Source: Ottowia thiooxydans DSM 14619 (lineage in GTDB: Bacteria; Pseudomonadota; Gammaproteobacteria; Burkholderiales; Burkholderiaceae_C). From it: 64,000 bases of DNA. Positions 1 through 64,000 of the stretch are shown here, in pieces. Where the stretch lies: contig NZ_AUGX01000008.1 of NCBI RefSeq assembly GCF_000422885.1, positions 372,001 to 436,000 on the forward strand, in the 5' to 3' direction. Each line of letters begins with the position of its first letter. The stretch's first letter is position 1. A program made the translations under genes and the position numbers. Below the pieces are notes generated by a model. It saw nothing but the letters and a program-made list of their open reading frames with translations, was not told where the DNA came from and ran no database searches.

Positions 1-338
1 AAGGCCAGGACGGGGAAGCCTTTCAGAATTTTGACGCCACTGGACAACACACCCCAGGGCCCAGCACAGAAGCCGTGCGCTTTCTCGTGGAGCAACGCGA
101 CGTGCTGGGTTTTGGGTCCGAAGCCATTGGCACTGACGCCGGACAGGGCTACCACCTGCTGCCACCCTACCCCTGCCATTCACTGATGCACGGGGCTGGC
201 AAGTACGGGCTGCAATGCTTGACCAACCTGGACCAGTTGCCCCCCACAGGCGCCGTGCTGTTCAGTGCACCGCTCAAGATCCAGAAAGGCAGTGGAAGCC
301 CATTGCGCGTGCTGGCCCTGGTAGGAGCAGGCGCATGA
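1..338 (+). CDS. Cyclase family protein, 5'-truncated by the window edge
   Basis: An open frame runs from base 3 to the stop at 336-338, giving the last 111 residues of a protein whose start lies outside the window. The visible part (STEAVRFLVEQRDVLGFGSE, then GTDAGQGYHLLPPYPCHSLM and a short beta-strand tail ending VGAGA) matches the C-terminal half of the cyclase/kynurenine-formamidase-like fold, metal-dependent hydrolases of amide or ester bonds. The N-terminal metal motif HxGTHxDxPxH is not in view, so substrate cannot be judged. The stop overlaps the next start as ATGA at 335-338, so it is translationally coupled to the SDR gene. An intact cyclase of the same superfamily lies at 19613-20413. 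Confidence 0.75.
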   Translation, partial: GQDGEAFQNFDATGQHTPGPSTEAVRFLVEQRDVLGFGSEAIGTDAGQGYHLLPPYPCHSLMHGAGKYGLQCLTNLDQLPPTGAVLFSAPLKIQKGSGSPLRVLALVGAGA

Positions 339-1069
339 ACGCGCCCGTCCACAAGGTCGCCGCTGTCACGGGCGGTAGCGCTGGCATTGGCAAGGCCATC
401 TGCGAACAGCTACTGGAACAAGGCTACGAGGTCGTTTCGCTTTCACGCCGTGCCAGCCCACTCACGCATCCACGCTTGCACAACATTGAGGTCGACCTCT
501 CCGACCGCGCGGCCACCAGCGAGGCAGCGCGCGACATGGCCCGCCGCTTCGAGGTCACAACGCTGGTGCACAACGCCGGTGTGATCCGCGCGGCGCTACT
601 GCCCGATGTCAAGCTTTCAGATCTGGACGCGCTGGTTGACCTGCACCTTGGCTGCGCTGTGCAGTTGCTTCAAGCCGCACTGCCGACAATGCGTGCACGG
701 CACTTTGGTCGCGTTGTGCTGCTGTCCTCGCGTGCAGCGCTCGGCTTGCAAACGCGTACCAGTTACTCGGCCACCAAAGCAGGCATGCTGGGCATGGCGC
801 GCACCTGGGCGCTGGAGCTGGCGCCCGAGGGCATCACGGTGAATGTGGTGGCACCGGGCCCCATCCGCACGGATATGTTCTACGACGTGGTGCAAAAGGA
901 CAGTGACAAGGAGCGCCAGCTCGCCGCCTCGGTGCCCGTCAAGCGCCTAGGTGAATCCGCAGACGTGGCACGTGCCGTTTCCTTCTTTGCCGATGCGGCC
1001 AACGGATTCGTCACCGGCCAGGTACTGTATGTCTGCGGTGGCACCAGCGTCGGCAGCCTGGCTCTGTAG
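335..1069 (+). CDS. SDR family NAD(P)-dependent oxidoreductase
   Basis: This 244-residue protein is a classical short-chain dehydrogenase/reductase. The cofactor motif TGGSAGIG sits near residues 12-19, the structural NAG motif follows HNAG near residue 75, and the catalytic pair is YSATK, with the upstream serine in LLSSRAAL. The segment VAPGPIRTDMF after the active site is typical of the family. The start at 335 was chosen over an in-frame upstream ATG at 215 because it overlaps the cyclase stop (ATGA) and begins directly before the Rossmann fold. Coupling to a cyclase-family hydrolase suggests a small catabolic operon. The substrate cannot be read from the sequence. Confidence 0.88.
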   Translation: MNAPVHKVAAVTGGSAGIGKAICEQLLEQGYEVVSLSRRASPLTHPRLHNIEVDLSDRAATSEAARDMARRFEVTTLVHNAGVIRAALLPDVKLSDLDALVDLHLGCAVQLLQAALPTMRARHFGRVVLLSSRAALGLQTRTSYSATKAGMLGMARTWALELAPEGITVNVVAPGPIRTDMFYDVVQKDSDKERQLAASVPVKRLGESADVARAVSFFADAANGFVTGQVLYVCGGTSVGSLAL

Positions 1070-1112
1070 CTTTTACTTTGGCGGCTTAATGCGTAGCCTG
1101 CCCATCAGGTGA

Positions 1113-1622
1113 TCAGCCTGCGGGCCGATGCAGTTCAATGATGCGCCTCAAGGTGACCTTGAGCGCTTCGGCCCGCTTTAAACCAAAGGGTTGCAACACA
1201 CGATGTTCGTGCTCTTTGGCCTTATTGATCAAACTGGCCACAATGGTTTTCCCAGCCTCAGTGATGCGCACCATGGTGATGCGGCGATCAGTTTCATGCG
1301 GAAAACGCTCCACATAACCCCTCGCCTCCATGCGATCGAGCAGGCGCGTGACAGTGGGTTGTTTACTGACGGAAATCTGCGCAAGCCCACCAATGCTGAT
1401 CCCGGGCTGGCCGGTCAATGAAGCCAGAACCCGCCATTCAGTGACAGAGAACCCAGCCAACTGCACCTCGCGATGGAACTCCGTTGATATGAGCTTGCTC
1501 GCTTGCGCCAGCAACGCAGGCAGGTAGTCATCGACGAAGGGCAAAGATAGCTCTTCATCGAACTCAGGGGCGTCTTCATCGGGACGGGCGTTGTCCCGAT
1601 GAGAGAGGGGTGATGCGGTCAT
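1113..1622 (-). CDS. MarR family transcriptional regulator
   Basis: This 169-residue protein has a MarR winged helix. SVTEWRVLASL begins the first DNA-binding helices near residue 58, the recognition helix lies around SVSKQPTVTRLLDRM, and the wing is ERFPHETDRRITMVRIT. An acidic N-terminal 25 residues precedes the dimer helices. MarR proteins repress nearby genes and are released by small aromatic or oxidant ligands. It converges on the cyclase-SDR operon, so it may control that operon or a catabolic gene outside the window. No obvious palindromic operator was identified upstream of its start. Confidence 0.88.
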   Translation of the reverse strand: MTASPLSHRDNARPDEDAPEFDEELSLPFVDDYLPALLAQASKLISTEFHREVQLAGFSVTEWRVLASLTGQPGISIGGLAQISVSKQPTVTRLLDRMEARGYVERFPHETDRRITMVRITEAGKTIVASLINKAKEHEHRVLQPFGLKRAEALKVTLRRIIELHRPAG

Positions 1623-2070
1623 TCGTCGACGTCAATCGCTGGGTGCCGCATGCGGCGGCGACATCGAATCATACTGATCTAGTGGCCGTGTTTCGGCAAT
1701 AACCATGGAGCAATGGCCGATAGTGGTGCTGAATCCACTTACCCATACGTCGTAAGCAATTCGAGCTCTGACACGCTTGAATGTTTTTCGAACGTCCCGA
1801 GATGAGCGTCTGGTTTCGTGCACTGGCTTGCTCTCCCATCCCAATCGTTGCACACGTTGGCTTCTCCTGACGAGGTGCCCTGCGCAAACAACGCCTCTGT
1901 TTCGGATGTGGTTACGTGGCGCCTGCGGAGGGCGGCGTCGGAGTTTCAAATCTGAGATTGGGAGGCAGATTCCAGTCTCAGAGTCCTAGCGCGTGCTGAA
2001 AAATGGGGGTCGTTACCCCCTGCCGAACATACCTTCTTTGCGTGGCCGCAAACAGCTCTGGTCCGGAGCT
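1623..2070. other. Gene-free spacer between marR and hipA
   Basis: About 450 bases with no convincing gene. Short overlapping frames on both strands (for example minus 1632-1949) have arginine-rich, low-complexity translations that match no family I recognise. The only structure I can support is the hairpin at 1951-1982. It may be decayed sequence beside the toxin-antitoxin pair, but no insertion-sequence end was recognised. Confidence 0.5.
1951..1982 (-). terminator. Hairpin downstream of hipBA, possible terminator
   Basis: Inverted repeat TCTGAGATTGG at 1951-1961 and CCAGTCTCAGA at 1972-1982, with 10 of 11 positions paired and a 10-base loop. Read on the minus strand it lies about 90 bases past the hipA stop and is followed by a short T-rich stretch, so it could end the hipBA transcript. 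The T-run is weak. Confidence 0.45.
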
Positions 2071-3414
2071 TCAGGGCAAAAGCTTGCGAGTTTCTGCCGT
2101 GCTGATCTCGTCCAGGTGCCGGAACGCGGGCGCAATCTTGGCAATGTCGTCAGCCGAGACGCCCGAGCGCTCAAACGATATCTTCCACTCCCGGACGACC
2201 CGCCAGACCTCGCCCATTAACTCGCAAGCGCGGCCTCGGCTCAACGAGAACATGGGATGTCCCTCCAACGCGTTGTTGAGCGTCGCAAGGCGACCCTGCG
2301 GGCCAATACCCAGGTGAAGAAAGCGCTCAGTCGCCAAGCTCGGCCGCGGCAGCACATCATAGAGAGGGCTAAGCCGCCAGCCGGGCAGCCTGGGATCCCA
2401 GAGGAACCCATGGTTGCGCAGGTGGTCGTCGTCGTTGCTAGCGAAGATGTTGAAAACCATCCGCTTGAAGAGCTCTTCGTTGTCCGCACGAATCACGCTT
2501 GGATGACAGTAACAACGTACGGCGGTGGCCAGGTCGGCATACGATTTCGTTCGCGACTCGGTCTCTTCGCATCCCACAAGGGTCAACCCGCTCACGAAGC
2601 CCATGCGGCGCTCGTTCAAGGCGCCGGTGGGTACGAGCATGAAGTCCGTTGCCGCGGTTGGATGTGTCCCTTGCGCCAGCCAGTAGCGGTCGAAGCGTCG
2701 AATCATCATGATGCGGCGACCTCCCAGATGGCGCGTGACCACAGGGGGCACGTTCAAGCCGGTCTCGCCTGCGAGCCTCAGTGAAGCACATTCGATCGCA
2801 GGGATGTCATAGGCGTCATTCTTGCTTTGAAACTTCGCCAGCCAGAGGAGGCCGCTTTCATCGCGCACAGAAGCTTTAGGTCGGGCGCCGCCCAGTGCTG
2901 TCCCAGCCATGAAGATGTCATCGAGGTGTGCCGGGATATCCTGACCGGCCTCGATGCGCTCCACAGCTTCCATCAAGTAAGCGAGCGCGTGGACGCCGCC
3001 GATGGCGCCCTTTGGCTCATCCAAGATGTTGGAACGGATGTCCAGCGCGCCGACCCTCTCGCTGCCTGCATGCAGCAGGTATTGCGACTCGGCAAGGCTG
3101 TTGGCAGGCACCTTGAGCTTAGCCTCGATAACCCGGCGCCCCCAGGAATCCGGCGCGGCGTCCCGGATGCCACCAAAGCTCACCAGATTGTTAGCTGGCA
3201 GCAATAACTTGCCCCTGACGGGCTGCGGACCATGGATATCCAGGCTAACCGGGTCAACCTCCAGGGCATCGGCGCGATTCAGGTAGTTCATGCCGTAGGC
3301 AAAGCGCGATGCCAGCAACTCAGGGCCCTGCTCGGTCAGTGTGAGCTGTCCGCAAGGCGCCCAGCCTTCGCCGAGGTGCGCAAAGGTCATCAGCTTCAGT
3401 TCTTTGGCCGCCAT
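2071..3414 (-). CDS. hipA: HipA-family serine/threonine kinase toxin
   Basis: This 447-residue protein is the toxin of a type II toxin-antitoxin pair. HipA kinases phosphorylate translation factors such as glutamyl-tRNA synthetase and push cells into persistence. The N-terminal HipA-N1 region spans roughly residues 1-115, then comes the kinase domain. The glycine-rich loop GGARPK is at 175-180, an ATP-binding lysine lies in WLAKF near 194, the catalytic loop NDDDHLRN is at 327-334 with Asp329 as likely base, and the metal-binding Asp is in LYDVLP near 353. All key kinase residues are present, so it should be active. The antitoxin is encoded 39 bases upstream in the same orientation. Its target is not inferable. 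Confidence 0.92.
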   Translation of the reverse strand: MAAKELKLMTFAHLGEGWAPCGQLTLTEQGPELLASRFAYGMNYLNRADALEVDPVSLDIHGPQPVRGKLLLPANNLVSFGGIRDAAPDSWGRRVIEAKLKVPANSLAESQYLLHAGSERVGALDIRSNILDEPKGAIGGVHALAYLMEAVERIEAGQDIPAHLDDIFMAGTALGGARPKASVRDESGLLWLAKFQSKNDAYDIPAIECASLRLAGETGLNVPPVVTRHLGGRRIMMIRRFDRYWLAQGTHPTAATDFMLVPTGALNERRMGFVSGLTLVGCEETESRTKSYADLATAVRCYCHPSVIRADNEELFKRMVFNIFASNDDDHLRNHGFLWDPRLPGWRLSPLYDVLPRPSLATERFLHLGIGPQGRLATLNNALEGHPMFSLSRGRACELMGEVWRVVREWKISFERSGVSADDIAKIAPAFRHLDEISTAETRKLLP

Positions 3415-3453
3415 GGAAATTCCGCTTCAGATGAAAGCACTACCTTCACAGAT

Positions 3454-3795
3454 TTAAAAGTTCAGCTCGTCGAGTTCAGCGGCGCTCAGGTCGCGAACGC
3501 GCTTCGTCGCCTCCCGGGCCTGAAGGGCAGTCAGCGCGGGGTCGGCCTGGTTCAAGAGTTCTGCCAGCGTGGTGCCTGGTGCGACGGCATCCAGATACCG
3601 AAGCACTTGCCCAATGGCCAAGCCGGGGTCTCCCTTCTCCAGGCGGTAGGCCGTATTGCGCGACAACCCTGCGCGCAGTGCAGCATCAGCCTGCTTGACC
3701 TTGCGTGCCTGGCGTAAGCGCGCCAGGAGATGTCCGAGGTGGACAACCTCCTGAGCGATGCGCGGGCTAAGAACTGCAGATTGTTCTATTTTCAT
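3454..3795 (-). CDS. hipB: HipB-like XRE antitoxin
   Basis: This 113-residue protein precedes hipA in the same operon. Residues about 20-75 form an XRE helix-turn-helix (LARLRQARKVKQADAALRAG, then LSRNTAYRLEKGDPGLAIG). The C-terminal tail ending LDELNF is the kind of segment HipB antitoxins use to dock on HipA. HipB proteins neutralise the kinase and repress their own promoter. It is longer at the N-terminus than the 88-residue E. coli HipB. The promoter region upstream (3801-3924) carries repeated AT-rich motifs that fit autoregulation. Confidence 0.9.
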   Translation of the reverse strand: MKIEQSAVLSPRIAQEVVHLGHLLARLRQARKVKQADAALRAGLSRNTAYRLEKGDPGLAIGQVLRYLDAVAPGTTLAELLNQADPALTALQAREATKRVRDLSAAELDELNF

Positions 3796-3800
3796 GTTCT

Positions 3801-3924
3801 TTAAATCACCCTATAACTTTTTAAAGAGTGATTTAACGAGCATGCTACTTCATGGTGAGTACACCGTCAAATTATGCTCTATTAATCGATCATAATTGAC
3901 ATAAGGATCGATTTAACGATCATG
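3801..3924. promoter_or_regulatory. hipBA promoter with repeated operator-like motifs
   Basis: The spacer upstream of hipB is AT-rich against a GC-rich background. GATTTAACGAGCATG (3830-3844) and GATTTAACGATCATG (3910-3924) differ at one base. A related motif, TTAATCGATCATAA, lies at 3882-3895, and TTAAATCAC, the inverse of GTGATTTAA, is at 3801-3809. Three spaced repeats plus one inverted copy is the layout expected for cooperative binding by HipB or HipBA. Binding is inferred; only the repeats are seen. Confidence 0.65.
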
Positions 3925-4059
3925 TATTGGCGCTATGCAGACCATCCCTGGTGCCGCGCTGCAGACTTTGACATCCATAAAACCGCAGTCCTAGGTCGCC
4001 GTCGCCCCTGATTTTTTAAATTCAAGCCAAAGCAAAGCCCAAGGCTGAACCGTAGCGAG

Positions 4060-5448
4060 TCAGGAGGAGCCTATGACCTCTTGCGTCCGCTTTCGCTCCA
4101 ACACCCATAGCAACACCCCACCAATGACCAACACGCCGACGCCAGCCAAGGCCCCGGCCTTCACATAAGCCAGTGAAGACCACAGCATGTACAAGCACAC
4201 CGAGGCGAATAACAAGGGCAGCACGGGATAAAGCGGCACTTTGAATGGCCGCGGTGTCTGGGGCTCACGCACGCGCAAGACGATGAGTGCAATGGCGCAG
4301 AGGAAGAAGAAGGTCCAGAACACCGGCGCGGTGTAATCCACCATGACTTGAAAGCCACTGCGCAAGCTGCCGCCAAAAACCACCAGCGCCAAAGCGAAAG
4401 CTGATTGCGCATAGAGGGCTGCGGCAGGCACACCACGCTCCGGGTGCCAGCGACCGAGCGCATGCAGCGCGGGCCAGTCTCGGCCGACCGCGAAGTTGGT
4501 GCGGGAGCCGACGATCATGGTGGCATTGATGGAAGTCAATGCGGCTACTGCCACGGCCAGCGAGATCAAGGTTTCCCCTGTACGGCCAAAGGCAACCCGT
4601 AGCAGATCAGCCGCTACGGCTTCGCTTTTGGCCATGCCCTGGATACCAAGACCATACAAGTAGGCCAGGTTGACAGCCAGATAGAGCACCGTGATGAGCG
4701 CAAGGCTGATGCCCAGTGCGTGAAGCATGCTGCGGCGTGAGCCACGCAGCTCAGCGCTAAGGTATGCGGCCTCGTTCCATCCGCCATAGGTCAGCAAAAC
4801 AAACACCATGGCCAATCCCAGCATGGCCATGCTGGGGGTACTGGAGGTAGCAGAGGCGGCGGCCTCTCCAATGATGGGCGCCACGGGTGCAGCGCCCTCC
4901 CCTCCCAGCCACAACCACAACCCGGCGGCCACGATCAGCACCAGCCCCAGTACTTCGGCGAGCGTCAACCAGCTCTGGGTGCTGGCGCTGGCACTGATGC
5001 CGCGCGCATTGACCCAGGTGAGCGCCAAGATGGCTAGAGCACCCCAGATTGCCGCGCTATAGCTACCCAGTGGCAGCAAGGCGCTCATGTAGTCGCCGAA
5101 TACAAAGGCGAGCAAGGCGATGGAGCCGGTGGTGATGACCGAAAAGCGCGCCCATGCGAAAAGGAACGATACGCGGCGCCCGTAGGCGCGCTGCAGAAAA
5201 TGATAGTCACCCCCCGCGTGCGGCCAAGCGGCTGCCAATTCGGCATAGCAGAGCGCGCCGATGAAGGAGATGACGCCACCGGCCACCCAGGCTGCGAGCA
5301 TCCAGCCCGGAGACCCGGTGAATTGCGCCACCAAGGAGGGGGCTTTAAAGATACCCGCACCGATGACGATGCCGACGATGATGGCCACAGCCTCGCGCAG
5401 CCCTAGAGTGGGCTGCGGCTGCGAATGCTCGCTCGCGGACGAGGTCAT
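4060..5448 (-). CDS. APC family amino acid permease
   Basis: This 462-residue protein is an amino acid-polyamine-organocation transporter with about 12 hydrophobic segments. The first helix carries the substrate-binding signature GIVIGAGIFKAPS, followed by the conserved YAELAAAWPHAGGDYHFL. The layout resembles the LAT-type exchangers. It should move amino acids across the inner membrane; the exact substrate is unclear. Its start overlaps the stop of the upstream exported methyltransferase gene by four bases (5445-5448), so both are probably translated from one transcript. That link between a transporter and a periplasmic methyltransferase is unexplained. Confidence 0.9.
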   Translation of the reverse strand: MTSSASEHSQPQPTLGLREAVAIIVGIVIGAGIFKAPSLVAQFTGSPGWMLAAWVAGGVISFIGALCYAELAAAWPHAGGDYHFLQRAYGRRVSFLFAWARFSVITTGSIALLAFVFGDYMSALLPLGSYSAAIWGALAILALTWVNARGISASASTQSWLTLAEVLGLVLIVAAGLWLWLGGEGAAPVAPIIGEAAASATSSTPSMAMLGLAMVFVLLTYGGWNEAAYLSAELRGSRRSMLHALGISLALITVLYLAVNLAYLYGLGIQGMAKSEAVAADLLRVAFGRTGETLISLAVAVAALTSINATMIVGSRTNFAVGRDWPALHALGRWHPERGVPAAALYAQSAFALALVVFGGSLRSGFQVMVDYTAPVFWTFFFLCAIALIVLRVREPQTPRPFKVPLYPVLPLLFASVCLYMLWSSLAYVKAGALAGVGVLVIGGVLLWVLERKRTQEVIGSS

Positions 5449-6401
5449 TCTGAGTACAGTGAGTCAGCCTCGTTTTCAGGGGCGGGCCCGGAGCCACCAA
5501 TGGCGGGAGCCGCACCTACCCGGCGCGCTGTAAAGGGCGCGCGCTTGTTGTCTTCAAAGACAGAGCCGTTGATACGGTCCCCGGACACCTGCCCCTCGAA
5601 CCGGCGCAGGTGGCCATCTTCATCGGTCAGCGAAAAAGTGACGCGATCGCCCGCCACTTTCTGATTTCGCACGCTGGTGCTGAAATCTTTGAAGCGGGCC
5701 TCACCAGTGAAATTCTGGAACGTCTGCGCCAAGCTGAGCTTGACATCCGCGGGACCGCCTTGCTGCGGAAAAGACAGCTCCCAGTCCCCTCCGACATTGG
5801 CCGGCACCAGCCACAAATAAACTGAGGCGGTGCCCACGCGCGAAGTTTCGTCTGGGACCCAGCGCCCCATGTTGAAAGCGTGCGAAACCACTCGGGTGCC
5901 AGGCTTCAAAGCCATGATGCGGGGGCGTAACTTCAGATTCAGGTGCGGCAGCAGGTACATGGTGATCACTGTGGCGCGCGAAAAATCGGATTCAAAAATA
6001 TCCGCTTTTTCAAACTCAGCGCGCTTACCCACACCAGAAGCCTGTGCTCGGCGATTGGACAACTCCACCAGATCCGGGTTGTATTCAATGCCCTTCCCCT
6101 GCGCGTTGAATTCGCGCGCTGCGGCAATCACGATTTTGCCGTCGCCCGAACCCAGGTCAATGACGTAATCCTGCGGCGTGGTGTTCGCCAGGCGCAGCAT
6201 GCGGGTGACCAAGGTGTCGGGCGAGGGAATCCAGATGACATCCTTGCCAAATTGGCCGCGCGTAGGTTCGTAAGCGCCACCGGGGGTAGCCGGCTTTTGA
6301 GCGAACAGGGCAGGAGAAACCAGCAGGCCACTTGCAGCCAGCGCACCCGAACGAGCAAGGAACGAGCGGCGAGGCATGTAGGAAAAATCGGTGAGGGTCA
6401 A
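5445..6401 (-). CDS. Tat-exported class I SAM-methyltransferase-like protein
   Basis: This 318-residue protein starts with a twin-arginine signal (PRRSFLARSG at about 10-19, then a hydrophobic stretch and ALFAQ cleavage region). The mature part has a Rossmann methyltransferase core: motif I VIDLGSGDGK at 80-89, the acidic residue after strand 2 in GIEYNPD, and motif IV-like TMYLLPHLNLKLRP. A beta-rich C-terminal domain of about 120 residues follows. A methyltransferase in the periplasm is odd because S-adenosylmethionine is cytoplasmic; it may act before export, bind another ligand, or methylate a surface lipid or protein. A paralogue lies at 45120-46070. An internal start at Met9 is possible. 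Confidence 0.82.
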   Translation of the reverse strand: MTLTDFSYMPRRSFLARSGALAASGLLVSPALFAQKPATPGGAYEPTRGQFGKDVIWIPSPDTLVTRMLRLANTTPQDYVIDLGSGDGKIVIAAAREFNAQGKGIEYNPDLVELSNRRAQASGVGKRAEFEKADIFESDFSRATVITMYLLPHLNLKLRPRIMALKPGTRVVSHAFNMGRWVPDETSRVGTASVYLWLVPANVGGDWELSFPQQGGPADVKLSLAQTFQNFTGEARFKDFSTSVRNQKVAGDRVTFSLTDEDGHLRRFEGQVSGDRINGSVFEDNKRAPFTARRVGAAPAIGGSGPAPENEADSLYSE

Positions 6402-6469
6402 AAAATTCTCCGCGAAAGAGTGGCCGAAACCGGTGGGGTTGTACCGCGAACAAAAGAAGGAAGTTCTCT

Positions 6470-6631
6470 AGAGCGTGTTCGAAGTCTCTGCGCGAGGATC
6501 ATTGTGGTCGAAAAGCTGTGGATGCAAGGCGAAAAACGCAGGGATACCCCATGGTATCGCGAGTATTTTTAACGCCGCAGACGCAGTTTTTGGGCCGCAG
6601 TGAGACCGCGAGGAGGCTTTGGACACGCTCT
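6470..6631. repeat. 162-bp imperfect palindromic (MITE-like) element
   Basis: The ends are inverted: AGAGCGTGTTCGAAG on the left and CTTTGGACACGCTCT on the right (13 of 15 positions pair). The arms stay largely complementary inward to an apical GATACC-CCAT-GGTATC hairpin near 6560. It has no coding capacity. The rest of the 6402-6757 spacer holds only promoter-like AT-rich sequence. Its size and shape match the unrelated palindrome at 54005-54170, so both are probably non-autonomous mobile or REP-like elements. Confidence 0.7.
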
Positions 6632-6757
6632 TACCGTGCAGTAACAAATACTATTGAGAGGATAAAAGCCATAGACGCTTCACAACGTAATACCCAACTG
6701 CTTTTATGTCCTTTCTTGCTTCATGGGTTTTCGCCGCCATCCTGGCTCGTCCCTCAG

Positions 6758-7705
6758 CTAATCAATCAGGCCTTGATGAACGGTTGGATAGGCCAGCCGA
6801 AGCCGAAGCTCACGTTTCATGCGCTGGTTGTCCAACCGGCGGGATTCGCGCATGAAGGAAAGCCGCATGGCAGAGAGCGTTTCGGCCGCCTGCGCCAGGG
6901 TGGTGCGTGGTGGGCGGGGAAGTTGATAAAGATCGGCGGCCAGATCCATGTAGTCGCCCATCTTCAGATCGCTGTCGTCGCTGACGTTCACCACACGTTG
7001 CGGCCTGCCGTGCCAAAGCGCGAGCACGCAGGCGCGAGCCAGATCATCGGCGTGGATGTGGTTGGTGAATACGTCTTCTTCGGCCACCAGCACGGGAGTA
7101 GCTTTCAACAGGCGCTCGCGCGGTGTGCCGCCTTCCCGATCAGGTGCGTATATGCCTGGAATCCTCAAAATGCTGGCGCGCACACCCCGGCGACCGAGGG
7201 AGCGCATATGCAATTCAGCATCCACCCGGCGCCAGGCACGGGGTGTTTGCGGGTTGACGGCGCGAGTCTCGTTCAACCATTCGCCCCCGCAATCGCCGTA
7301 CACGCCGCTTGTCGATCCGTAAACCATGGACAGAGGCAGCTCCCGCCTGAGAAGTACTCGCGTGAGTGCCTGCGTGCGTGGATCCGCCATGCCCTCACCC
7401 GGAGGCGGGGCCAGATGGATCACGCGTGAAGCCAACCCAGCCACCCGGGCCAGCGTGCCCGGACGATCCAAATCACCCAACAGTGGAACGATGCCGGCGG
7501 CGCGCAGCGCTGGCACCCGCTCCGAGTTGGATGTCAAAGCCAGTACTCGCACGCGTTGACGCAGGAGCTGCGCCGCGCGCATGCCTACATCGCCACAACC
7601 GACGATCAGCACCCGCTGACGCCGGAAGCGAGCCGGCAAGGCTCCGAGGGGGTTCAGGTTTGAAGGCAAAATCAGCCAATCTGGAAACACAATAAGAATC
7701 CCCAA
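6758..7705 (-). CDS. NAD-dependent epimerase/dehydratase family protein (YeeZ-like)
   Basis: This 315-residue protein has an extended-SDR fold. The nucleotide loop VLIVGCGDVGMR is at about 32-43, SSVIHLAPPP-like sequence follows at the end of strand 4 (here SRVIHLAPPP), and the active-site strand reads MVYGSTSGVYGDCGG. The catalytic YxxxK of typical epimerases is not clear, as in the YeeZ group of NAD(P)-binding proteins of unknown substrate. The first 25 residues are hydrophobic and may not be translated; the true start could be nearer 7640. It diverges from the ferredoxin-reductase gene with only 13 bases between the annotated starts. Confidence 0.78.
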   Translation of the reverse strand: MGILIVFPDWLILPSNLNPLGALPARFRRQRVLIVGCGDVGMRAAQLLRQRVRVLALTSNSERVPALRAAGIVPLLGDLDRPGTLARVAGLASRVIHLAPPPGEGMADPRTQALTRVLLRRELPLSMVYGSTSGVYGDCGGEWLNETRAVNPQTPRAWRRVDAELHMRSLGRRGVRASILRIPGIYAPDREGGTPRERLLKATPVLVAEEDVFTNHIHADDLARACVLALWHGRPQRVVNVSDDSDLKMGDYMDLAADLYQLPRPPRTTLAQAAETLSAMRLSFMRESRRLDNQRMKRELRLRLAYPTVHQGLID

Positions 7706-7718
7706 GGATACCTATCCC

Positions 7719-8786
7719 ATGACCTATCAAGTTACTGTGGAGCCTAGCGGCCGCAGCTTCGAAGCAGAGCCCGGTGAAGCCATGCTGGCTGCGGGCATTC
7801 GCCAAGGCATTGGCCTGCCGTATGGCTGCAAGGATGGCGCCTGCGGCTCGTGCAAGTGCAAGAAGCTGTCTGGCACCGTGGCCCATGGCCCGCACCAGGA
7901 CAAGGCTTTGAGCGCAGAGGAGGAAGCCCAGGGCTATGTACTCACCTGCTGCGGCGTGGCGCAAAGCGATGTGGTGCTGGAATCACGGCAAGTGACCCAT
8001 GCTGGCGCGTTCCCGATCCGCAAGATGCCTGCGCGGGTGGCTTCGCTGGAAAGGAAGTCTCACGATGTGATGTCCATCAGGTTGCAACTACCGGCCAACG
8101 ACGTGATGCAATACCACGCAGGCCAATATATTGAGTTTCTTTTACGTGATGGCGCGCGGCGTAGCTACAGCATGGCCAACGCACCGCATCTGCTGGTTCA
8201 GGCACCTGCCGGTGGAGGAGCAGGTGCGCCCATCGTGGAATTGCACGTTCGTCACATGCCAGGTGGCAAGTTCACCGATCACGTGTTCAGCGCCATGAAG
8301 GAAAAGGAAATCCTGCGGGTTGAAGGGCCTTACGGAAGTTTCCATCTGCGCGACGACTCACCTAAGCCCATGATTTTGCTGGCTTCGGGCACCGGTTTCG
8401 CGCCCATCAAAGCCATCGTTGAACACATGCAGTTCATGGGGATCACACGCGAGGCCACGCTCTACTGGGGTGGCCGCAGGCCGGAGGATTTGTATATGGA
8501 CAGCTGGATCAAGGAGCGCTTGGCCGAGATGCCCCACCTGCACTATGTGCCAGTGATCTCCAATGCTCTGGCCGAGGATGGCTGGAATGGGCGCACTGGC
8601 TTTGTCCACAAGGCGGTGCTGGAAGACTTCCCCGATCTTTCTGGCTATCAGGTGTATGCCTGCGGCGCACCCATCGTGGTGGATTCAGCGCGGCATGAGT
8701 ATGTGGCACAAGCGAGATTGCCTGAAGAAGAGTTTTTTGCCGATTCGTTCACCAGCGAGGCGGACAAGGCCCATACGCCTGGTTGA
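7719..8786 (+). CDS. 2Fe-2S ferredoxin / FNR-type flavin reductase fusion
   Basis: This 355-residue protein is a one-chain electron-transfer reductase. Residues 1-95 are a plant-type [2Fe-2S] ferredoxin with Cys37, Cys42 and Cys45 in CKDGACGSCKC and the fourth ligand in YVLTCC near 77. The FAD domain carries RRSYSMANAP near 148, and the NAD(P)H domain carries ILLASGTGFAPIKAI and VYACGAPIVV. Such proteins feed electrons from NAD(P)H to oxygenases or dehydratases; in Burkholderiales this one is often labelled CDP-6-deoxy-glucoseen reductase by homology. No sugar-nucleotide genes are nearby, so that name may mislead. The Rieske ferredoxin at 16551-16862 is a possible partner but lies far away. 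Confidence 0.88.
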   Translation: MTYQVTVEPSGRSFEAEPGEAMLAAGIRQGIGLPYGCKDGACGSCKCKKLSGTVAHGPHQDKALSAEEEAQGYVLTCCGVAQSDVVLESRQVTHAGAFPIRKMPARVASLERKSHDVMSIRLQLPANDVMQYHAGQYIEFLLRDGARRSYSMANAPHLLVQAPAGGGAGAPIVELHVRHMPGGKFTDHVFSAMKEKEILRVEGPYGSFHLRDDSPKPMILLASGTGFAPIKAIVEHMQFMGITREATLYWGGRRPEDLYMDSWIKERLAEMPHLHYVPVISNALAEDGWNGRTGFVHKAVLEDFPDLSGYQVYACGAPIVVDSARHEYVAQARLPEEEFFADSFTSEADKAHTPG

Positions 8787-8837
8787 TATCCCACTTCCCT
8801 CATTTTTGACCGTGAACGACCACACCGGAACCACAGC

Positions 8838-9668
8838 ATGACTTCTATTGAACCCTCCCGCGAACTCATTGGCTTCATTGGCGGCGGCAACATGGCGAGC
8901 GCCATCATTGGTGGCTTGATCCGCCAGGGGGTGGCGCCCGAACACATCCGCGTGGTGGAGCCCTTCGAGTCCACGCGTGCGGCGCTGGTTGCGCTGCATG
9001 GCGTTCAGGTGGAAGCCGCAGCAGGAGAGTTCCTCAGGGGGACGTCGCTGATCGTCTGGGCTGTGAAGCCGCAGGTGTTCATGGAGGCGGCGGCTCCCGT
9101 GCGAGCTGTTGCCAGCAATGCTTTGCACCTGAGCGTGATGGCGGGCATCCGTTCAGGCAGCATTGCAGCTGCTTGCGGCACTCAGCGCATTGTGCGCTGT
9201 ATGCCCAATACGCCGGCTCTGATTGGCCGTGGGATGACAGCGCTCTTTGCCCCTGCTGAATTGGATGACAAAGACCGCACCCGGGCCGAGCAAGTCATCC
9301 GTACCACGGGTGATGCGCTATGGGTAGAACGCGAGGAGCAGCTTGACGCTGTGACTGCACTTTCTGGCTCCGGACCGGCCTACGTCTTCTACTTCCTGGA
9401 GGCGATGCAGGAAGCGGGGCAAAAAATGGGCTTGAGCGCCGCCCAAGCGCGCCAACTGGCGGTGGGCACGTTTGATGGTGCGAGCGCGCTGGCGGCGGCA
9501 TCGCCAGACCCACTTGGCGTGCTGCGAGAGCGTGTGACCAGCAAAGGGGGCACCACCTATGCCGCGTTGACTTCTATGGAGGGCAGTGGCGTTAAGGAGG
9601 CGTTCATCCGCGCTATGCAGGCGGCGCAGCAACGAGCGGTGGAGTTGGGAGATGAGTTTGGGCGGTAG
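8838..9668 (+). CDS. proC: Pyrroline-5-carboxylate reductase
   Basis: This 276-residue protein catalyses the last step of proline synthesis, the NAD(P)H reduction of pyrroline-5-carboxylate, in the cytoplasm. The N-terminal Rossmann loop reads GFIGGGNMASAIIGGL, followed by VWAVKPQ and MPNTPALIGRGMTAL. The signature region ALSGSGPAYVFYFLEAM and the later REKVTSKGGTT-like segment (RERVTSKGGTTYAAL) are both intact. Length is normal for ProC. It follows the reductase gene by 51 bases in the same orientation. The 3' side enters a repeat-rich spacer. Confidence 0.96.
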   Translation: MTSIEPSRELIGFIGGGNMASAIIGGLIRQGVAPEHIRVVEPFESTRAALVALHGVQVEAAAGEFLRGTSLIVWAVKPQVFMEAAAPVRAVASNALHLSVMAGIRSGSIAAACGTQRIVRCMPNTPALIGRGMTALFAPAELDDKDRTRAEQVIRTTGDALWVEREEQLDAVTALSGSGPAYVFYFLEAMQEAGQKMGLSAAQARQLAVGTFDGASALAAASPDPLGVLRERVTSKGGTTYAALTSMEGSGVKEAFIRAMQAAQQRAVELGDEFGR

Positions 9669-9779
9669 TGATTAGTCCAGGCGACGGGCTGGGAAGCGGG
9701 CAGGTGCGGTGTCGCGTGCTTACACCTGGCTATGAAGTCGCTGCGAAGGCCATCAAGCGCCGCGAACAAATCGATCGCT

Positions 9780-9970
9780 GCTTGCCCTCACCCCCACCCT
9801 CTCCCGCATGCGGGAGAGGGAGTAAAGCCCATCGCGCGCGACTGACGGTTTCAAGGCCGAGCGCAGCAATGGCCCGAAAGGGTATCCAACCGCAGCGCTT
9901 CAATCGATCGCCGCTTGCCCCCACCGGTTGGCCGGCCCCGCCCCACCTTCCCCCAGCGGGGGAAGGAGTA
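9780..9970. repeat. Intergenic palindromic repeats between proC and ubiA
   Basis: Two hairpins frame a dispersed 35-bp motif. A perfect 24-bp palindrome, CCCTCTCCCGCATGCGGGAG and its end, lies at 9797-9820, and CCTTCCCCCAGCGGGGGAAGG lies at 9946-9966 (read as two arms of ten). Between them, 9853-9887 matches 62971-63005 at 34 of 35 positions. The convergent genes on either side suggest the hairpins also stop transcription. The rest of the 9669-10003 spacer holds nothing else I can name. Confidence 0.7.
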
Positions 9971-10003
9971 AGACCAACGATGCGAGGGTCTGGTGGCTGA
10001 CCT

Positions 10004-10897
10004 TCAATTGGGCCATGAATAGGCTAAGGCGATACCTGCGAACAGGGTGAAGCCTAGCCAATGATTGAGGCGGAATGCCTTGAAGCAGCCTTCCCTGGTG
10101 CGGTTCTTGATCAAGGTGTAATGCCAAACCACCTGCGCCAAGGCCACGGCGAACGCCGTGAGCAAAATGGCGCCAGGTACATGCCTCCAGCTGACTACCA
10201 GCCAGATGCCCAGATAAGCCAGGTAAAAGCCCATGATCGCCGCCACGTCGAACCGGCCCAATGTGATGGCCGACGTTTTCATGCCGATACGCAGGTCATC
10301 GTCGCGGTCGACCATGGCGTACTCGGTGTCATACGCCAGAACCCAGAACAGATTCCCAAGCAACAGCACCCAGCCCTCCAGCGGGATGTGTGCCTGCACC
10401 GCCGAGTAGGCCATTGGAATCCCAAAGCTGAAGGCCACCCCGAGCACAGCCTGTGGCATGGACACAAAGCGCTTTGCATAGGGATAGATGAGTGTGACCG
10501 CCAACGCTGGAAAGGCCCATGCAATGGTCTGGGCATTGGTCGTGAGCACCAGGCAGAAAGCGAGTGCCGCCAGCACCGCCCCCAGTCCCAGTGCCTCCTT
10601 GACGCTAATCAGGCCGCTCGTGACAGGCCGGTTGGCCGTGCGCTTGACGTGGCGGTCAAACTCGCGGTCAGCCACATCATTGACGCAGCAGCCTGCCGAG
10701 CGCATCAAGATCGTGCCCAGCGTGAAGACAATCAGGAGGTGCACACCCGGAAAGCCCCCCTTGGCCATCCAGAGGGCGCTGAGCGAGGGCCATAACAACA
10801 GCAGCCAACCGGCAGGCCGGTTCCATCGGATGAGATCCAGGTACAAGGAAAGCCGACTGCGGGGCGCTAGGGCTGGATCAATTGGGGTTGAAGTCAT
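10004..10897 (-). CDS. ubiA: 4-hydroxybenzoate octaprenyltransferase
   Basis: This 297-residue membrane protein attaches the polyprenyl tail to 4-hydroxybenzoate in ubiquinone synthesis. Both aspartate-rich motifs that hold the magnesium-diphosphate are present: NDVADREFD near residue 73 and [12 protein letters not shown] near 190. Multiple hydrophobic helices fill the rest. I start it at 10897 ([10 protein letters not shown]), which gives the usual UbiA length; an in-frame ATG at 10942 would add 15 polar residues, and neither has a strong ribosome site. It is followed upstream by the PAP2 and oxyR genes on the same strand. Confidence 0.94.
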
Positions 10898-10994
10898 TCT
10901 GAAAAATTGGAGACGAGCGTGCGAGTGCTTATTTGTCGGCATTGTCGCGCACCGGTCGTGCTGACCACCTGTCCTCGATGGTCGCGCTCCCGGC

Positions 10995-11822
10995 TCACCA
11001 GCGACGTGCGTGTTCAGTCACCGCTATGGTCAACACAAGGAAGAAAGCACCCAACAGCAAACCCCCGAGCACATCGGTCAGGAAATGCGCTTGCAAGATC
11101 ACCCGGCTGGCCGCGATACCGGTGATCAATAGTGCTCCTAAGACCGCCCAGAAAACACGGCGAGAAGGCGCAACCCAATCTTGCATCAGCCAGATGAGCA
11201 GCCCAAAGACAAGCAACGCGCTTGCCGCGTGTCCGCTGGGAAAGCTCAAGCCGGCGAACGCATCCGTGGGTGCCTGCGGAGGACGCGCGCGCCCTATGAA
11301 ATTCTTGAGCACCCGCACCGTCAGACCGTTGGTAGCGCAGCCAATGATCCAGACCAAGGCTAAAAAGCTCTGTTGCCGCCGCAAAAGCAACAGCGCAACC
11401 AGCCCTATCAGTGGCACTAAAGCGCCGCCGCGCCCGATATCGGTCAACAGCACCGCAAACTCATGAAGCCCGGGCAAAGTGAGGCTTTGAGCCCAAAGCT
11501 GAGCGGTCTCGTCCCATCCCTGCAAGCGCTGACCGAGGGCTGAGGCTTTCCCGGCTGTGACGCCCCAGGCCAAGACGGTGATCAACAGCGCGCAGACGAT
11601 CAGAACGGGGCCGGCGATCGACCACCGAAGCTGCGCGGCTGGTGCCTCTGGTGCGGCAACTCCCAGCCGCTGGCGCAGCCGCGCACGCTGCCAGCGCCGT
11701 TGCAAACCCCAAGCCGCCAGTAGCAGCAAAGCTGCCAGCAGCCAGGGCGCGTAGGGATCGAAAACCGAGGCGCTCTGAGCAGCAGCGGTCTGAGGCAATG
11801 TCGGCTCCGCAGGGACGCTCAT
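10995..11822 (-). CDS. PAP2 family membrane phosphatase
   Basis: This 275-residue protein has several transmembrane segments and the complete tripartite PAP2 signature: K173 through RP at 180-181 (KNFIGRARP), PSGH at 195-198 and SR at 239-240 with His246 and Asp250 ([12 protein letters not shown]). The family removes phosphate from lipids such as phosphatidic acid or undecaprenyl diphosphate, with the active site facing the periplasm. The first 70 residues, with one hydrophobic segment and an arginine-rich stretch, are longer than in minimal PAP2 proteins. Its start overlaps the oxyR stop by four bases, so it is coupled to oxyR translation. Confidence 0.9.
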
Positions 11823-12811
11823 GACAGCCGGTGAACCCCAGGCAGCTCACAGGCATAGACCGCGTTGCGCAGCGCTGCAATCGCTTCGTAGCGGGTAAAA
11901 CTGCGCCGCCAGGCCAGTACCACCCGGCGCATGGGCGGGCCGCCAGGGCCCTTGTCTTCGATGGGCAGGTAACGGACGTAAGATTCCTCCGCCCGCTCGG
12001 CACTCGCCTGATCACGGCCCTTCTCCGCCTGCTTTTGCGCTCGCAACACATCGGCTGGAACCGACAAACGAGGCACGAGGGTCACCCCCATACCGGCGGC
12101 CACCATGTGCTTGATGGTCTCCAGGGATGAGCCCTCGAAACTTTTACGGATGCCCTCCGCATCACTGGAAAAGCGCGCGAACTCAGGGCAGACTTGCAAC
12201 ACGTGGTCTCTAAAGCAATGCCCGTTTCCGAGCAGCAGCATGGTTTCGTTTTTCAGTTGTTCGGTACTGACCGCCGCCCCCTTGGCCAGCGGGTGCGTCG
12301 AAGGAACAGCCGCCATGAAGGGCTCGTCGTATAGAGGTGCTATGGCCAGGCCGGTGTCGGGAAACGGTTCGGCCAGAATGGCGCAATCGATTTCACCCGT
12401 GCGCAGCATTTCCAGCAAGCGCACTGTGAAATTCTCCTGCAGCATGAGGGGCATCTGCGGTGTATTTCGGATGATCTGGCGCACAAGATCGGGCAGCAAG
12501 TAGGGGCCTATGGTGTAGATCACGCCCAGCGTGAGCGGGCCACTCAAAGGGCTTTTGCCGCGCTTGGCGATCTCCTTGATCTCAGCCGCTTGCTCCAGAA
12601 CGCTTTGCGCCTGCCGCACAATTTCCTCGCCCAGAGGGGTGACGCTCACTTCTCCTGCGCTGCGTTCGAAGAGCTTAAGCTCCAACTCGTCTTCCAGCTT
12701 CTTGATCGCCACTGAAAGCGTAGGCTGGGAAACAAAGCAGGCTTCAGCCGCTTTGCCGAAGTGCTTTTCGCGGGCCACGGCTACGATGTACTTCAATTCC
12801 GTCAGTGTCAT
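11819..12811 (-). CDS. oxyR: OxyR hydrogen peroxide-sensing LysR regulator
   Basis: This 330-residue LysR protein has the winged helix in residues 1-60 (HFGKAAEACFVSQPTLSVAI) and the substrate domain after about 90. The redox pair Cys199 and Cys208, in GNGHCFRDHVLQVC, falls at the same positions as in E. coli OxyR, which forms a disulfide on peroxide and activates catalase and peroxiredoxin genes. The start at 12811 gives MTLTELKYIV. The gene is normally the direct neighbour of recG; here two mini-ORFs that repeat its first codons lie between them (12813-13087). It ends overlapping the PAP2 gene. Ribosome-site bases are GGGGGG about 9 bases upstream, supplied by the inserted sequence. Confidence 0.96.
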   Translation of the reverse strand: MTLTELKYIVAVAREKHFGKAAEACFVSQPTLSVAIKKLEDELELKLFERSAGEVSVTPLGEEIVRQAQSVLEQAAEIKEIAKRGKSPLSGPLTLGVIYTIGPYLLPDLVRQIIRNTPQMPLMLQENFTVRLLEMLRTGEIDCAILAEPFPDTGLAIAPLYDEPFMAAVPSTHPLAKGAAVSTEQLKNETMLLLGNGHCFRDHVLQVCPEFARFSSDAEGIRKSFEGSSLETIKHMVAAGMGVTLVPRLSVPADVLRAQKQAEKGRDQASAERAEESYVRYLPIEDKGPGGPPMRRVVLAWRRSFTRYEAIAALRNAVYACELPGVHRLS

Positions 12812-12812
12812 A

Positions 12813-12950
12813 TCACCGCCCCCCTACCCTTAGATACGAAGACGCCGTGGCCTCGATCTCCCTACGGGGTCGATCCCCGCTACGCAGGGCCCCTCGCCCT
12901 CTCCTACGGAAGACCACGGCGACTATATATTTCAATTCAGTCAGTGTCAT
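12813..12950 (-). CDS. Mini-ORF 2: 45-residue ORF repeating the OxyR N-terminus
   Basis: The ORF starts MTLTELKYIVAV, identical to OxyR residues 1-12, continues in frame through the 77-bp repeat (VFRRRGRGALRS then GDRPRREIEATAS), and ends SYLRVGGR. Its TGA is one base before the oxyR ATG (TGATATG), the same junction sequence seen between recG and mini-ORF 1. Upstream GA-rich bases could serve as a ribosome site. Translation is inferred from its geometry and from synonymous-only change in its first 11 codons. It may be a leader peptide or a by-product of element insertion; no domain is recognised. Confidence 0.55.
   Translation of the reverse strand: MTLTELKYIVAVVFRRRGRGALRSGDRPRREIEATASSYLRVGGR
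12841..12917 (-). repeat. 77-bp start-duplicating repeat, copy A
   Basis: Identical at all 77 positions to 12978-13054. Read on the minus strand the ends pair (GTGGTCTT with GAGGCCAC, including two G-U pairs as RNA), and inside is a CGGGG-ATCGA-CCCCG stem (12865-12879). It is translated in frame after codon 12 of the duplicated oxyR start. No other copy is seen in the window. Confidence 0.9.
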
Positions 12951-13087
12951 GCCAGCACCCCGCTCTTCTCGAACGCTGACGCCGTGGCCTCGATCTCCCT
13001 ACGGGGTCGATCCCCGCTACGCAGGGCCCCTCGCCCTCTCCTACGGAAGACCACAGCTACGATGTACTTCAGCTCAGTTAGCGTCAT
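12947..13087 (-). CDS. Mini-ORF 1: 46-residue ORF repeating the OxyR N-terminus
   Basis: This ORF begins one base after the recG stop (TGATATG at 13085-13091), where oxyR itself would be expected. It encodes MTLTELKYIVAV, then the same repeat-encoded arginine-rich stretch as mini-ORF 2, and ends AFEKSGVLA. Its TGA overlaps the ATG of mini-ORF 2 as ATGA (12947-12950). GAAGG lies about 8 bases upstream of its start, inside the 3' end of recG, and was probably the ancestral oxyR ribosome site. Whether the peptide is made or stable is unknown. Confidence 0.55.
   Translation of the reverse strand: MTLTELKYIVAVVFRRRGRGALRSGDRPRREIEATASAFEKSGVLA
12978..13054 (-). repeat. 77-bp start-duplicating repeat, copy B
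   Basis: Perfect copy of 12841-12917, offset by 137 bases. It follows the first 11 codons of mini-ORF 1. The 27 bases between it and the next start differ from the 29 bases in the other unit, while the core is unchanged. Perfect identity in the core beside diverged flanks is the feature that needs explaining. Confidence 0.9.
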
Positions 13088-13088
13088 A

Positions 13089-15206
13089 TCAGGCCTTCAA
13101 GTACTCTGATTTTCCGCCTAACCATCGTTCGATGTGCAAGCGGGCAAGGTTCGGGTGGTTTCTAAGCATCAGTGGAGCAGCCTGCTGAGCCCACGCCAGA
13201 AGATCGCCATCTTCCTCCAGATTGGCGAATTTGAGCAAGGCGGCGCCAGATTGGCGTGAACCCATGAATTCGCCTGGCCCCCGGATATCCAGATCGCGCC
13301 TGGCGATTTCGAAACCATCACTGGTTTCTACCATGGCCTTCAGCCGCGCGCGAGCAGATTCGCTCAATCGCCCACCTTGCGGAACCTCGTAGAGCAATAT
13401 GCAAGCGGAGGCCGCGCTACCTCGCCCTACGCGGCCCCGCAGTTGATGCAGTTGGCTGAGTCCAAAGCGCTCCGCATGTTCAATCACCATGAGGCTCGCA
13501 TTGGGTACATCTACGCCGACTTCAATCACTGTGGTGGAAACCAACACCAAGGTCTCGCCGGAGGTGAACTTGCCCATCACCTCTTTCTTGTCTGCGCTGG
13601 GCATTCGCGAATGCAGCAGGCCGATCGTGACGCCAGGCAAAGCGGCGGCCAACTCATCGTGGGTTTCAGTCGCGTTGCGCAAATCCAGCGCCTCACTTTC
13701 CTCGATCAGAGGACACACCCAGTACACCTGCCGGCCTTGCGAAATCTGGGACCGGATGCGTTCAATGACTTCGTCTCGGCGGTGCGCGGCGACGAGCTTG
13801 GTCACCACGGGCGTGCGGCCCGGGGGAAGCTCGTCTAGCGTGGAGACATCCAGGTCAGCGTAGTAGCTCATGGCGAGCGTGCGTGGAATGGGCGTGGCGC
13901 TCATCATCAGCAGATGTGGCTCTTGCGCCCCATCCCTGGCTGAAGAGCCTGGTGCATCTGGCGCCCCCGCCGTCTTCTGCCGCAAATCCAGCCTCTGTTG
14001 CACGCCAAAGCGATGCTGCTCATCAATGACGGCAAGGCCCAATTTGAAAAAATTCACTTGCTCCTGGATCACCGCATGCGTACCGACGACCAGGGCGGCC
14101 TCGCCGCTGGCGATGAGTGCCAGCATTTCTCCACGTGCTTTTTTCTTCTGACTACCCGTGAGCCAGGCCACGCGTTGGCCTCGCTCCTGCAATAAAGGGG
14201 ACAGCCATTCGGCCAGCTTGGCAAAGTGTTGCTCTGCGAGAATTTCGGTAGGGGCCATCAGGGCGCATTGCCAACCGGCGTCGATGGCAATGGCCGCTGC
14301 CAGCGCGGCCACCACGGTCTTGCCACTGCCCACATCACCTTGCAGCAAGCGGTGCATGGGTTGCACGCGGGACAAATCACGCGCGATCTCCTCACCCACC
14401 CGGCGCTGAGCACCTGTCAGCCCGAAAGGCAACACAGCCAGCAACTTCTCATGCAAGCCGTCCCGAGCCGCCACCAATTGGGGCGCCCGCAGGTGCTCAC
14501 GCTCCCTCCGTGCCTCGAACTGAGACAGCTGCTGCGCCAGCAGCTCCTCCGCCTTCAGCCGATGCCAGGCGGGATGGGTGCGGTCTTGCAGCTGAACCAA
14601 TGACACATCGGGTGTAGGCAGGTGTAAAAACGTCAGGGCGTCGCGCAGAGTCCAAGACGCCAGTTGGTGAAGTTGGCTCAAACAGGGTGCTGCCACGGTT
14701 TCGGAGAGATCGGCGCGTGACAACCCGGCGAGCACCGCTTTTCGCAGGTAGGCCTGCGGCAACGCGGCCACGGTGGAGTACACGGGGGTCAGCGATGCCG
14801 GCAGTTGGCCTGCCGCCGCACGCACCACCGGATGCATCATGGTCCACCCGGCCAATCCGCCGCGCACCTCCCCTCGTACTCGCAGACGTGCACCCACGGC
14901 CATCTGCTTTTGCAGCGAAGGATAGAAATTGAAAAATCGCAGAACGCAGTGGTCGCTGCCGTCATCCATAGTCACCAGCAATTGGCGGCGCGGGCGGAAC
15001 GTGACTTCAGAGTGGGTGACTTCTGCCTCCACCTGAACCACATCACCATGGCGGGCATCACGCAGCCGCACGATTCTGGTTTCGTCCTCATAGCGCATGG
15101 GAAGATGAAGCGCCAGATCGATGTCGCGCGCGAGACCAAGCTTGCGCAGCGCCTTCTGTGGCGCACTCAGTTTGGGGGGTGTGGAAGGCAAGGCCGAGGA
15201 GGGCAT
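13089..15206 (-). CDS. recG: ATP-dependent DNA helicase RecG
   Basis: This 705-residue helicase remodels stalled replication forks and branched DNA. An N-terminal wedge domain (about 60-160) precedes two helicase domains. Walker A reads [11 protein letters not shown], Walker B is [10 protein letters not shown] (DEQH box), and the last motif is [12 protein letters not shown]. The ORF is open to 15335, but the start at 15206 ([11 protein letters not shown]) gives normal RecG length and leaves 69 bases to the divergent queA start; the 43 extra residues look non-coding. Its stop is separated from mini-ORF 1 by one base. Confidence 0.95.
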
Positions 15207-15275
15207 GGGACAATTCTGCCGCGTTGGCAAATGCACGGGCAACGCCATTGCAACACGAACCACTATCTTTTTTTC

Positions 15276-16307
15276 ATGCGCAGCTATTCCACGAGCGATT
15301 TTGACTTCGCTCTGCCTCCCGAACTCATCGCCCAATACCCTGCCACTGACCGCAGCGGCTCTCGCCTGCTGGATGGTAGCGGCCAGACGCCTGTCGACCG
15401 CCAGTTTCGCGATTTACCCACGCTCCTGCGCGAGGGTGATTTAATGGTTTTCAACGACACCCAAGTGGTCAAGGCTCGCCTGTTCGGTGAAAAAACCACC
15501 GGCGGCAAGCTGGAACTTCTGATCGAGCGCGTGCTAAACGGTAACGAAGTGGCCGCGCACATGAAAGTCAGCAAGAAGCCGCGGGTGGGCGATACCCTGC
15601 GTCTGGCGGGGAATACGCAGGCCGTGTTGCTCGGCCGGTGGCCCGACGCGGATGGCCCCTTGTTTCATCTGCGCCTGTCTCGCGAGCCCTACGCTCTCAT
15701 GGCGGCACACGGCCATGTACCGCTACCGCCCTACATCACCCACACCGACACGGAAGAAGATACCGCGCGCTATCAAACCGTGTTTGCCAAAAATCCTGGG
15801 GCAGTCGCGGCGCCCACAGCGGCATTGCACTTTGACGAAGCTCTTCTGGCGCTGCTCGAAGCGCGCGGTGTGCACCGCGCATTCGTGACCCTGCACGTGG
15901 GAGCAGGTACGTTCCAGCCCGTGAAGACAGAGAACATCGCCGATCATGTGATGCACCGCGAGCGATACGACGTGTCAGAAACCACACAACAAGCGATTGC
16001 CGAATGCAGAGCACGTGGCGGGCGGGTGGTCGCTGTGGGGACGACCAGCGTGCGCACACTGGAATCCTGGGCACAAAGCGGTGAGGCCAGCGGAGATACC
16101 GGAATATTCATCACGCCGGGCTTTCGCTTTCAGGTGGTCGATGCGCTGGTCACCAACTTCCATTTGCCCCGGAGCACACTGATGATGATGGTCAGCGCGT
16201 TTTCAGGCTATGAACACATCATGTCCTTGTATGCGCATGCGGTGCGTGAGAGATACCGATTCTTCAGCTATGGCGATGCCATGTGGCTGGAGAGACGCGA
16301 GTTGTAG
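15276..16307 (+). CDS. queA: S-adenosylmethionine:tRNA ribosyltransferase-isomerase
   Basis: This 343-residue enzyme transfers and isomerises the ribosyl part of S-adenosylmethionine onto 7-aminomethyl-deazaguanine in tRNA, giving epoxyqueuosine. Diagnostic stretches are [14 protein letters not shown] at the start, [41 protein letters not shown] and [18 protein letters not shown] start at 15276 (MRSYSTSDF), which gives the standard length; the frame extends upstream to 14805 without support. It works in the same pathway as tgt at 18391-19563, though three unrelated genes lie between. Confidence 0.97.
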
Positions 16308-16380
16308 CGCTTTTGTGGCTTACGATATGCATCAAGAGCACTAAGGCCATTCAACCCCAAAACCTCACAGGAGAAACCCC

Positions 16381-16521
16381 ATGGCAAAAGGCATGCAGCA
16401 GAACAAAATGGTGAAGAAGCCGAAAAAAGACACTTCACCTCCAAAACCGTCTGGCGGCTCTGACCGGCCAGTGGCGCCGGTGACCACCGTGCCGCTGCGC
16501 GGCAAGCTGAAAAATAAATAA
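16381..16521 (+). CDS. Small lysine/proline-rich conserved hypothetical protein
   Basis: A 46-residue ORF, MAKGMQQNKMVKKPKKDTSP to the end GKLKNK, lies 73 bases after queA. A good ribosome site (CAGGAGAAA) sits 6 bases before the ATG, and the gene fills the spacer before the convergent Rieske gene. The protein is highly basic and likely disordered; it has no catalytic motif. I recall similar tiny proteins in related genomes but cannot name a function. The strong ribosome site is the main evidence that it is translated. Confidence 0.65.
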   Translation: MAKGMQQNKMVKKPKKDTSPPKPSGGSDRPVAPVTTVPLRGKLKNK

Positions 16522-16550
16522 GCCTCGCCCTGGCCTTTGGAGCCAGGTGG

Positions 16551-16862
16551 CTATATTTCCAAGAATACCCGCCCTCCATTGATCTTGACCGGATAGGTCT
16601 TGATCGGCGCGATGCAAGGGGGCTCGGTCGGTTGGCCACTCCTGATATCGAAGCGGCCTTGATGGTGGGGGCACTCGACCTCGTGTCCTTCCAGATAGCC
16701 ATCGCACAGGCGTGCGTTGCCATGAGAGCAGATGTTGTTCGTGGCAAACACTTCCCCGCTCTCTGTCTTGTAGACGGCGATGTCCCGGCCTTGCGGCGTG
16801 ACGGCGATGGCCGAGCCTTCGAATATCTCGTCTTCAGCCGCTACATCGATCCATTGACTCAT
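16551..16862 (-). CDS. Rieske-type [2Fe-2S] ferredoxin
   Basis: This 103-residue protein is a soluble Rieske ferredoxin of the aromatic-ring dioxygenase class. The cluster ligands are Cys45 and His47 (CSHGNARL) and Cys64 and His67 (CPHHQGRFD). Such proteins carry electrons from a flavin reductase to an oxygenase. No oxygenase subunits are adjacent, so its partner is elsewhere; the ferredoxin-reductase at 7719-8786 is one possible donor. It converges on the small protein gene and diverges from the TPR-methyltransferase gene. Confidence 0.9.
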   Translation of the reverse strand: MSQWIDVAAEDEIFEGSAIAVTPQGRDIAVYKTESGEVFATNNICSHGNARLCDGYLEGHEVECPHHQGRFDIRSGQPTEPPCIAPIKTYPVKINGGRVFLEI

Positions 16863-17050
16863 GGTGGGATTTTTCTTTCTTAAGTGGGCTTGTTACCCCA
16901 ACTGACATTCTGACTCAACGGGTAAATCGAGCATCCATTCAGGCGGTGTGTGATGCACGATAATTGGGGTTTTAGCGGTCAGCGCCTTGGCTTGGCCGTT
17001 TCCGACCTTTCCCGCTGATTTCTACTGACCTTCACAGCCCTCAGGCGCTC

Positions 17051-19563
<2,513 letters not shown>

Positions 19564-19572
19564 ACGCACCCC

Positions 19573-19603
19573 ACCTGCGTGGAAATAGCCACGCAGGTTT
19601 TTT
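19573..19603 (+). terminator. Intrinsic terminator after tgt
   Basis: Perfect 10-base stem ACCTGCGTGG / CCACGCAGGT with a 6-base AAATAG loop, followed by a run of Ts. It lies 10 bases past the tgt stop and faces the convergent cyclase gene. One of the clearest terminators in the window. Confidence 0.93.
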
Positions 19604-19612
19604 CAGGGCACG

Positions 19613-20413
19613 CTACAAGCCGAAGATAGCCACTGCGCGCGTCCACCCCGCGGATGCAGCCTTCACCTTGACCGGAAAGCAGCTCACGGTGAAGCCATGG
19701 GCCGGCAGGGCTTCCAGGTTGTGCAGCTTTTCCAAATGACAGTAACCTATATCTCGGCCAGCCTTATGGCCCTCCCAGATCAAGGATTTGTCGCCCGTCT
19801 CAGCTACCTTTTTCTGCGTGTAGACGAACGGTGCATCCCAGCTCCAAGCGTCAGTTCCCGTCAGCCGCACACCTCGTTCGAGCAGGTATAGCGTGGCTTC
19901 CCGGCCCATGCCGCAGCCGGAATCCACGTATTCGTCTTTCCCGTAAAGCCCCCCTGCCCTGGTGTTGACCACTACGATATCGAACGGCTGCAGACTGTGC
20001 CCGATGCGATCGAGTTCAGCGGCTACGTCAGCGGCGGTGACCACATAGCCATTTTCGAAGTGCCGGAAATCCAGCTTCACGCCAGGGCGCAAGCACCAAT
20101 CGAGTGGGACTTCGTCAATCGTCATCGACCGCTCGGGACGACCCGAGGCATGGTTCATCGTCGGGTGGAAATGGTAGGGCGCATCCAGGTGCGTGCCGTT
20201 GTGCGTGGTGAGCTGTACTTTCTCCAGCGCCCACCCTGCGGCATCCGGCAGATCCTCGGCCTCGAGCCCTGGAAAAAAACTCTGAATGCGCGGTACGGTC
20301 TCGTCATGCCCCAAGTACTCGATTTTGGGGCGCGCAATATCGGGGTCTGAGCGCACGCCGTTTTCGAGCGGCATGGAGATATCCACGAAGCGAAGCTGCG
20401 AAGCATCCAACAT
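19613..20413 (-). CDS. Cyclase family protein (kynurenine formamidase-like)
   Basis: This 266-residue metal-dependent hydrolase carries the family motif HNGTHLDAPYHF at residues 71-82, with the histidines and aspartate that bind the metal. DISMPLENGVRSDPD starts the fold, and GTDAWSWDAPF and GYCHLEKL follow in the second half. Enzymes of this family open amide or ester bonds, for example N-formylkynurenine or cyclic imides. Its start overlaps the stop of the TctC gene by one base. That pairing suggests a periplasmic binding protein and hydrolase for the same organic acid or amide. It is related to the truncated gene at 1-338. Confidence 0.88.
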   Translation of the reverse strand: MLDASQLRFVDISMPLENGVRSDPDIARPKIEYLGHDETVPRIQSFFPGLEAEDLPDAAGWALEKVQLTTHNGTHLDAPYHFHPTMNHASGRPERSMTIDEVPLDWCLRPGVKLDFRHFENGYVVTAADVAAELDRIGHSLQPFDIVVVNTRAGGLYGKDEYVDSGCGMGREATLYLLERGVRLTGTDAWSWDAPFVYTQKKVAETGDKSLIWEGHKAGRDIGYCHLEKLHNLEALPAHGFTVSCFPVKVKAASAGWTRAVAIFGL

Positions 20414-21366
20414 CAGTTTTTCTCCAAACCGATGGAAGGAATGAGCTCGGCGTTCTCGCGATAAACTTTCTCCAGACGTGCCTTGAACGCAGCTCCCGGC
20501 AGATAAGCCGTGGCCTGCTGCAGCGTTTGCGCCGTCTTGCGGAAGTCTTCCGATTCAGTGACTTTCTGGCAGATGCCTTGCAGTTGATCAACCAACGCCT
20601 TCGAAGTACCTACCGGCACATACACGCCGTTGAGACCAGGCACAACGGATGGATAGCCCAGTTGCGTGAGGGTGGGTGCTTCAGGCGCACCGGGGTGCGC
20701 TTTGTCTGACATCACGGCGAGCACGCGAAGGCCCCGGCCACTGATCGACGACATGGCGGGCGCCGCAAAGTCCAACTGGCCTCCGATCAACTGAGGCATC
20801 AACGCCCCATCTCCGCGATAAGGAATGGGGTTGAATTTGACACCCAGGGTTTTTTCAATCGATGCCACCGACAGGTGTGGAACCGAGCCGGTGCCCGCGT
20901 GGCCATATGAAAGCTTGCCAGGCGCTGCCTTGGCCCGCTCGACGAGATCCTTCATGGAACGAATGGGTGAATCTTGCGTGACAACGATGGCAAACACGTT
21001 CTCGAATACCTGGCACACCGGTTCGATCTTGTCGAGCTTGAACGGTATGGTCTTGCTGACGAAGGGCGTAATGACCAGCGGCGAGGCCGGTGAAAAGACG
21101 AGGGTATGGCCATCAGGCGTCGCGTTGGCAAGCGCGGCGAAACCCAGCATGCCTGCAGCGCCATCCTTGTTGACCACCACCCATTGACCGCCCGCCAATT
21201 GAGCAGCGCCACGCGCAAAGGCTCGGCCCATGGCGTCTACGCCACCGCCGGCGGCATAAGGCAAGATGATCTCAACGTTGCGCGAAGGATATTTATCCTG
21301 CGCCCAAGCGGGCGCAGCGAGCGCGCAGACGAAACTCAACAGACTGATCCACAGGAAACGATGCAT
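20413..21366 (-). CDS. Bug-type (TctC) periplasmic binding protein
   Basis: This 317-residue protein has a signal peptide ending in PAWAQ and the TctC/Bug fold: YPSRNVEIILPYAAGGGVDA, then VVNKDGAAGMLG and PYRGDGALMPQLIGGQLDFA. Bug proteins bind small carboxylates in the periplasm; Burkholderiales carry many without a cognate transporter nearby, and none is seen here. It is co-transcribed with the cyclase-family gene downstream, so the two may handle one substrate. The ligand is not predictable from sequence. Confidence 0.9.
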   Translation of the reverse strand: MHRFLWISLLSFVCALAAPAWAQDKYPSRNVEIILPYAAGGGVDAMGRAFARGAAQLAGGQWVVVNKDGAAGMLGFAALANATPDGHTLVFSPASPLVITPFVSKTIPFKLDKIEPVCQVFENVFAIVVTQDSPIRSMKDLVERAKAAPGKLSYGHAGTGSVPHLSVASIEKTLGVKFNPIPYRGDGALMPQLIGGQLDFAAPAMSSISGRGLRVLAVMSDKAHPGAPEAPTLTQLGYPSVVPGLNGVYVPVGTSKALVDQLQGICQKVTESEDFRKTAQTLQQATAYLPGAAFKARLEKVYRENAELIPSIGLEKN

Positions 21367-21440
21367 GGGACTCTCCTCATTTTAGGTATTGACCATGCCA
21401 TCGTAGCACCGCCTTTTCGGCCGCTTGAGCCAAAGCGTTT

Positions 21441-23375
21441 CTACTTATCGGAGGACGCTACCAAGGCATTCACCCTGTTGTGCAAACCCTCTGGTGAAAC
21501 CTGCTCTGCAGCCACCGCTTCACCCACATTCAGGCCCACCCGGTTAAAAAATCCGCGGCGGAAGGGCCGGGTCATGGCGCCGTTTTTCTCGATACGGCTG
21601 AAGAATGAACCCCATAGGTTCGTGAGCGCCATGGGTATCACAGGCACCTGCTGACCATCAGCCTCGGCCCGCTCCATGATTTTCATGATTCCGCCCTTGA
21701 AGGGCTGCAGCTGACCATCGCGCGTGATGCCGCCTTCGGGAAACAAACCTAGCAACTCGCCCTCACTCAGCACCCGGGCCGCCTCGTCAAAGGCACGCTG
21801 GTAGGCTGCCGGGTCTTCCTCCCTGGGCGCGATGGGAATGCATTTGGCAAGGCGAAAGAGCCAACCCAATACGGGCACTCTGAAGATGCGGTGATCCATC
21901 AGAAAGCGGATGGGACGCGGGCTGACGGCCATCAGCAGCACGGCATCAATGAAACTCACATGGTTGGCCACCAGCACTGCGGGCCCTTCCACCGGAATAC
22001 GTTCGCCGCCCTTGACCTGGAGGCGATAAACGAAATGCGAAGCTCCCCAGGCCACAAAGCGCAGCAGGTATTCCGGCACCAGCAGAAAAATATAGAGCGC
22101 TACGACAGCATTGGCCAGGCCCAGGATCAGAAATATCTGCGAGATGCTGAACCCGGCACCAAGCAAGGCGCCCGCCAACAATGCACTGGCAATCATGAAC
22201 AGCGCGTTCAGGATGTTGTTGGCGGCAATGATGCGGGCACGATGCGTGGGTGCGCTGCGCAACTGGATCAATGCGTACATAGGCACGCTGTAGAGACCCG
22301 CAAAGAGGCTGAGCAGCATCAGATCAGCCATCACACGCCAATGTGACGGCTGGGCCAGGAAACTGCCCAGCGTGTGCCCGGAAGAAGCAGGCAAGCCCTG
22401 CAAGGCAAAGTACAGATCGACGGTGAAGACTGTCATGCCCAAGGCACCCAGGGGCACCAATCCGATTTCGACATGCCGGTGCGACAAGCGCTCGCAGAGC
22501 AGAGACCCCACGCCTATGCCCACGGAAAACAAGACCAGCAGCAAGGAGGCGACCTGTTCGTTGCCATGCAAGACGTCCTTGGCGAAGGCCGGAAAGTTAC
22601 CCAGAAAAACAGCACCGAAGAACCACATCCATGAGATACCCAGCATGGATCGGAACACCACCGTGTTGCTGCGAGCCAGCTTCAGGTTGCGCCAGGTTTC
22701 AGTGACGGGGTTCCAATTGATGGCCAGGCCAGGGTCCGTGGCAGGCGCGCTCGGAATGAACTGCGCGGTCACGCGGCCAGCCACTGCCAGCACAAGGCAA
22801 CTCACGGCCACGGCACCATGGCCAATGGAAGGAATGGACATCAGCAAACCGCCCACCACGTTTCCGAGCAGAATGGCCACGAAGGTGCCCATCTCCAGCA
22901 TGCCGTTGCCACCGGTCAATTCACGCTCGTTGAGTGTTTGGGGCAGATAGGCAAACTTCACCGGCCCAAAAAGCGTGGAGTGCAATCCCATCAGGAACAC
23001 ACAGAGCAGCAGCACCGCCACGTTGGACACCATGAAAGCCCAAGCGGCGATCCCCATGATGGCGATCTCCAGGTTCTTGACCAGGCGGATCATGGCTGTT
23101 TTCTCGAACTTGTCGGCGAGTTGGCCGCTGGTGGCCGAGAACAGCAAGAAAGGCAGAATGAACAATGCCCCGATCACCATGCCCGCCATAGCGGGCGGCA
23201 GCCAGCCTACGCTGAGTTGGTAAGTGACCAATACCGTGAAGGCGAACTTGAACAGGTTGTCGTTGGCGGCTCCGGCGAACTGGGTCCAGAAGAAAGGCGC
23301 GAAGCGACGCTGCCCCAGCAACGCGAATTGGTTCGGCGCCTTCGCGCCGGGCGTGGGATCTAAAGCCATGTTCAT
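21441..23375 (-). CDS. LplT-like MFS transporter fused to PlsC acyltransferase
   Basis: This 644-residue protein has an MFS transporter of about 12 helices in residues 1-425 and an acyltransferase in 440-640. The acyltransferase motifs are NHVSFID (the HxxxxD catalytic pair), FPEGGITRDGQ and VIPMAL. The transporter half resembles LplT, which flips lysophospholipids inward, so one chain could import and reacylate lysophospholipids. It lacks the AMP-ligase domain that E. coli Aas uses to activate fatty acids, so an acyl-CoA or acyl-ACP donor is likely. It overlaps the CREST-like gene upstream by four bases. Confidence 0.9.
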   Translation of the reverse strand: MNMALDPTPGAKAPNQFALLGQRRFAPFFWTQFAGAANDNLFKFAFTVLVTYQLSVGWLPPAMAGMVIGALFILPFLLFSATSGQLADKFEKTAMIRLVKNLEIAIMGIAAWAFMVSNVAVLLLCVFLMGLHSTLFGPVKFAYLPQTLNERELTGGNGMLEMGTFVAILLGNVVGGLLMSIPSIGHGAVAVSCLVLAVAGRVTAQFIPSAPATDPGLAINWNPVTETWRNLKLARSNTVVFRSMLGISWMWFFGAVFLGNFPAFAKDVLHGNEQVASLLLVLFSVGIGVGSLLCERLSHRHVEIGLVPLGALGMTVFTVDLYFALQGLPASSGHTLGSFLAQPSHWRVMADLMLLSLFAGLYSVPMYALIQLRSAPTHRARIIAANNILNALFMIASALLAGALLGAGFSISQIFLILGLANAVVALYIFLLVPEYLLRFVAWGASHFVYRLQVKGGERIPVEGPAVLVANHVSFIDAVLLMAVSPRPIRFLMDHRIFRVPVLGWLFRLAKCIPIAPREEDPAAYQRAFDEAARVLSEGELLGLFPEGGITRDGQLQPFKGGIMKIMERAEADGQQVPVIPMALTNLWGSFFSRIEKNGAMTRPFRRGFFNRVGLNVGEAVAAEQVSPEGLHNRVNALVASSDK

Positions 23376-24136
23376 GCACCCTGCTTGCTAAATTTGGATT
23401 TTTCAACTGCCGCTGGTTTTCTTGGACCTAGGCGTTGAAAAGAGGACGCTACTGGCCACAACGCCAAGGCGGCGACCAGATGCTTGGCGCTGTGGCCTGA
23501 GATCAAGCCCTGCGTGAGCGCCAGCACGGGCTCATCAGCAAGCTCAAGGATTTTAGCCAGTGCGTAGAAGAACAAAACGGGCCACAAGGGGATGCGCACG
23601 GCGCCTGCGCGCGCCGGGCGCACCGCCAGCACCAGCAAGAGCACAAGTCCCGCCCCTTGCAGCACGGCCCAAGGGGTCATATTGGCGGTGGACAGATCCC
23701 ACCACGCCGCCAGCGGAGCCAACACCCCCACCGCGCAAGCCATCATCCACCCAGCTCGATCGCTCACGCGGTTGGCCGACGCCAGCCCCAGCACGCCCGC
23801 AAAAGCCAACGCCATGCCCAGGCGGTCCAAGGCCAGGCCACTGGCGTCTGGCTGCAAGTGATAGATCGACGAGCAGAGCATGGTCGTCACCAGACCCAGG
23901 CCGGTCAGGGTCGCCAGCGCCGAATGGACAGAAGACACCTGGCCGCGCGATTGTCTGGCAGCGCGAAGCAGGAAAAAACCCATCAGCGCAAACGGTAGAT
24001 TGGTGAGCACATCCATGGCGTAGGGAAGACCCAGCCAGTCTCGCTGATCAGCGAACGCATGGTAGGTGTGCGGCAAACCAACCACTGGCGAACACACCGC
24101 AACCAGCAAGCCCAGCAGGACGAACGCGGCCAGCAT
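23372..24136 (-). CDS. Multi-pass membrane protein, CREST/ceramidase-like
   Basis: A hydrophobic protein of about 254 residues with seven or so membrane segments. Three spaced motifs fit the CREST superfamily of membrane hydrolases (alkaline ceramidases and PAQR receptors): SSIYHLQPD, an Asp in LDRLGM, and a C-terminal HSAKH. These would form a zinc site in the membrane. I start it at 24136, just before the first helix; the frame is open to 24295, but the extra stretch looks non-coding. The four-base overlap with the lysophospholipid transporter-acyltransferase gene suggests a lipid substrate. Family placement is by motif only. Confidence 0.65.
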   Translation of the reverse strand: MLAAFVLLGLLVAVCSPVVGLPHTYHAFADQRDWLGLPYAMDVLTNLPFALMGFFLLRAARQSRGQVSSVHSALATLTGLGLVTTMLCSSIYHLQPDASGLALDRLGMALAFAGVLGLASANRVSDRAGWMMACAVGVLAPLAAWWDLSTANMTPWAVLQGAGLVLLLVLAVRPARAGAVRIPLWPVLFFYALAKILELADEPVLALTQGLISGHSAKHLVAALALWPVASSFQRLGPRKPAAVEKSKFSKQGA

Positions 24137-24319
24137 GAACTCGGTAACGGAAGGCGATCCGGAGGCGCTTTGCCGGGCATTGGATACCCAGCGAGAAAAG
24201 ATGGCGGTCAATCTGAGGGAGGGCACATAAGCTCCTATTGGCAAAGAATGCGCGGAATTTATCCATGGCAAGGCTGACAGCAGCCGAATTTGCAACTTTT
24301 ACCCATTAGGTTACGCTCT

Positions 24320-24342
24320 GAGTATCTTATTTTGATACTTAA
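24320..24342. promoter_or_regulatory. Inverted repeat in the promoter of the XRE regulator
   Basis: AGTATC and GATACT flank a 7-base TTATTTT spacer at 24321-24339, five to ten bases before the regulator start. AT-rich and symmetrical, it is placed to block initiation at 24347 and perhaps the divergent membrane-protein gene. Binding by the adjacent regulator is inferred. Confidence 0.5.
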
Positions 24343-24346
24343 CTCC

Positions 24347-25078
24347 ATGAGCACCACGGCAGACCTGATTTCCGCCCTCAAAAAGGAGCTGAAATCCGCG
24401 CAGATGACCTATGCAGATCTAGCCCAGACATTGGGCATGGCTGAATCCAGCGTCAAGCGGATGCTGGCCAAGGGCGATATGCCGCTTTCGCGCATCGACG
24501 CCATCTGCCGTGCACTCAAACTCGACTTTGCCGAGCTGGCCCGGCGCGTGGCAGACGAGCAGCCGCTGCTCCGAGAACTAACTGCTGAGCAGGAACGGAC
24601 CGTGGTGCAAGACGAAAAACTGCTGCTGGTCGCTATCAATGTGTTGAGCCAATGGACGCTGGAGCAGATCGTGGCGAGCTATCGAGTGACAAACGCCGAA
24701 GTCATCAAATGCCTGGCGCAGCTGGATCGAATTGGCATCATCGAGCTCAAGCCCCTGAACCGCTACCGCCTCAAAGTGGCCAAGACCTTCCGGTGGCGAC
24801 CGCACGGCCCCGTGATGGACTACTTTCGGGAACACGTCGTGCTGGACTACTTCAGTGGCGGCTTCGACGGCCCTGCCGAAGGGCTACAGCTGGTACACGG
24901 CAGCATAGGCCGCGCGCTAGCGCCTTCGTTTCTGGAGCGTTTGCAGCGTGTTGCGCAGGATTTCGCCCAGCAACACCAGACGGATCAGAAACTGAAAGTG
25001 AGCGACCGCAAGGGCTATACCTTGCTGCTTTGCATGCGGGAATGGGAGTTTGCGGCGTTCGAGCGCCTGCGGCGCTAA
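24347..25078 (+). CDS. XRE-family helix-turn-helix regulator with C-terminal domain
   Basis: This 243-residue protein opens with an XRE helix-turn-helix (residues 5-68: MTYADLAQTLGMAESSVKRM, then GDMPLSRIDAICRALKL). Residues 80-150 resemble a second winged helix (VTNAEVIKCLAQLDRIGIIE). The C-terminal 90 residues have no motif I know. I chose the ATG at 24347 over one at 24290 because it starts the HTH and lies after the inverted repeat. Likely a local repressor; its regulon is unknown. Confidence 0.83.
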   Translation: MSTTADLISALKKELKSAQMTYADLAQTLGMAESSVKRMLAKGDMPLSRIDAICRALKLDFAELARRVADEQPLLRELTAEQERTVVQDEKLLLVAINVLSQWTLEQIVASYRVTNAEVIKCLAQLDRIGIIELKPLNRYRLKVAKTFRWRPHGPVMDYFREHVVLDYFSGGFDGPAEGLQLVHGSIGRALAPSFLERLQRVAQDFAQQHQTDQKLKVSDRKGYTLLLCMREWEFAAFERLRR

Positions 25079-25083
25079 AAAGC

Positions 25084-26046
25084 TTAGCTTACGAGGGCGG
25101 AGGCAACCGAAAGCCGGCTTTCGGCCTCGTCCCCGATGCGCCGCACGATATCGCCAGCCGGCTCCACAGACTGGATCAAATCAACGCCTTCACCCGCCCA
25201 CACCATGGCGGTATCAAAGTCCCCGCTCTGCTGGGCCTGCTTGAAGGCCAGTGATTGCGCGGCTAAGGCGTCAACCAGGCCTGGCTCGTTTCCGTGCCAG
25301 CGGGCCATGAACTGATTGCGCAGCGCCCGCCCGGTATGAGGCTCCGGCCAGGATAGGCCACGCACAATGTCGAACACAGTGGTGCGCGCGGTCTGATCGC
25401 CAGTCGAGCGAACGATGCGCTCTTTTGCGAGGGGTGATCCCAAGGCTTCGTCGCTGGCGACAAAGCGCGTACCTATCAACACCCCCTGCGCTCCCAGCAT
25501 CAAGGCTGCCGCCAAGCCCCGGCCATCCGCAATACCGCCTGCTGCCAGCACGGGTACAGGCGCCACAGCATCCACCACAGCGGGCACTAACGCCAGCGTC
25601 GAGCGCTGGCTCCCGTGGCCGCCAGCTTCAGTTCCCTGGGCGATGATGAGATCAGCCCCGGCCTCACGCGCCAGCAGCGCGCCCGCCAGATCCTGCACCT
25701 GACAGATGAGCTTGCAACCGGCTGCCTTGATCATCTCGCCATAGGGACGCGGATCACCAAAAGAGAGCATGACCGCATGCGGCTCTTGCGCCAGGATTTG
25801 CCGGATGATTTCGGGCCCCACCGCCCAGGTGATCACGCCGGCACCCCATGGGGCGGAAGTGGTCTGCCTGACGAGTGCCAACTCCGTGCGCAACCAATCG
25901 GGATCCCCGTAGCCACCACCCACCAAGCCCAGGCCACCTGCGTTGGAAACCGCAGCGGCCAGCGCGCCTCCTGTCACGCCACCCATGGGCGCCAGCACGA
26001 TGGGGTAGCGCAAGTCGAAAAGGCGGGTCAGGGCTGTCTTGATCAT
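25084..26046 (-). CDS. Nitronate monooxygenase / FMN-dependent NPD-type protein
   Basis: This 320-residue TIM-barrel flavoenzyme belongs to the 2-nitropropane dioxygenase family, which oxidises toxic nitronates such as propionate-3-nitronate using FMN and oxygen. Visible motifs are PIVLAPMGGVTGGALAAAVS at the start, GGLGLVGGGYG, the flavin phosphate region AQGTEAGGHG, and VPVLAAGGIADGRGLAAAL. It converges with the XRE regulator, leaving five bases between stops. Some members are enoyl reductase-like, so the nitronate activity is a family-level assignment. Confidence 0.88.
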   Translation of the reverse strand: MIKTALTRLFDLRYPIVLAPMGGVTGGALAAAVSNAGGLGLVGGGYGDPDWLRTELALVRQTTSAPWGAGVITWAVGPEIIRQILAQEPHAVMLSFGDPRPYGEMIKAAGCKLICQVQDLAGALLAREAGADLIIAQGTEAGGHGSQRSTLALVPAVVDAVAPVPVLAAGGIADGRGLAAALMLGAQGVLIGTRFVASDEALGSPLAKERIVRSTGDQTARTTVFDIVRGLSWPEPHTGRALRNQFMARWHGNEPGLVDALAAQSLAFKQAQQSGDFDTAMVWAGEGVDLIQSVEPAGDIVRRIGDEAESRLSVASALVS

Positions 26047-26165
26047 TTTCTTCTCCGGGTGGACTCAACTCGAACGCCGGCACCACTCAGTCAAGTCTGG
26101 AATGTGAAAAAATCTACTCAGTGGAGCGCGCGTGCAGGTGCAGGTGCGGGCTAACGCTGACAGGG

Positions 26166-27428
26166 TCAATCCGGGCTGGCGAACACGGTCAGAACACCGG
26201 TATATCCATAGATATGGTGGCGCGCGATCTCACCGCCGGCAAAGAAACCCACCAGGGGCACATCGCCCAAAGCGCGGCGTACGATCTGGAGCTCTGCGCT
26301 CGGGCCTCCGAAGTGCGGACCGCCTCGACCGACACAGCTAACGTATACGGCGCCGGCGATGCGCCTGGCAGGATGTGGTGATGCGTCCTGATAAGACGCC
26401 GCCAGCGCTTGGGCGGTGGTCTGGGTTAGCTCCTCTGGTTCCAGCTCTTCGCGGATCTCTGCACATATGCGCACCAGATCAGCACGTGCGGCCTCTACGT
26501 TGCGTTGGCAGAAGGCAGCTCGTTGGCCCACAGTGGGCTTCTCTGCGATGGCCACCCCCTTCCGAGCCGGATCCAGGCCAATGATGTGGCGCACCACCAC
26601 TTCTGCGCCGAAGCTACCGGTGCGGCGAACCGCTTCTTCGCCAGGATTGGACAGCCCCACCAGCGTGCGGCGGACAGTCTCCAGAGCTTCGCGCGGTTGA
26701 TCAAGGTTAATCCCCAGATCACGCAAAAGTACATCCAGCGCAGGCTCACCATCCAGGGCCAGCAGCACATTGCCTTCGACCTCGGTGATGACGCGCTCAG
26801 GCGCGATCGGCTGGCAGCCCTGCGTCACGCGAGAGATGAGCGGCACGCCGGCACCAAATGCAACGCCTGACAACCCTCCGCTGAATACACCGCTGGCAGC
26901 CCCTTGCCCTCGGACATTGCCGTTGCCTCCCACAGCGAATTGCACCGCCTGCGTACGGCTTGAGGCGAGGCCACCGAACAAATAGCCGGTCTCTGTGGTG
27001 CCAGCAAATTCGGCAACCAATTCGGCAAGATCCGGCGTCTGTGCATCCGCATGCACAAGGGCTGTGAAGGGCTCGAAGCCCAGGTTGGCAGAAAGCGGTG
27101 CAACGCCGGAAAAAACCCGGTATTGATCACTGGGCAACTCGCACAGCATCACGCTGAGCGCTGGCTCATCCATGTATTCGGCGTTGTTGGCGGCCACGCC
27201 AACACCCACCGTGCCAGCCCAATCCGTGACCTCAGGCAACTCCGCACTGAGGTGATCGAGGATCTCGCTCGCGTAGGGGGCATAGGGATCGGTGATGTAG
27301 ATGAGGCCCAGCGATGGAACGCTGGCGTACTCGGGCAGCGCCATCAAGGCACGCAGTTGCGCCAGGACCAGACCCGCCGCCATTTGCCATTGCGGATGAG
27401 TGGCGTGCCCGTGAGGAAAAAGTTTCAT
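26166..27428 (-). CDS. FIST signal-transduction domain protein
   Basis: This 420-residue protein has a FIST-N domain (about 30-225) and a FIST-C domain (about 235-400). FIST proteins are proposed sensors of amino acids or other small ligands and are often found with chemotaxis or GGDEF partners; none is adjacent here. Key stretches are GTVGVGVAANNAEY, YLFGGLASSR, and near the end CVGRGGPHFGGPSAELQIVR with GFFAGGEIA. It has no signal peptide or membrane segment, so it is cytoplasmic. The ligand is unknown. Confidence 0.85.
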   Translation of the reverse strand: MKLFPHGHATHPQWQMAAGLVLAQLRALMALPEYASVPSLGLIYITDPYAPYASEILDHLSAELPEVTDWAGTVGVGVAANNAEYMDEPALSVMLCELPSDQYRVFSGVAPLSANLGFEPFTALVHADAQTPDLAELVAEFAGTTETGYLFGGLASSRTQAVQFAVGGNGNVRGQGAASGVFSGGLSGVAFGAGVPLISRVTQGCQPIAPERVITEVEGNVLLALDGEPALDVLLRDLGINLDQPREALETVRRTLVGLSNPGEEAVRRTGSFGAEVVVRHIIGLDPARKGVAIAEKPTVGQRAAFCQRNVEAARADLVRICAEIREELEPEELTQTTAQALAASYQDASPHPARRIAGAVYVSCVGRGGPHFGGPSAELQIVRRALGDVPLVGFFAGGEIARHHIYGYTGVLTVFASPD

Positions 27429-27502
27429 GTCAATTGGAAGCGGAACTCCGCCACACGGGTGGTGGGCGGAGGAAGAGAGGCGATGCCAACGGTAGAGAGA
27501 GA

Positions 27503-27541
27503 AGCTGGTCGCGCCCCTGAATACAGGGGTGCGACCAGCTT
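27503..27541. terminator. Hairpin between the FIST and phaM genes
   Basis: Arms AGCTGGTCGC and GCGACCAGCT, then CCCCTG and CAGGGG around an AATA loop, with one G-T mismatch, at 27503-27540. It lies just past the phaM stop on the minus strand and is symmetrical enough to act in both directions. The following tract is CT-rich rather than a clean T-run. Confidence 0.75.
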
Positions 27542-27550
27542 AGATTCGAT

Positions 27551-28465
27551 TCACTTCCGTTTGGAAGGCGGTGGTAGCGGCCAACCTCCAGCCGCAGGGC
27601 CTGCCGCTGCCTTCTTGGCCGCAGGCGCTTTGGCTACCGGTTTTTTGGCCACGGGCTTTTTAGCTGCGACTTTCTTGGCTGCTGGTGGTTTGGCCTTGAC
27701 AACCGCCTTCTTGATACCGGGCTTGTTGGTGGCTTTGCCAGCGCTCGGTGCAGGCGCAGTACCGGCCGATTTTGCAGCGGCTTTGGCGAGTGGTTCTTGA
27801 GACGCGACATCGCGCAAGGCGTCAGCGGCAATTTGCTGAAACTGCTGCGTCAGCGCTCCCCACCATTGCATGGGATCAGCCACTGCAGGAGCTTGCGCTT
27901 CGTGGGTCGCTGCGGCTTTCTTGGAGCGCGCAGCAGGTGCGGGTGCGGGCGCTTGCACGGGCTCTTCTTCCAGCTCGTCTTCTAACTCTTCTTCTGGCTC
28001 AAGCTCTGGCTCCGGTTCGGAAGCTGGGGGCGAAACAGTGCTGGCTGGTGGAGTAACACCGAAAGGCCACGGCTGAGGAGACGCGGCTGGAGCGGCTGGA
28101 GCCGAGGTGCCGGAGTTGGAAGGTTGATCGGGTGCCGTAGGAATGGTGAACGCCTTGGCCACTTCGGCCATGCTCATGTTCATACCGGCCAAGGTAGCCA
28201 AGGTCATTTTCTGCACTTCCAGCGCCTGTACGGTCGCCTTTAGTGCGGTGGCGTTCTGCTCAAGCCAGAACAGCACCGCCTTCAATTCCTTGATGCGCTT
28301 GTCCAGCTCTTCCACGCTCACCGTGGGAGCCACCCAGTTTCCCAGCCCGGATAAGGGCGACGCTGCGCCCTTGCCCGCGGCCGCCTGGCCGCTCGCGAGA
28401 TTCTTTAAAAAGTCGAAACCGGGAATGAATTTGCCGAATGCAGATACGCCGGAGTCATCATTCAT
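27551..28465 (-). CDS. phaM: Polyhydroxybutyrate granule protein PhaM
   Basis: This 304-residue protein resembles PhaM of Cupriavidus, which binds the PHB synthase, activates it, and ties granules to DNA. The conserved core at about 10-110 reads FGKFIPGFDFL, then WVAPTVSVEELDKRIKELKA and EVQKMTLATLAGMNMSMAEV. The C-terminal third is a lysine-alanine-proline tail with AKKPVAKK repeats like histone H1, fitting DNA binding. The start at 28465 has an AAAGG ribosome site; an ATG 21 bases upstream is less well placed. It implies the organism stores PHB. Confidence 0.9.
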   Translation of the reverse strand: MNDDSGVSAFGKFIPGFDFLKNLASGQAAAGKGAASPLSGLGNWVAPTVSVEELDKRIKELKAVLFWLEQNATALKATVQALEVQKMTLATLAGMNMSMAEVAKAFTIPTAPDQPSNSGTSAPAAPAASPQPWPFGVTPPASTVSPPASEPEPELEPEEELEDELEEEPVQAPAPAPAARSKKAAATHEAQAPAVADPMQWWGALTQQFQQIAADALRDVASQEPLAKAAAKSAGTAPAPSAGKATNKPGIKKAVVKAKPPAAKKVAAKKPVAKKPVAKAPAAKKAAAGPAAGGWPLPPPSKRK

Positions 28466-28625
28466 GGCAGCGCCTTTCGAATTCATGGAATGAATGGGGC
28501 GCCGCGAATGCCCTTCACGCGACGCGCATACAGCTTACCCGAAACCAGGGCGGTGGCGCCCATGATTCCGTGGATTTGGAGCGTAAGCTCCAGAAAGAGC
28601 ACTAAAGCGGTGGGTGCGTCGAGGA

Positions 28626-29435
28626 TCAGTACTTGGGCGCCCGCCGCTCGCGCAGCGAGGCCACGCCTTCCTGCACGTCTGGTCCGCCAAAACCCATGAA
28701 CTCCAGTGCGAGCGAGGTGTCGAAACTCGGGCCAGCTTGCCGGTACCAGTTGTTGAGGGAGTATTTGGTCCAGCGGATGGCCGTCTGGCTGCCTGCGGCC
28801 AGCTTGTCTGCGACCTCGTAGGCTTTGTCTAGTAGCTGCGCGTCATCCACAGCCAGTGACACCAGGCCAATGCGTTCAGCCTCTTCGCCGGTCACCGCCT
28901 CGCAGAGCATCAAGTAGTACTTGGCCTTGGCCATCCCGCAGAGCAGCGGCCAGCAAATGGCAGCATGGTCGCCAGCGGCTACGCCCAATCGCGTATGGCC
29001 ATCAACGATTTTTGCGGTCTTGGCGGCGATGGAAATATCAGCCAGTAACCCGGCCACCAATCCTGCACCCACTGCCGGGCCATGCATGGCGCTGACAATG
29101 GGCTTGTCGCAGTTGATGACGTTGTAGACCAGATCGCGCGCTTCCTTCCAGACACGGGTGCGAACCGCGAAGTCGTTGGCCATATCCTGAACCAGAGCCA
29201 GATCTCCGCCGCCCGAAAAACCCATGCCCTCGCCGCGCAGCACCACGGCCCGCACCGTGTCGTCTTTGTCTACATCGCGCCAGATCTCGCTCAGCTCCCA
29301 ATGACCATCATGGGCGGCCGTGGGCAGCTTGCCATTGGTGGCTCTCATTTGCAGGTCAATCACGGCATTGTCTTTGCCGCGGCGCGTGATGTTGAGCGTT
29401 TTGTAGCGGCTGTAATCAATAGGGGGGTTGCTCAT
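28626..29435 (-). CDS. Enoyl-CoA hydratase/isomerase family protein
   Basis: This 269-residue crotonase-fold protein has the first oxyanion segment [15 protein letters not shown] and the second in [38 protein letters not shown] and [13 protein letters not shown] complete the fold. Members hydrate or isomerise enoyl-CoA thioesters in fatty-acid or aromatic breakdown; the substrate is not clear. I start at 29435 because AAAGGAGAT lies six bases before that ATG; the frame extends upstream to 29618 without support. It diverges from the MFS gene. Confidence 0.9.
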
Positions 29436-29627
29436 GCGGATCTCCTTTGGTTCTAAGAATGTGTTTATCTTCCATGCACACCCAACATGGTAGCGGCCCC
29501 GCAAGTACCTCGGGTATACCTTGAATGCGCGCCCTGGATCAGTGCTCCGGCGACAATCAGACGCGAACCCGACTTCCCCCGCCTGCGCACCCGCATCGTA
29601 AGCACTCTCTCGGGTCAACCTGCGCCT

Positions 29628-30851
29628 ATGTCACCGCCTGCCGCCCCGCCTTCTCCTCCATCGCCCGAATTTTCTCTCCGGCGAATCGCAGTGCCCGCCT
29701 TCGGCCCGTCGCTGCTGTTCGGGGTAGGTGAAGGGGCCATCTTGCCCATCATCCCGCTGACAGCGCGGGATCTCGGGGCATCGGTGGCGCAGGCCGCCCT
29801 CATGATCGCGTTGATCAGCATCGGCTCGCTGCTCAACAACATTCCCGCATCGCTGATCACCATGCGTTGGGGCGAACGCTGGGCCATCGTGGGCGCGGGT
29901 TTCTGGAGCGTCCTCGGCATGCTCCTGTGCTTTGGCACCTCGCATCTGGGTCTCTTCGCGGCCGGGTGTTTCATGGTGGGCATGTCGCAAGCCATCTACA
30001 ACCTGGCCCGCCAGAGCTACCTGACAGAGGCCGTGCCTATCGCTTACCGTGCACGCGCACTGTCGACTCTGGGTGGCGTGATGCGCATCGGGATGTTTGT
30101 CGGCCCTTTCCTGGCGGCGGCTGCCATACACGCCTTTGGCCTCGGTGCGGCTTATGCCATTGGCGTCGCAGGAGCAGCCAGTGCAGCGATCATTGCGCTG
30201 CGCATTCCCGATCTGGTGGCACCACCGCTTCCCGCTGGCCAAGCCCCGCCGGCCGCAGTGACGATGATCTCCACCTTGCGAGACCATCGCCGTGTGTTCC
30301 TCACCATCGGACTGGGCGTGCTGCTGGTCAGTGCCGTGCGAGCCTCACGACAAGCTGTGATACCGCTTTGGGCCGAACACCTGGCCTTGGCTCCGGCTGC
30401 AGCTTCCCTGATTTATGGCCTGGCCGGTGGCATTGACATGCTGGTGTTTTATCCGGCCGGAAAGGTCATGGACCAAAAGGGCAGGCGTTGGGTGGCTGTG
30501 CCTTCGATGGTGATCATGGGTGTGGCCATGCTACTCATGCCCCTGACATCAGGCTTTTGGCTACTGCTGCTGGTGTCTCTGGCGATTGGGTTTGGCAACG
30601 GCATAGGCTCCGGCATGATCATGACGCTAGGCGCCGACCATTCCCCCAGACATGGCCGCGCCCACTTTTTGGGCATTTGGCGGCTCATGGCCGACATAGG
30701 CGCTTCATCCGGGCCGGTGTTGCTCTCCATCCTGGCGGGCAGCCTTTCACTAGCTGCAGGGATCGCCATCACGGGCGGGCTCGCCTTCATAGCGGCCGGG
30801 GCCTTGGCACGTTGGGTGCCTTCCGGCACACCTTCTCAGCGCGACGGGTGA
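29628..30851 (+). CDS. MFS transporter
   Basis: This 407-residue protein has 11-12 hydrophobic segments and Major Facilitator hallmarks: [15 protein letters not shown] in the loop after helix 2, and a second-half counterpart [17 protein letters not shown]. The proline-rich first 20 residues are cytoplasmic. The start at 29628 ([11 protein letters not shown]) was chosen over one at 29487 since the extra 47 residues look untranslated. It resembles drug or sugar efflux members, but the cargo cannot be named. It converges on the fumarylacetoacetate hydrolase gene. Confidence 0.87.
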
Positions 30852-30891
30852 CCAGGCAAGAAGCCTATGCCACCCTGCCTTGAAACGCTGT

Positions 30892-31899
30892 TTATTCGAA
30901 CCCCTTGACTTCCTGCTCAATCGCGCCAAAAACCGAGTGGCCGTTTTTGCCCTTGATCTCCATGCGTATGGTGTCGCCCGCTTTCAAGTAGTCGGTCTTG
31001 GGCGCGCCATTTTGGAGAAACTCCATGGCGCGCTTTTCGGCAATGGAGCCATACCCTTTTGGCCAGTCGCGGCGCCCATCTTCCTCGGCGCCCTGGTTGC
31101 TCACCGCGCCACTGCCGATGATGCTTCCCGCGCCCAGAGGCCGTGTCTTGGCGGCATGTGCGATCAATTGCCCAAAATGGAAGTGCATCTCGGGGCCTGT
31201 TTCGCAAAGGCCTATCTTGCGTCCATTCCAGGTGCTTTGCAGTGTCAGGTGCACACGGCCTTCTTGCCAGGCATCACCGAGCTCATCAGGGGTCACAGCG
31301 ACTGGACTGAATGCAGTGGCCGGTTTTCCACGCAGATAACCGAAACCCTTGGGGAGTTCGTGCGAAATGACCACTCGAAGACTCACGTCGTTGGCCAGCA
31401 TCACCAGACGCACTGCGTCCAGGCTGTTTTCTTCGGTGCAGCCCATGGGCACATCGCCCGTGATGACGGCGATTCCCGCACCGAAATCAATTCCCCACTC
31501 CTCGCGCATGCCAACGATGGCATCGCAAGGCCCCAGCAAATGATCACTGCCGCCTTGGTACATCAGTGGTTCGGTCAAATGGCCGCCGGGCAATTCAGTG
31601 CCGCGTGATGCATGCTCCAATTCCACGTGGCTGAGGTAGGCCGAGCTGCTCAACCATTGATAGGCACGGGGCAACGGCGCCATGCATTGACGCGGATCGA
31701 ACGCGAAAGCGTGGCGGCTCCGGCCAGTGTTGAGCGCGTGAGACAAATCCTGCAGCTGAGGAGAAAAGAAGTTCCAGTCGTCCAGTACCTGCTGCAGGCT
31801 GCTGGCGATGCCGGTCGCATAATGGGCTGACTGTAGATCGTGCGAGACGACCAGCAGTTGCCCGTTGCGCGAGCCATCCTTGTAGGTTGCCAGTTTCAT
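30892..31899 (-). CDS. Fumarylacetoacetate hydrolase family protein
   Basis: This 335-residue FAH-fold hydrolase probably cleaves a carbon-carbon bond of a dioxo acid in aromatic breakdown, perhaps fumarylacetoacetate from tyrosine. Metal-binding and active-site stretches include EEWGIDFGAGIAVITGDVPM, GFGYLRGKPATAFSPVAVTP and PLGAGSIIGSGAVSNQG, in the order seen in this family. Length fits the single-domain FahA-like group rather than eukaryotic FAH. No other tyrosine-catabolism gene is nearby, so substrate is open. Confidence 0.9.
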   Translation of the reverse strand: MKLATYKDGSRNGQLLVVSHDLQSAHYATGIASSLQQVLDDWNFFSPQLQDLSHALNTGRSRHAFAFDPRQCMAPLPRAYQWLSSSAYLSHVELEHASRGTELPGGHLTEPLMYQGGSDHLLGPCDAIVGMREEWGIDFGAGIAVITGDVPMGCTEENSLDAVRLVMLANDVSLRVVISHELPKGFGYLRGKPATAFSPVAVTPDELGDAWQEGRVHLTLQSTWNGRKIGLCETGPEMHFHFGQLIAHAAKTRPLGAGSIIGSGAVSNQGAEEDGRRDWPKGYGSIAEKRAMEFLQNGAPKTDYLKAGDTIRMEIKGKNGHSVFGAIEQEVKGFE

Positions 31900-32149
31900 G
31901 AGTTATTAGGGGAAATTGTGGGGTGCGCTATGCGATGTGAGCATGGCATGCTCGCTGAACCCGCCTAGAAGAGGCCTTGAAACATTCTATTGCAGGGGCT
32001 TGGTGAGCCAGGTGCCTCTTAGAACAGTGACCGGAATTTCTGCAATAAAAGCAGAGATGCAGGAAAAACCCGTCCTCCTTGAATTGTGCTCACACGTTCT
32101 TATATGTGGGTATAGCCTTGAACCTTGCACCGAAAGGAGCCGTCGCTCA

Positions 32150-32431
32150 ATGAACACTCTCTACGATTCGGAATCCTTCGCGGTTGTCCATCTCTTGCCA
32201 GAAGAACCTCAAGGTGCGGATGTGCCCGCAGGAACCCCCACGCTCGCACGCCATGGGTTCGAGATCGTCGACAAGCGTTCAGGCAAGGAAGTCTACCTGG
32301 ATGGTTTGTGGGCGGAACTGTTCCAGCGGCGTATCTCTGCATGGCAGGAAAACACGCCCACGCAGGAAGAAGTTGAAGACACGCTTGAAGGGTATGCAGA
32401 ATTGGCGCAAAACCCTGTCATTCTTCATTGA
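32150..32431 (+). CDS. DUF3567 family protein
   Basis: This 93-residue protein begins MNTLYDSESFAVVHLLPEE and contains RHGFEIVDKRSGKEVYLDG, LWAELFQRRISAWQ and a C-terminal acidic helix ending LAQNPVILH. These match DUF3567, a small cytosolic family of unknown role largely confined to Burkholderiales. The start at 32150 follows AAAGGAG by nine bases; the longer frame to 31916 crosses an apparent promoter region. It stands alone between convergent and divergent neighbours. Confidence 0.85.
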   Translation: MNTLYDSESFAVVHLLPEEPQGADVPAGTPTLARHGFEIVDKRSGKEVYLDGLWAELFQRRISAWQENTPTQEEVEDTLEGYAELAQNPVILH

Positions 32432-32468
32432 ACCTGGCGGGCACACCTTACTAGAGCCAAAATAGACG

Positions 32469-33563
32469 TTAAGAAATTTTCATTAGCCAACGTCGATAAA
32501 TGGGCTCTGCCAAAACCAGCACGGCCACCAGGCGGCACACCTGAAAGGCTGTGACTACTGGCGCGCCGAGCTGCAGCACTTTAGCGGTAATGGCCATCTC
32601 AGTGATGCCACCAGGTGCCGTGGCGAGAATGAGTGTGACTGGATGCAGACCCGTCATTTTGGCCAGGGCCAGTGCGAACAGGCCGCTCAAAAAAATCATG
32701 GCCAGCGCGCCTATGGCTGAAGACAGCAGCCAACGCGGCGCCGCATGCAGAAACTCACGTGAAAAACGTACTCCGAGACTGACGCCAATCACCAGTTGAG
32801 CTGCGTTAGAAAGCCAGCCAGGCACCGATGAAAAATGCAGGCCCAACATGGTGAGCAGCATGGCCGCCAGAAGTGGGCCAAGAAACCAGGGATTAGGCCT
32901 GCCAGCCAACCGCATCAGCCAGGCTCCGACCCCGGTCGCCAACGCAAGCCAAAGCAAGCCCGGCCACTCCGCCACGCGTAACGCCGCCGGATTCATCTCC
33001 AGGCTGGTCAGGTTCCAGTACTGCTTGGCCCATTGCATGGCAAAAGGAATGACCAACACCACGACAGCCATCCGCACGCTGTGGGCAGCAGCCACCAGAT
33101 CGACGCGCGCACCCGCGCGCTCGGAAAGCAAAGTCATCTCCGAAGCGCCGCCAATGGCGCTGGCGAAATAGCTGGTAGCGCGCATAGACCCGAGCGTGTC
33201 TGCCGGCATGCGGTGGGCATGTATGCGGTGCAAACAGACGCCGAACGCCATGCCCAGCACCAAGGCCCACACCACCCCTAGCGCCACAGCCCACCAAAGC
33301 CCTAGCATAAGCTCCGCCACCTCTCGGGTGAAATACAGGCCCAGCGCGGCGCCAATGGCCCATTGACCCGCATTGCGAAAAGTAGCTGAACTGGCCGTCG
33401 GCAGCGCGGCCATGGAAGCGAAAGCCGTAGCAAGCAAGGGGCCTATCATCCAGGGAATCGGTACGTGCAGCCACGTGCACAGCAGCGCAGCGGCCCATGC
33501 GAGCAACAGCGTCAAAGCTATGCGCATCAGGCGTGCTGAATCAAATCGGAAATGCGGTTTCAT
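32469..33563 (-). CDS. AbrB family (PF05145) membrane transporter-like protein
   Basis: This 364-residue protein has about ten membrane helices in two repeated halves, each with the pattern IGPLLA / GPLLAAML, GAALGLYFTREV versus GVSLGVRFSREF, and GGASEM versus PGGITEMA. Proteins of this family are often mislabelled ammonia monooxygenase or AbrB regulators, but the fold is a transporter-like inverted repeat of unknown cargo. The start at 33563 (MKPHFRFDSA) leaves 21 bases to the divergent chaN gene; the longer frame upstream overlaps chaN and is rejected. Confidence 0.87.
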   Translation of the reverse strand: MKPHFRFDSARLMRIALTLLLAWAAALLCTWLHVPIPWMIGPLLATAFASMAALPTASSATFRNAGQWAIGAALGLYFTREVAELMLGLWWAVALGVVWALVLGMAFGVCLHRIHAHRMPADTLGSMRATSYFASAIGGASEMTLLSERAGARVDLVAAAHSVRMAVVVLVIPFAMQWAKQYWNLTSLEMNPAALRVAEWPGLLWLALATGVGAWLMRLAGRPNPWFLGPLLAAMLLTMLGLHFSSVPGWLSNAAQLVIGVSLGVRFSREFLHAAPRWLLSSAIGALAMIFLSGLFALALAKMTGLHPVTLILATAPGGITEMAITAKVLQLGAPVVTAFQVCRLVAVLVLAEPIYRRWLMKIS

Positions 33564-33584
33564 GAGCCAAGTAGTATCGCCTTC

Positions 33585-34463
33585 ATGAACCGCCGCCTCC
33601 TCCCCCTCTTGACCACCGTGCTCGCCAGCCTGATGCTCACCGCCTGTGGCCATGCCCCCACCGCCCACCCCTGGACCGCAGCAGAGCAAGCGCAACTGAC
33701 TGCCCTGCTCCCAACCGACGCCCTGCTGCTGGGTGAACAGCACGATGCTCCGGAGCATCATCAATTGGAACGGCAGGTGGTCGAATGGCTGGCGCAGCGC
33801 GGCGCCCTCGCCGCGGTGGCGATGGAAATGGCTCCCCGCGGCAAGGACACCCGTGCGCTGTCATCCCACGCCACCGATCTGGAAGTGCGCGCTGCACTGG
33901 ACTGGAACGATGCGGGCTGGCCTTGGAAAACCTACGGCCCCGTGGTGATGGCGGCGGTGAAAGCCGGCGTTCCCGTGCTTGGAGCCAATCTCCCCACCGC
34001 GCAGCAACGCTCGGCTATGCGTGACACTTCCCTGGACGCCCGCCTGTCACCAAGCGCCCTGGCCACGCAGCAGCAACGCATTCGCGATGGCCATTGCGAT
34101 CTGCTGCCTCCCGCTCAAATCTTGCCAATGACCCGGATACAAATAGCGCGCGATTTAGCGATGGCCCACACCGTGGTCGAGGCCCGGAAAGCGGGCCATA
34201 CCGTGCTTTTAGTCGCTGGTAACGGCCACGTCGAACGTGCGCTAGGCGTTCCGGCGCATCTGCCTGCAGACTTGAGCGTCAAAGTGATTTCGGCGCTGGC
34301 GGGGCAGGCTCCGACTCAGGCCGGCGCGCAAACCACCGCTCCAGTACGCACTGCGGCTGATCTGATCTGGCCCACGCCACCCCTCCCCCCCAAAGACTAT
34401 TGCGCTCAGATCCGGGACTCAGTTCCATCCAAGCCGGCGACAGCCAATCCCCTGAAACCTTGA
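33585..34463 (+). CDS. ChaN family lipoprotein
   Basis: This 292-residue protein begins with a lipoprotein signal ending LMLTACG, so it should be lipid-anchored at Cys21. The ChaN core has LLLGEQHDAPEHH near 48, then AMEMAPRGKD, LDWNDAGWPWKTYGPVV and a later VAGNGHVERALGVP. ChaN homologues in Campylobacter bind two haem groups and may take part in iron uptake. The start at 33585 places the signal at the N-terminus. The C-terminal 50 residues are proline-rich and extend past the usual fold. Confidence 0.87.
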   Translation: MNRRLLPLLTTVLASLMLTACGHAPTAHPWTAAEQAQLTALLPTDALLLGEQHDAPEHHQLERQVVEWLAQRGALAAVAMEMAPRGKDTRALSSHATDLEVRAALDWNDAGWPWKTYGPVVMAAVKAGVPVLGANLPTAQQRSAMRDTSLDARLSPSALATQQQRIRDGHCDLLPPAQILPMTRIQIARDLAMAHTVVEARKAGHTVLLVAGNGHVERALGVPAHLPADLSVKVISALAGQAPTQAGAQTTAPVRTAADLIWPTPPLPPKDYCAQIRDSVPSKPATANPLKP

Positions 34464-34531
34464 AATGGCTCGTAAATGGTTCGTGAAGTGGCCTTCAGCA
34501 CTGTCATGAGAGCCCTGCGACAATCGAAACA

Positions 34532-35380
34532 ATGCAAGATACTTACACACTAACCCTTTCGTGCCCCGACCGCAGGGGTATCGTGCACGCCGTTTCCGGA
34601 TTTTTGCTAGAGCGCGGTGGCAATATTGAAGAAGCCGCCCAGTTCAACGATGCAGATACGGGGCTTTTTTTCATGCGTGTGCAGTTCCGCAGCGAGCAAA
34701 TCGGAGCGGATGAGTTGCGCAAGCAACTGGAGACGCTCGCTGGCCCGTTCGACATGCGCTGGCAATTGCACGCGCTGGCCCAGCCCATGCGATGCGTGAT
34801 CATGGTCAGCCGGGAAGGCCACTGCCTCAACGACCTCCTGTTCCGCTGGAAAAGCGGTCTCCTCCCGTTGGATATTCGCGCCATCGTCAGCAACCATCGC
34901 GATTTCTATCAATTGGCGGCCAGCTACAACGTGCCGTTTCATCATGTTGCCATGAACAAGGCTGACAAGGCCCAAACCGAGGCCCGGCAGATGGAAATCA
35001 TTGACGGCGAGGGGGCCGAGTTAGTGGTGCTGGCGCGCTACATGCAGATTCTGTCTGACGATATGTGCCGCAAGCTCTCCGGCAGAGCCATCAATATTCA
35101 TCACAGTTTTCTGCCCAGCTTTAAAGGCGCCAAGCCCTACTACCAAGCGCATGATCGGGGCGTGAAGCTGATAGGTGCCACAGCGCACTACGTGACGGCC
35201 GAGTTGGATGAAGGCCCGATCATCGAGCAGGATGTGGCGCGCGTGGATCACACCTATACAGTGGAAGATCTCACTGCCGCTGGTCGCGACACGGAAAGCC
35301 AGGTGCTGGCACGTGCGGTGAAGTGGCACAGTGAGCACCGCGTGCTTCTAAACGGTCACAAGACCGTGGTGTTTAAATAA
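34532..35380 (+). CDS. purU: Formyltetrahydrofolate deformylase
   Basis: This 282-residue enzyme hydrolyses 10-formyltetrahydrofolate to formate and tetrahydrofolate, supplying formate for purine synthesis and balancing the one-carbon pool. An N-terminal ACT domain (1-85: LTLSCPDRRGIVHAVSGFLL) senses glycine or methionine in E. coli. The hydrolase domain has the catalytic Asn-His-Asp set: NIHHSFLPSFKGAKPY, then GATAHYVTAELDEGPIIEQ. All are intact and the length is standard. Convergent repeats follow. Confidence 0.96.
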   Translation: MQDTYTLTLSCPDRRGIVHAVSGFLLERGGNIEEAAQFNDADTGLFFMRVQFRSEQIGADELRKQLETLAGPFDMRWQLHALAQPMRCVIMVSREGHCLNDLLFRWKSGLLPLDIRAIVSNHRDFYQLAASYNVPFHHVAMNKADKAQTEARQMEIIDGEGAELVVLARYMQILSDDMCRKLSGRAINIHHSFLPSFKGAKPYYQAHDRGVKLIGATAHYVTAELDEGPIIEQDVARVDHTYTVEDLTAAGRDTESQVLARAVKWHSEHRVLLNGHKTVVFK

Positions 35381-35460
35381 AGCCCCCCCTGAGTCGCTGG
35401 CGCGCCTTCCCCCGGAGGGGGACGCCACTGGCGGCCTGGCAAAGCCAGCTCCGCGGTGGC
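35381..35460. repeat. GC-rich intergenic repeat after purU
   Basis: The first 80 bases past purU carry short inverted arms (CGCCTTCCCCC / GGAGGGGGACG and TGGCAAAGCCA) of the same type as the repeats at 50268-50342 and 57582-57680. They are non-coding. The rest of the 35381-35714 spacer holds only the terminator at 35627-35667. Confidence 0.6.
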
Positions 35461-35626
35461 CACGTATGGCTTGCTCCGCAGCCTCTCGATGGGGGTTCCT
35501 GGTCAGGAGTCCGTCCTTGGTGACGGCAATCCCTTCTCGTCCCTCCCCGTCGTCCTGCCGTCTCGCCATCCGGGGATGACGGAGAGAAGGAGAAGACGGC
35601 TCTCCACGAGACGCCTCAAGAAGCAC

Positions 35627-35667
35627 AAAACCCGCGCGGTCACTGAACGTGACAAGTGCGGGTTTTG
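35627..35667. terminator. Bidirectional terminator between purU and the repeat-protein gene
   Basis: AAAACCCGC at 35627-35635 pairs with GCGGGTTTT at 35658-35666, and GTCAC pairs with GTGAC around TGAAC inside. T-rich on one side and A-rich on the other, it fits terminating both convergent genes, purU and the gene ending at 35715. Confidence 0.8.
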
Positions 35668-35714
35668 CTATGTCGGCTACTTCAGTCGCCTCAGCTTAGG
35701 GCTGAAACTGAACC

Positions 35715-38700
35715 TCAGGCAGTGCGCCGCAGTACACGTGCACCCATCAGCGCCGCAGCGGCCGCCATCAGCAGCAGCATCCATTGATGCAGCGTGGGCA
35801 CTGGTGTGGGTGTCAACACGCTCGGAGCGGCGAGCTGCACAACGGCAAATGGGTCCGCGATGACGCCCGGCTGCGTGGTCTCGGAATCGCCCGCACCATC
35901 GTCAGTGACCGTAAAGCTCACCACCGTACGCCCGGCAGACACCAGCACGCCTGGGTTGAACCAGCTGCTGGCCTGGCCGCTGGCGGCTGGGCCCCATTTG
36001 AGCAATAGATTCTGAGCGGCCACAGCCTCCGGGTAGGTGATGGTGACTGTCAGCGTGTCGCCTGCGCATCCAGTGGCGCGGAAGGAAAACACTCCGTTTG
36101 GCAGCGTGGCTCCAGGATATTGCGCCTGCAAGCCCGTCAGCATCTGGCCAGTGGCCGCACCAAAACCAGTCTGCGCGGGGTCTATGGTGCAACTGACGCT
36201 GCCGCCGGTGATCGCCACCTGCACGTTACCGGGCACGCCAGGCATAGTGCCGCTCCAACTGGTGTTGGCCGATAGGCTGATGCTTTGGCTGGCATCAGGC
36301 GCAGGCTGCCACGCGCCACCGCCGCTTTGACGGGCCAGCACCGTGCAGGCACCGGAGCCAGTCATTGTGATCGTCGTGCCGCTGGCGGTACAAACGGCAG
36401 GTGTGGTGCTTTCATAGCTCACTGGCAAGCCTGAACTGGCCACCGCCACAGGATCAATCTCAAACGTGCTGCCCGCCACGAGGGCACGGCTAGCCACCGT
36501 TTGCGCCGGGAAGCTGATGCTTTGCGCAGCCAGCGTGGTAACCGTCCAGCGCATGACTGCAGCGATTCTGCCGTTCTCAAAATCCTGGTAGGCGACGTAG
36601 GGCTTGCCATCAGGGCCGAAAGCTAGTGAAGTGAACTGCGCGATACCCTCTGTGAAGCCGGCCACCCCCACCACCTCCCACCCCGTGCCCGCGCTGTTCA
36701 AACGCATCACACTGGCTTTGAGGCTATTGGCAGCGTCCAAATAAGCCACATAGGGCTTGCTATCAGGGCCGAAAGCCAGGGAAATGAAAGACGCCGCACC
36801 CGCCGAAAACCCTGCCGCACCTACTGCTTCCCACGCCGTACCCAAGCTGTTCAAACGCATCACGCTGGCTTTGTAGCTATTGTTAGGTTCCTGATAAGCC
36901 ACATAGGGCTTGCCATCAGGGCCAGGGCCGAAAGCCAGCGAAATGTATTGCGCCCAATCCGCCGAAAACCCTACTGCACCCACTACCTCCCACGCCGAGC
37001 CTGCGCTGTTCAAACGCATCACGCTGGCTTTGTCGCCATTGACGATGTCCCGATAAGCCACATAGGGCTTGCCATCAGGGCCGAAGGCCAGCGAGGGGAA
37101 ATACACCAAACCCGCCGAAAACCCTGCACTACCTACTAACTCCCATGCCGTGCCCAAACTGTTCAAACGCATCACGCTGGCTCGGCCGCCATTGGCACCG
37201 TCCGAATAAGCCACATAGGGCTTGCCATCAGGGCCGAAAGCCAGCGCGATGTAATCCTCCGCTGCGCCCGCCGAAAACCCTGCACCACCTACTGCCTCCC
37301 ACGCCGTGCCCAAGCTGTTCAAACGCATCACGCTGACTCGGTGGCCATGGGCACCGTCCGAATAAGCCACATAGGGCTTGCCATCAGGGCCGAAAGCCAG
37401 CTTGGGGTAATGCGCCTCACCCGCTGAAAACCCTGTCGCACCTACTGCCTCCCACGCCGTGCCCGCGCTGTTCAAACGCATCACGCTGGCTTTGTCCCCA
37501 TTAGTACCGTCCCGATAAGCCACATAGGGCTTGCCTTCAGGGCCGAAAGCTAGTGAAGTGAACTGCACCACCCCCATCGAGAACCCTGCCGCACCTACGG
37601 CCTCCCACGCCGTGCCTAGGCTGTTAAAAAGCATCACGCTGGCTTTGTCGCCATTGGCCTTGTCCAGATAAGCCACATAGGGCTTGCCATCAGGGCCGAA
37701 AGCCAGCGAGGTGTATAACGCCCCACCCGCTGAAAACCCTGCCCCACCTACTGCCTCCCACGCCGTGCCCGCGCTGTTCAAGCGCATCACGCTGGCTTTT
37801 TCGCCATTGGCGATGTCCTGATAAGCCACATAGGGCTGGCCGCCAGTGCCGAAAGCCAGCGAGGTGAAATACGCCTCACCCGCCGAAAATCCTGAGGCAC
37901 CTACCGCCTCCCACGCCGTGCCCAAGCTGTTCAAACGCATCACGCTGGCTTTGTTGCCATTGGCACCGTCCCGGTAAGCCACATAGGGCTTGCCATCAGG
38001 GCCGAAAGACAGCGAGGTGTAATTCGCCGCACCCGCCGAAAACCCGGCCCCACCTACCGCCTCCCACGCCGTGCCCAAGCTGTTCAAACGCATCACGCTG
38101 GCTTTGTCGCCATTGGCACCGTCCCGATAAGCCACATAGGGCTTGCCATCAGGGCCGAAAGACAGCGAGGTGTAATTCGCCGCACCCGCCGAAAACTCTA
38201 GCCCACCTACAGCCTCCCACGCCGTGCCCGCACTGTTCAAACGCATCACGCTGGCTTTGCTGCCATTGGCAACGGCCCAATAAGCCACATAGGGCTGGCC
38301 ATCAGGGCCGAAAGACAGCGAGGTGTCGTACGTCCCAGCCGCCGAAAACCCTGCCGCACCTACTGCCTCCCACGCGGTGCCCGCGCTGTTCAAACGCATC
38401 ACACTGGCTTTGTCGCCATTGGCATTGTCCCGATAAGCCACATACGGCTTGCCATCAGGGCCGAAAGACAGCGAGGTGTGAGACACCCAACCGTCTGAAA
38501 ACCCTGCCGCACCTACGGCCTCCCACGCAGTTCCCGCGCTGTTCAAACGCATCACGCTAGCTTTGCCGTCATTGGCACCGTCCTGATAAGCCACATAGGG
38601 CCTGCCATCAGGGCTGAAAGCCAGCGAGGTGTAAGCCGCCGCGCCTACGATCAACGGCGGCAACGCCCCTAACCGCTCCCACGGCCCCGTAGCCTGCGCA

Positions 38701-38825
38701 TTGGCCGCAGGTGCCAGCACCGCGAGCAACAACCCTATGACCGCTAGAAGGCGCAGCCCGCGATTCCACCAAACAGCGCCCAAAGAACAGATGTTTTTAA
38801 ACGATGTTTGCTTCATAACGATCAA
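35715..38825 (-). CDS. Large exported repeat protein with choice-of-anchor U and IPTL-CTERM-like tail
   Basis: This 1036-residue protein has a signal peptide (LLLAVLAPAANAQ), then 14 repeats of about 51 residues (roughly 65-762), each with FGPDGKPYVAY, KASVMRLNS and TAWEAVG. The N-terminal WERLG supplies the strand missing from the last repeat, as in closed beta-propellers; 14 blades could form two seven-bladed propellers. An Ig-like region and a choice-of-anchor U domain (LPNGVFSFRATGC, then SSWFNPGV) follow. The C-terminus is an IPTL-CTERM-like sorting signal: VPTLHQWM, a hydrophobic helix and RRTA. It is probably displayed on the surface. The role of the repeats is unknown. Confidence 0.85.
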   Translation of the reverse strand: MIVMKQTSFKNICSLGAVWWNRGLRLLAVIGLLLAVLAPAANAQATGPWERLGALPPLIVGAAAYTSLAFSPDGRPYVAYQDGANDGKASVMRLNSAGTAWEAVGAAGFSDGWVSHTSLSFGPDGKPYVAYRDNANGDKASVMRLNSAGTAWEAVGAAGFSAAGTYDTSLSFGPDGQPYVAYWAVANGSKASVMRLNSAGTAWEAVGGLEFSAGAANYTSLSFGPDGKPYVAYRDGANGDKASVMRLNSLGTAWEAVGGAGFSAGAANYTSLSFGPDGKPYVAYRDGANGNKASVMRLNSLGTAWEAVGASGFSAGEAYFTSLAFGTGGQPYVAYQDIANGEKASVMRLNSAGTAWEAVGGAGFSAGGALYTSLAFGPDGKPYVAYLDKANGDKASVMLFNSLGTAWEAVGAAGFSMGVVQFTSLAFGPEGKPYVAYRDGTNGDKASVMRLNSAGTAWEAVGATGFSAGEAHYPKLAFGPDGKPYVAYSDGAHGHRVSVMRLNSLGTAWEAVGGAGFSAGAAEDYIALAFGPDGKPYVAYSDGANGGRASVMRLNSLGTAWELVGSAGFSAGLVYFPSLAFGPDGKPYVAYRDIVNGDKASVMRLNSAGSAWEVVGAVGFSADWAQYISLAFGPGPDGKPYVAYQEPNNSYKASVMRLNSLGTAWEAVGAAGFSAGAASFISLAFGPDSKPYVAYLDAANSLKASVMRLNSAGTGWEVVGVAGFTEGIAQFTSLAFGPDGKPYVAYQDFENGRIAAVMRWTVTTLAAQSISFPAQTVASRALVAGSTFEIDPVAVASSGLPVSYESTTPAVCTASGTTITMTGSGACTVLARQSGGGAWQPAPDASQSISLSANTSWSGTMPGVPGNVQVAITGGSVSCTIDPAQTGFGAATGQMLTGLQAQYPGATLPNGVFSFRATGCAGDTLTVTITYPEAVAAQNLLLKWGPAASGQASSWFNPGVLVSAGRTVVSFTVTDDGAGDSETTQPGVIADPFAVVQLAAPSVLTPTPVPTLHQWMLLLMAAAAALMGARVLRRTA
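36540..38630 (-). repeat. Tandem 153-bp coding repeats
   Basis: Thirteen full and one partial unit of about 153 bases lie inside the repeat-protein gene. Units share long near-identical stretches around the codons for PDGKPYVAY and SVMRLNS, and vary at the blade turns. One unit has an extra codon pair (GPGPDG). High identity makes copy-number change by recombination likely. Confidence 0.9.
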
Positions 38826-39047
38826 GGTACATGAGATGCTGTGGGTTCCGCAATAAGCTGTTGGTAGTACTGAGATCGGAAAATATCGGACAAGAGGGCT
38901 AAACGGTCAGCGGGATCAGGCTGCTGGGCTAGCCGGTGCACACATCCACCGCCCCGCAGGCATGAGTATCTACACAGCACGCTCCCCGTCATCCCCCAGA
39001 TGAAGGACCGCTGTAGGGATTGATGCAAAATGCGATGAACATCTGAT

Positions 39048-40550
39048 ATGACTGAAACTGAATCTGCCGTCTCGCCTTCTGCGCCCTCGAAGCAGGAGCT
39101 TCAAGCACTCGTCATTCCTGCGCTGAAAGCGGTTCTGCCTGCTCATGCGCTGCTCTGGACTGTGGAGCAAACCACGCCTTATGAATGCGATGGTCTCACT
39201 GCTTATCGCCAGCGGCCTCTTGCGGTCGCTTTGCCAGAGACCTATGAGCAGATTCAGCTGGTGCTGAAGGCCTGCCATGCGCTGGGCGTGCCGGTGGTGG
39301 CGCGTGGCGCGGGAACGGGGCTTTCGGGTGGCGCCATGCCGCACGCGGGTGGTGTCACGCTTTCATTGGCGAAATTCAACAAGATTCTCAAGATCGATCC
39401 GCTCGCGCGCACGGCCCTTGTGCAATGCGGTGTGCGGAATCTGGCGATCAGCGATGCGGTCGCCGAGCATGGCCTGTACTACGCCCCCGATCCCAGCAGC
39501 CAGATTGCCTGCACCATTGGCGGCAATGTGGCGGAAAACTCCGGTGGCGTGCATTGCCTGAAGTACGGCCTTACTTTACACAATGTGCTGAAGGTGAAGG
39601 GCTTTACCGTAGAAGGTGAGCCGGTAGAGTTCGGTGGGCAGGCGCTGGATGCGCCGGGCTATGACCTGCTGGCTGTTGCAGTAGGTAGCGAAGGCATGCT
39701 GGCCATCACGACAGAGGTCACCGTCAAGCTCACTCCCAAGCCGCGAAAGGCCGTGTGCATCATGGCAAGCTTCGCGGATGTGCGGCATGCTGGGGAAGCG
39801 GTGGCTGCCATCATCGCCAGCGGCATCATCCCTGCAGGGTTGGAGATGATGGACAAGCCCATGACCGCCGCCGTAGAAGATTTTGTGCACGCAGGCTACG
39901 ATCTTGATGCCGCTGCCATCTTGCTGTGTGAAAGTGACGGTACCTCGCTTGAAGTGGCGGAAGAAGTGGCCCGCATGGAACAGGTGCTGCGCGAGAACGG
40001 CGCCACGCGCCTTTCCGTGTGCGCCGATGAAGCTGAACGCCTTCGGTTCTGGAGTGGCCGCAAGAATGCCTTTCCCGCCTCAGGGCGCATCAGCCCTGAT
40101 TACATGTGCATGGACTCCACCATTCCGCGCAAGCGCCTGGCCGACATCCTGCTGGCGATTCAGGAAATGGAAAAGAAATACAGCCTGCGTTGCTGCAATG
40201 TTTTCCACGCAGGCGACGGAAATCTGCACCCGCTGATCTTGTTCGATGCCAACGATCCGGATCAATTGCACCGCGCAGAATTGTTTGGCGCAGACATTCT
40301 GGAAACCAGCGTCGCAATGGGCGGCACGGTCACCGGCGAGCACGGCGTGGGCGTGGAAAAACTCAATTCGATGTGTGTGCAGTTCTCTGCTGAAGAGAAT
40401 GAGCAGATGCTGGGCGTCAAACGCGCGTTCGACCCGCTAGGCCTGCTCAACCCCGGCAAGGTCATCCCGACGCTGCAGCGCTGCGCCGAATATGGCCGCA
40501 TGGTGATTCGCGGCGGAGCGCTGCCGCACCCCGAGCTGGAGCGATTCTAG
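39048..40550 (+). CDS. glcD: Glycolate oxidase subunit GlcD-type FAD-linked oxidase
   Basis: This 500-residue flavoprotein oxidises a 2-hydroxy acid such as glycolate or D-lactate. The FAD-binding PP-loop region reads PVVARGAGTGLSGGAMP near 85-101, with GGNVAENSGGVHCLKYG further on. The C-terminal domain has the HAGDGNLHPLILFD metal motif and GEHGVGVEK. In E. coli GlcD works with GlcE and GlcF; neither is next to it here, as DUF805 lies downstream on the other strand. The subunits could be elsewhere, or this may act alone as a D-2-hydroxyacid dehydrogenase. Confidence 0.92.
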   Translation: MTETESAVSPSAPSKQELQALVIPALKAVLPAHALLWTVEQTTPYECDGLTAYRQRPLAVALPETYEQIQLVLKACHALGVPVVARGAGTGLSGGAMPHAGGVTLSLAKFNKILKIDPLARTALVQCGVRNLAISDAVAEHGLYYAPDPSSQIACTIGGNVAENSGGVHCLKYGLTLHNVLKVKGFTVEGEPVEFGGQALDAPGYDLLAVAVGSEGMLAITTEVTVKLTPKPRKAVCIMASFADVRHAGEAVAAIIASGIIPAGLEMMDKPMTAAVEDFVHAGYDLDAAAILLCESDGTSLEVAEEVARMEQVLRENGATRLSVCADEAERLRFWSGRKNAFPASGRISPDYMCMDSTIPRKRLADILLAIQEMEKKYSLRCCNVFHAGDGNLHPLILFDANDPDQLHRAELFGADILETSVAMGGTVTGEHGVGVEKLNSMCVQFSAEENEQMLGVKRAFDPLGLLNPGKVIPTLQRCAEYGRMVIRGGALPHPELERF

Positions 40551-40663
40551 GCATCGTTCTCTCGACGGCCCCCTCGAAGCTAGCTCGCAAATCAAACGGG
40601 TTTCGGTCGCAACCCCGCCAGCAGTGGGTCTTGACTACAACACGCGGGGCCGCATCTGCCGCG

Positions 40664-40996
40664 TCAGGCTGAAGGCGGTTCGCCGTATTCGTTGGCCTGA
40701 GCCTGAGTGGGCTGCACCATGAAGTAGATCAGTACGAAGTTAACCAGCGGAATAATTCCGAGCAGGATCAGCCAACCCGTCTTGCCGGTGTCATGCAAGC
40801 GGCGCACGCCTGCCGAGAGCAGGGGAATCAGAAAGGCCAGCGCCACCAGGACATAGACGTATTCGTGGATAAGGCTCGCCACGACCGCCACGATGACGTA
40901 CACCAGCGCGAACCACCAATATTCGGACCGGCTCGCGCGGCCGGTGAAATCGGCAAACTTGGCGAAACAGGTCTTGAAGGCCGTCATGAAATCCAT
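40664..40996 (-). CDS. DUF805 family inner-membrane protein
   Basis: This 110-residue protein has three to four hydrophobic helices and the DUF805 pattern: FTGRASRSEYWWFALV near residue 16, RRLHDTGKTGWLILLGIIPL, and a final hydrophobic segment. It resembles YhaH and YhaI of E. coli, whose function is unknown. The start at 40996 has GAGGAG seven bases upstream. The frame continues to 41629, but that extension overlaps the opposite gene at 41216-41599 and is rejected. Confidence 0.88.
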   Translation of the reverse strand: MDFMTAFKTCFAKFADFTGRASRSEYWWFALVYVIVAVVASLIHEYVYVLVALAFLIPLLSAGVRRLHDTGKTGWLILLGIIPLVNFVLIYFMVQPTQAQANEYGEPPSA

Positions 40997-41215
40997 ATTG
41001 AACTCCTCGTGCAGATGTTGGTTCTCAGCAAACTCCCCCGGATAATCATAGAGGTAATCGGCATACCGCGTCCTGCAAAGTACGGCTCTGGAGGCTACAG
41101 AGCTTGAAATCACGCCGATATCCTCCACCGCGCCAACATGACGCAAGGCTTGGACTAAGCAAACAACTGACCACCAAGTACACTTGAGGGTTACCTCAGC
41201 CTCTGGACACATACC

Positions 41216-41599
41216 ATGAACCGCTGGACGAAGTTCACCCAACTTTTCTCCTCTCTGCGCGTGCTCGCGCTCGCCGGCCTGATGTTTGGCCCTGCTGCTC
41301 AAGCGCAAATTCGCAATTTTCCTGACACCGTGCTGCGCGGCGAGATCGCCTTTGTCGCGCCACCTCAGATACTGCTGAACGGCCAAAGCGAATTTCTCGC
41401 GCCCGGCGTGCGGGTACGCACTCCACAGAACATGTTGGCCTTGACAGGCACCCTGGTAGGCCAGAATTTCCTGGTTAACTACCTGCGCGATCCTGCGGGC
41501 CTGATCCGCGAGATATGGATCTTGACGCCCGAAGAGGCCAACACTGGCCTCAATGGCAAGCCGCTCCCAATGGGCGAGCCGTTCTTCCTGGGCGGTTAG
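41216..41599 (+). CDS. Conserved exported hypothetical protein
   Basis: This 127-residue protein has a signal peptide (LALAGLMFGPAAQAQ, cleavage near residue 31) and a mature part of about 96 residues. That part contains RNFPDTVLRGEIAFVAPPQI, then LAPGVRVRTPQNML and LVNYLRDPAGLIREIWILTP. I recognise no catalytic motif; the RVRTPQN stretch suggests a small beta domain. It sits just upstream of miaB, separated by a short hairpin (41599-41620). Function unknown. Confidence 0.75.
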   Translation: MNRWTKFTQLFSSLRVLALAGLMFGPAAQAQIRNFPDTVLRGEIAFVAPPQILLNGQSEFLAPGVRVRTPQNMLALTGTLVGQNFLVNYLRDPAGLIREIWILTPEEANTGLNGKPLPMGEPFFLGG

Positions 41600-41708
41600 A
41601 ACTTGTTTCTGAACAGGTTCTAAGAACACCCCGGCTGCCTACCTCAAGAGCGGCCAAATGATCCTGCGGGCGCACGGCCTGCACCCCTTTTTGATTCCGG
41701 AGCTCCCC

Positions 41709-43052
41709 ATGTCGCGCAAAGTCTTCATCAAAACGTTTGGCTGCCAAATGAACGAGTACGACTCGGACAAAATGGCCGATGTCATGGCGGCTGCGCAAGG
41801 TTACGAGCCCACACAGGATGTTGAAGAGGCAGACCTGATTCTGTTCAATACCTGTTCGGTTCGTGAGAAAGCCCAGGAAAAGGTGTTCAGCGATCTGGGG
41901 CGCATCAAGCATCTGAAGAAAAAGGGCGTGCTGATTGGTGTGGGAGGCTGCGTGGCGAGTCAGGAAGGGGCTGAAATCATCAAGCGGGCGCCCTATGTGG
42001 ACGTGGTGTTTGGCCCGCAAACCTTGCACAGGCTGCCGGAACTGCTGGCCGAGCGCCACCGCCTGGATTCCCCGCAAGTGGACATCCGCTTTCCTGAGAT
42101 CGAAAAATTCGACCACTTGCCTCCGGCGCGAGTCGATGGCGCCACCGCCTTCGTTTCGATCATGGAAGGCTGCTCCAAATATTGCAGCTATTGCGTGGTG
42201 CCCTATACGCGCGGCGAGGAATTCAGCCGTCCGTTCGAAGATGTGCTGGTTGAAATCGCCGGCCTGGCCGATCAGGGCGTGAAGGAAGTGAACCTGCTGG
42301 GCCAAAATGTGAACGCCTACCGCGGCAAGATGGGCGACACGGCAGACATTGCTGATTTCGCGCTATTGCTCGAATACGTGGCCGAAATTCCCGGCATCGA
42401 GCGCATTCGCTACACCACGAGCCACCCGAACGAATTCACACCGCGCCTGATTGAAGCGTACGACCGCGTACCCCAGTTGGTAAGCCACCTGCACTTGCCG
42501 GTGCAACACGGCAGCGACCGCATCCTGATGGCCATGAAGCGCGGTTATACCGCCATGGAGTACAAGAGCATCATCCGGAAACTGAAGGCTGTGCGCCCGG
42601 GTATTTCGCTCAGCAGTGACTTCATTGTGGGGTTTCCGGGTGAGACGGAAGATGATTTTTCAAAGCTGATGAAGTTGATTGATGACGTTGGCTTCGACGC
42701 CAGCTTCAGCTTCATCTTCAGCCCCCGGCCAGGCACCCCCGCAGCCAACCTGGCCGACGATACTCCGCACGAAGTGAAGCTTAAAAGACTGCAACATTTG
42801 CAGGCGACGGTGGAGCAGAACGTCAGGGCCATCAGCGCCAGCCTTGTGGGCGCCCGCCAGCGCATTCTGGTCGAAGGGCCTGCGCGCAAGAATCCGGAAG
42901 AATTAGTAGGCCGCACGGAGTGCAACCGCATTGTCAGTTTCGAGGGTGGACCTGACGCTAAGCAGCTCGTGGGTCAGTTGATCGATGTCGAGATTACCCA
43001 AGCGCTTTCGCATGCGCTTCGCGGCGCGCTGCCTGTACATGAGACTGTCTAA
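41709..43052 (+). CDS. miaB: tRNA-2-methylthio-N6-dimethylallyladenosine synthase
   Basis: This 447-residue radical-SAM enzyme adds a methylthio group to i6A37 in tRNAs. The N-terminal cluster ligands are in [23 protein letters not shown] and GGCVASQEG. The radical-SAM cysteines are in [15 protein letters not shown], and a C-terminal TRAM domain ends at [10 protein letters not shown]. The start at 41709 ([11 protein letters not shown]) gives the standard protein; the frame is open 51 bases further upstream without support. A hairpin with a T-run follows (43137-43204). Confidence 0.96.
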
Positions 43053-43136
43053 GGCCGTGTCCTAGGAAATCGGGTCGCCATTTTCCGCGCTCTCGATATG
43101 CAAATACAAACTAGACACTAACTGCCAAAAATATAA

Positions 43137-43204
43137 ACCGTTCACGCTGAGGTCGAAACGCTGCGCAAGGTTTCGACAAGCTCAACCCGAACGGTATTTT
43201 TTTT
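43137..43204 (+). terminator. Palindromic repeat with T-run after miaB
   Basis: ACCGTTC pairs with GAACGGT and TCGAAAC with GTTTCGA around a GCTGCGCAAG loop; eight Ts follow. It is a dispersed type of intergenic palindrome seen in many proteobacteria, here acting as a likely terminator. The rest of the 43053-43314 spacer is featureless. Confidence 0.8.
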
Positions 43205-43314
43205 CCGCGCCACTCACTGCTTGACCGAAACCATAGAACCTGGCCCGAACGGGGTTTATCCATTAAACGCAACTCGGTATAAGCCCTTCAGCGATCACAC
43301 GGCTTAGCGCGCGC

Positions 43315-43869
43315 TCAACCGCCGCTTCCCGCTTGAGCGAAAACACTTCGCGCGCCTAGATACCGGGTAGCGAAGTAGCGGCTGGAAAGGCTGTCCTTGC
43401 GGACGGTGCCGCCGCTGGAGGGCGCGTGCACAAACTGCCCATTACCCACATAAATGCCCATGTGAGAAAAGGGCTGGCCGCTGGTATTGAAGAACACCAG
43501 GTCTCCGCGCTGCATATTGGCTTCCGGTACCGGGGCACTGGCCGCCGCCCATTGGGCCGTGCTGCGAGGTAAGCGCGGGCTCCCGGCATCATTGAAAACG
43601 TACTGCACCAGTCCGCTGCAATCAAACCCGCCTTCAGGTGTATTACCGCCATACCGGTACGGCGTGTTCACCACCAGCATGGCGCGCGCTACGGCCGCTT
43701 CGCGCACCGAGGTATCCAGCGCCAAAGCGGAAGACGGCCTGGCCGTAGGAGGCGTTGATACCGAGGTCCGTGTTCGCTGAACCGGAGTGCTGCAGCCCGC
43801 CAAAAATGCGGTGGTGACGGCCAAGAACAGAACGTGTCGGCGATCAGAGAGGGTCGGCAACGTTTTCAT
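43315..43869 (-). CDS. NlpC/P60 family peptidoglycan hydrolase lipoprotein
   Basis: This 184-residue lipoprotein has signal AVTTAFLAGC and a C40 peptidase domain from about 60 on. The catalytic Cys is in GGFDCSGLVQYVF, the His in SHMGIYVGNG, and the polar third residue in FVHAPSSGG. It should cut peptide stems of peptidoglycan from the outer membrane's inner face, like Spr/MepS. The start at 43869 (MKTLPTL) or 43878 (MLAMKTL) cannot be decided; neither has a strong ribosome site. Confidence 0.9.
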   Translation of the reverse strand: MKTLPTLSDRRHVLFLAVTTAFLAGCSTPVQRTRTSVSTPPTARPSSALALDTSVREAAVARAMLVVNTPYRYGGNTPEGGFDCSGLVQYVFNDAGSPRLPRSTAQWAAASAPVPEANMQRGDLVFFNTSGQPFSHMGIYVGNGQFVHAPSSGGTVRKDSLSSRYFATRYLGARSVFAQAGSGG

Positions 43870-43924
43870 AGCTAGCATTTTAGTAGCAAAAACTCATTAA
43901 AACGCGACCTCAACGAATCGATCG

Positions 43925-45031
43925 TCAGTCGATAATCTCCTTGATCTCTCCTTGCTTCAACAGCCAAACCCGCTCCACGGGCAGACGATGGCGATTGAGT
44001 GCTTGCAACAAATCCTTTGGCGGCTGATCAAAAGCTTCGTTCGAGATCTCGAACACCCCCCAATGAATGCCAAAAGCCTGCTTGGCCTCCAGTGCTTCAA
44101 GCAGATGCACGGCCTCTTCAGGATTGACGTGATGCCGACGCATGAAATCATTTGGCTCGTAGGCACCAATGGGCAAAGCCAGTAGATCTATCGGGCCACC
44201 CAGGCGGGCGCGCATGGCTCGATAGAGATCGGGGTTGTGCGCGGTATCTCCCGTGTGCACGAAGCGCCAAGGGGCCCTGCCGGGTGCTTGCCATTCCAGA
44301 GCCCAGCCACCCCATAGAGACTGATTGGTATCTGTGAGCGTGCGCTTACTCCAATGCTGCGCTGGCAGAAAGCGGATCACCAGAGGCCCTTCCACGCGGT
44401 GATCCCACCAATCGAGTTCTTCCACGTTTGAAATCCCGCGGGCATCAAACCAGGCCTTCAATCCCAAGGGCACCAGGAAGCGAGGCTTTTGCCCACTGGC
44501 CATCAAGCGGTCGATAGTGGCCGCATCGAGGTGGTCGTAATGATTGTGGGTGATCAGCACCAGATCAATGCGCGGCAAAGTCTCAGGCGCAATGGGCGCG
44601 GGCACCCGGCGCTGACTGGCCAGCCAGCTCAGCGGCCCGGCGAAATCGCTCAAGTGCGGATCGATCAGTACATTCTGGTTTCCCAGTTGCAGCAGCGTAC
44701 TGGCATGGCCCAGCCACACCAGGCGCGGCGTATGGTTCACCGATGGCGTGGCGAGGGCTGACGAATCCAGAGGAACGCGCCAGCGCGCTGCAAAGGCCTC
44801 ATAGCCACCTTCAGGCTCACGCGCAGGCGCGAAATCACCGCGAGAGCGCCGTTGAATGACCTCCCAAAAAGGCGTTTCGTAGTGCTCAACGCCGGGATTC
44901 ACGAAACCGTTGGGTCCTCGGTGCGGCTTTGATGGATCGTAGTACGGGCTTTGCGTGCTGCAGGCGGACAGGAACATGCTCGCCACACCCACAAAGAACA
45001 CGGCGCGCACCGCATGCCATACGGCCCTCAT
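43925..45031 (-). CDS. MBL-fold metallo-hydrolase lipoprotein (NAPE-PLD/UlaG-like)
   Basis: This 368-residue protein has a lipoprotein signal ending MFLSACS and a metallo-beta-lactamase fold. The zinc motif is LITHNHYDHLD near 185, with GHASTLLQLGNQNVLIDPH before it and FVHTGDTAHNPD and HWGVFEISNEAF after. This order matches the NAPE-hydrolysing phospholipase D and UlaG branch, so it may cut a phosphodiester in an envelope lipid. The neighbouring exported methyltransferase could act in the same layer. Substrate unknown. Confidence 0.86.
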   Translation of the reverse strand: MRAVWHAVRAVFFVGVASMFLSACSTQSPYYDPSKPHRGPNGFVNPGVEHYETPFWEVIQRRSRGDFAPAREPEGGYEAFAARWRVPLDSSALATPSVNHTPRLVWLGHASTLLQLGNQNVLIDPHLSDFAGPLSWLASQRRVPAPIAPETLPRIDLVLITHNHYDHLDAATIDRLMASGQKPRFLVPLGLKAWFDARGISNVEELDWWDHRVEGPLVIRFLPAQHWSKRTLTDTNQSLWGGWALEWQAPGRAPWRFVHTGDTAHNPDLYRAMRARLGGPIDLLALPIGAYEPNDFMRRHHVNPEEAVHLLEALEAKQAFGIHWGVFEISNEAFDQPPKDLLQALNRHRLPVERVWLLKQGEIKEIID

Positions 45032-45119
45032 GCCTCAGCCTTACGTACGGCAATTGAGTGATCAGGAGGTTCAGGCAAAGTCCAGCCCGGGCAAACGAGC
45101 GAGGGCTTGAGGCGCTTTC

Positions 45120-46070
45120 TCATTCCGCCACGTCGATCGCTGGCGCATCACCTTTGCGTTCAGCGGTAAAGCGCTGCCGGCGCTGACCATCGAACACTTC
45201 GCCCTCGATCTTGCCGCCGTTGACTCGGCCATTGAAGGTGCGCGGCACGCCATCGGTACCAGTGAACGCGAAACGCACCATATCGCCGATCACTCTCGCA
45301 TCACGCAGAGAAGTTTGAATTTCGCCCAGTTGCACACGCCCCTCAGGCACCTGGAAACGTTGCCGCGTGACCTCAAAAGGTACGTTCACGTTGCCAGCCC
45401 CTTGCGGATAGCTCAGTTGCCAGGTCCCACCGACATTGGCTGGCACGAGCCAGAGGTAGGCAGTCGAGCCACCTGACTGAGAGGTTTCGTCTGCGGTCCA
45501 ACCACCCATATCAAACGCATGTGTCACCAGGCGCGTGCCGGGCTTTAGCTTCATGAGCGTCGGGCGCAGCCTCAGGTTCAGCATGGGCAACAGGTACATG
45601 GTGATCACGTCGGCTTTCGAGAAGTCGGACTGGAAGATGTCTGCCTTTTCGAATGACGCGCGATCAGAAACGCCAGCGGTCCGGGCTCGCTGCTGCGCAA
45701 GAGCGACCATGTCCGGGTTGTACTCGATACCGAGGCCACGGGCTCCAAATTCTTTCGCGGCAGCGATCACGATTTTCCCGTCACCTGCTCCCAGGTCGAT
45801 GACATAGTCGCTGCTCTTCACACCACCCAATTGCAGCATCCGGGTAACCAGCGTGTCAGGCGTAGGCACCCAGACCACATCTTTTCCAGCCTGCCCTGAG
45901 TGCGGCTGGAACACCGGTGTTTCCTTCTGAGCCCGTGCAGGCCCTGCCCCCAGCAAACTGGCGGTTAAAGCGGCTCCTCCGATCGCCAGCATGCGGCGGC
46001 GTGATTGATCGGCAGGGGTCAACTCAGTTCTGGCGAACAAGGAGTTTGAGGATTCGGCGGGATGATTCAT
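45120..46070 (-). CDS. Second Tat-exported methyltransferase-like protein
   Basis: This 316-residue protein is a paralogue of the one at 5445-6401. Its signal has QSRRRMLAIGG near 22-32 and a hydrophobic stretch ending ARAQ. The methyltransferase core repeats almost the same words: PDTLVTRML, VIDLGAGDGK at 90-99, GIEYNPDM and FEKADIFQSDFSKAD. The C-terminal beta domain (GRVNGGKIEGEVFDGQRR) also aligns. Both copies keep motif I, so cofactor binding is expected in both. It is next to the metallo-hydrolase lipoprotein, with 88 bases between. Confidence 0.82.
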   Translation of the reverse strand: MNHPAESSNSLFARTELTPADQSRRRMLAIGGAALTASLLGAGPARAQKETPVFQPHSGQAGKDVVWVPTPDTLVTRMLQLGGVKSSDYVIDLGAGDGKIVIAAAKEFGARGLGIEYNPDMVALAQQRARTAGVSDRASFEKADIFQSDFSKADVITMYLLPMLNLRLRPTLMKLKPGTRLVTHAFDMGGWTADETSQSGGSTAYLWLVPANVGGTWQLSYPQGAGNVNVPFEVTRQRFQVPEGRVQLGEIQTSLRDARVIGDMVRFAFTGTDGVPRTFNGRVNGGKIEGEVFDGQRRQRFTAERKGDAPAIDVAE

Positions 46071-46405
46071 CTCGGTTCTTTCCTTTGCGAGCTACGTGAA
46101 TGGATTTGCATCGCGTTCGAATGCCTCGAACACTACAAAAAATCGACGAGTCGTCGCTGAGCACCTTTGGACGATGCCAGGCGACACCAACATATTACTT
46201 GCAGAGGGTGCTTGAGAACCGGTAAGGTGCCTTAACTCCCCTTTGCGCACGGGGAATGACACGCAACCGTCTTCGTCCGGCAGGAAGGCAACCGGGTCCC
46301 GCGATCACGCTTGGCAGCCTGTTCAAAGGCTCATCGCGACGTTGATGGATGCAGATGGTGAGGCGCCAAACCGCAGAGATTCAGCGCGCCTCAAAAACTA
46401 ACGAC
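46071..46405. other. Spacer between soxB and the exported methyltransferase
   Basis: About 335 bases without a gene. I see a small CGACGA-G-TCGTCG palindrome near 46145 and no T-run hairpin that would clearly end the sox operon. It marks the 3' border of the sulfur island. Confidence 0.5.
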
Positions 46406-48139
46406 TCAGCTCGCGTACCCAGGATTGGGCAGCCCGCTCGTGATCTTGGGAGAGTTGAGCTGGCGTGGCGCGATTTTTCCAGCGCTGCTCTTGAGCCACT
46501 GCTCCACCAACTCCCACACCATCTTGTTGCCCGCCTTGGAGGCCTCTTCAGCCACCGGCGCCCAGCCAGCAACCTTATAGGTCTTGTTGGCATCGATGAG
46601 CTGGCCCTTCAAACGCATCTCGCTGATACGCTGGCCCATGCCGGCCTGGGGATCGCATGCATAGCTCAGGCCGCCCACGCGCACCATGTCACCGCCCTGC
46701 TGGTAATACGGGTCAGGGTTGAAAAGATTGTCGGCCACATCTTCCAATATGGTCTTGATCATGTCGCCCTTCATCTCGGTGAGCGTGGCGTAGCTGTACG
46801 TGGTGGCGGTCATGTCCATGAGCCACTCGCGCGTAATGGGCTGACCGGGCAGCAAAGTCGTGCCCCAGCGGAAACCGGGGGAGAAAGCTATTTCAGCGCC
46901 TTGTACGTCCATCAGAGCATCTACCAACAGCTGATCACCTGTGCCGTTGAAATTGCCCCGGCGATACAGCAGCCCCTCAGTCACGGCCAATGTCTCGTTC
47001 AGTTTGGCCTCGTGCGGCGCTCTGATGCGCGTGATGAGTTCATTCATCTTCGCATCAGCGGGCAACATATTGGCAAATACAGGCAGCAGCTTGTAACGGT
47101 ACCCGGTGACCTTCTTGTCTTTGACTTCGAGATCAAGAACCCCGAGAAACTTGCCGTTAGAGCCGGCGTTGGTCACGATGGTCTGGCCGCTCTTGTTGCT
47201 AACGATGCTGGCCACCGGCATGCCATCATGCGTGTGGCCGCCCAGGATGGCGTCAATGCCAGATACGCGGCTGGCCATTTTCAGATCGACATCCATGCCG
47301 TTGTGACTGAGCACGACGACGGCTTGGGCGCCCTTGGCCTTGACCTCATCGACCATCTTCTGCATGTTCTGGTCCTGGATGCCGAACTCCCAATCGGCCA
47401 CCAGGTAGCGGGGGTTGGCGATGGGCGTATAGGGGAACGCCTGGCCGATAATGGCCACCGCCACCCCGTTGATCTCCTTGATCACATAGGGCGCAAAAAC
47501 CGGGTCGCCAAAGTCGGCCGTTTTGATGTTCTGCGCGACGAAATCGACCTTGCCCGCAAAATCATTCTTGATAATTTCCTGCACGCGCTCCATACCGAGA
47601 GTGAACTCCCAGTGGCCGGTCATCACGTCCACGCCCAGCAGTTTGCAGGCATCGACCATGTCCTGGCCCTTGGTCCACAGCGAAGTCGCGCTGCCTTGCC
47701 AGGTATCTCCGCCATCAAGCAGCAAGGCACCAGGCCGGCTGGCCTTCAAACGTTTCACCAAGGTGGCCAGGTGCGCAAACCCGCCCACCTTGCCGTAGCG
47801 CTTGGCGGCTTGCTCGAAATCCAGATAGGTCAGGGCATGAGCCTGGGCCGTGCCCGGCCTCAGGCCAGCCGCTTTAAGCAGATGATCCCCCACCAAGTGC
47901 GGGAGTTTCCCCCGCATGTCGCCCAACCCCAGGTTGATACTGGGCTCACGGAAGTAAATAGGCTTGAGCTGCGCATGGCAATCCGTCATGTGCAGCAGGG
48001 ACACATTGCCGTACTTCGGAACGTCGTAGAGTCCCTCAGCCGCTGTTTGAGCGCTGGCATTCTGATAGTGCCCCAGGCTCATGCCGGCAGCGCTGGCAGC
48101 GCCCAGAACCTGAAAAAATTCGCGTTTGGTGAGATTCAT
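46406..48139 (-). CDS. soxB: Thiosulfohydrolase SoxB
   Basis: This 577-residue periplasmic enzyme releases sulfate from the cysteine-S-sulfonate on SoxY. It has an export signal (KREFFQVLGAASAAG) and the dimanganese 5'-nucleotidase fold: MTDCHAQLKPIYFRE near 52, DGGDTWQGSATSLWTKG with the metal ligands, GHWEFTLG, and GGHTHDGMP. Length fits SoxB. It is last in the soxCDYZAXB operon, separated from soxX by 158 bases that contain a strong hairpin. The opposite-strand frame across it is a shadow. Confidence 0.96.
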   Translation of the reverse strand: MNLTKREFFQVLGAASAAGMSLGHYQNASAQTAAEGLYDVPKYGNVSLLHMTDCHAQLKPIYFREPSINLGLGDMRGKLPHLVGDHLLKAAGLRPGTAQAHALTYLDFEQAAKRYGKVGGFAHLATLVKRLKASRPGALLLDGGDTWQGSATSLWTKGQDMVDACKLLGVDVMTGHWEFTLGMERVQEIIKNDFAGKVDFVAQNIKTADFGDPVFAPYVIKEINGVAVAIIGQAFPYTPIANPRYLVADWEFGIQDQNMQKMVDEVKAKGAQAVVVLSHNGMDVDLKMASRVSGIDAILGGHTHDGMPVASIVSNKSGQTIVTNAGSNGKFLGVLDLEVKDKKVTGYRYKLLPVFANMLPADAKMNELITRIRAPHEAKLNETLAVTEGLLYRRGNFNGTGDQLLVDALMDVQGAEIAFSPGFRWGTTLLPGQPITREWLMDMTATTYSYATLTEMKGDMIKTILEDVADNLFNPDPYYQQGGDMVRVGGLSYACDPQAGMGQRISEMRLKGQLIDANKTYKVAGWAPVAEEASKAGNKMVWELVEQWLKSSAGKIAPRQLNSPKITSGLPNPGYAS

Positions 48140-48234
48140 GGATAAGGGATCACTGAACTATCAGAAGGCAACATCACCCAAAGCTTGGCCACTCAAGCCG
48201 AGCCGGTCCGACAAGCACTCTCTTTTTGCAATGT

Positions 48235-48275
48235 CTCAGCAAGAAACCCGGGTAGTACCGGGTTTCTTGTCTGAG
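48235..48275 (-). promoter_or_regulatory. Strong hairpin between soxX and soxB
   Basis: AAGAAACCCGG (48241-48251) pairs exactly with CCGGGTTTCTT (48258-48268) around a six-base loop, extended by CTCAG and CTGAG outside. It lies inside the operon, with no T-run after it on the minus strand. It could attenuate soxB or protect the upstream mRNA end. Confidence 0.75.
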
Positions 48276-48297
48276 TCACTGGATCACTATTGATTGA

Positions 48298-48960
48298 TCA
48301 CTGGTTTACTGGAGACTTGGGGTCAAGCAGCAAGGCGACGATATGACGCACTTGTTCTTCGTTCAAGATTCCCATGTGTCCTGCACGCGGCATGTTGGAA
48401 CAGGCGTTATAGGCCTTGCTGTTCCAGATCTTGCCCCAGGTGTATTCGACCATGGCTTTGGATTCGGGGCTTGAAGGATCTTTCACGCCGCGGATCTTGC
48501 CGAAGTTGTACAGGCTCGGGCCAATAGTGCCGAAGGAAATCTCTGCCTTGTCAATCTGGTGGCAGTTGTAGCAATTGCCGCCATTGACTGTCTTGGCATC
48601 GTCGGTATAGGTCATTCCGCGGCCGCTTTGAGCGATCTTCTCACCCTCCTTCCAGTCGCCAAGGAATTTACCGTTTGCGGGCCATTTGATGGTCTTGAGA
48701 TTGGCAGCTTCAATAGCCTTGGTGGCCTCGGCACTCAGCGGCTTACCCGTGACATCCGCCGCATCGCAAGCGGTCAGAGTCTCGTCGTTGGCAAGCGCAG
48801 TCGAAACCTTGACGATGCCCTGGTCACGAAACGATGAGCTGACAACTTCCGCTGTGAGCTTATCCAGTTCGGCAGAACTCATCCGGGACGTCGTGGCACA
48901 ACCGACCACCAACGCACCGGCACCAAGCAATGACAGTGTCTTTGCGAGCTTATTTTTCAT
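48298..48960 (-). CDS. soxX: Sulfur-oxidising protein SoxX (cytochrome c)
   Basis: This 220-residue c-type cytochrome pairs with SoxA to attach thiosulfate to SoxY. The haem site is CYNCHQ near 130, and the distal Met is probably in the MPRAGHMG segment. The signal ends in GALVVGC, a lipobox, so this SoxX may be lipid-anchored rather than free. An N-terminal domain of about 100 residues precedes the cytochrome fold, as in longer betaproteobacterial SoxX. It starts 15 bases after soxA. Confidence 0.94.
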   Translation of the reverse strand: MKNKLAKTLSLLGAGALVVGCATTSRMSSAELDKLTAEVVSSSFRDQGIVKVSTALANDETLTACDAADVTGKPLSAEATKAIEAANLKTIKWPANGKFLGDWKEGEKIAQSGRGMTYTDDAKTVNGGNCYNCHQIDKAEISFGTIGPSLYNFGKIRGVKDPSSPESKAMVEYTWGKIWNSKAYNACSNMPRAGHMGILNEEQVRHIVALLLDPKSPVNQ

Positions 48961-48975
48961 GATGCGCGGCTCCTT

Positions 48976-49785
48976 CTAGCGCTTGATGGCCGGCACGATG
49001 GACTTGGCACCCTGAGCATTGACGCCCAGATACACGCCCAGCGCAATGGTGGCATCGCTGCCGAACTTAGGATAGGGGAAGCGCTGCTGACGATAGCAAT
49101 CGTTCAGGCGCTGCTGCATACCCCACATCTGGCCGTTTGAAACCCGATACGCAGGCCAGGCAGCAAAGCCCACACCGTCGCCCGGATTGCTCGTCAAGCG
49201 GGGGAGATCCTGCAAGCGGATGCGCTTGCCTTCCTCGCCGTGGCAAGACGCGCAGGCGAAATCATGGGCGCCGCCACGCTTGAAGAAAAGGCGTTTGCCC
49301 ACTTCGTAGAACGCTTGCTCCTGAGAATGGGACTGCGGCAAATTAAAGCGCATGCCCTTGGACTCGGCCGCAATCCAGGTGGCCAGTGCGGTCACGTTGT
49401 TTTGCTCGCCCCTTCCGAATGGGGTTTCGGCAATTTCCTTGGCGTTCAGGCCCTGCAGTGTTTCCATGCAAGTGACCACGCGAGATTCCAAATCTTGAAC
49501 GCGGTTGGTATCTGCAAAGAAACGCGGCAACTCCACAAACGCACCCTTGACCACGCCCGGGCCTTTACCCAGGTCACAGCGCTCAAGCGACACATTCTTA
49601 GGTCCGCGCTTGGTCTTCCATAAATCTTCCCCCTTGGCTTCGAATAGCTCCGCTGGGTTGCCGTCTTGCAGCATTTCGCGGTATTCCTCGATTGATTGGG
49701 TGGACGTCTTCTGCGCCATGACCACACCCGAGCCCGCCAGCAGCAGCCCTGCGGCAACTGCCAATGCGTATTCCCTCTTTTTCAT
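48976..49785 (-). CDS. soxA: Sulfur-oxidising protein SoxA (monohaem type)
   Basis: This 269-residue periplasmic cytochrome is the catalytic half of SoxAX. The C-terminal haem site is CASCHGEEG near 181, and the conserved cysteine that carries a persulfide and ligates haem is in LNDCYRQQRFPYP. The N-terminal haem motif of dihaem SoxA is missing; single cysteines in LERCD and VVTCMET sit in its place, so this is the monohaem form. The start at 49785 follows GGAGA and begins the signal peptide; an ATG 30 bases upstream is less likely. Confidence 0.95.
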   Translation of the reverse strand: MKKREYALAVAAGLLLAGSGVVMAQKTSTQSIEEYREMLQDGNPAELFEAKGEDLWKTKRGPKNVSLERCDLGKGPGVVKGAFVELPRFFADTNRVQDLESRVVTCMETLQGLNAKEIAETPFGRGEQNNVTALATWIAAESKGMRFNLPQSHSQEQAFYEVGKRLFFKRGGAHDFACASCHGEEGKRIRLQDLPRLTSNPGDGVGFAAWPAYRVSNGQMWGMQQRLNDCYRQQRFPYPKFGSDATIALGVYLGVNAQGAKSIVPAIKR

Positions 49786-49878
49786 CGTGTTTGTCTCCGT
49801 ACAAAGGCGAAACAAGAAAGGCGGACCAGGAACATGTTCTTAGAACGTGTTCAAAAGCTCCGCCTTGTTCTCAGCGCA

Positions 49879-50190
49879 TTACGAAACCGTAGCTTCGTCG
49901 GTGCGCGTATCTCCTTTGTTGTCTTTCCATGTCACGCCGATCTTGTCGCCCGCCTTGGCGCCCTTGACGGTGAACTGCAAGAACGGATTCTTGGAGACCG
50001 CGGCACCCCACTCACAAGAGAACACTTGCTTGCCATTGAGCGAAGCAGTGATGTCCTGAATATGCCAAGCGGGTACCAACTTGCCGGACGCATCCTTGCG
50101 CTGCCCGGACTCCATCTCGTGACTCATGAGCACGCGGACCGTGGCCTTGTCGCCAGCCGCCTGTGCGCGAATTCGCATCGGATCTGCCAT
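49879..50190 (-). CDS. soxZ: Sulfur carrier subunit SoxZ
   Basis: This 103-residue protein is the partner of SoxY in the carrier that holds the sulfur intermediate. It is an immunoglobulin-like fold: MRIRAQAAGDKATVRVLMSH, then HIQDITASLNGKQVFSCEWG and VTWKDNKGDTRTDEA. It has no signal, as expected, because SoxZ rides out with Tat-exported SoxY. I start at 50190 (MADPMRIRAQ), 14 residues after the first Met of the frame, giving the usual length. It is 160 bases from soxY, which is unusually far. Confidence 0.95.
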   Translation of the reverse strand: MADPMRIRAQAAGDKATVRVLMSHEMESGQRKDASGKLVPAWHIQDITASLNGKQVFSCEWGAAVSKNPFLQFTVKGAKAGDKIGVTWKDNKGDTRTDEATVS

Positions 50191-50267
50191 TGTTCTTACT
50201 CCTAATTCAATGTTTCTAAAGCCAAAAACCACTCATCCCGACTGCCCCCTGTATTCCTAGCAAGGGC

Positions 50268-50342
50268 ACCCGCGGAGCTGGCTTCGCCAGTCCGCTGGGT
50301 GCGCCCCCTAGAGGGGGAGGCGCCGAAGGCGCTTCGGGGGTG
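50268..50342. repeat. Palindromic repeats between soxY and soxZ
   Basis: GCACCCGCGGA and TCCGCTGGGTGC flank CTGGC-TTC-GCCAG, and a second hairpin CCCCCTAGAGGGGG with GGCGCCGAAGGCGC follows. The same repeat class occurs at 35381-35460 and 57582-57680. It lies inside the sox operon between two genes whose products form one complex. Confidence 0.75.
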
Positions 50343-50350
50343 GGTCATGT

Positions 50351-50806
50351 TCAGCCGCCACAGCCCCCGAGGGTGACTTTGACTTCCTTCTTGGCGTAAT
50401 GCGCTTTGCCATCAGCCGTGATGGCCACTGCGTACACATCGGACGATTGCCCCATTTTTGAACGCGTGGAAAAGCTGGCGTCCACTTCAGGGGTGACATT
50501 GAACACAGCCACCAGTGCGTTGGGGTTTTTCTCAACCAACAAAACCAGTTGCTTGACGTTCGCCAGTGAGCTGGCTACTGCGAGAGGCACCACTGCACCG
50601 TTTTCAGCGATGTCTGGCGCAGTCAGCGTGACATCTTTGCTTTCGGTAGGGGCGCCTGAACCCAGGGCCTTGAGCGCATCGTTCAATGATTTCGCATCAA
50701 ACGCACCTTTATTGAAGGCAAGCGCTTGTTGTGGCAGCAGGCCGGCGGTGGCCAACAGGCCTGCCACTGCGGCACTGTGCTTGAGGGTTTGCCTGCGTGT
50801 CTGCAT
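50351..50806 (-). CDS. soxY: Sulfur carrier subunit SoxY
   Basis: This 151-residue protein carries the sulfur substrate on its C-terminal swinging arm. The terminal motif GGCGG is present, with the cysteine two residues from the end of the chain. A Tat signal (RRQTLKHSAAVAG, cleavage after QQALA) exports it with SoxZ. The start at 50806 places the twin arginines correctly; the upstream frame to 50905 is not supported. It precedes soxZ after the palindromic repeat. Confidence 0.96.
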   Translation of the reverse strand: MQTRRQTLKHSAAVAGLLATAGLLPQQALAFNKGAFDAKSLNDALKALGSGAPTESKDVTLTAPDIAENGAVVPLAVASSLANVKQLVLLVEKNPNALVAVFNVTPEVDASFSTRSKMGQSSDVYAVAITADGKAHYAKKEVKVTLGGCGG

Positions 50807-50927
50807 GGGCGTATTTCTCCTTGAAAGTAAGTAAATCCTAGAGGCTGGTGACCACTCTCGCGAGAGGGCAATCCCCAACTTGGCGCATTGTGCCCGTAAC
50901 CCCATGGGGTGTGAACGGGCTCACGAT

Positions 50928-52016
50928 CTAAGGTGCCGCGCCAGCGGCCAGCCAGTTGGCCAGCACGTTCACGTCGGCATCAGGCAAGTTCTGGGCGGGC
51001 ATAGGGATTTCGCCCCATACACCCGCTCCGCCTGCTCGAATTTTTCCGGCCAGGTATTCAGTTTTGCCAGCGTGTTTCTTTGCAATGTCCGCAAAGCTCG
51101 GGCCCACAAGCTTGGCGCTCTGAGCATGGCAAGCGGTACACGAGTGCTTTTGCGCCAGCGCCACCGCCGTTCCGCCTGCAGCAGGCTTGGCCGCGCTTGG
51201 TGCCGCCATAGGCGCAGCAGCATCTCCTAGCTTGCCTTCGGGCTTGGTGGTATCTACGCCTCGTTGTGGCCCTACGCTACGGTTTTGATCACGCAAATTG
51301 CCATGCGCATCACGCGCGAAGGCAGGCAGTTGCGAAGTCAGCTTGGGCTCGGCTACGCAGTCCTTCATGCAGGCCACATTGCTTGTGTCGGCTTTGGCAA
51401 GGCCACCCAATTCACGGCTCGGCCACAGAGCATGTTTGGTGGTGACGCCGTTGCGGTTAGGCATGCGCTTTTGCACCTCTGCGATGTTCTTATCGGAGAG
51501 CGTGAAATCCTGAGGAACGACATCTGCAAGATTCAGCATGAAGGCCGTGACCGCGTAAACCTCATCGGGTTTAAGCGACTTGGGCTCGTTCCATGGCATG
51601 GCCCGGTTGATGTAATCCCACAGCGTGGAGATGGTGGCCACCTTCATGATGGTGGTGCGCCCCGGGTAATCCTCGCGCATCAAAGTAGCCACGCGGCCGG
51701 TTTCAATATCTTTCTTGGTGGTGCCGCCAATGATGGGATTGAACACGGAGTTGGATTCGCCGAACACACCATGGCAGCTGGCGCACTTGGCCTCCCAGAT
51801 GTCCTGGCCCTTTTCGACGGTTCCGGAGCCTGGGGGCAAGCCCTTGAAATCCGGACGCACATCTATATCCCACGCGGCAACTTCCTTGGGTGTGGCCGCA
51901 CGGCCAATACCGGGAAAACGCTCCTGGGCAAGTGCTTGCCCTCCCACCAAAGCGGCTAGCGAAAGCAGCAACCCGGCACGCAAGCGGCGAACGGAAAACT
52001 CAGGAAAGCTGGACAT
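50928..52016 (-). CDS. soxD: Sulfite dehydrogenase cytochrome subunit SoxD
   Basis: This 362-residue dihaem cytochrome accepts electrons from SoxC during oxidation of the sulfane sulfur on SoxY. Haem 1 is CASCHGVFG near 57 and haem 2 is CTACHAQ near 295. A signal peptide (LLLSLAALVGGQALAQ) precedes them, and an alanine-proline linker joins the two cytochrome domains. The start at 52016 overlaps the soxC stop by 17 bases, which suggests translational coupling. The frame is open upstream to 52259 inside soxC and was not used. Confidence 0.94.
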   Translation of the reverse strand: MSSFPEFSVRRLRAGLLLSLAALVGGQALAQERFPGIGRAATPKEVAAWDIDVRPDFKGLPPGSGTVEKGQDIWEAKCASCHGVFGESNSVFNPIIGGTTKKDIETGRVATLMREDYPGRTTIMKVATISTLWDYINRAMPWNEPKSLKPDEVYAVTAFMLNLADVVPQDFTLSDKNIAEVQKRMPNRNGVTTKHALWPSRELGGLAKADTSNVACMKDCVAEPKLTSQLPAFARDAHGNLRDQNRSVGPQRGVDTTKPEGKLGDAAAPMAAPSAAKPAAGGTAVALAQKHSCTACHAQSAKLVGPSFADIAKKHAGKTEYLAGKIRAGGAGVWGEIPMPAQNLPDADVNVLANWLAAGAAP

Positions 52017-53385
52017 TCTTGACCTCCCCGCTTTCCTGCACCATCCACGACTGGATAGCGTTGTTGTGATAGATCGAGCGCGTGCCGCGTGCCTGGCGCA
52101 GCTGGGAATAATTGGGTTGTACGTAGCCTGTGTCGTCCATGGCCCGGCTTTGCAAGATGGCTGGCTTGCCATCCCATATCCAATCCAGATTGAAACGCGT
52201 GAGGCATTTGTCGAGCACGGGAGTCTCCAGCCGGGCGCTGCGCCAATTACGTCCGCCATCAGCTGAAACGTCCACGCGTTTGACCTTGCCTCTACCGGAC
52301 CAAGCCAGGCCAGTGATGTTGTAGAAGCCCTTATCGAGAAGCACTTGCCCGCCCGAAGGCGTCGTGATCACGCTCTTGCATTCCTGAATGCTGGTGTATT
52401 GGCGGTGCGTGCCATCAGGCATGAGGTCAATGTAGTGAACAGCCTCATCTTTGGCGGCCCAGGGCTGATCACCCACTTCCACACGTCTCAGGTACTTCAC
52501 CCAGCTGACACCCTGCACACCTGGAACGACCAGGCGCAATGGGTAGCCGTTTTCAGGCCGGAGCATTTCCCCGTTCTGGCCATAGGCGACCAGCACCTGA
52601 CCGGAGGTCACCAGGCTCATGGGAATGGTACGCGTCATGGAGGAGCCATCAGCACCTTCAGCCAGCACGAACTTGCCCGCCTTCATATCGGCGCCAGCCA
52701 TCTCCAAAAGCGTGATCAACGGCACGCCTGTGAATTCACTACAGGAGAGCATGCCATGGGTGTACTGCGCCGTCGGCACAGCGACATTGCCCCATTCCAT
52801 ACCCGTATTCGCACCGCACTCGATAAAGTGAAAGCGCGAAACTGCAGGCAACCGCATCAGCTCATCCATGGTGAAGACCTTGGGCGTCTTGACCATGCCA
52901 TTGAGCATGAAGCGGTGCTTGGATGGATCAATATCCCACCAGCCCTGGTGATGCCGCTCGAAGTGCAACCCGCTCGGCGTCACGATGCCGAACAAGGATT
53001 GCATGGGCGCGAACGAAACGGATGCTTGAGCGGTTTGCGTCAGGCCCGGACTTTGACGGCGCTGCACGTTACCCTCGTATTGCGAGGGTTTGCCGTACCC
53101 ATCTGTGGCCACCGCCTGACCCAAACCCTTGGTATGGGCCGGCAGATTCAGGATGTTGGGATCGCCTCCATCGGCTCCCACCGGGTTAGCCTGCGCCTGC
53201 GCGGTTGAAGCGGCCCCGCCCACCATGGCGGCTGCAAAGGCGCTGCGAATAAAGTCACGCCGCCCCCGCTTGCCCTCGGACATGACGGTACTTATACCTG
53301 CGCGATCAAGAAAGCTCTCCGGCGCTTTGATCAGCCGGCCCTGCACTTGACTACCAGGGTCTGCTGGAACCTCAGATGAGATCAT
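52000..53385 (-). CDS. soxC: Sulfur dehydrogenase molybdopterin subunit SoxC
   Basis: This 461-residue protein is the molybdenum subunit that oxidises SoxY-bound sulfane by six electrons with SoxD. The Tat signal is GRRDFIRSAFAAAMVGG near 41-57. The molybdenum-coordinating cysteine is in HFIECGANTG, and GYPLRLVVPG with SWVKYL are typical of the sulfite-oxidase fold. The start at 53385 keeps a conserved-looking leader (RLIKAPESFL); a start at 53283, just before the signal, is an alternative. Its promoter holds the palindrome at 53397-53430. Presence of soxCD implies full oxidation to sulfate without stored sulfur. Confidence 0.95.
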   Translation of the reverse strand: MISSEVPADPGSQVQGRLIKAPESFLDRAGISTVMSEGKRGRRDFIRSAFAAAMVGGAASTAQAQANPVGADGGDPNILNLPAHTKGLGQAVATDGYGKPSQYEGNVQRRQSPGLTQTAQASVSFAPMQSLFGIVTPSGLHFERHHQGWWDIDPSKHRFMLNGMVKTPKVFTMDELMRLPAVSRFHFIECGANTGMEWGNVAVPTAQYTHGMLSCSEFTGVPLITLLEMAGADMKAGKFVLAEGADGSSMTRTIPMSLVTSGQVLVAYGQNGEMLRPENGYPLRLVVPGVQGVSWVKYLRRVEVGDQPWAAKDEAVHYIDLMPDGTHRQYTSIQECKSVITTPSGGQVLLDKGFYNITGLAWSGRGKVKRVDVSADGGRNWRSARLETPVLDKCLTRFNLDWIWDGKPAILQSRAMDDTGYVQPNYSQLRQARGTRSIYHNNAIQSWMVQESGEVKNVQLS

Positions 53386-53396
53386 GGGATATGTTT

Positions 53397-53430
53397 ATAT
53401 TCGAATAAGCTTATATTAATATCCGAATAT
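53397..53430 (-). promoter_or_regulatory. soxC promoter palindrome, candidate SoxR operator
   Basis: Perfect 7-base arms ATATTCG (53397-53403) and CGAATAT (53424-53430) enclose AT-rich sequence with AAGCTTATATT. The site lies 12 bases before the soxC start. It shares the CTTATAT core with the fccA promoter sites near 59357 and 59388. SoxR binding is inferred from position and shared core. Confidence 0.6.
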
Positions 53431-53601
53431 GAATGCCCAACCTCGGGTTTACCCCATGCTTACCAGGGCTTGAGCCTTGATCAGGCCGTTGAGCGCGTCC
53501 AGGCACGCTGGCGTCAAGCCTGAATTCCTGCGGTTTTTCCGAAGCTGAAAAGTGGTCAACTACCGTGTCTAGATTGCAACGCTTTCTTCGCGCAACCCCG
53601 G

Positions 53602-53928
53602 TTATTTGGTGAAGCGATAGTGATCGCGGTTCAGCACGGCCGCAATCGCAGTCACCTCTTCAGGAAACAGCGACAAATTGAGTTCGCTGCTGCATTTCTC
53701 TGCCATCGCCTGCAACGCAGCGGGCGTATTGACTCGACCCTTTGGCCTATAGATGGCCTTGCCGTCATCTGCCCACTTGAGGGCATGGCATTGGCTGCAT
53801 TTGTGCTCCGCAATGAGCTTTTCCCCCAGCTTTAGATCGGAGCCTTTGAATATTTCTGGCACCTGCGCCTGGGCCATGCCGGAAACGCTTACGCAGGCTG
53901 ACAAGATACTGAAGACTAAAGATCGCAT
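53602..53928 (-). CDS. Small periplasmic c-type cytochrome
   Basis: This 108-residue monohaem protein has a signal peptide (AQAQ cleavage near 22) and one haem site, CSQCHALKW near 44-52. The rest, with a KPGRVNTP-like segment (here PKGRVNTPAAL) and EEVTAIAAVLNRDHY, does not match a named Sox cytochrome. It lies between soxS and soxC on the same strand, so an electron carrier for the Sox system is the simplest role. It is separated from soxC by 216 bases that contain the operator. Confidence 0.82.
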   Translation of the reverse strand: MRSLVFSILSACVSVSGMAQAQVPEIFKGSDLKLGEKLIAEHKCSQCHALKWADDGKAIYRPKGRVNTPAALQAMAEKCSSELNLSLFPEEVTAIAAVLNRDHYRFTK

Positions 53929-54004
53929 GACGCCCTCCGATCTGGATGAAAAAAAGAAACCTGGAAGCCACCCGCCCAGGCGATCAACTGGTTAAAGCAC
54001 GCCT

Positions 54005-54170
54005 AGGAGGCTGTCGGACTTGGAAATCGCCGGCTGCAAATGGGCCGCAGCGGTCCATTTTTCACGGTCTTTTTGACCCATAGCTAGGCTATGGGCCTGC
54101 AAATCCCGTGAAAACTGTCCTCGCTGGGGCCCATTTTCGCTATCGGCGCTCCAAGTCCGACAGCCTCCTA
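54005..54170. repeat. 166-bp near-perfect palindromic (MITE-like) element
   Basis: The terminal 21 bases are exact inverted repeats: TAGGAGGCTGTCGGACTTGG plus A at 54005-54025, and the complement at 54150-54170. The arms continue to pair (AAATGGGCC, TTTTCACGG) up to an apical CCCATAGC-TAGG-CTATGGG. It has no coding capacity. Its right end forms the last 30 bases of the SoxS-like gene, so it probably arrived by insertion there. Confidence 0.85.
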
Positions 54171-54610
54171 GCCTGAACCAGCCGCTCGTCAAGGTAAGCA
54201 CCGTAGAAATCCGATGACCCGCCCGGTAACCGTTCGGCCACCTCCTTACCGGCAGCACCGAGAAACAAAACCGTGGGAGCGAGCTTCACGCCCCACTCAC
54301 GCACCAAAGCGCCATGCGTGGTGGGCACACCCGCTGGTGTGCGCGTGACTCGACTGCTTTGCATATCGATCTGAACCACATGCAGGCCATCTTGCTCACG
54401 CATGGGAGCCAGGTAGTTTTCCCGCACCAGCATGCACCAAGGGCAGCCATGCAGGCTGATCATGACAAGAAGCGGCTGGCGAGCCATCAGTGCCCGCGCC
54501 AACTCATCAGGCAGAGAGTTCGAAAGAGGCAGTTGCTTGGGTGCAGCCTGTGCGGCGCCCACCAAGCCAAAGCTCCCTAGCCACTGCAAAAACTGCTTGC
54601 GACGGATCAT
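54140..54610 (-). CDS. soxS: SoxS-like periplasmic thioredoxin, 3' end altered by a palindromic element
   Basis: This 156-residue protein has an export signal (WLGSFGLVGAAQA) and a thioredoxin-like fold with the active site GCPWCMLVRENYL near 56. SoxS keeps SoxY reduced and active in Paracoccus. The last ten residues (RLSDLERR) are encoded by the inverted-repeat end of the 54005-54170 element, so the original C-terminus was lost or replaced; the fold before it appears complete. Its start overlaps the SoxH-like stop as ATGA. Function is probably retained. Confidence 0.82.
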   Translation of the reverse strand: MIRRKQFLQWLGSFGLVGAAQAAPKQLPLSNSLPDELARALMARQPLLVMISLHGCPWCMLVRENYLAPMREQDGLHVVQIDMQSSRVTRTPAGVPTTHGALVREWGVKLAPTVLFLGAAGKEVAERLPGGSSDFYGAYLDERLVQARRLSDLERR

Positions 54611-55590
54611 TTCTCGTGTTCCATCAGCAGGTAGGTGTTGTAGGCGTTCATACGATTGGCCGCGCCAAACAAGGGCAGATGCTCGAACGCTGTCCAGTCG
54701 ACGGCCTTATACGCTTCGTCGAACGGAGTCATGTCTTGGGCAGCCTCACCCATGACCTTGCGAAGGTATACGAGGTAATTGCGCGTCAACTCCATGTCTT
54801 GCCGAGCTTGAGTAGAAGCAGGGCCATGACCGGGAACGACCACCGCCGCGTCGAATTTGAGCAATTGACCTAACGCCGCGATCCAGTTGCGACTGTCAGC
54901 TTGCCCCACGAAGGGGATTCGACCACGAAACACCAGATCGCCCACATACAAGACCTTGGCCGCAGGCACAAAAAGCGCCAGATCTTCTGGCGTGTGAGCT
55001 GGTCCGACCGGCTGAATCAAAAATTTCGTGTCGCCCACCTGCAGTGGCCGGGATTCATCTATCCATTCAGTGGCCTCTATCAATTTCGTCTTCGCATCAA
55101 CCCACGGAGCCAATTCTTCACGTGAAGCTTCAAGACGGAGGCGAGCTGTGTCTGAGTAGAGATATTCGCGCCCGGCTTTGTGAGCGATCACGCGTGCGCC
55201 CGCCGCCTGGAATACCTGCAAGCCGTAGACGTGATCCGCGTGGTAGTGCGTGACGACCACGTGCGTGACAGGCTTGGAGGTGATTTTCTTGATCTCGCCC
55301 AGGAGACGCTCTGCCAAGGCAGGCGAGCCCAGCGCATCGACCACGACCACCCCAGCGCTGGTGACGATGAAGCCGGCATTGGAAATGAAGTTCTGATTGG
55401 CCGGCGAGCCCAGCGCAGAGACTCCTTCGACGTACCAGCAGTTGGGTGCAACTTCCTTCGGCACCATGGCGATGGCCGAAGACTCAGACGCGGCCTCCGC
55501 ATAGCGCATCCATGCGCTTCCCATGCCAGCAGTCAAAGCGGTGCACGCGCAACGTCTCAAAAGTTGACGTCGGTCAATGTCGCGGGCCAT
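54607..55590 (-). CDS. soxH: SoxH-like MBL-fold hydrolase
   Basis: This 327-residue protein is a periplasmic metallo-beta-lactamase-fold hydrolase. The signal has RRQLLRRCACTALTAGMGSA. Zinc motifs are THYHADHVYG near 115, GPAHTPEDLAL, GDLVFRGRIP and PGHGPAS. SoxH is a non-essential member of Paracoccus sox clusters with proposed thiol-ester or glutathione-type activity; quinoprotein-relay hydrolases are also similar. It starts the minus-strand operon with soxS and diverges from soxT across a 41-base promoter region. Confidence 0.85.
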   Translation of the reverse strand: MARDIDRRQLLRRCACTALTAGMGSAWMRYAEAASESSAIAMVPKEVAPNCWYVEGVSALGSPANQNFISNAGFIVTSAGVVVVDALGSPALAERLLGEIKKITSKPVTHVVVTHYHADHVYGLQVFQAAGARVIAHKAGREYLYSDTARLRLEASREELAPWVDAKTKLIEATEWIDESRPLQVGDTKFLIQPVGPAHTPEDLALFVPAAKVLYVGDLVFRGRIPFVGQADSRNWIAALGQLLKFDAAVVVPGHGPASTQARQDMELTRNYLVYLRKVMGEAAQDMTPFDEAYKAVDWTAFEHLPLFGAANRMNAYNTYLLMEHEK

Positions 55591-55631
55591 CTTGCATCCT
55601 ATATTTATAAGTCTTCACTGAATTATTCAAG
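55591..55631. promoter_or_regulatory. soxH-soxT intergenic promoter with SoxR-like motif
   Basis: TATAAGTCT at 55606-55614 is the inverse of AGACTTATA, which also occurs in the fccA promoter (GAGACTTATATG near 59385). Within only 41 bases both divergent genes must start, so one site could control both. Shared motif is seen; binding is inferred. Confidence 0.5.
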
Positions 55632-56741
55632 ATGATGCCTGATCTGGCAAGTTTGGTTGACCGATTTGGCACAGGCCTGATCCTGGCCGTCGGTGGCGCG
55701 CTCATCGGCGCACTCTTTGGCTTTCTGGCATTTCGCTCACGCTTTTGCCTTCGTGCTGCCGTTATCGAATTCTGGCACGCCAAGTTTGGTGAAAAGCTGT
55801 CTGTCTGGTTGCTCGCCTTTTCCACGGCCGTGGTGCTAGTGCAGGCCTTGGTGGCTCTGGGGTGGCTGGATGTGAGCGGCGCACGGCAACTGGCTAATCG
55901 CGGTAGTTTGTCCGGCTCGTTGATAGGAGGCCTGTTGTTCGGCGCCGGAATGATCATGACCCGCGGTTGTGCCAGCCGCTTGCTCGTGCTGTCAGCCGGT
56001 GGCAATCTGCGCGCCCTCCTTTCAGGCCTGGTGTTTGCGGTCACCGCACAGGCGGCGCTTTCGGGTGCGCTAGCTCCCCTGCGCCTCACCTTGAGCGGCT
56101 TATGGACGGTCGAAGGCGGTGCCGCAAGAGACTTGCTGGCGGTCATGGGAATAACGCCCTGGGCAGGACTGGCACTGGGTTTTCTGTGGTTGGCGGTGGC
56201 CATAGGCTTTGGGCGCCGCGTAGCTTATAAGCCGTGGATGTGGCTAGGCGCCATGGGCACAGGACTCAGCGTGGCGCTCGCCTGGTGGTTCACCTACGAG
56301 GTTTCGCAGGCCGGCTTCGACGTTGTGCAGGTCCAGGGACTGACCTTCAGCGGGCCTTCCGCAGAGTGGTTGATGCGGGTGCTTTCCCAGCCCGCGCCCC
56401 CCATAGGGTTTGACTTCGGCCTGCTTCCGGGTGTGTTTGCCGGAGCCTTTCTGGCTGCTTGGCGCGGGGGTGAGCTAAAAATTGAAGGGTTCAGCAACGG
56501 CCGCAGCATGGCCCGCTATATCTGCGGAGCCATAGCGATGGGCTTCGGTTCCATGCTGGCAGGTGGCTGTGCGGTGGGCGCAGGAATGACGGGAGGAGCC
56601 ATCTTCTCACTGACCGCGTGGCTAGCCCTGCTGGGCATGTGGGTAGGAGGTGGCTTGATGGAAAAACTGATCGGCGAGCCTGTTCACACTACGCACGCAA
56701 CTTCACAGAAAGCACCGATGGTGGTTCAGGTGGCTCCATAA
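55632..56741 (+). CDS. soxT: YeeE/YedE family sulfur transporter (SoxT-like)
   Basis: This 369-residue membrane protein has about ten helices and the YeeE/YedE cysteine motifs: RSRFCLRAAV near 36, TRGCASRLL near 115 and AGGCAVGAGMTGG near 316. YeeE homologues import thiosulfate through a cysteine relay, and SoxT proteins in sox clusters are thought to move a sulfur signal or substrate across the inner membrane. It is the only plus-strand gene in the island. The two tandem ATG codons at 55632 and 55635 both fit. Confidence 0.9.
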   Translation: MMPDLASLVDRFGTGLILAVGGALIGALFGFLAFRSRFCLRAAVIEFWHAKFGEKLSVWLLAFSTAVVLVQALVALGWLDVSGARQLANRGSLSGSLIGGLLFGAGMIMTRGCASRLLVLSAGGNLRALLSGLVFAVTAQAALSGALAPLRLTLSGLWTVEGGAARDLLAVMGITPWAGLALGFLWLAVAIGFGRRVAYKPWMWLGAMGTGLSVALAWWFTYEVSQAGFDVVQVQGLTFSGPSAEWLMRVLSQPAPPIGFDFGLLPGVFAGAFLAAWRGGELKIEGFSNGRSMARYICGAIAMGFGSMLAGGCAVGAGMTGGAIFSLTAWLALLGMWVGGGLMEKLIGEPVHTTHATSQKAPMVVQVAP

Positions 56742-56746
56742 GCCGC

Positions 56747-57394
56747 CTACTTGCCGCTCAGGTACTCCGACACCGCCGCCATCTCCAGAGCAGTCATTTT
56801 CTCGACCACGCTGTGCATCACCGCATTGTCGTTAGTACGTTCACGCTTATTGAATTGCTTCAGCTGCGCTAGTGTGTAGGCCGAGTGCTGACCCGCCAGA
56901 CGCGGCAGCGCCGCACTGCCTGCAGCGTCTTTTCCATGACAGCTGGCACATGCGGGAACCCCGCTGAGCTTATTGCCCACATCGAAGAGATATTGCCCGT
57001 GCTTCGCCAACTCTGGGTCTTTGGCCGCCTCCTGATGCGCTGGACGGCTGGCGTAAAACCGGCCCAGTGCAGCCATGTCGTCAGGCGAAAGATTAGTCAC
57101 CATGCTGGCCATAGCGCTGCTCTTACGCTTGCCGCTTTTGAAGTTGTCTAACTGCTTGGCGATGTACTCCGCATTCTGCGCAGCTAGCCGAGGAAACACC
57201 TCACTGGCCGACTCCCCATCGGGCCCATGGCAAAGAAAGCAGGACCCCCCAATGATCTGCTTGGCCCGCGCCTCGTCCGCTTGCGCGTGAGCAACACCGG
57301 TCGATGCCAAAAGCGCCAGCGTCAGCGCAGCAGAACGTGAAAGACACCCCAGCCAAGCATGGCGATGGCCCCAAAAAGAACGCTTCTGCCCCAT
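56747..57394 (-). CDS. Cytochrome c4-type dihaem protein
   Basis: This 215-residue periplasmic cytochrome has a signal ending GVAHAQ and two class I haem domains: CFLCHGPDGES near 51 and CASCHGKDAAG near 149. This two-domain layout is that of cytochrome c4, which passes electrons to cbb3 or aa3 oxidases. In the sulfur island it probably accepts electrons from SoxAX, SoxCD or the flavocytochrome. It converges with soxT, leaving five bases between stops. The dihaem SoxE of Paracoccus is a possible functional counterpart. Confidence 0.88.
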   Translation of the reverse strand: MGQKRSFWGHRHAWLGCLSRSAALTLALLASTGVAHAQADEARAKQIIGGSCFLCHGPDGESASEVFPRLAAQNAEYIAKQLDNFKSGKRKSSAMASMVTNLSPDDMAALGRFYASRPAHQEAAKDPELAKHGQYLFDVGNKLSGVPACASCHGKDAAGSAALPRLAGQHSAYTLAQLKQFNKRERTNDNAVMHSVVEKMTALEMAAVSEYLSGK

Positions 57395-57422
57395 TTCAAA
57401 CCTCCGTAATGCAAGCCATCTT

Positions 57423-57650
57423 AAAAGGCCGCGGAGCAGACCATCCGCAAACTACCGCAGAGCGGGCTCGGCCAGCCCGCTGGCAGTGTCCAGAGGCGTG
57501 GGGGCGCAGCGCGCCCGCATGCAAAAGCCTCACCACCCGACTACGGCAGTGAACCCGAAGAGGAAGCCCCCGCGTCAATTCAAAAGGCCGCGGAGCAGGC
57601 CATCCGCGAACTACCGCGGAGCGGGCTTTGCCCGGCCGCTGGTGGTGTCC
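57423..57650. repeat. Two 69-bp direct repeats in the cytochrome c4 - soxF spacer
   Basis: Copies at 57423-57491 and 57582-57650 begin AAAAGGCCGCGGAGCAG and share most positions, 159 bases apart. The second is followed by a hairpin CCCCCTGGGGGG and GGCGCGACAGCGCC. The minus frame through them (57396-57695) encodes a doubled arginine-rich peptide with no domain and is treated as a repeat artefact. The spacer 57395-57691 otherwise holds nothing. Confidence 0.75.
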
Positions 57651-57691
57651 CCCTGGGGGGAAGGCGCGACAGCGCCTCAGGGGGGAGCCTA

Positions 57692-58978
57692 TCAAGCAAG
57701 GCTGTCAGCCCAGATGTTGCGTGCCCAGGCCATAGCGTAGCGCCCTTCCAGCTCACTGGCGGCTACGGAAACGCCTCCAGAGTTTGGCACCGGAACCATG
57801 GTCTTCTGGGCTTCTTCGTATCTATGCACGCTGGCCACGTGCACGACATCGGTATCGCTCACAAAACTGTAGCAAGTGTTGTTGTAGATCGGCAGCGCAT
57901 TGGGTGCGCGCCCTGACAGCAGCGCGACGATGGCCGCCGCGGCGACTTTACCGTGCTGGTTGGCCATGTGACCAGATTTGGGCATACCGGGCGCGACCTG
58001 CAGCGAATCTCCCAGGATATGGATATTCTTGGCCGCCTTGGATTCCATGGTGAGCCAATCAACCTCGCACCAACGCTTGTTGGCGGTCGTCAAACCCGCG
58101 TTGTGGGCAATATCGCCTGCGCGCATGGGAGGTACAACGTTCAGGACCTGCGCCTTGACGTCATCGTTGAATTCGAACTTGAGCGTACCAGTGGCCGCAT
58201 CGACATCAGTGGCCACGTGCTTGGGACGGTATTCGATGATGCCTTTATAGCGCTCTGCCCAAGCCTTCTTGAACAGAGGCCCTTTAGAGGTGACATCGTC
58301 ATTGGCATCAAGAATCAAGACCTTGGATTTTGGCTTTGCCTTGCTGAAGTAGTGTGCCACCTGGCACGCACGTTCGTAGGGGCCGGGTGGGCAGCGATAC
58401 GGGGCCAGCGGAATGCTCAGCGCATACACACCGCCATCAGGCATGGCTTCGAGCTGACGGCGCAACGCCACTGTCTGAGCTCCCGCCTTCCAGGCATGCA
58501 GCACACGCTCTTGCGCGCCGGGCTTGCTCATACCGGGCAATTGATCCCACATGAAATCAACCCCTGGCGAAAGCACGAGCCGGTCATAGCTCAACGTACT
58601 GCCATCGGCCAGACGTACCTGGCGCTTGTCGGCATCAATGCCTGCGGCGCGGCTGCGCACCAGCTTCACGCCATGGCGGCGGGCCAGATTGTCGTAAGGC
58701 ACAGTCACATCGGCGATCTGCTTGCTACCGCCCAGAACCAGATTGGAAATGGGGCAGGAAACAAAAGCTTCAGCGGGTTCCACCAAGGTAACTTCTATGC
58801 GGCCTTCTGACCACATCCGCAAGTACTTGGCTACGGTGGCGCCACCGTAGCCACCGCCGACCACAACGACTTTTCCACCGCTGCCACCGCCCACGGAAGC
58901 GCAACCGGATACCGCAACGGCCGCAGAAGCCGATGCCGACGCCACCGACGTGGCTCGAATGAATTGACGACGATCCAT
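57692..58978 (-). CDS. soxF: Flavocytochrome c sulfide dehydrogenase flavoprotein SoxF/FccB
   Basis: This 428-residue FAD enzyme oxidises sulfide to polysulfide in the periplasm. A Tat signal opens it (DRRQFIRATSVASAS). The FAD loop is VVVVGGGYGGATVAKYL near 36, a redox cysteine lies in FVSCPISNLV, and the second is probably in YRCPPGPYERAC. GDSLQVAPGMPKSGHMAN near the end is typical of the FccB fold. The haem subunit gene begins the operon 12 bases upstream. Both cysteines of the active disulfide appear present. Confidence 0.93.
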   Translation of the reverse strand: MDRRQFIRATSVASASASAAVAVSGCASVGGGSGGKVVVVGGGYGGATVAKYLRMWSEGRIEVTLVEPAEAFVSCPISNLVLGGSKQIADVTVPYDNLARRHGVKLVRSRAAGIDADKRQVRLADGSTLSYDRLVLSPGVDFMWDQLPGMSKPGAQERVLHAWKAGAQTVALRRQLEAMPDGGVYALSIPLAPYRCPPGPYERACQVAHYFSKAKPKSKVLILDANDDVTSKGPLFKKAWAERYKGIIEYRPKHVATDVDAATGTLKFEFNDDVKAQVLNVVPPMRAGDIAHNAGLTTANKRWCEVDWLTMESKAAKNIHILGDSLQVAPGMPKSGHMANQHGKVAAAAIVALLSGRAPNALPIYNNTCYSFVSDTDVVHVASVHRYEEAQKTMVPVPNSGGVSVAASELEGRYAMAWARNIWADSLA

Positions 58979-58990
58979 GAGACTTCCCCT

Positions 58991-59299
58991 TTATTTTTTC
59001 TGAGCCGCGAACCAGGCTGCAATCGCTGCAAGCTGCTCGTCAGAGTAGCCTTTGCTGAGCTGATGCATGATGGTGGCGGGCTTGGCGCCACTCTTGAAAT
59101 CCAGCAGCTTTTTGAGCATCTCGTCCTTGTTGGCGCCGGCCAAGGGTTCATTGCCAGGTTGTGCCTGGCCATTGGTGCCATGGCAGCTGGCACACGCTGC
59201 CGCCCAACTACGTACTTGGAGGGGATCGGTTTGGGCGTTGGCAATGGAGCCGGCCAGCAATAGCGCGGCTGCGGCCAAACGGGCGAGTGAAGCAGACAT
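58991..59299 (-). CDS. soxE: Flavocytochrome c haem subunit SoxE/FccA (monohaem)
   Basis: This 102-residue cytochrome is the electron acceptor of the flavocytochrome. A signal peptide (LLLAGSIANAQ) precedes one haem site, CASCHGTNGQ near 38, and the fold ends with LAAIAAWFAAQKK. It has a single haem domain, unlike dihaem FccA of Allochromatium. I start at 59299 (MSASLARLAA); the frame extends 72 bases further upstream into the promoter and is not supported. Two operator-like sites lie upstream. Confidence 0.9.
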   Translation of the reverse strand: MSASLARLAAAALLLAGSIANAQTDPLQVRSWAAACASCHGTNGQAQPGNEPLAGANKDEMLKKLLDFKSGAKPATIMHQLSKGYSDEQLAAIAAWFAAQKK

Positions 59300-59352
59300 G
59301 GGGACGTACCTCCGGTCGTGGTTAGCGGGGCGCTCTGTACAAAAACCAAGCG

Positions 59353-59401
59353 CATTCTTATATGTAAACAAGTCTGATGATAGCGAGACTTATATGCGCT
59401 T
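59353..59401 (-). promoter_or_regulatory. soxE/soxF promoter with paired SoxR-like motifs
   Basis: CTTATATG occurs twice in the same orientation (59357-59364 and 59389-59396), and GCGCAT and ATGCGC bracket the pair. The second copy lies in GAGACTTATATG, matching the soxH-soxT motif. The site sits 55-100 bases before the fccA start, between that gene and soxR. Confidence 0.6.
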
Positions 59402-59507
59402 AAATAGGAAATTTCCCTGATTTCCGCATAAGCGACTTTTGAGCGAAGAGTGCTGACCGCTCAGGGCCGAATAAAGGGTATTGGCCCCAGGAGGATTTCC
59501 AGGAACT

Positions 59508-59807
59508 TCAGTGGGACGCCACGCTCTCAGCGACTTCGGCGCAAATGGCCCTGCACAACGAAACCACGCGTTCGTTGTCGATCCTGTAATAGATCAGCAC
59601 CCCCTCGCGCCGCTTTCCAAGCACACCAGCCTTGTAGAGACTATTGAGGTGCTGGCTCATGTTGGGCTGGGTCGTGGGAATGAGGCTAAGAAGCTCGCCC
59701 ACATTTTTTTCGCCATAACAGAGCGCATTGACGATTTTCAGACGCATTGGCGCAGACATGACCCGAAACAAGGCCGCTGCAGCACGCAACTCGGCGTCTG
59801 ATTTCAT
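59508..59807 (-). CDS. soxR: ArsR-family sulfur-responsive repressor SoxR
   Basis: This 99-residue winged-helix protein is the likely regulator of the island. ArsR helices run from FRVMSAPMRLKIVNALCYGE to the recognition helix TTQPNMSQHLNSLYKAG, and the wing is RREGVLIYYRI. Cysteines in NALCYGE (about 30) and in SLCRAICAE (about 84 and 88) are placed like the redox pair of SqrR and BigR, which form a tetrasulfide bridge with sulfane sulfur and release DNA. Autoregulation and control of soxEF, soxC and soxH/T are inferred. Confidence 0.9.
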   Translation of the reverse strand: MKSDAELRAAAALFRVMSAPMRLKIVNALCYGEKNVGELLSLIPTTQPNMSQHLNSLYKAGVLGKRREGVLIYYRIDNERVVSLCRAICAEVAESVASH

Positions 59808-60065
59808 TTGAGTTTAGAAGCGAAAGCTCGGCACGTCTCAGGAAGGACTGATCGTGAGCATAGGGTCACCTTCTGACAAGAAAAGCTCATCGAAGCACCT
59901 TGAGTGAGTGGTTATTTGGCCGCTTGGAACCTACTACTAATGCGGTCAATGGGACTTTTAGATTCGATATTGGATGGCACATCGCTTTAGCCACCCTTGC
60001 GCAGGATCAAGAATATCTGAAGCGTCCCCGGCACACCAGCCCTTTAAACAGGCACCTGGTGTCTT

Positions 60066-61673
60066 TTAGGATTTTTTTCGAAGCGTCCTGCTGAGAAAAA
60101 TGACTGGCAGCAGACCCACGGCCACCAGCGCCAGCGAAGGCAAGGCGGCTTCTCCCAGGCGCTCATCACGTGCCAGCTGATAAGCCACGACGGCCAGCGT
60201 GTCGGAGTTAAATGGGCGCAGCACAATCGTTGCAGGCAGCTCCTTCATCACATCAACAAACACCAGCAAGGCGGCTGCAAGACCTGCGCGGCGTAGCAGC
60301 GGCCAATGGACGCCCGTCAGCATGCGCAGCGGCCCGGCGCCCAGCATGCGTGCCGATTCATCCAGGCTCATAGGAAGGCGTGCGTAGCCACTTTGCACCG
60401 ATTGCAATGCCACCGACGAAAAGCGCACCAAATAGGCCCACAGCAGACCCAGTACGGTGGCGGTCACAAAATAACCCACACGCGCTTCGGGCCATGTCGC
60501 CTGCAACCAGCCTACCGGCAGCAGCAGGCCCACCACGATCACCGCGCCCGGCACGGCGTAGCCAAGCGAGGCGATTTGCACCGCGGCGCGCGTCAGTATG
60601 CCCGGGGCACGGCGGACACTGGCGGCCAGCAGCAGCGCCACCGCCACCGCCAGCACGGCCGTGATGCCTCCCAAGCGAATGCTGTTCCAGGTCCAAACCA
60701 GAAATCGATCCCAGGGAAGTACTGACCAATCAGCGGCCAGAGGCCTGAGCATGAAGGCGACGGGCAACAAGAACCCCATCAGCACCGGCAAGGTACAAAG
60801 CACCCATGCCAACGCCAGGCGTGAGCCCGTGAGCAAGATCGGCCGCGCCTCATTGGAGGAAGCGCGCGAGGTCGCGCTACCGGCAAATCGCATCCGTTTC
60901 TGCGCTCGCTGCTCTATCCACAACACGACCACCACGAACGCGAGCAGGCCTGTGGCGAGCTGCGCTGCGGCAATGCGGTTGTCCATGGAAAGCCAAGCTT
61001 TGTAGATACCGGCGGTAAAGGTTTGCACGCCGAAGTAGCTGACCACCCCGAAATCCGCCAGGACCTCCATCAAGGCCAAGGCAGTGCCAGCGGCAATAGC
61101 CGGGCGTGCCAGGGGTAGCGCCACTTCGCGCAAGCGACGCGGAAGAGAGGCTCCCAGGAGCCGCGCCGCCTCCATCAATTGCGGCGCGCGCTCGGTCAGC
61201 GCGGTTCGGGCAAGCAGATAGACATAGGGATAGAGCGAAAACGAAAACACCCAGGCGGCGCCCCAAAGGCTTCGCACCTCGGGAAACACCCGGCCTTCGA
61301 GCCCGAACGTGGCGCGCAACCAAGTCTGGAAGGGACCCGCGAACTGCAGGAAATCGGTATACGCATAGGCCGTGACGTAAGCCGGCATGGCCAGGGGCAG
61401 CAGCATCAACCATTCAAAACTGCGGCGCCCGGAAAAATCGAACACGGTCACAAGCACTGCCGCCGGTACGCCCACTGCCACCGCGCCAACCCCCACCATC
61501 AATAACAAGCCCAGTGTGGAGAGCACGTATTCCGGCAACACCGTGGCCGCCATCTCACGCAGAATCCCCAGACTCGTTTCATTCCAGTTCGCCCAGGATG
61601 CCACCACGGCCAGCACAGGGAGCACCAGCAGCAAAGTGATGAGTAACAACAGGAGAAATTTGATCGCGCGCAC
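60066..61673 (-). CDS. Iron ABC transporter permease (FbpB-like)
   Basis: This 535-residue protein has two fused permease halves with about 12 membrane segments. Each half carries the EAA loop that contacts the ATPase: LMEAARLLGASLPRRLREVA and LDESARMLGAGPLRMLTGVH. The double-length layout is that of FbpB and ThiP-type importers of ferric iron or thiamine. The ATPase gene is divergent and its start is 143 bases away. No periplasmic binding protein is in view, so iron is the best guess by family only. Confidence 0.9.
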   Translation of the reverse strand: MRAIKFLLLLLITLLLVLPVLAVVASWANWNETSLGILREMAATVLPEYVLSTLGLLLMVGVGAVAVGVPAAVLVTVFDFSGRRSFEWLMLLPLAMPAYVTAYAYTDFLQFAGPFQTWLRATFGLEGRVFPEVRSLWGAAWVFSFSLYPYVYLLARTALTERAPQLMEAARLLGASLPRRLREVALPLARPAIAAGTALALMEVLADFGVVSYFGVQTFTAGIYKAWLSMDNRIAAAQLATGLLAFVVVVLWIEQRAQKRMRFAGSATSRASSNEARPILLTGSRLALAWVLCTLPVLMGFLLPVAFMLRPLAADWSVLPWDRFLVWTWNSIRLGGITAVLAVAVALLLAASVRRAPGILTRAAVQIASLGYAVPGAVIVVGLLLPVGWLQATWPEARVGYFVTATVLGLLWAYLVRFSSVALQSVQSGYARLPMSLDESARMLGAGPLRMLTGVHWPLLRRAGLAAALLVFVDVMKELPATIVLRPFNSDTLAVVAYQLARDERLGEAALPSLALVAVGLLPVIFLSRTLRKKS

Positions 61674-61816
61674 GGAAAAGGGCTTGGAAACGGCAGCTAA
61701 CCGCTTGCGCGGAGAGAAAATGGCACTACATACCGTCAGAACGTATTTACGATCCAGGAACGTGTTCCGAGGATAACGGCAAGCACCCCGGAAATTGTAC
61801 GCATCTACAATCCGCC

Positions 61817-62896
61817 ATGTTTCTAGAGGTTGAACAACTTGAAGCGCGCTACCCTGGCCGGGAGCGCCCGGCTGTACAAAGGGCTTCGCTCGGACTGGCT
61901 GCCGGCGATATTGGCGTTTTGATCGGCCCCTCGGGGTGCGGCAAAACCACCCTGTTGCGCGCTGTAGCTGGGCTGGAGCGCGCCAGCGGCGGCAAGATCC
62001 TTATCGGCGATGAAATCGTCAGTGGTGAGGGTGTGCACATGCCGCCCGAGCAGCGCCGCATCGGCATGGTGTTTCAAGATTACGCCCTCTTTCCCCATCT
62101 GGATGTGGAACGCAATGTGGCCTTCGGGTTGAAGCACTTGTCAGCGGCCGCACGCAGAGCCCGTGTCACGGAAGTTCTGGCGCTGGTCGATCTGGCGGGC
62201 AGTGAAGGCCGCTTCCCACATGAGTTGTCAGGGGGTCAGCAACAACGCGTTGCACTGGCTCGCGCCATGGCGCCCAGTCCACGGCTGCTGCTCCTGGATG
62301 AGCCCTTCTCCAATCTGGACGTAGACCTGCGCGAACGCCTCGCGCAAGAATTGCGCGGTATCTTGAAGGCCGCACGCGCCACCGCGCTGTTTGTCACCCA
62401 TGACCAGTTGGAGGCGTTCGCCATTGGTGATCAGATCGGTGTCATGCATGAGGGGCGGCTGCACCAGTGGGATGACGCCTATTCGCTCTACCACCGCCCA
62501 GCCACACGCTTCGTAGCCGATTTCATAGGCCATGGCGTGTTTGTGCCCGCGCGTATTCGTCAGATGAATGGCAGCGCCCTGGTTGAAACGCCCCTTGGTG
62601 AGCTGAAAAACCTGACGGATTGCCCGGTGCCTGATGCCTACCCCGACGGCCGCTGCGACATCCTTTTGCGAGCAGATGACATCGTGCACGACGACCTCTC
62701 CCCTGTGAAAGCCGTCATTATTCGCAAGGCATTTCGTGGCTCGGAGTTTCTCTACACCCTGCGCTTGGTCAGCGGTGAAGTGGTGATGGCCCACGTACCC
62801 AGCCACCACGACCACCAAATGGGCGAGTGGATTGGAATCCGGCCTGAGGTTGACCATGTGGTGACATTCGCGCCGGAAAACGGCGCGCCGGCTTGA
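61817..62896 (+). CDS. Iron ABC transporter ATP-binding protein (FbpC-like)
   Basis: This 359-residue ATPase has Walker A GPSGCGKTTLLRAVAG near 38, the Q-loop in MVFQDYALFPH, the signature LSGGQQQRVALARAM, Walker B LLLLDEPFSNLD and the H-loop FVTHDQ. A C-terminal TOBE-like domain of about 120 residues follows, as in FbpC and other iron or sulfate-type importers. It is transcribed away from the permease gene from a shared region. It would power the same transporter. The repeat-dense spacer follows its stop. Confidence 0.93.
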   Translation: MFLEVEQLEARYPGRERPAVQRASLGLAAGDIGVLIGPSGCGKTTLLRAVAGLERASGGKILIGDEIVSGEGVHMPPEQRRIGMVFQDYALFPHLDVERNVAFGLKHLSAAARRARVTEVLALVDLAGSEGRFPHELSGGQQQRVALARAMAPSPRLLLLDEPFSNLDVDLRERLAQELRGILKAARATALFVTHDQLEAFAIGDQIGVMHEGRLHQWDDAYSLYHRPATRFVADFIGHGVFVPARIRQMNGSALVETPLGELKNLTDCPVPDAYPDGRCDILLRADDIVHDDLSPVKAVIIRKAFRGSEFLYTLRLVSGEVVMAHVPSHHDHQMGEWIGIRPEVDHVVTFAPENGAPA

Positions 62897-62937
62897 GTTC
62901 TGGCTTTAGTGCCAGGCCTTTCAGCGTCTCCGCTTTT

Positions 62938-63385
62938 CTTTCCCCCAATAGGGGAAAGACCAATAACCCGAAGGCCGAGCGCAGCAATGGCCCGAATGGG
63001 TATCCCACCCCTCTGGCCGCGCTGAGAAGCGCAGGGCGAGGGGCGTGCAAGAGCACTGAAAGATGCTCTTGCTTCGTGAACTGACTTGCGGCAGCTGTTT
63101 GACCGAAGAGAGCGAAGCGAACGAAGGGAGTTCTGCCGCACCGCCCCTCGAACGAGCATCGCAAGTTGCCCGGAGCGAAGCGCAGGGACGCGTCCGGTGG
63201 GGCCGCCTTTCTTTGGCCTACATTTCTTTGGCGGAGCAAAGAAACGTAGGTGCACTGCCGGGGGCAATCCCGGCCTCCGACCTTGAGGAAAAAGCAGAAG
63301 GCAATTAGCAACGTAGCGCTTAATCAACCGCCGCTTGCCCTCACGCCGCAGCCGGCCGCCCCAACCCTCTCCCAGGGGGAGAGGG
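62938..63385. repeat. Cluster of intergenic repeats and hairpins
   Basis: The 523-base spacer holds several separate palindromes and no gene: CTTTCCCC/GGGGAAAG (62938-62958), a copy of the 9853 motif (62971-63005), GCAAGAGCA/TGCTCTTGC (63047-63072), CCTACATTTCTTTG against CAAAGAAACGTAGG with one mismatch (63217-63250), GCCGGG/CCCGGC (63258-63275) and CCCTCTCCC/GGGAGAGGG (63365-63385). They are typical dispersed repeats of this bacterial group. Frames through them are low-complexity shadows. Confidence 0.8.
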
Positions 63386-63419
63386 AGAAAGAGTAGGAGA
63401 GGGAGTAAAACGGCACTCG

Positions 63420-64000
63420 CTAATACGTTCTAAGCGCATCCACCGCCTGCCGCAACTCCCCCGCCCACTCCCTGCGCTCCCTCAACTCAGGCAACTGCGG
63501 CTCCCCAAAACTGACCACCGCCCGTATCCCAGGCGTAGTGAGCGTGCGCCAGATCGAGCCCACCAAAGTTTCATCACCCACATAGCAAGGCGCCAGACTG
63601 ATCTCCCCGGTCACTTTGTCAACGAATTGAAGTGCCATTGGTTGAACAGGAGCGCCTGAGGAGATGGCCGCTTGCAGTAAATTGGCATGAAACGGCAGCA
63701 GCGCCAAGCCGTTACTGGTAGTGCCCTCGGGAAACACCGCTAGCACCTCGCCTGCTTTCAGCGCATCAGCCATGCGGTGGACCGTGCGCAATGCATCGCG
63801 GCGCGACTCGCGCGTGATATACAAAGTACCCGCTCCCGTGGCCAACGCGCCGATGAGCGGCCAAGCCTTGATGTCTGCCTTGGATACGAAGCGGCAGTAA
63901 CGGGCCGCGTGAATGACCACAATATCCAGCCAGGAGATGTGATTGGATACCAGGAGCACAGGCCCATGACTGGGCGGTGCGCCGCGCACCTCCAGATCGA
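63420..64000 (-). CDS. Lysophospholipid (1-acylglycerol-3-phosphate) acyltransferase, N-terminus beyond the window
   Basis: The frame is open to the window edge, so the N-terminal membrane helix is missing and about 190 residues are visible. PlsC motifs are VLLVSNHISWLDIVV (HxxxxD), the FPEGTTSNG box and VQPMALQFVD. The family adds the second acyl chain to make phosphatidic acid in the inner membrane. A GTG at 63989 could be read as a start but cuts into the conserved stretch before the first motif. It is one of two PlsC domains in the window, the other being in the fusion at 21441-23375. Confidence 0.85.
   Translation of the reverse strand, partial: DLEVRGAPPSHGPVLLVSNHISWLDIVVIHAARYCRFVSKADIKAWPLIGALATGAGTLYITRESRRDALRTVHRMADALKAGEVLAVFPEGTTSNGLALLPFHANLLQAAISSGAPVQPMALQFVDKVTGEISLAPCYVGDETLVGSIWRTLTTPGIRAVVSFGEPQLPELRERREWAGELRQAVDALRTY

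Follow-up and report, generated by a model that had tools for sequence, protein, structure and literature searches.

Tandem units ahead of oxyR in Ottowia thiooxydans DSM 14619 as probable members of a family of short mobile hairpin repeats at gene boundaries of Betaproteobacteria

The two tandem units found ahead of oxyR in Ottowia thiooxydans DSM 14619 are probably members of a family of short (~105-140 bp) mobile hairpin repeats of Betaproteobacteria, whose insertions fall at gene boundaries, chiefly at overlaps of stop and start codons, and for the most part run in the same direction as the gene upstream. The analysis demonstrated dispersed copies of this family, a fixed register to the upstream stop codon, sites that are empty in relatives, units arranged in tandem, a start that is rebuilt and a basal stem that fits its site. 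In the window, i.e. the whole stretch of 64,000 nucleotides that was analyzed, all the features described here lie on the minus strand. A gene translated from 13089..15335, which we take from recognition of its product to be recG-like, ends in a stop codon (13091-13089) located one base ahead of the first of three oxyR starts. This start copy 1, recognized by sequence comparison (oxyR codons 1-11; 13055..13087), opens a mini-ORF of 46 aa (12947..13087) that continues through a 77-bp core (12978..13054), including the hairpin CGAGGGGCCCTGC-GTA-GCGGGGATCGA, and a variable tail, and whose TGA forms an ATGA overlap with the second start. Start copy 2 (12918..12950) opens in turn a mini-ORF of 45 aa (12813..12950) with an identical core (12841..12917), and terminates as TGA-T-ATG, the same spacing as between recG and copy 1, at a gene that presumably encodes, judging by its translated product, an oxyR-like LysR-family regulator of 330 aa (11819..12811) and bears the third start copy. 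The upper arm of the basal stem of this second unit (12909..12920) corresponds to codons 11-14 of its mini-ORF, and the lower arm (12844..12854) is complementary to the start region. The tandem repeat extends over 120 bp at 89% identity with a period of 137. The first 12 codons encode MTLTELKYIVAV in the gene and in both copies alike; copy 1 differs from oxyR at 6 positions, copy 2 at 5, and the two copies differ from each other at 9, all of these differences being synonymous. The three oxyR starts, the extra ones running into an identical core, and the proximity of the recG stop had been reported in a sequence-only reading, and both observations were confirmed, the former for 11-12 codons of the minus strand.

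The core, CGAGGGGCCCCGC-loop-GCGGGGATCGA, was present in many Betaproteobacteria at unrelated gene junctions. A first exact-pattern scan for the core gave 0 matches; the exact core pattern was found in 20 of 399 family genomes and a reversed control pattern in 0. A DNA match to the unit was obtained in 18 of 199 genomes, the source genome included, with some matches spanning only 26-41 nt, and a further scan yielded at least 119 core stretches. When a model was applied to 12 genomes, picked mostly as core carriers or their congeners and with up to 150 candidates scored per genome, 2, 4, 14, 8, 19, 3, 4, 2, 12, 45, 12 and 2 hits were obtained, the 45 hits corresponding to G213, a draft assembly of 280 contigs. 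The 153 distinct hits were reduced to 134 for a direct-repeat test and to 136 for a register-restricted stem test by dropping those with short flanks or N. The idea that core copies occur at unrelated genes, with new starts after the core and intact host genes, is supported. One query each for plasmid and phage carriage returned no match in one case and a single 29-nt match (E 0.4) in the other. No prior description of the family was found in the literature searched, whose coverage does not extend to most subscription journals, and the core letters led only to unrelated topics (a RuBisCO yeast construct, polyketide pathways); to our knowledge, no named family fits this hairpin repeat.

Occupied and empty versions of the same site were found among congeners. 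In genus g69, one junction was occupied in three genomes and empty in three, and in genus g167 relatives had empty sites at six junctions. The empty sites, whose absence had been named from the sequence alone as a refuting outcome, do exist, and they indicate that the family is mobile. A genome search of the 7.05-Mb source genome revealed two cores in total, both at oxyR, and because its own copies sit only there, mobility in this genome is deduced from the relatives. The location of two tandem units of period 137 at a single locus of their own genome would also agree with a plain tandem duplication that arose locally from the 5' end of oxyR, with no dispersed element involved. Nevertheless, in other genomes this core is present at dozens of further genes, and it also precedes oxyR in L204 and L089, where no recG was present within the stretch read; this dispersal refutes a local duplication, whose probability we regard as negligible. 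An ancestral junction with recG abutting oxyR, as had been proposed, could not be confirmed. Of the congeners that lack the unit, two have recG as the next gene upstream, and there the start of oxyR follows recG at 168 nt (G008) or 127 nt (G019); in G023 the array lies ~0.9 kb behind recG.

The core often lies at a fixed distance from the stop codon of the upstream gene. With one representative taken for each of 73 junction clusters, a long plus-strand ORF ended at most 45 nt ahead of the core in 48 of them, versus 213 of 2190 random positions, and the distance from the upstream stop to the core was 12-13 nt in 27 of the 73. In 56 of 134 hits the direct-repeat score lay above the null's 95th percentile. 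The unit at ATGA overlaps typically measures 107-116 bp and terminates in its own ribosome-binding site (GGAGG) and the rebuilt start; compared with empty sites, the stretch repeated around ATGA ranges from a few to ~50 nt. The reading frame was examined at those junctions with a recognized downstream start where the upstream ORF, 60 codons or longer, ends in the overlap. At 59 of 70 such junctions (35 of 43 unrelated downstream genes) the ORFs stay separate and the mini-ORF finishes on the rebuilt start of the next gene, the value for random positions with the same downstream starts being 33%. Coupling was lost at the remaining 11 of the 70 junctions, and in 21 of 99 units, although units are not independent of each other. 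Because the mini-ORF ends on the rebuilt start, a ribosome leaving gene 1 could translate the mini-ORF and move on to gene 2.

The suggestion that the element rebuilds the start was largely right, but copies also occur behind stop codons and within the 3' ends of genes. At L076, L088 and L090 of Ramlibacter the cores directly follow a stop codon and no start duplication was recognized, so that cores without start duplication, which had been named as the refuting case, do occur. The 3' end of a gene is duplicated at L009 (metF-like), L042, L092, L134, L141 and L169. The long start duplication seen at oxyR is a minority type, the common unit duplicating only the neighborhood of ATGA and bringing its own ribosome-binding site. 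Downstream of the cores at L076 and L088, ORFs are open in both directions.

The displaced starts and gene ends have diverged mainly at synonymous positions. Ten oxyR start copies showed 33 synonymous versus 1 nonsynonymous change, or 37 versus 4 when the decayed G015 copy was included, a count that leaves out a distal unit of G004 in which decay has made the start unrecognizable; the neutral expectation is 25-30% synonymous. Gene-end copies at five loci showed 14 synonymous versus 3 nonsynonymous changes. The synonymous differences of the start copies are not accounted for by a duplication that was simple and recent. Ribosome bypassing from the displaced start was also rejected as their cause, because the gene-end duplications (14:3) lie behind a stop codon.

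The base of the hairpin is fitted to its site. In a test restricted to the register, which was devised after seeing the unrestricted result, a stem score of at least 7 was reached in 54 of 136 hits versus 3.1% expected; without the register, only 18 of 134 hits exceeded the 95th percentile of the null for inverted repeats. At orthologous glpK sites the stem is mismatched in G443 (GCCGGAT/ATGCGGC) and matched in G213 (GCCGAAT/ATTCGGC), which indicates that fitting of the stem can follow insertion; the view that each insertion event itself generates an inverted copy of the flank was accordingly dropped. Among the stem mismatches, counted in those hits that carry the GAG/CGA motif (73 of 136), the ratio of G-U to A-C was 9:0 versus 51:22 in the null, an excess too small to prove a constraint at the RNA level.

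At an ATGA junction the original start becomes that of a mini-ORF, mostly of 36-47 codons, which spans the hairpin and finishes at the start that was rebuilt, and the element supplies the new ribosome-binding site, GGAGG. The mini-ORF may be translated between gene 1 and gene 2, as the preserved frame suggests. Since the start codon stays put while the bases preceding it read as those of the element, a unit copied from an array was probably inserted where annealing or a template switch could use the short homology at and next to ATGA. Arrays probably collapse often between the direct repeats that flank the hairpin; displaced starts and ends would in this way stay coding-competent, and their divergence at synonymous positions would be accounted for. 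We tentatively propose, although with less than even confidence, a class of mobile DNA that targets the start/stop codon overlap itself, spreading as a coupled mini-cistron with its own ribosome-binding site, adjusting its stem and excising often enough to keep the displaced start or end coding-competent over species time.

Two further readings are compatible with mobility. The unit might be a cis-acting RNA regulator whose copies are selected, the site-matched stem hiding the first start and the unit controlling downstream translation in the manner of translational attenuation; the copies would then not be passengers. The pairing of the stem with the region before the start, the paired change at glpK, the constant distance to the stop codon and the maintained coupling frame would fit such a role, but the sites include housekeeping genes of unrelated function (which we take, from recognition of their products, to be murG, gatA, glpK, polA and rmuC), their presence varies between congeners, and the cores of L076, L088 and L090 lie behind a stop codon with no recognized rebuilt start. 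Moreover, RNA folds of four units showed no clear gain in stability over shuffled sequences (z -1.95, -1.08, -0.51 and -0.10), and a known Rfam family was rejected, as Rfam 15 gave 0 matches at gathering thresholds for 8 loci and only chance-level matches at E up to 5 for two stretches. We therefore consider regulation unlikely. Somewhat better placed, yet still short of an even chance, is that template switching between the arms during replication perfected the stem, which would then be a mutational feature of the DNA; this competes only with selection as the reading of the stem. The process is described in PMC8794818 and PMC8604942, and would agree with stems of 14 bp that are perfect yet vary from one Ramlibacter locus to another and with differences from relatives on either arm: at gatC-gatA the element arm matches the coding arm, and the polA, rmuC, nagZ, ygfZ-like and oxidoreductase sites of G213 carry other bases ahead of the start than the empty relatives do. 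However, it leaves the constant stop distance and the kept coupling frame unexplained, and the stem is imperfect in 4 of 11 first units whose A1 departs from the consensus, a count of units labeled first only (L298, with 5/7 pairs, and L306 are labeled inner).

A search of 7 genomes for a Y1 transposase found no mobilizer of the family. A Y1_Tnp match was obtained in four of them, with no core at any of the four loci (3.3 kb each), and there was none in G213, G214 and G044, including the genome with 45 hits. REPs usually exceed 100 copies per genome, beside which the core family shows 2 to 45 model hits (12 genomes, up to 150 candidates scored in each). PMC2817692 gives 37 to 427 perfect copies in Stenotrophomonas, and describes a conserved GT(A/G)G-type head before the REP palindrome and RAYTs that are always flanked by two inverted REPs. 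A REP-like repeat moved by a RAYT (Y1/HUH) transposase would also be a short palindrome outside genes, and the frequent distance of 12-13 nt behind a stop recalls E. coli, where 446 of 4,072 REPs lie at most 15 nt from a stop codon according to PMC12306157, which also cites an earlier study with 260 of 496 REPs near one. Nevertheless, in the 7 genomes Y1_Tnp is either absent or has no core in the 3.3 kb around it, and in 52 aligned copies the consensus TGAGCCACCCGG precedes CGAGGGGCCCCGC, with no head of the REP type; this origin was rejected as very improbable.

The common view is that small repeats persist by staying clear of genes. The core family occupies the stop/start overlap, where the bases of an operon are most constrained. 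It is apparently tolerated there because it recreates the overlap bases, and by supplying a fresh copy of the displaced start the unit leaves both neighboring genes usable. Dozens of junctions with a short mini-ORF between two coupled genes constitute natural experiments on termination-reinitiation, and the matched occupied and empty sites are material for asking whether selection or template switching adapts a stem to a new place. Annotation could also pick the wrong start among the duplicates or call spurious 38-aa proteins.

The family shares features with several known systems. SXT-type ICEs at prfC rebuild the 5' end of their target gene and thus likewise supply a substitute gene start, possibly synonymously different, but the ~105-140 bp of the core family are too short for an integrase gene, and its targets are many and include stops and gene 3' ends. 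ERIC and Correia/NEMIS MITEs, which are non-autonomous, hairpin-forming and 100-150 bp long, with lineage-specific expansions, resemble it in all these respects; unlike them, the core family keeps a fixed register to stop and start codons, and no terminal inverted repeats or constant target duplication were recognized in the units as read. The byp elements of yeast mitochondria, mobile hairpins that ribosomes skip inside one gene, also disturb a coding sequence without destroying the gene, whereas each core-family junction keeps complete separate ORFs. REP/REPIN repeats with RAYT are similarly short, imperfect palindromes outside genes, dispersed, in some cases close after stops, and with stems kept by paired changes; the core family differs in that no RAYT link was found, in lacking a GTAG-type head, and in having direct rather than inverted tandem copies and a rebuilt start with a coupled mini-ORF. 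Finally, the Rickettsia palindromic elements (RPEs) are small palindromic mobile repeats that also keep the reading frame at the insertion site, but those inside genes give in-frame translational fusions, as stated in PMC10969869, whereas the core family leaves the neighboring genes separate, with a mini-ORF between them.

In the window, recG lies on the minus strand with its end at position 13089, and after one further base comes a series of three oxyR start copies, at 13087, 12950 and 12811. The first two copies continue in frame through one of two identical 77-bp cores (12978-13054 and 12841-12917), each followed by a variable tail that closes with a stop at the next start. As 12-codon copies, all three read MTLTELKYIVAV and differ at synonymous positions only. 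The 7.05-Mb genome was found to contain these two cores, both at oxyR. The hairpin within them (12987-13020 and 12850-12883, minus strand) weakly resembles a model of CRISPR repeats, scoring 13 bits where the gathering cut-off is 38, a likeness that is probably due to chance among GC-rich hairpins. Elsewhere in the window, a 1036-aa ORF on the minus strand (35715-38825) contains a 51-aa unit (SLAFGPDGKPYVAY...KASVMRLNSAGTAWEAVG) repeated about 13 times, with a 153-bp period at 83%. Its N terminus is signal-like, and the PTLHQWMLLLMAAAAALMGARVLRRTA at its C terminus resembles a sorting signal.

The duplicated start and core reported by the sequence-only reading are real, and they are more general than that reading could see; the core is dispersed over other genomes. 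A DNA search with the core matched 18 of 199 genomes, that of the window included, with some matches spanning only 26-41 nt, and an exact pattern matched 20 of 399 family genomes, in which the reversed control pattern gave no match. A scan of named genomes yielded at least 119 stretches with the core; among the 80 matches listed are Polaromonas, Ramlibacter, Variovorax, Pseudorhodoferax and Thiobacillus, and each of the 80 that carries a group name below phylum is one that we take to be betaproteobacterial. Hits of a covariance model built from 52 copies (E up to 0.01) numbered 2, 4, 14, 8, 19, 3, 4, 2, 12, 45, 12 and 2 in 12 genomes picked mostly as core carriers or congeners of carriers, counts that rest on up to 150 scored candidates per genome and on rough E-values. 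Six congeners of the genus g69 span 2 to 19 such hits.

We read 24 oxyR loci, 23 from the genus and one further locus (L089), and found a unit within 330 nt before oxyR in seven: those of the window's genome (G000), G003, G004, G010, G023, G015, where it sits at a second oxyR-like copy (L204), and L089. The first start copy lies directly behind the recG end in G000, G003 and G010; in G004 the recG end directly precedes a decayed unit, and in G023 it lies about 0.9 kb upstream. The recG-oxyR abutment had been read as what looks like the ancestral junction, which is unproven, since the unit-free loci of G008 and G019 have gaps of 168 and 127 nt between recG and oxyR.

Junctions with and without units were compared in two genera. 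In g69, an ABC-type transporter junction is occupied in G096 and G501 (one unit each) and G478 (four units) and empty in G280, G421 and G357, and among seven genomes compared at gatC-gatA, units are present in G479, G097, G502 and G281, G503 is empty, G358 retains a remnant and G422 gave no clear call. In the five genomes of g167, with genes named by recognition of their products, glpK is preceded by two units each in G213 and G443 and is empty in G382 and G309, the upstream context differing in G500; polA is occupied in G213 and G443 and empty in G382 and G309; rmuC is occupied in G213 and lacks a unit in G443 and G382; the sites of nagZ and of a ygfZ-like gene are both occupied in G213 and empty in G443, G382 and G309; and an indolepyruvate-oxidoreductase-like gene is occupied in G213 and empty in G443 and G309. 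At the last five G213 sites (polA to the oxidoreductase-like gene), the ATG keeps the position that it has in the relatives, GCCGC, complementary to an element arm, stands before the original ATG, and the element-derived GGAGGCGCC precedes the rebuilt start.

To analyze the position of the core, we took one representative from each of 73 junction clusters and considered plus-strand ORFs of at least 100 codons. An ORF ended within 45 nt upstream of the core in 48 of the 73 clusters, against 213 of 2190 random positions. The stop-to-core distance was 12-13 nt in 27 clusters, where the stop of the upstream gene is the TGA of the element, often within ATGA or GTGA, and 19-21 nt in 13. Downstream, among 99 units located at start/stop overlaps, which are not independent, 78 have a mini-ORF whose end falls between -6 and +3 relative to the following start. 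Its frame ended on the gene start at 59 of 70 junctions and at 35 of 43 unrelated downstream genes, versus 33% when positions were drawn at random from those sequences and the downstream starts were kept. In 34 of 43 gene clusters the last unit measured 107, 110, 113 or 116 nt, each of these lengths being 2 modulo 3, despite its differing variable tail. At five loci (L042, L092, L134, L141 and L169, two of them with Polaromonas as the named source) the element lies antisense at a gene 3' end, the last ~17 codons (PRIWTAERDKEMWAALQ) occur twice, and the stem varies by locus yet remains paired. The proposal of an element that inserts behind a start codon region and supplies a new start was right in outline and wrong in its details, starts being a common target and not the sole one.

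Aligned copies run YGAGCCACCCGG, CGAGGGGCCCCGC, 2 to 6 nt, GCGGGGATCGA, CGGCAAGGCGA, the lower arm A' of a basal stem and GCCGAC, followed by about 30 variable nt, GGAGG and the rebuilt start; tandem arrays reach 6 units. A' is complementary to the upper arm A1, the bases preceding YGAG, and the window unit has a basal stem of this type (GCCGTGGTC pairs with GGCCACGGC). A register-restricted pairing score of at least 7 was reached by 54 of 136 copies, and a motif-register score of at least 6 by 33 of 73, compared with 3.1% and 3.2%, respectively, for pairs from different junctions. Among the first-labelled units of G213 and G443, 10 of 12 with a consensus A1 are perfectly paired, and of 11 with A1 off consensus the arm matches its own A1 perfectly in 7 and not in 4. 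The same glpK insertion has the stem GCCGGAT/ATGCGGC in G443 and GCCGAAT/ATTCGGC in G213, and this difference indicates that a stem can regain its pairing once the element is in place. Such matching could arise by selection on an RNA hairpin or by template switching between the arms, a process described in PMC8794818 and PMC8604942. A mismatch test leans to RNA but is too small in size, and single folds are not exceptional. At three loci (L076, L088 and L090) a second hairpin, GCTTCATCGGGCC-TCGA-TGGCCCGTTGAAGC and variants, lies just behind the element, its stem varying on both sides between loci.

The displaced copies diverge from their genes mainly at silent positions. Compared with their own gene, ten oxyR start copies (five genomes and L089, the decayed distal unit in G004 being left out of the count) show 33 synonymous changes and 1 nonsynonymous change, or 37 to 4 with the decayed G015 copy included, where a synonymous share of 25-30% is expected for start copies; the gene-end duplications of the five antisense loci gave 14 to 3. 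Direct repeats flanking a hairpin may collapse frequently, and a displaced copy that was nonfunctional would then leave defective offspring after collapse, so that selection would act on the copy while silent changes build up.

A search of seven genomes for Y1 transposases found none in three, including the genome with 45 hits, and no mobiliser is known. The window's genome has one Y1_Tnp transposase gene (L257, G000:C39:22670-22963), with no core within the surrounding 3.3 kb. The family is a small, non-autonomous, hairpin-forming mobile element whose niche is the gene boundary. It lacks those defining features of REPs and of RPEs that could be assessed, but it resembles REPs in its seat just behind stop codons (compare PMC12306157) and RPEs, as PMC10969869 presents them, in respecting reading frames.
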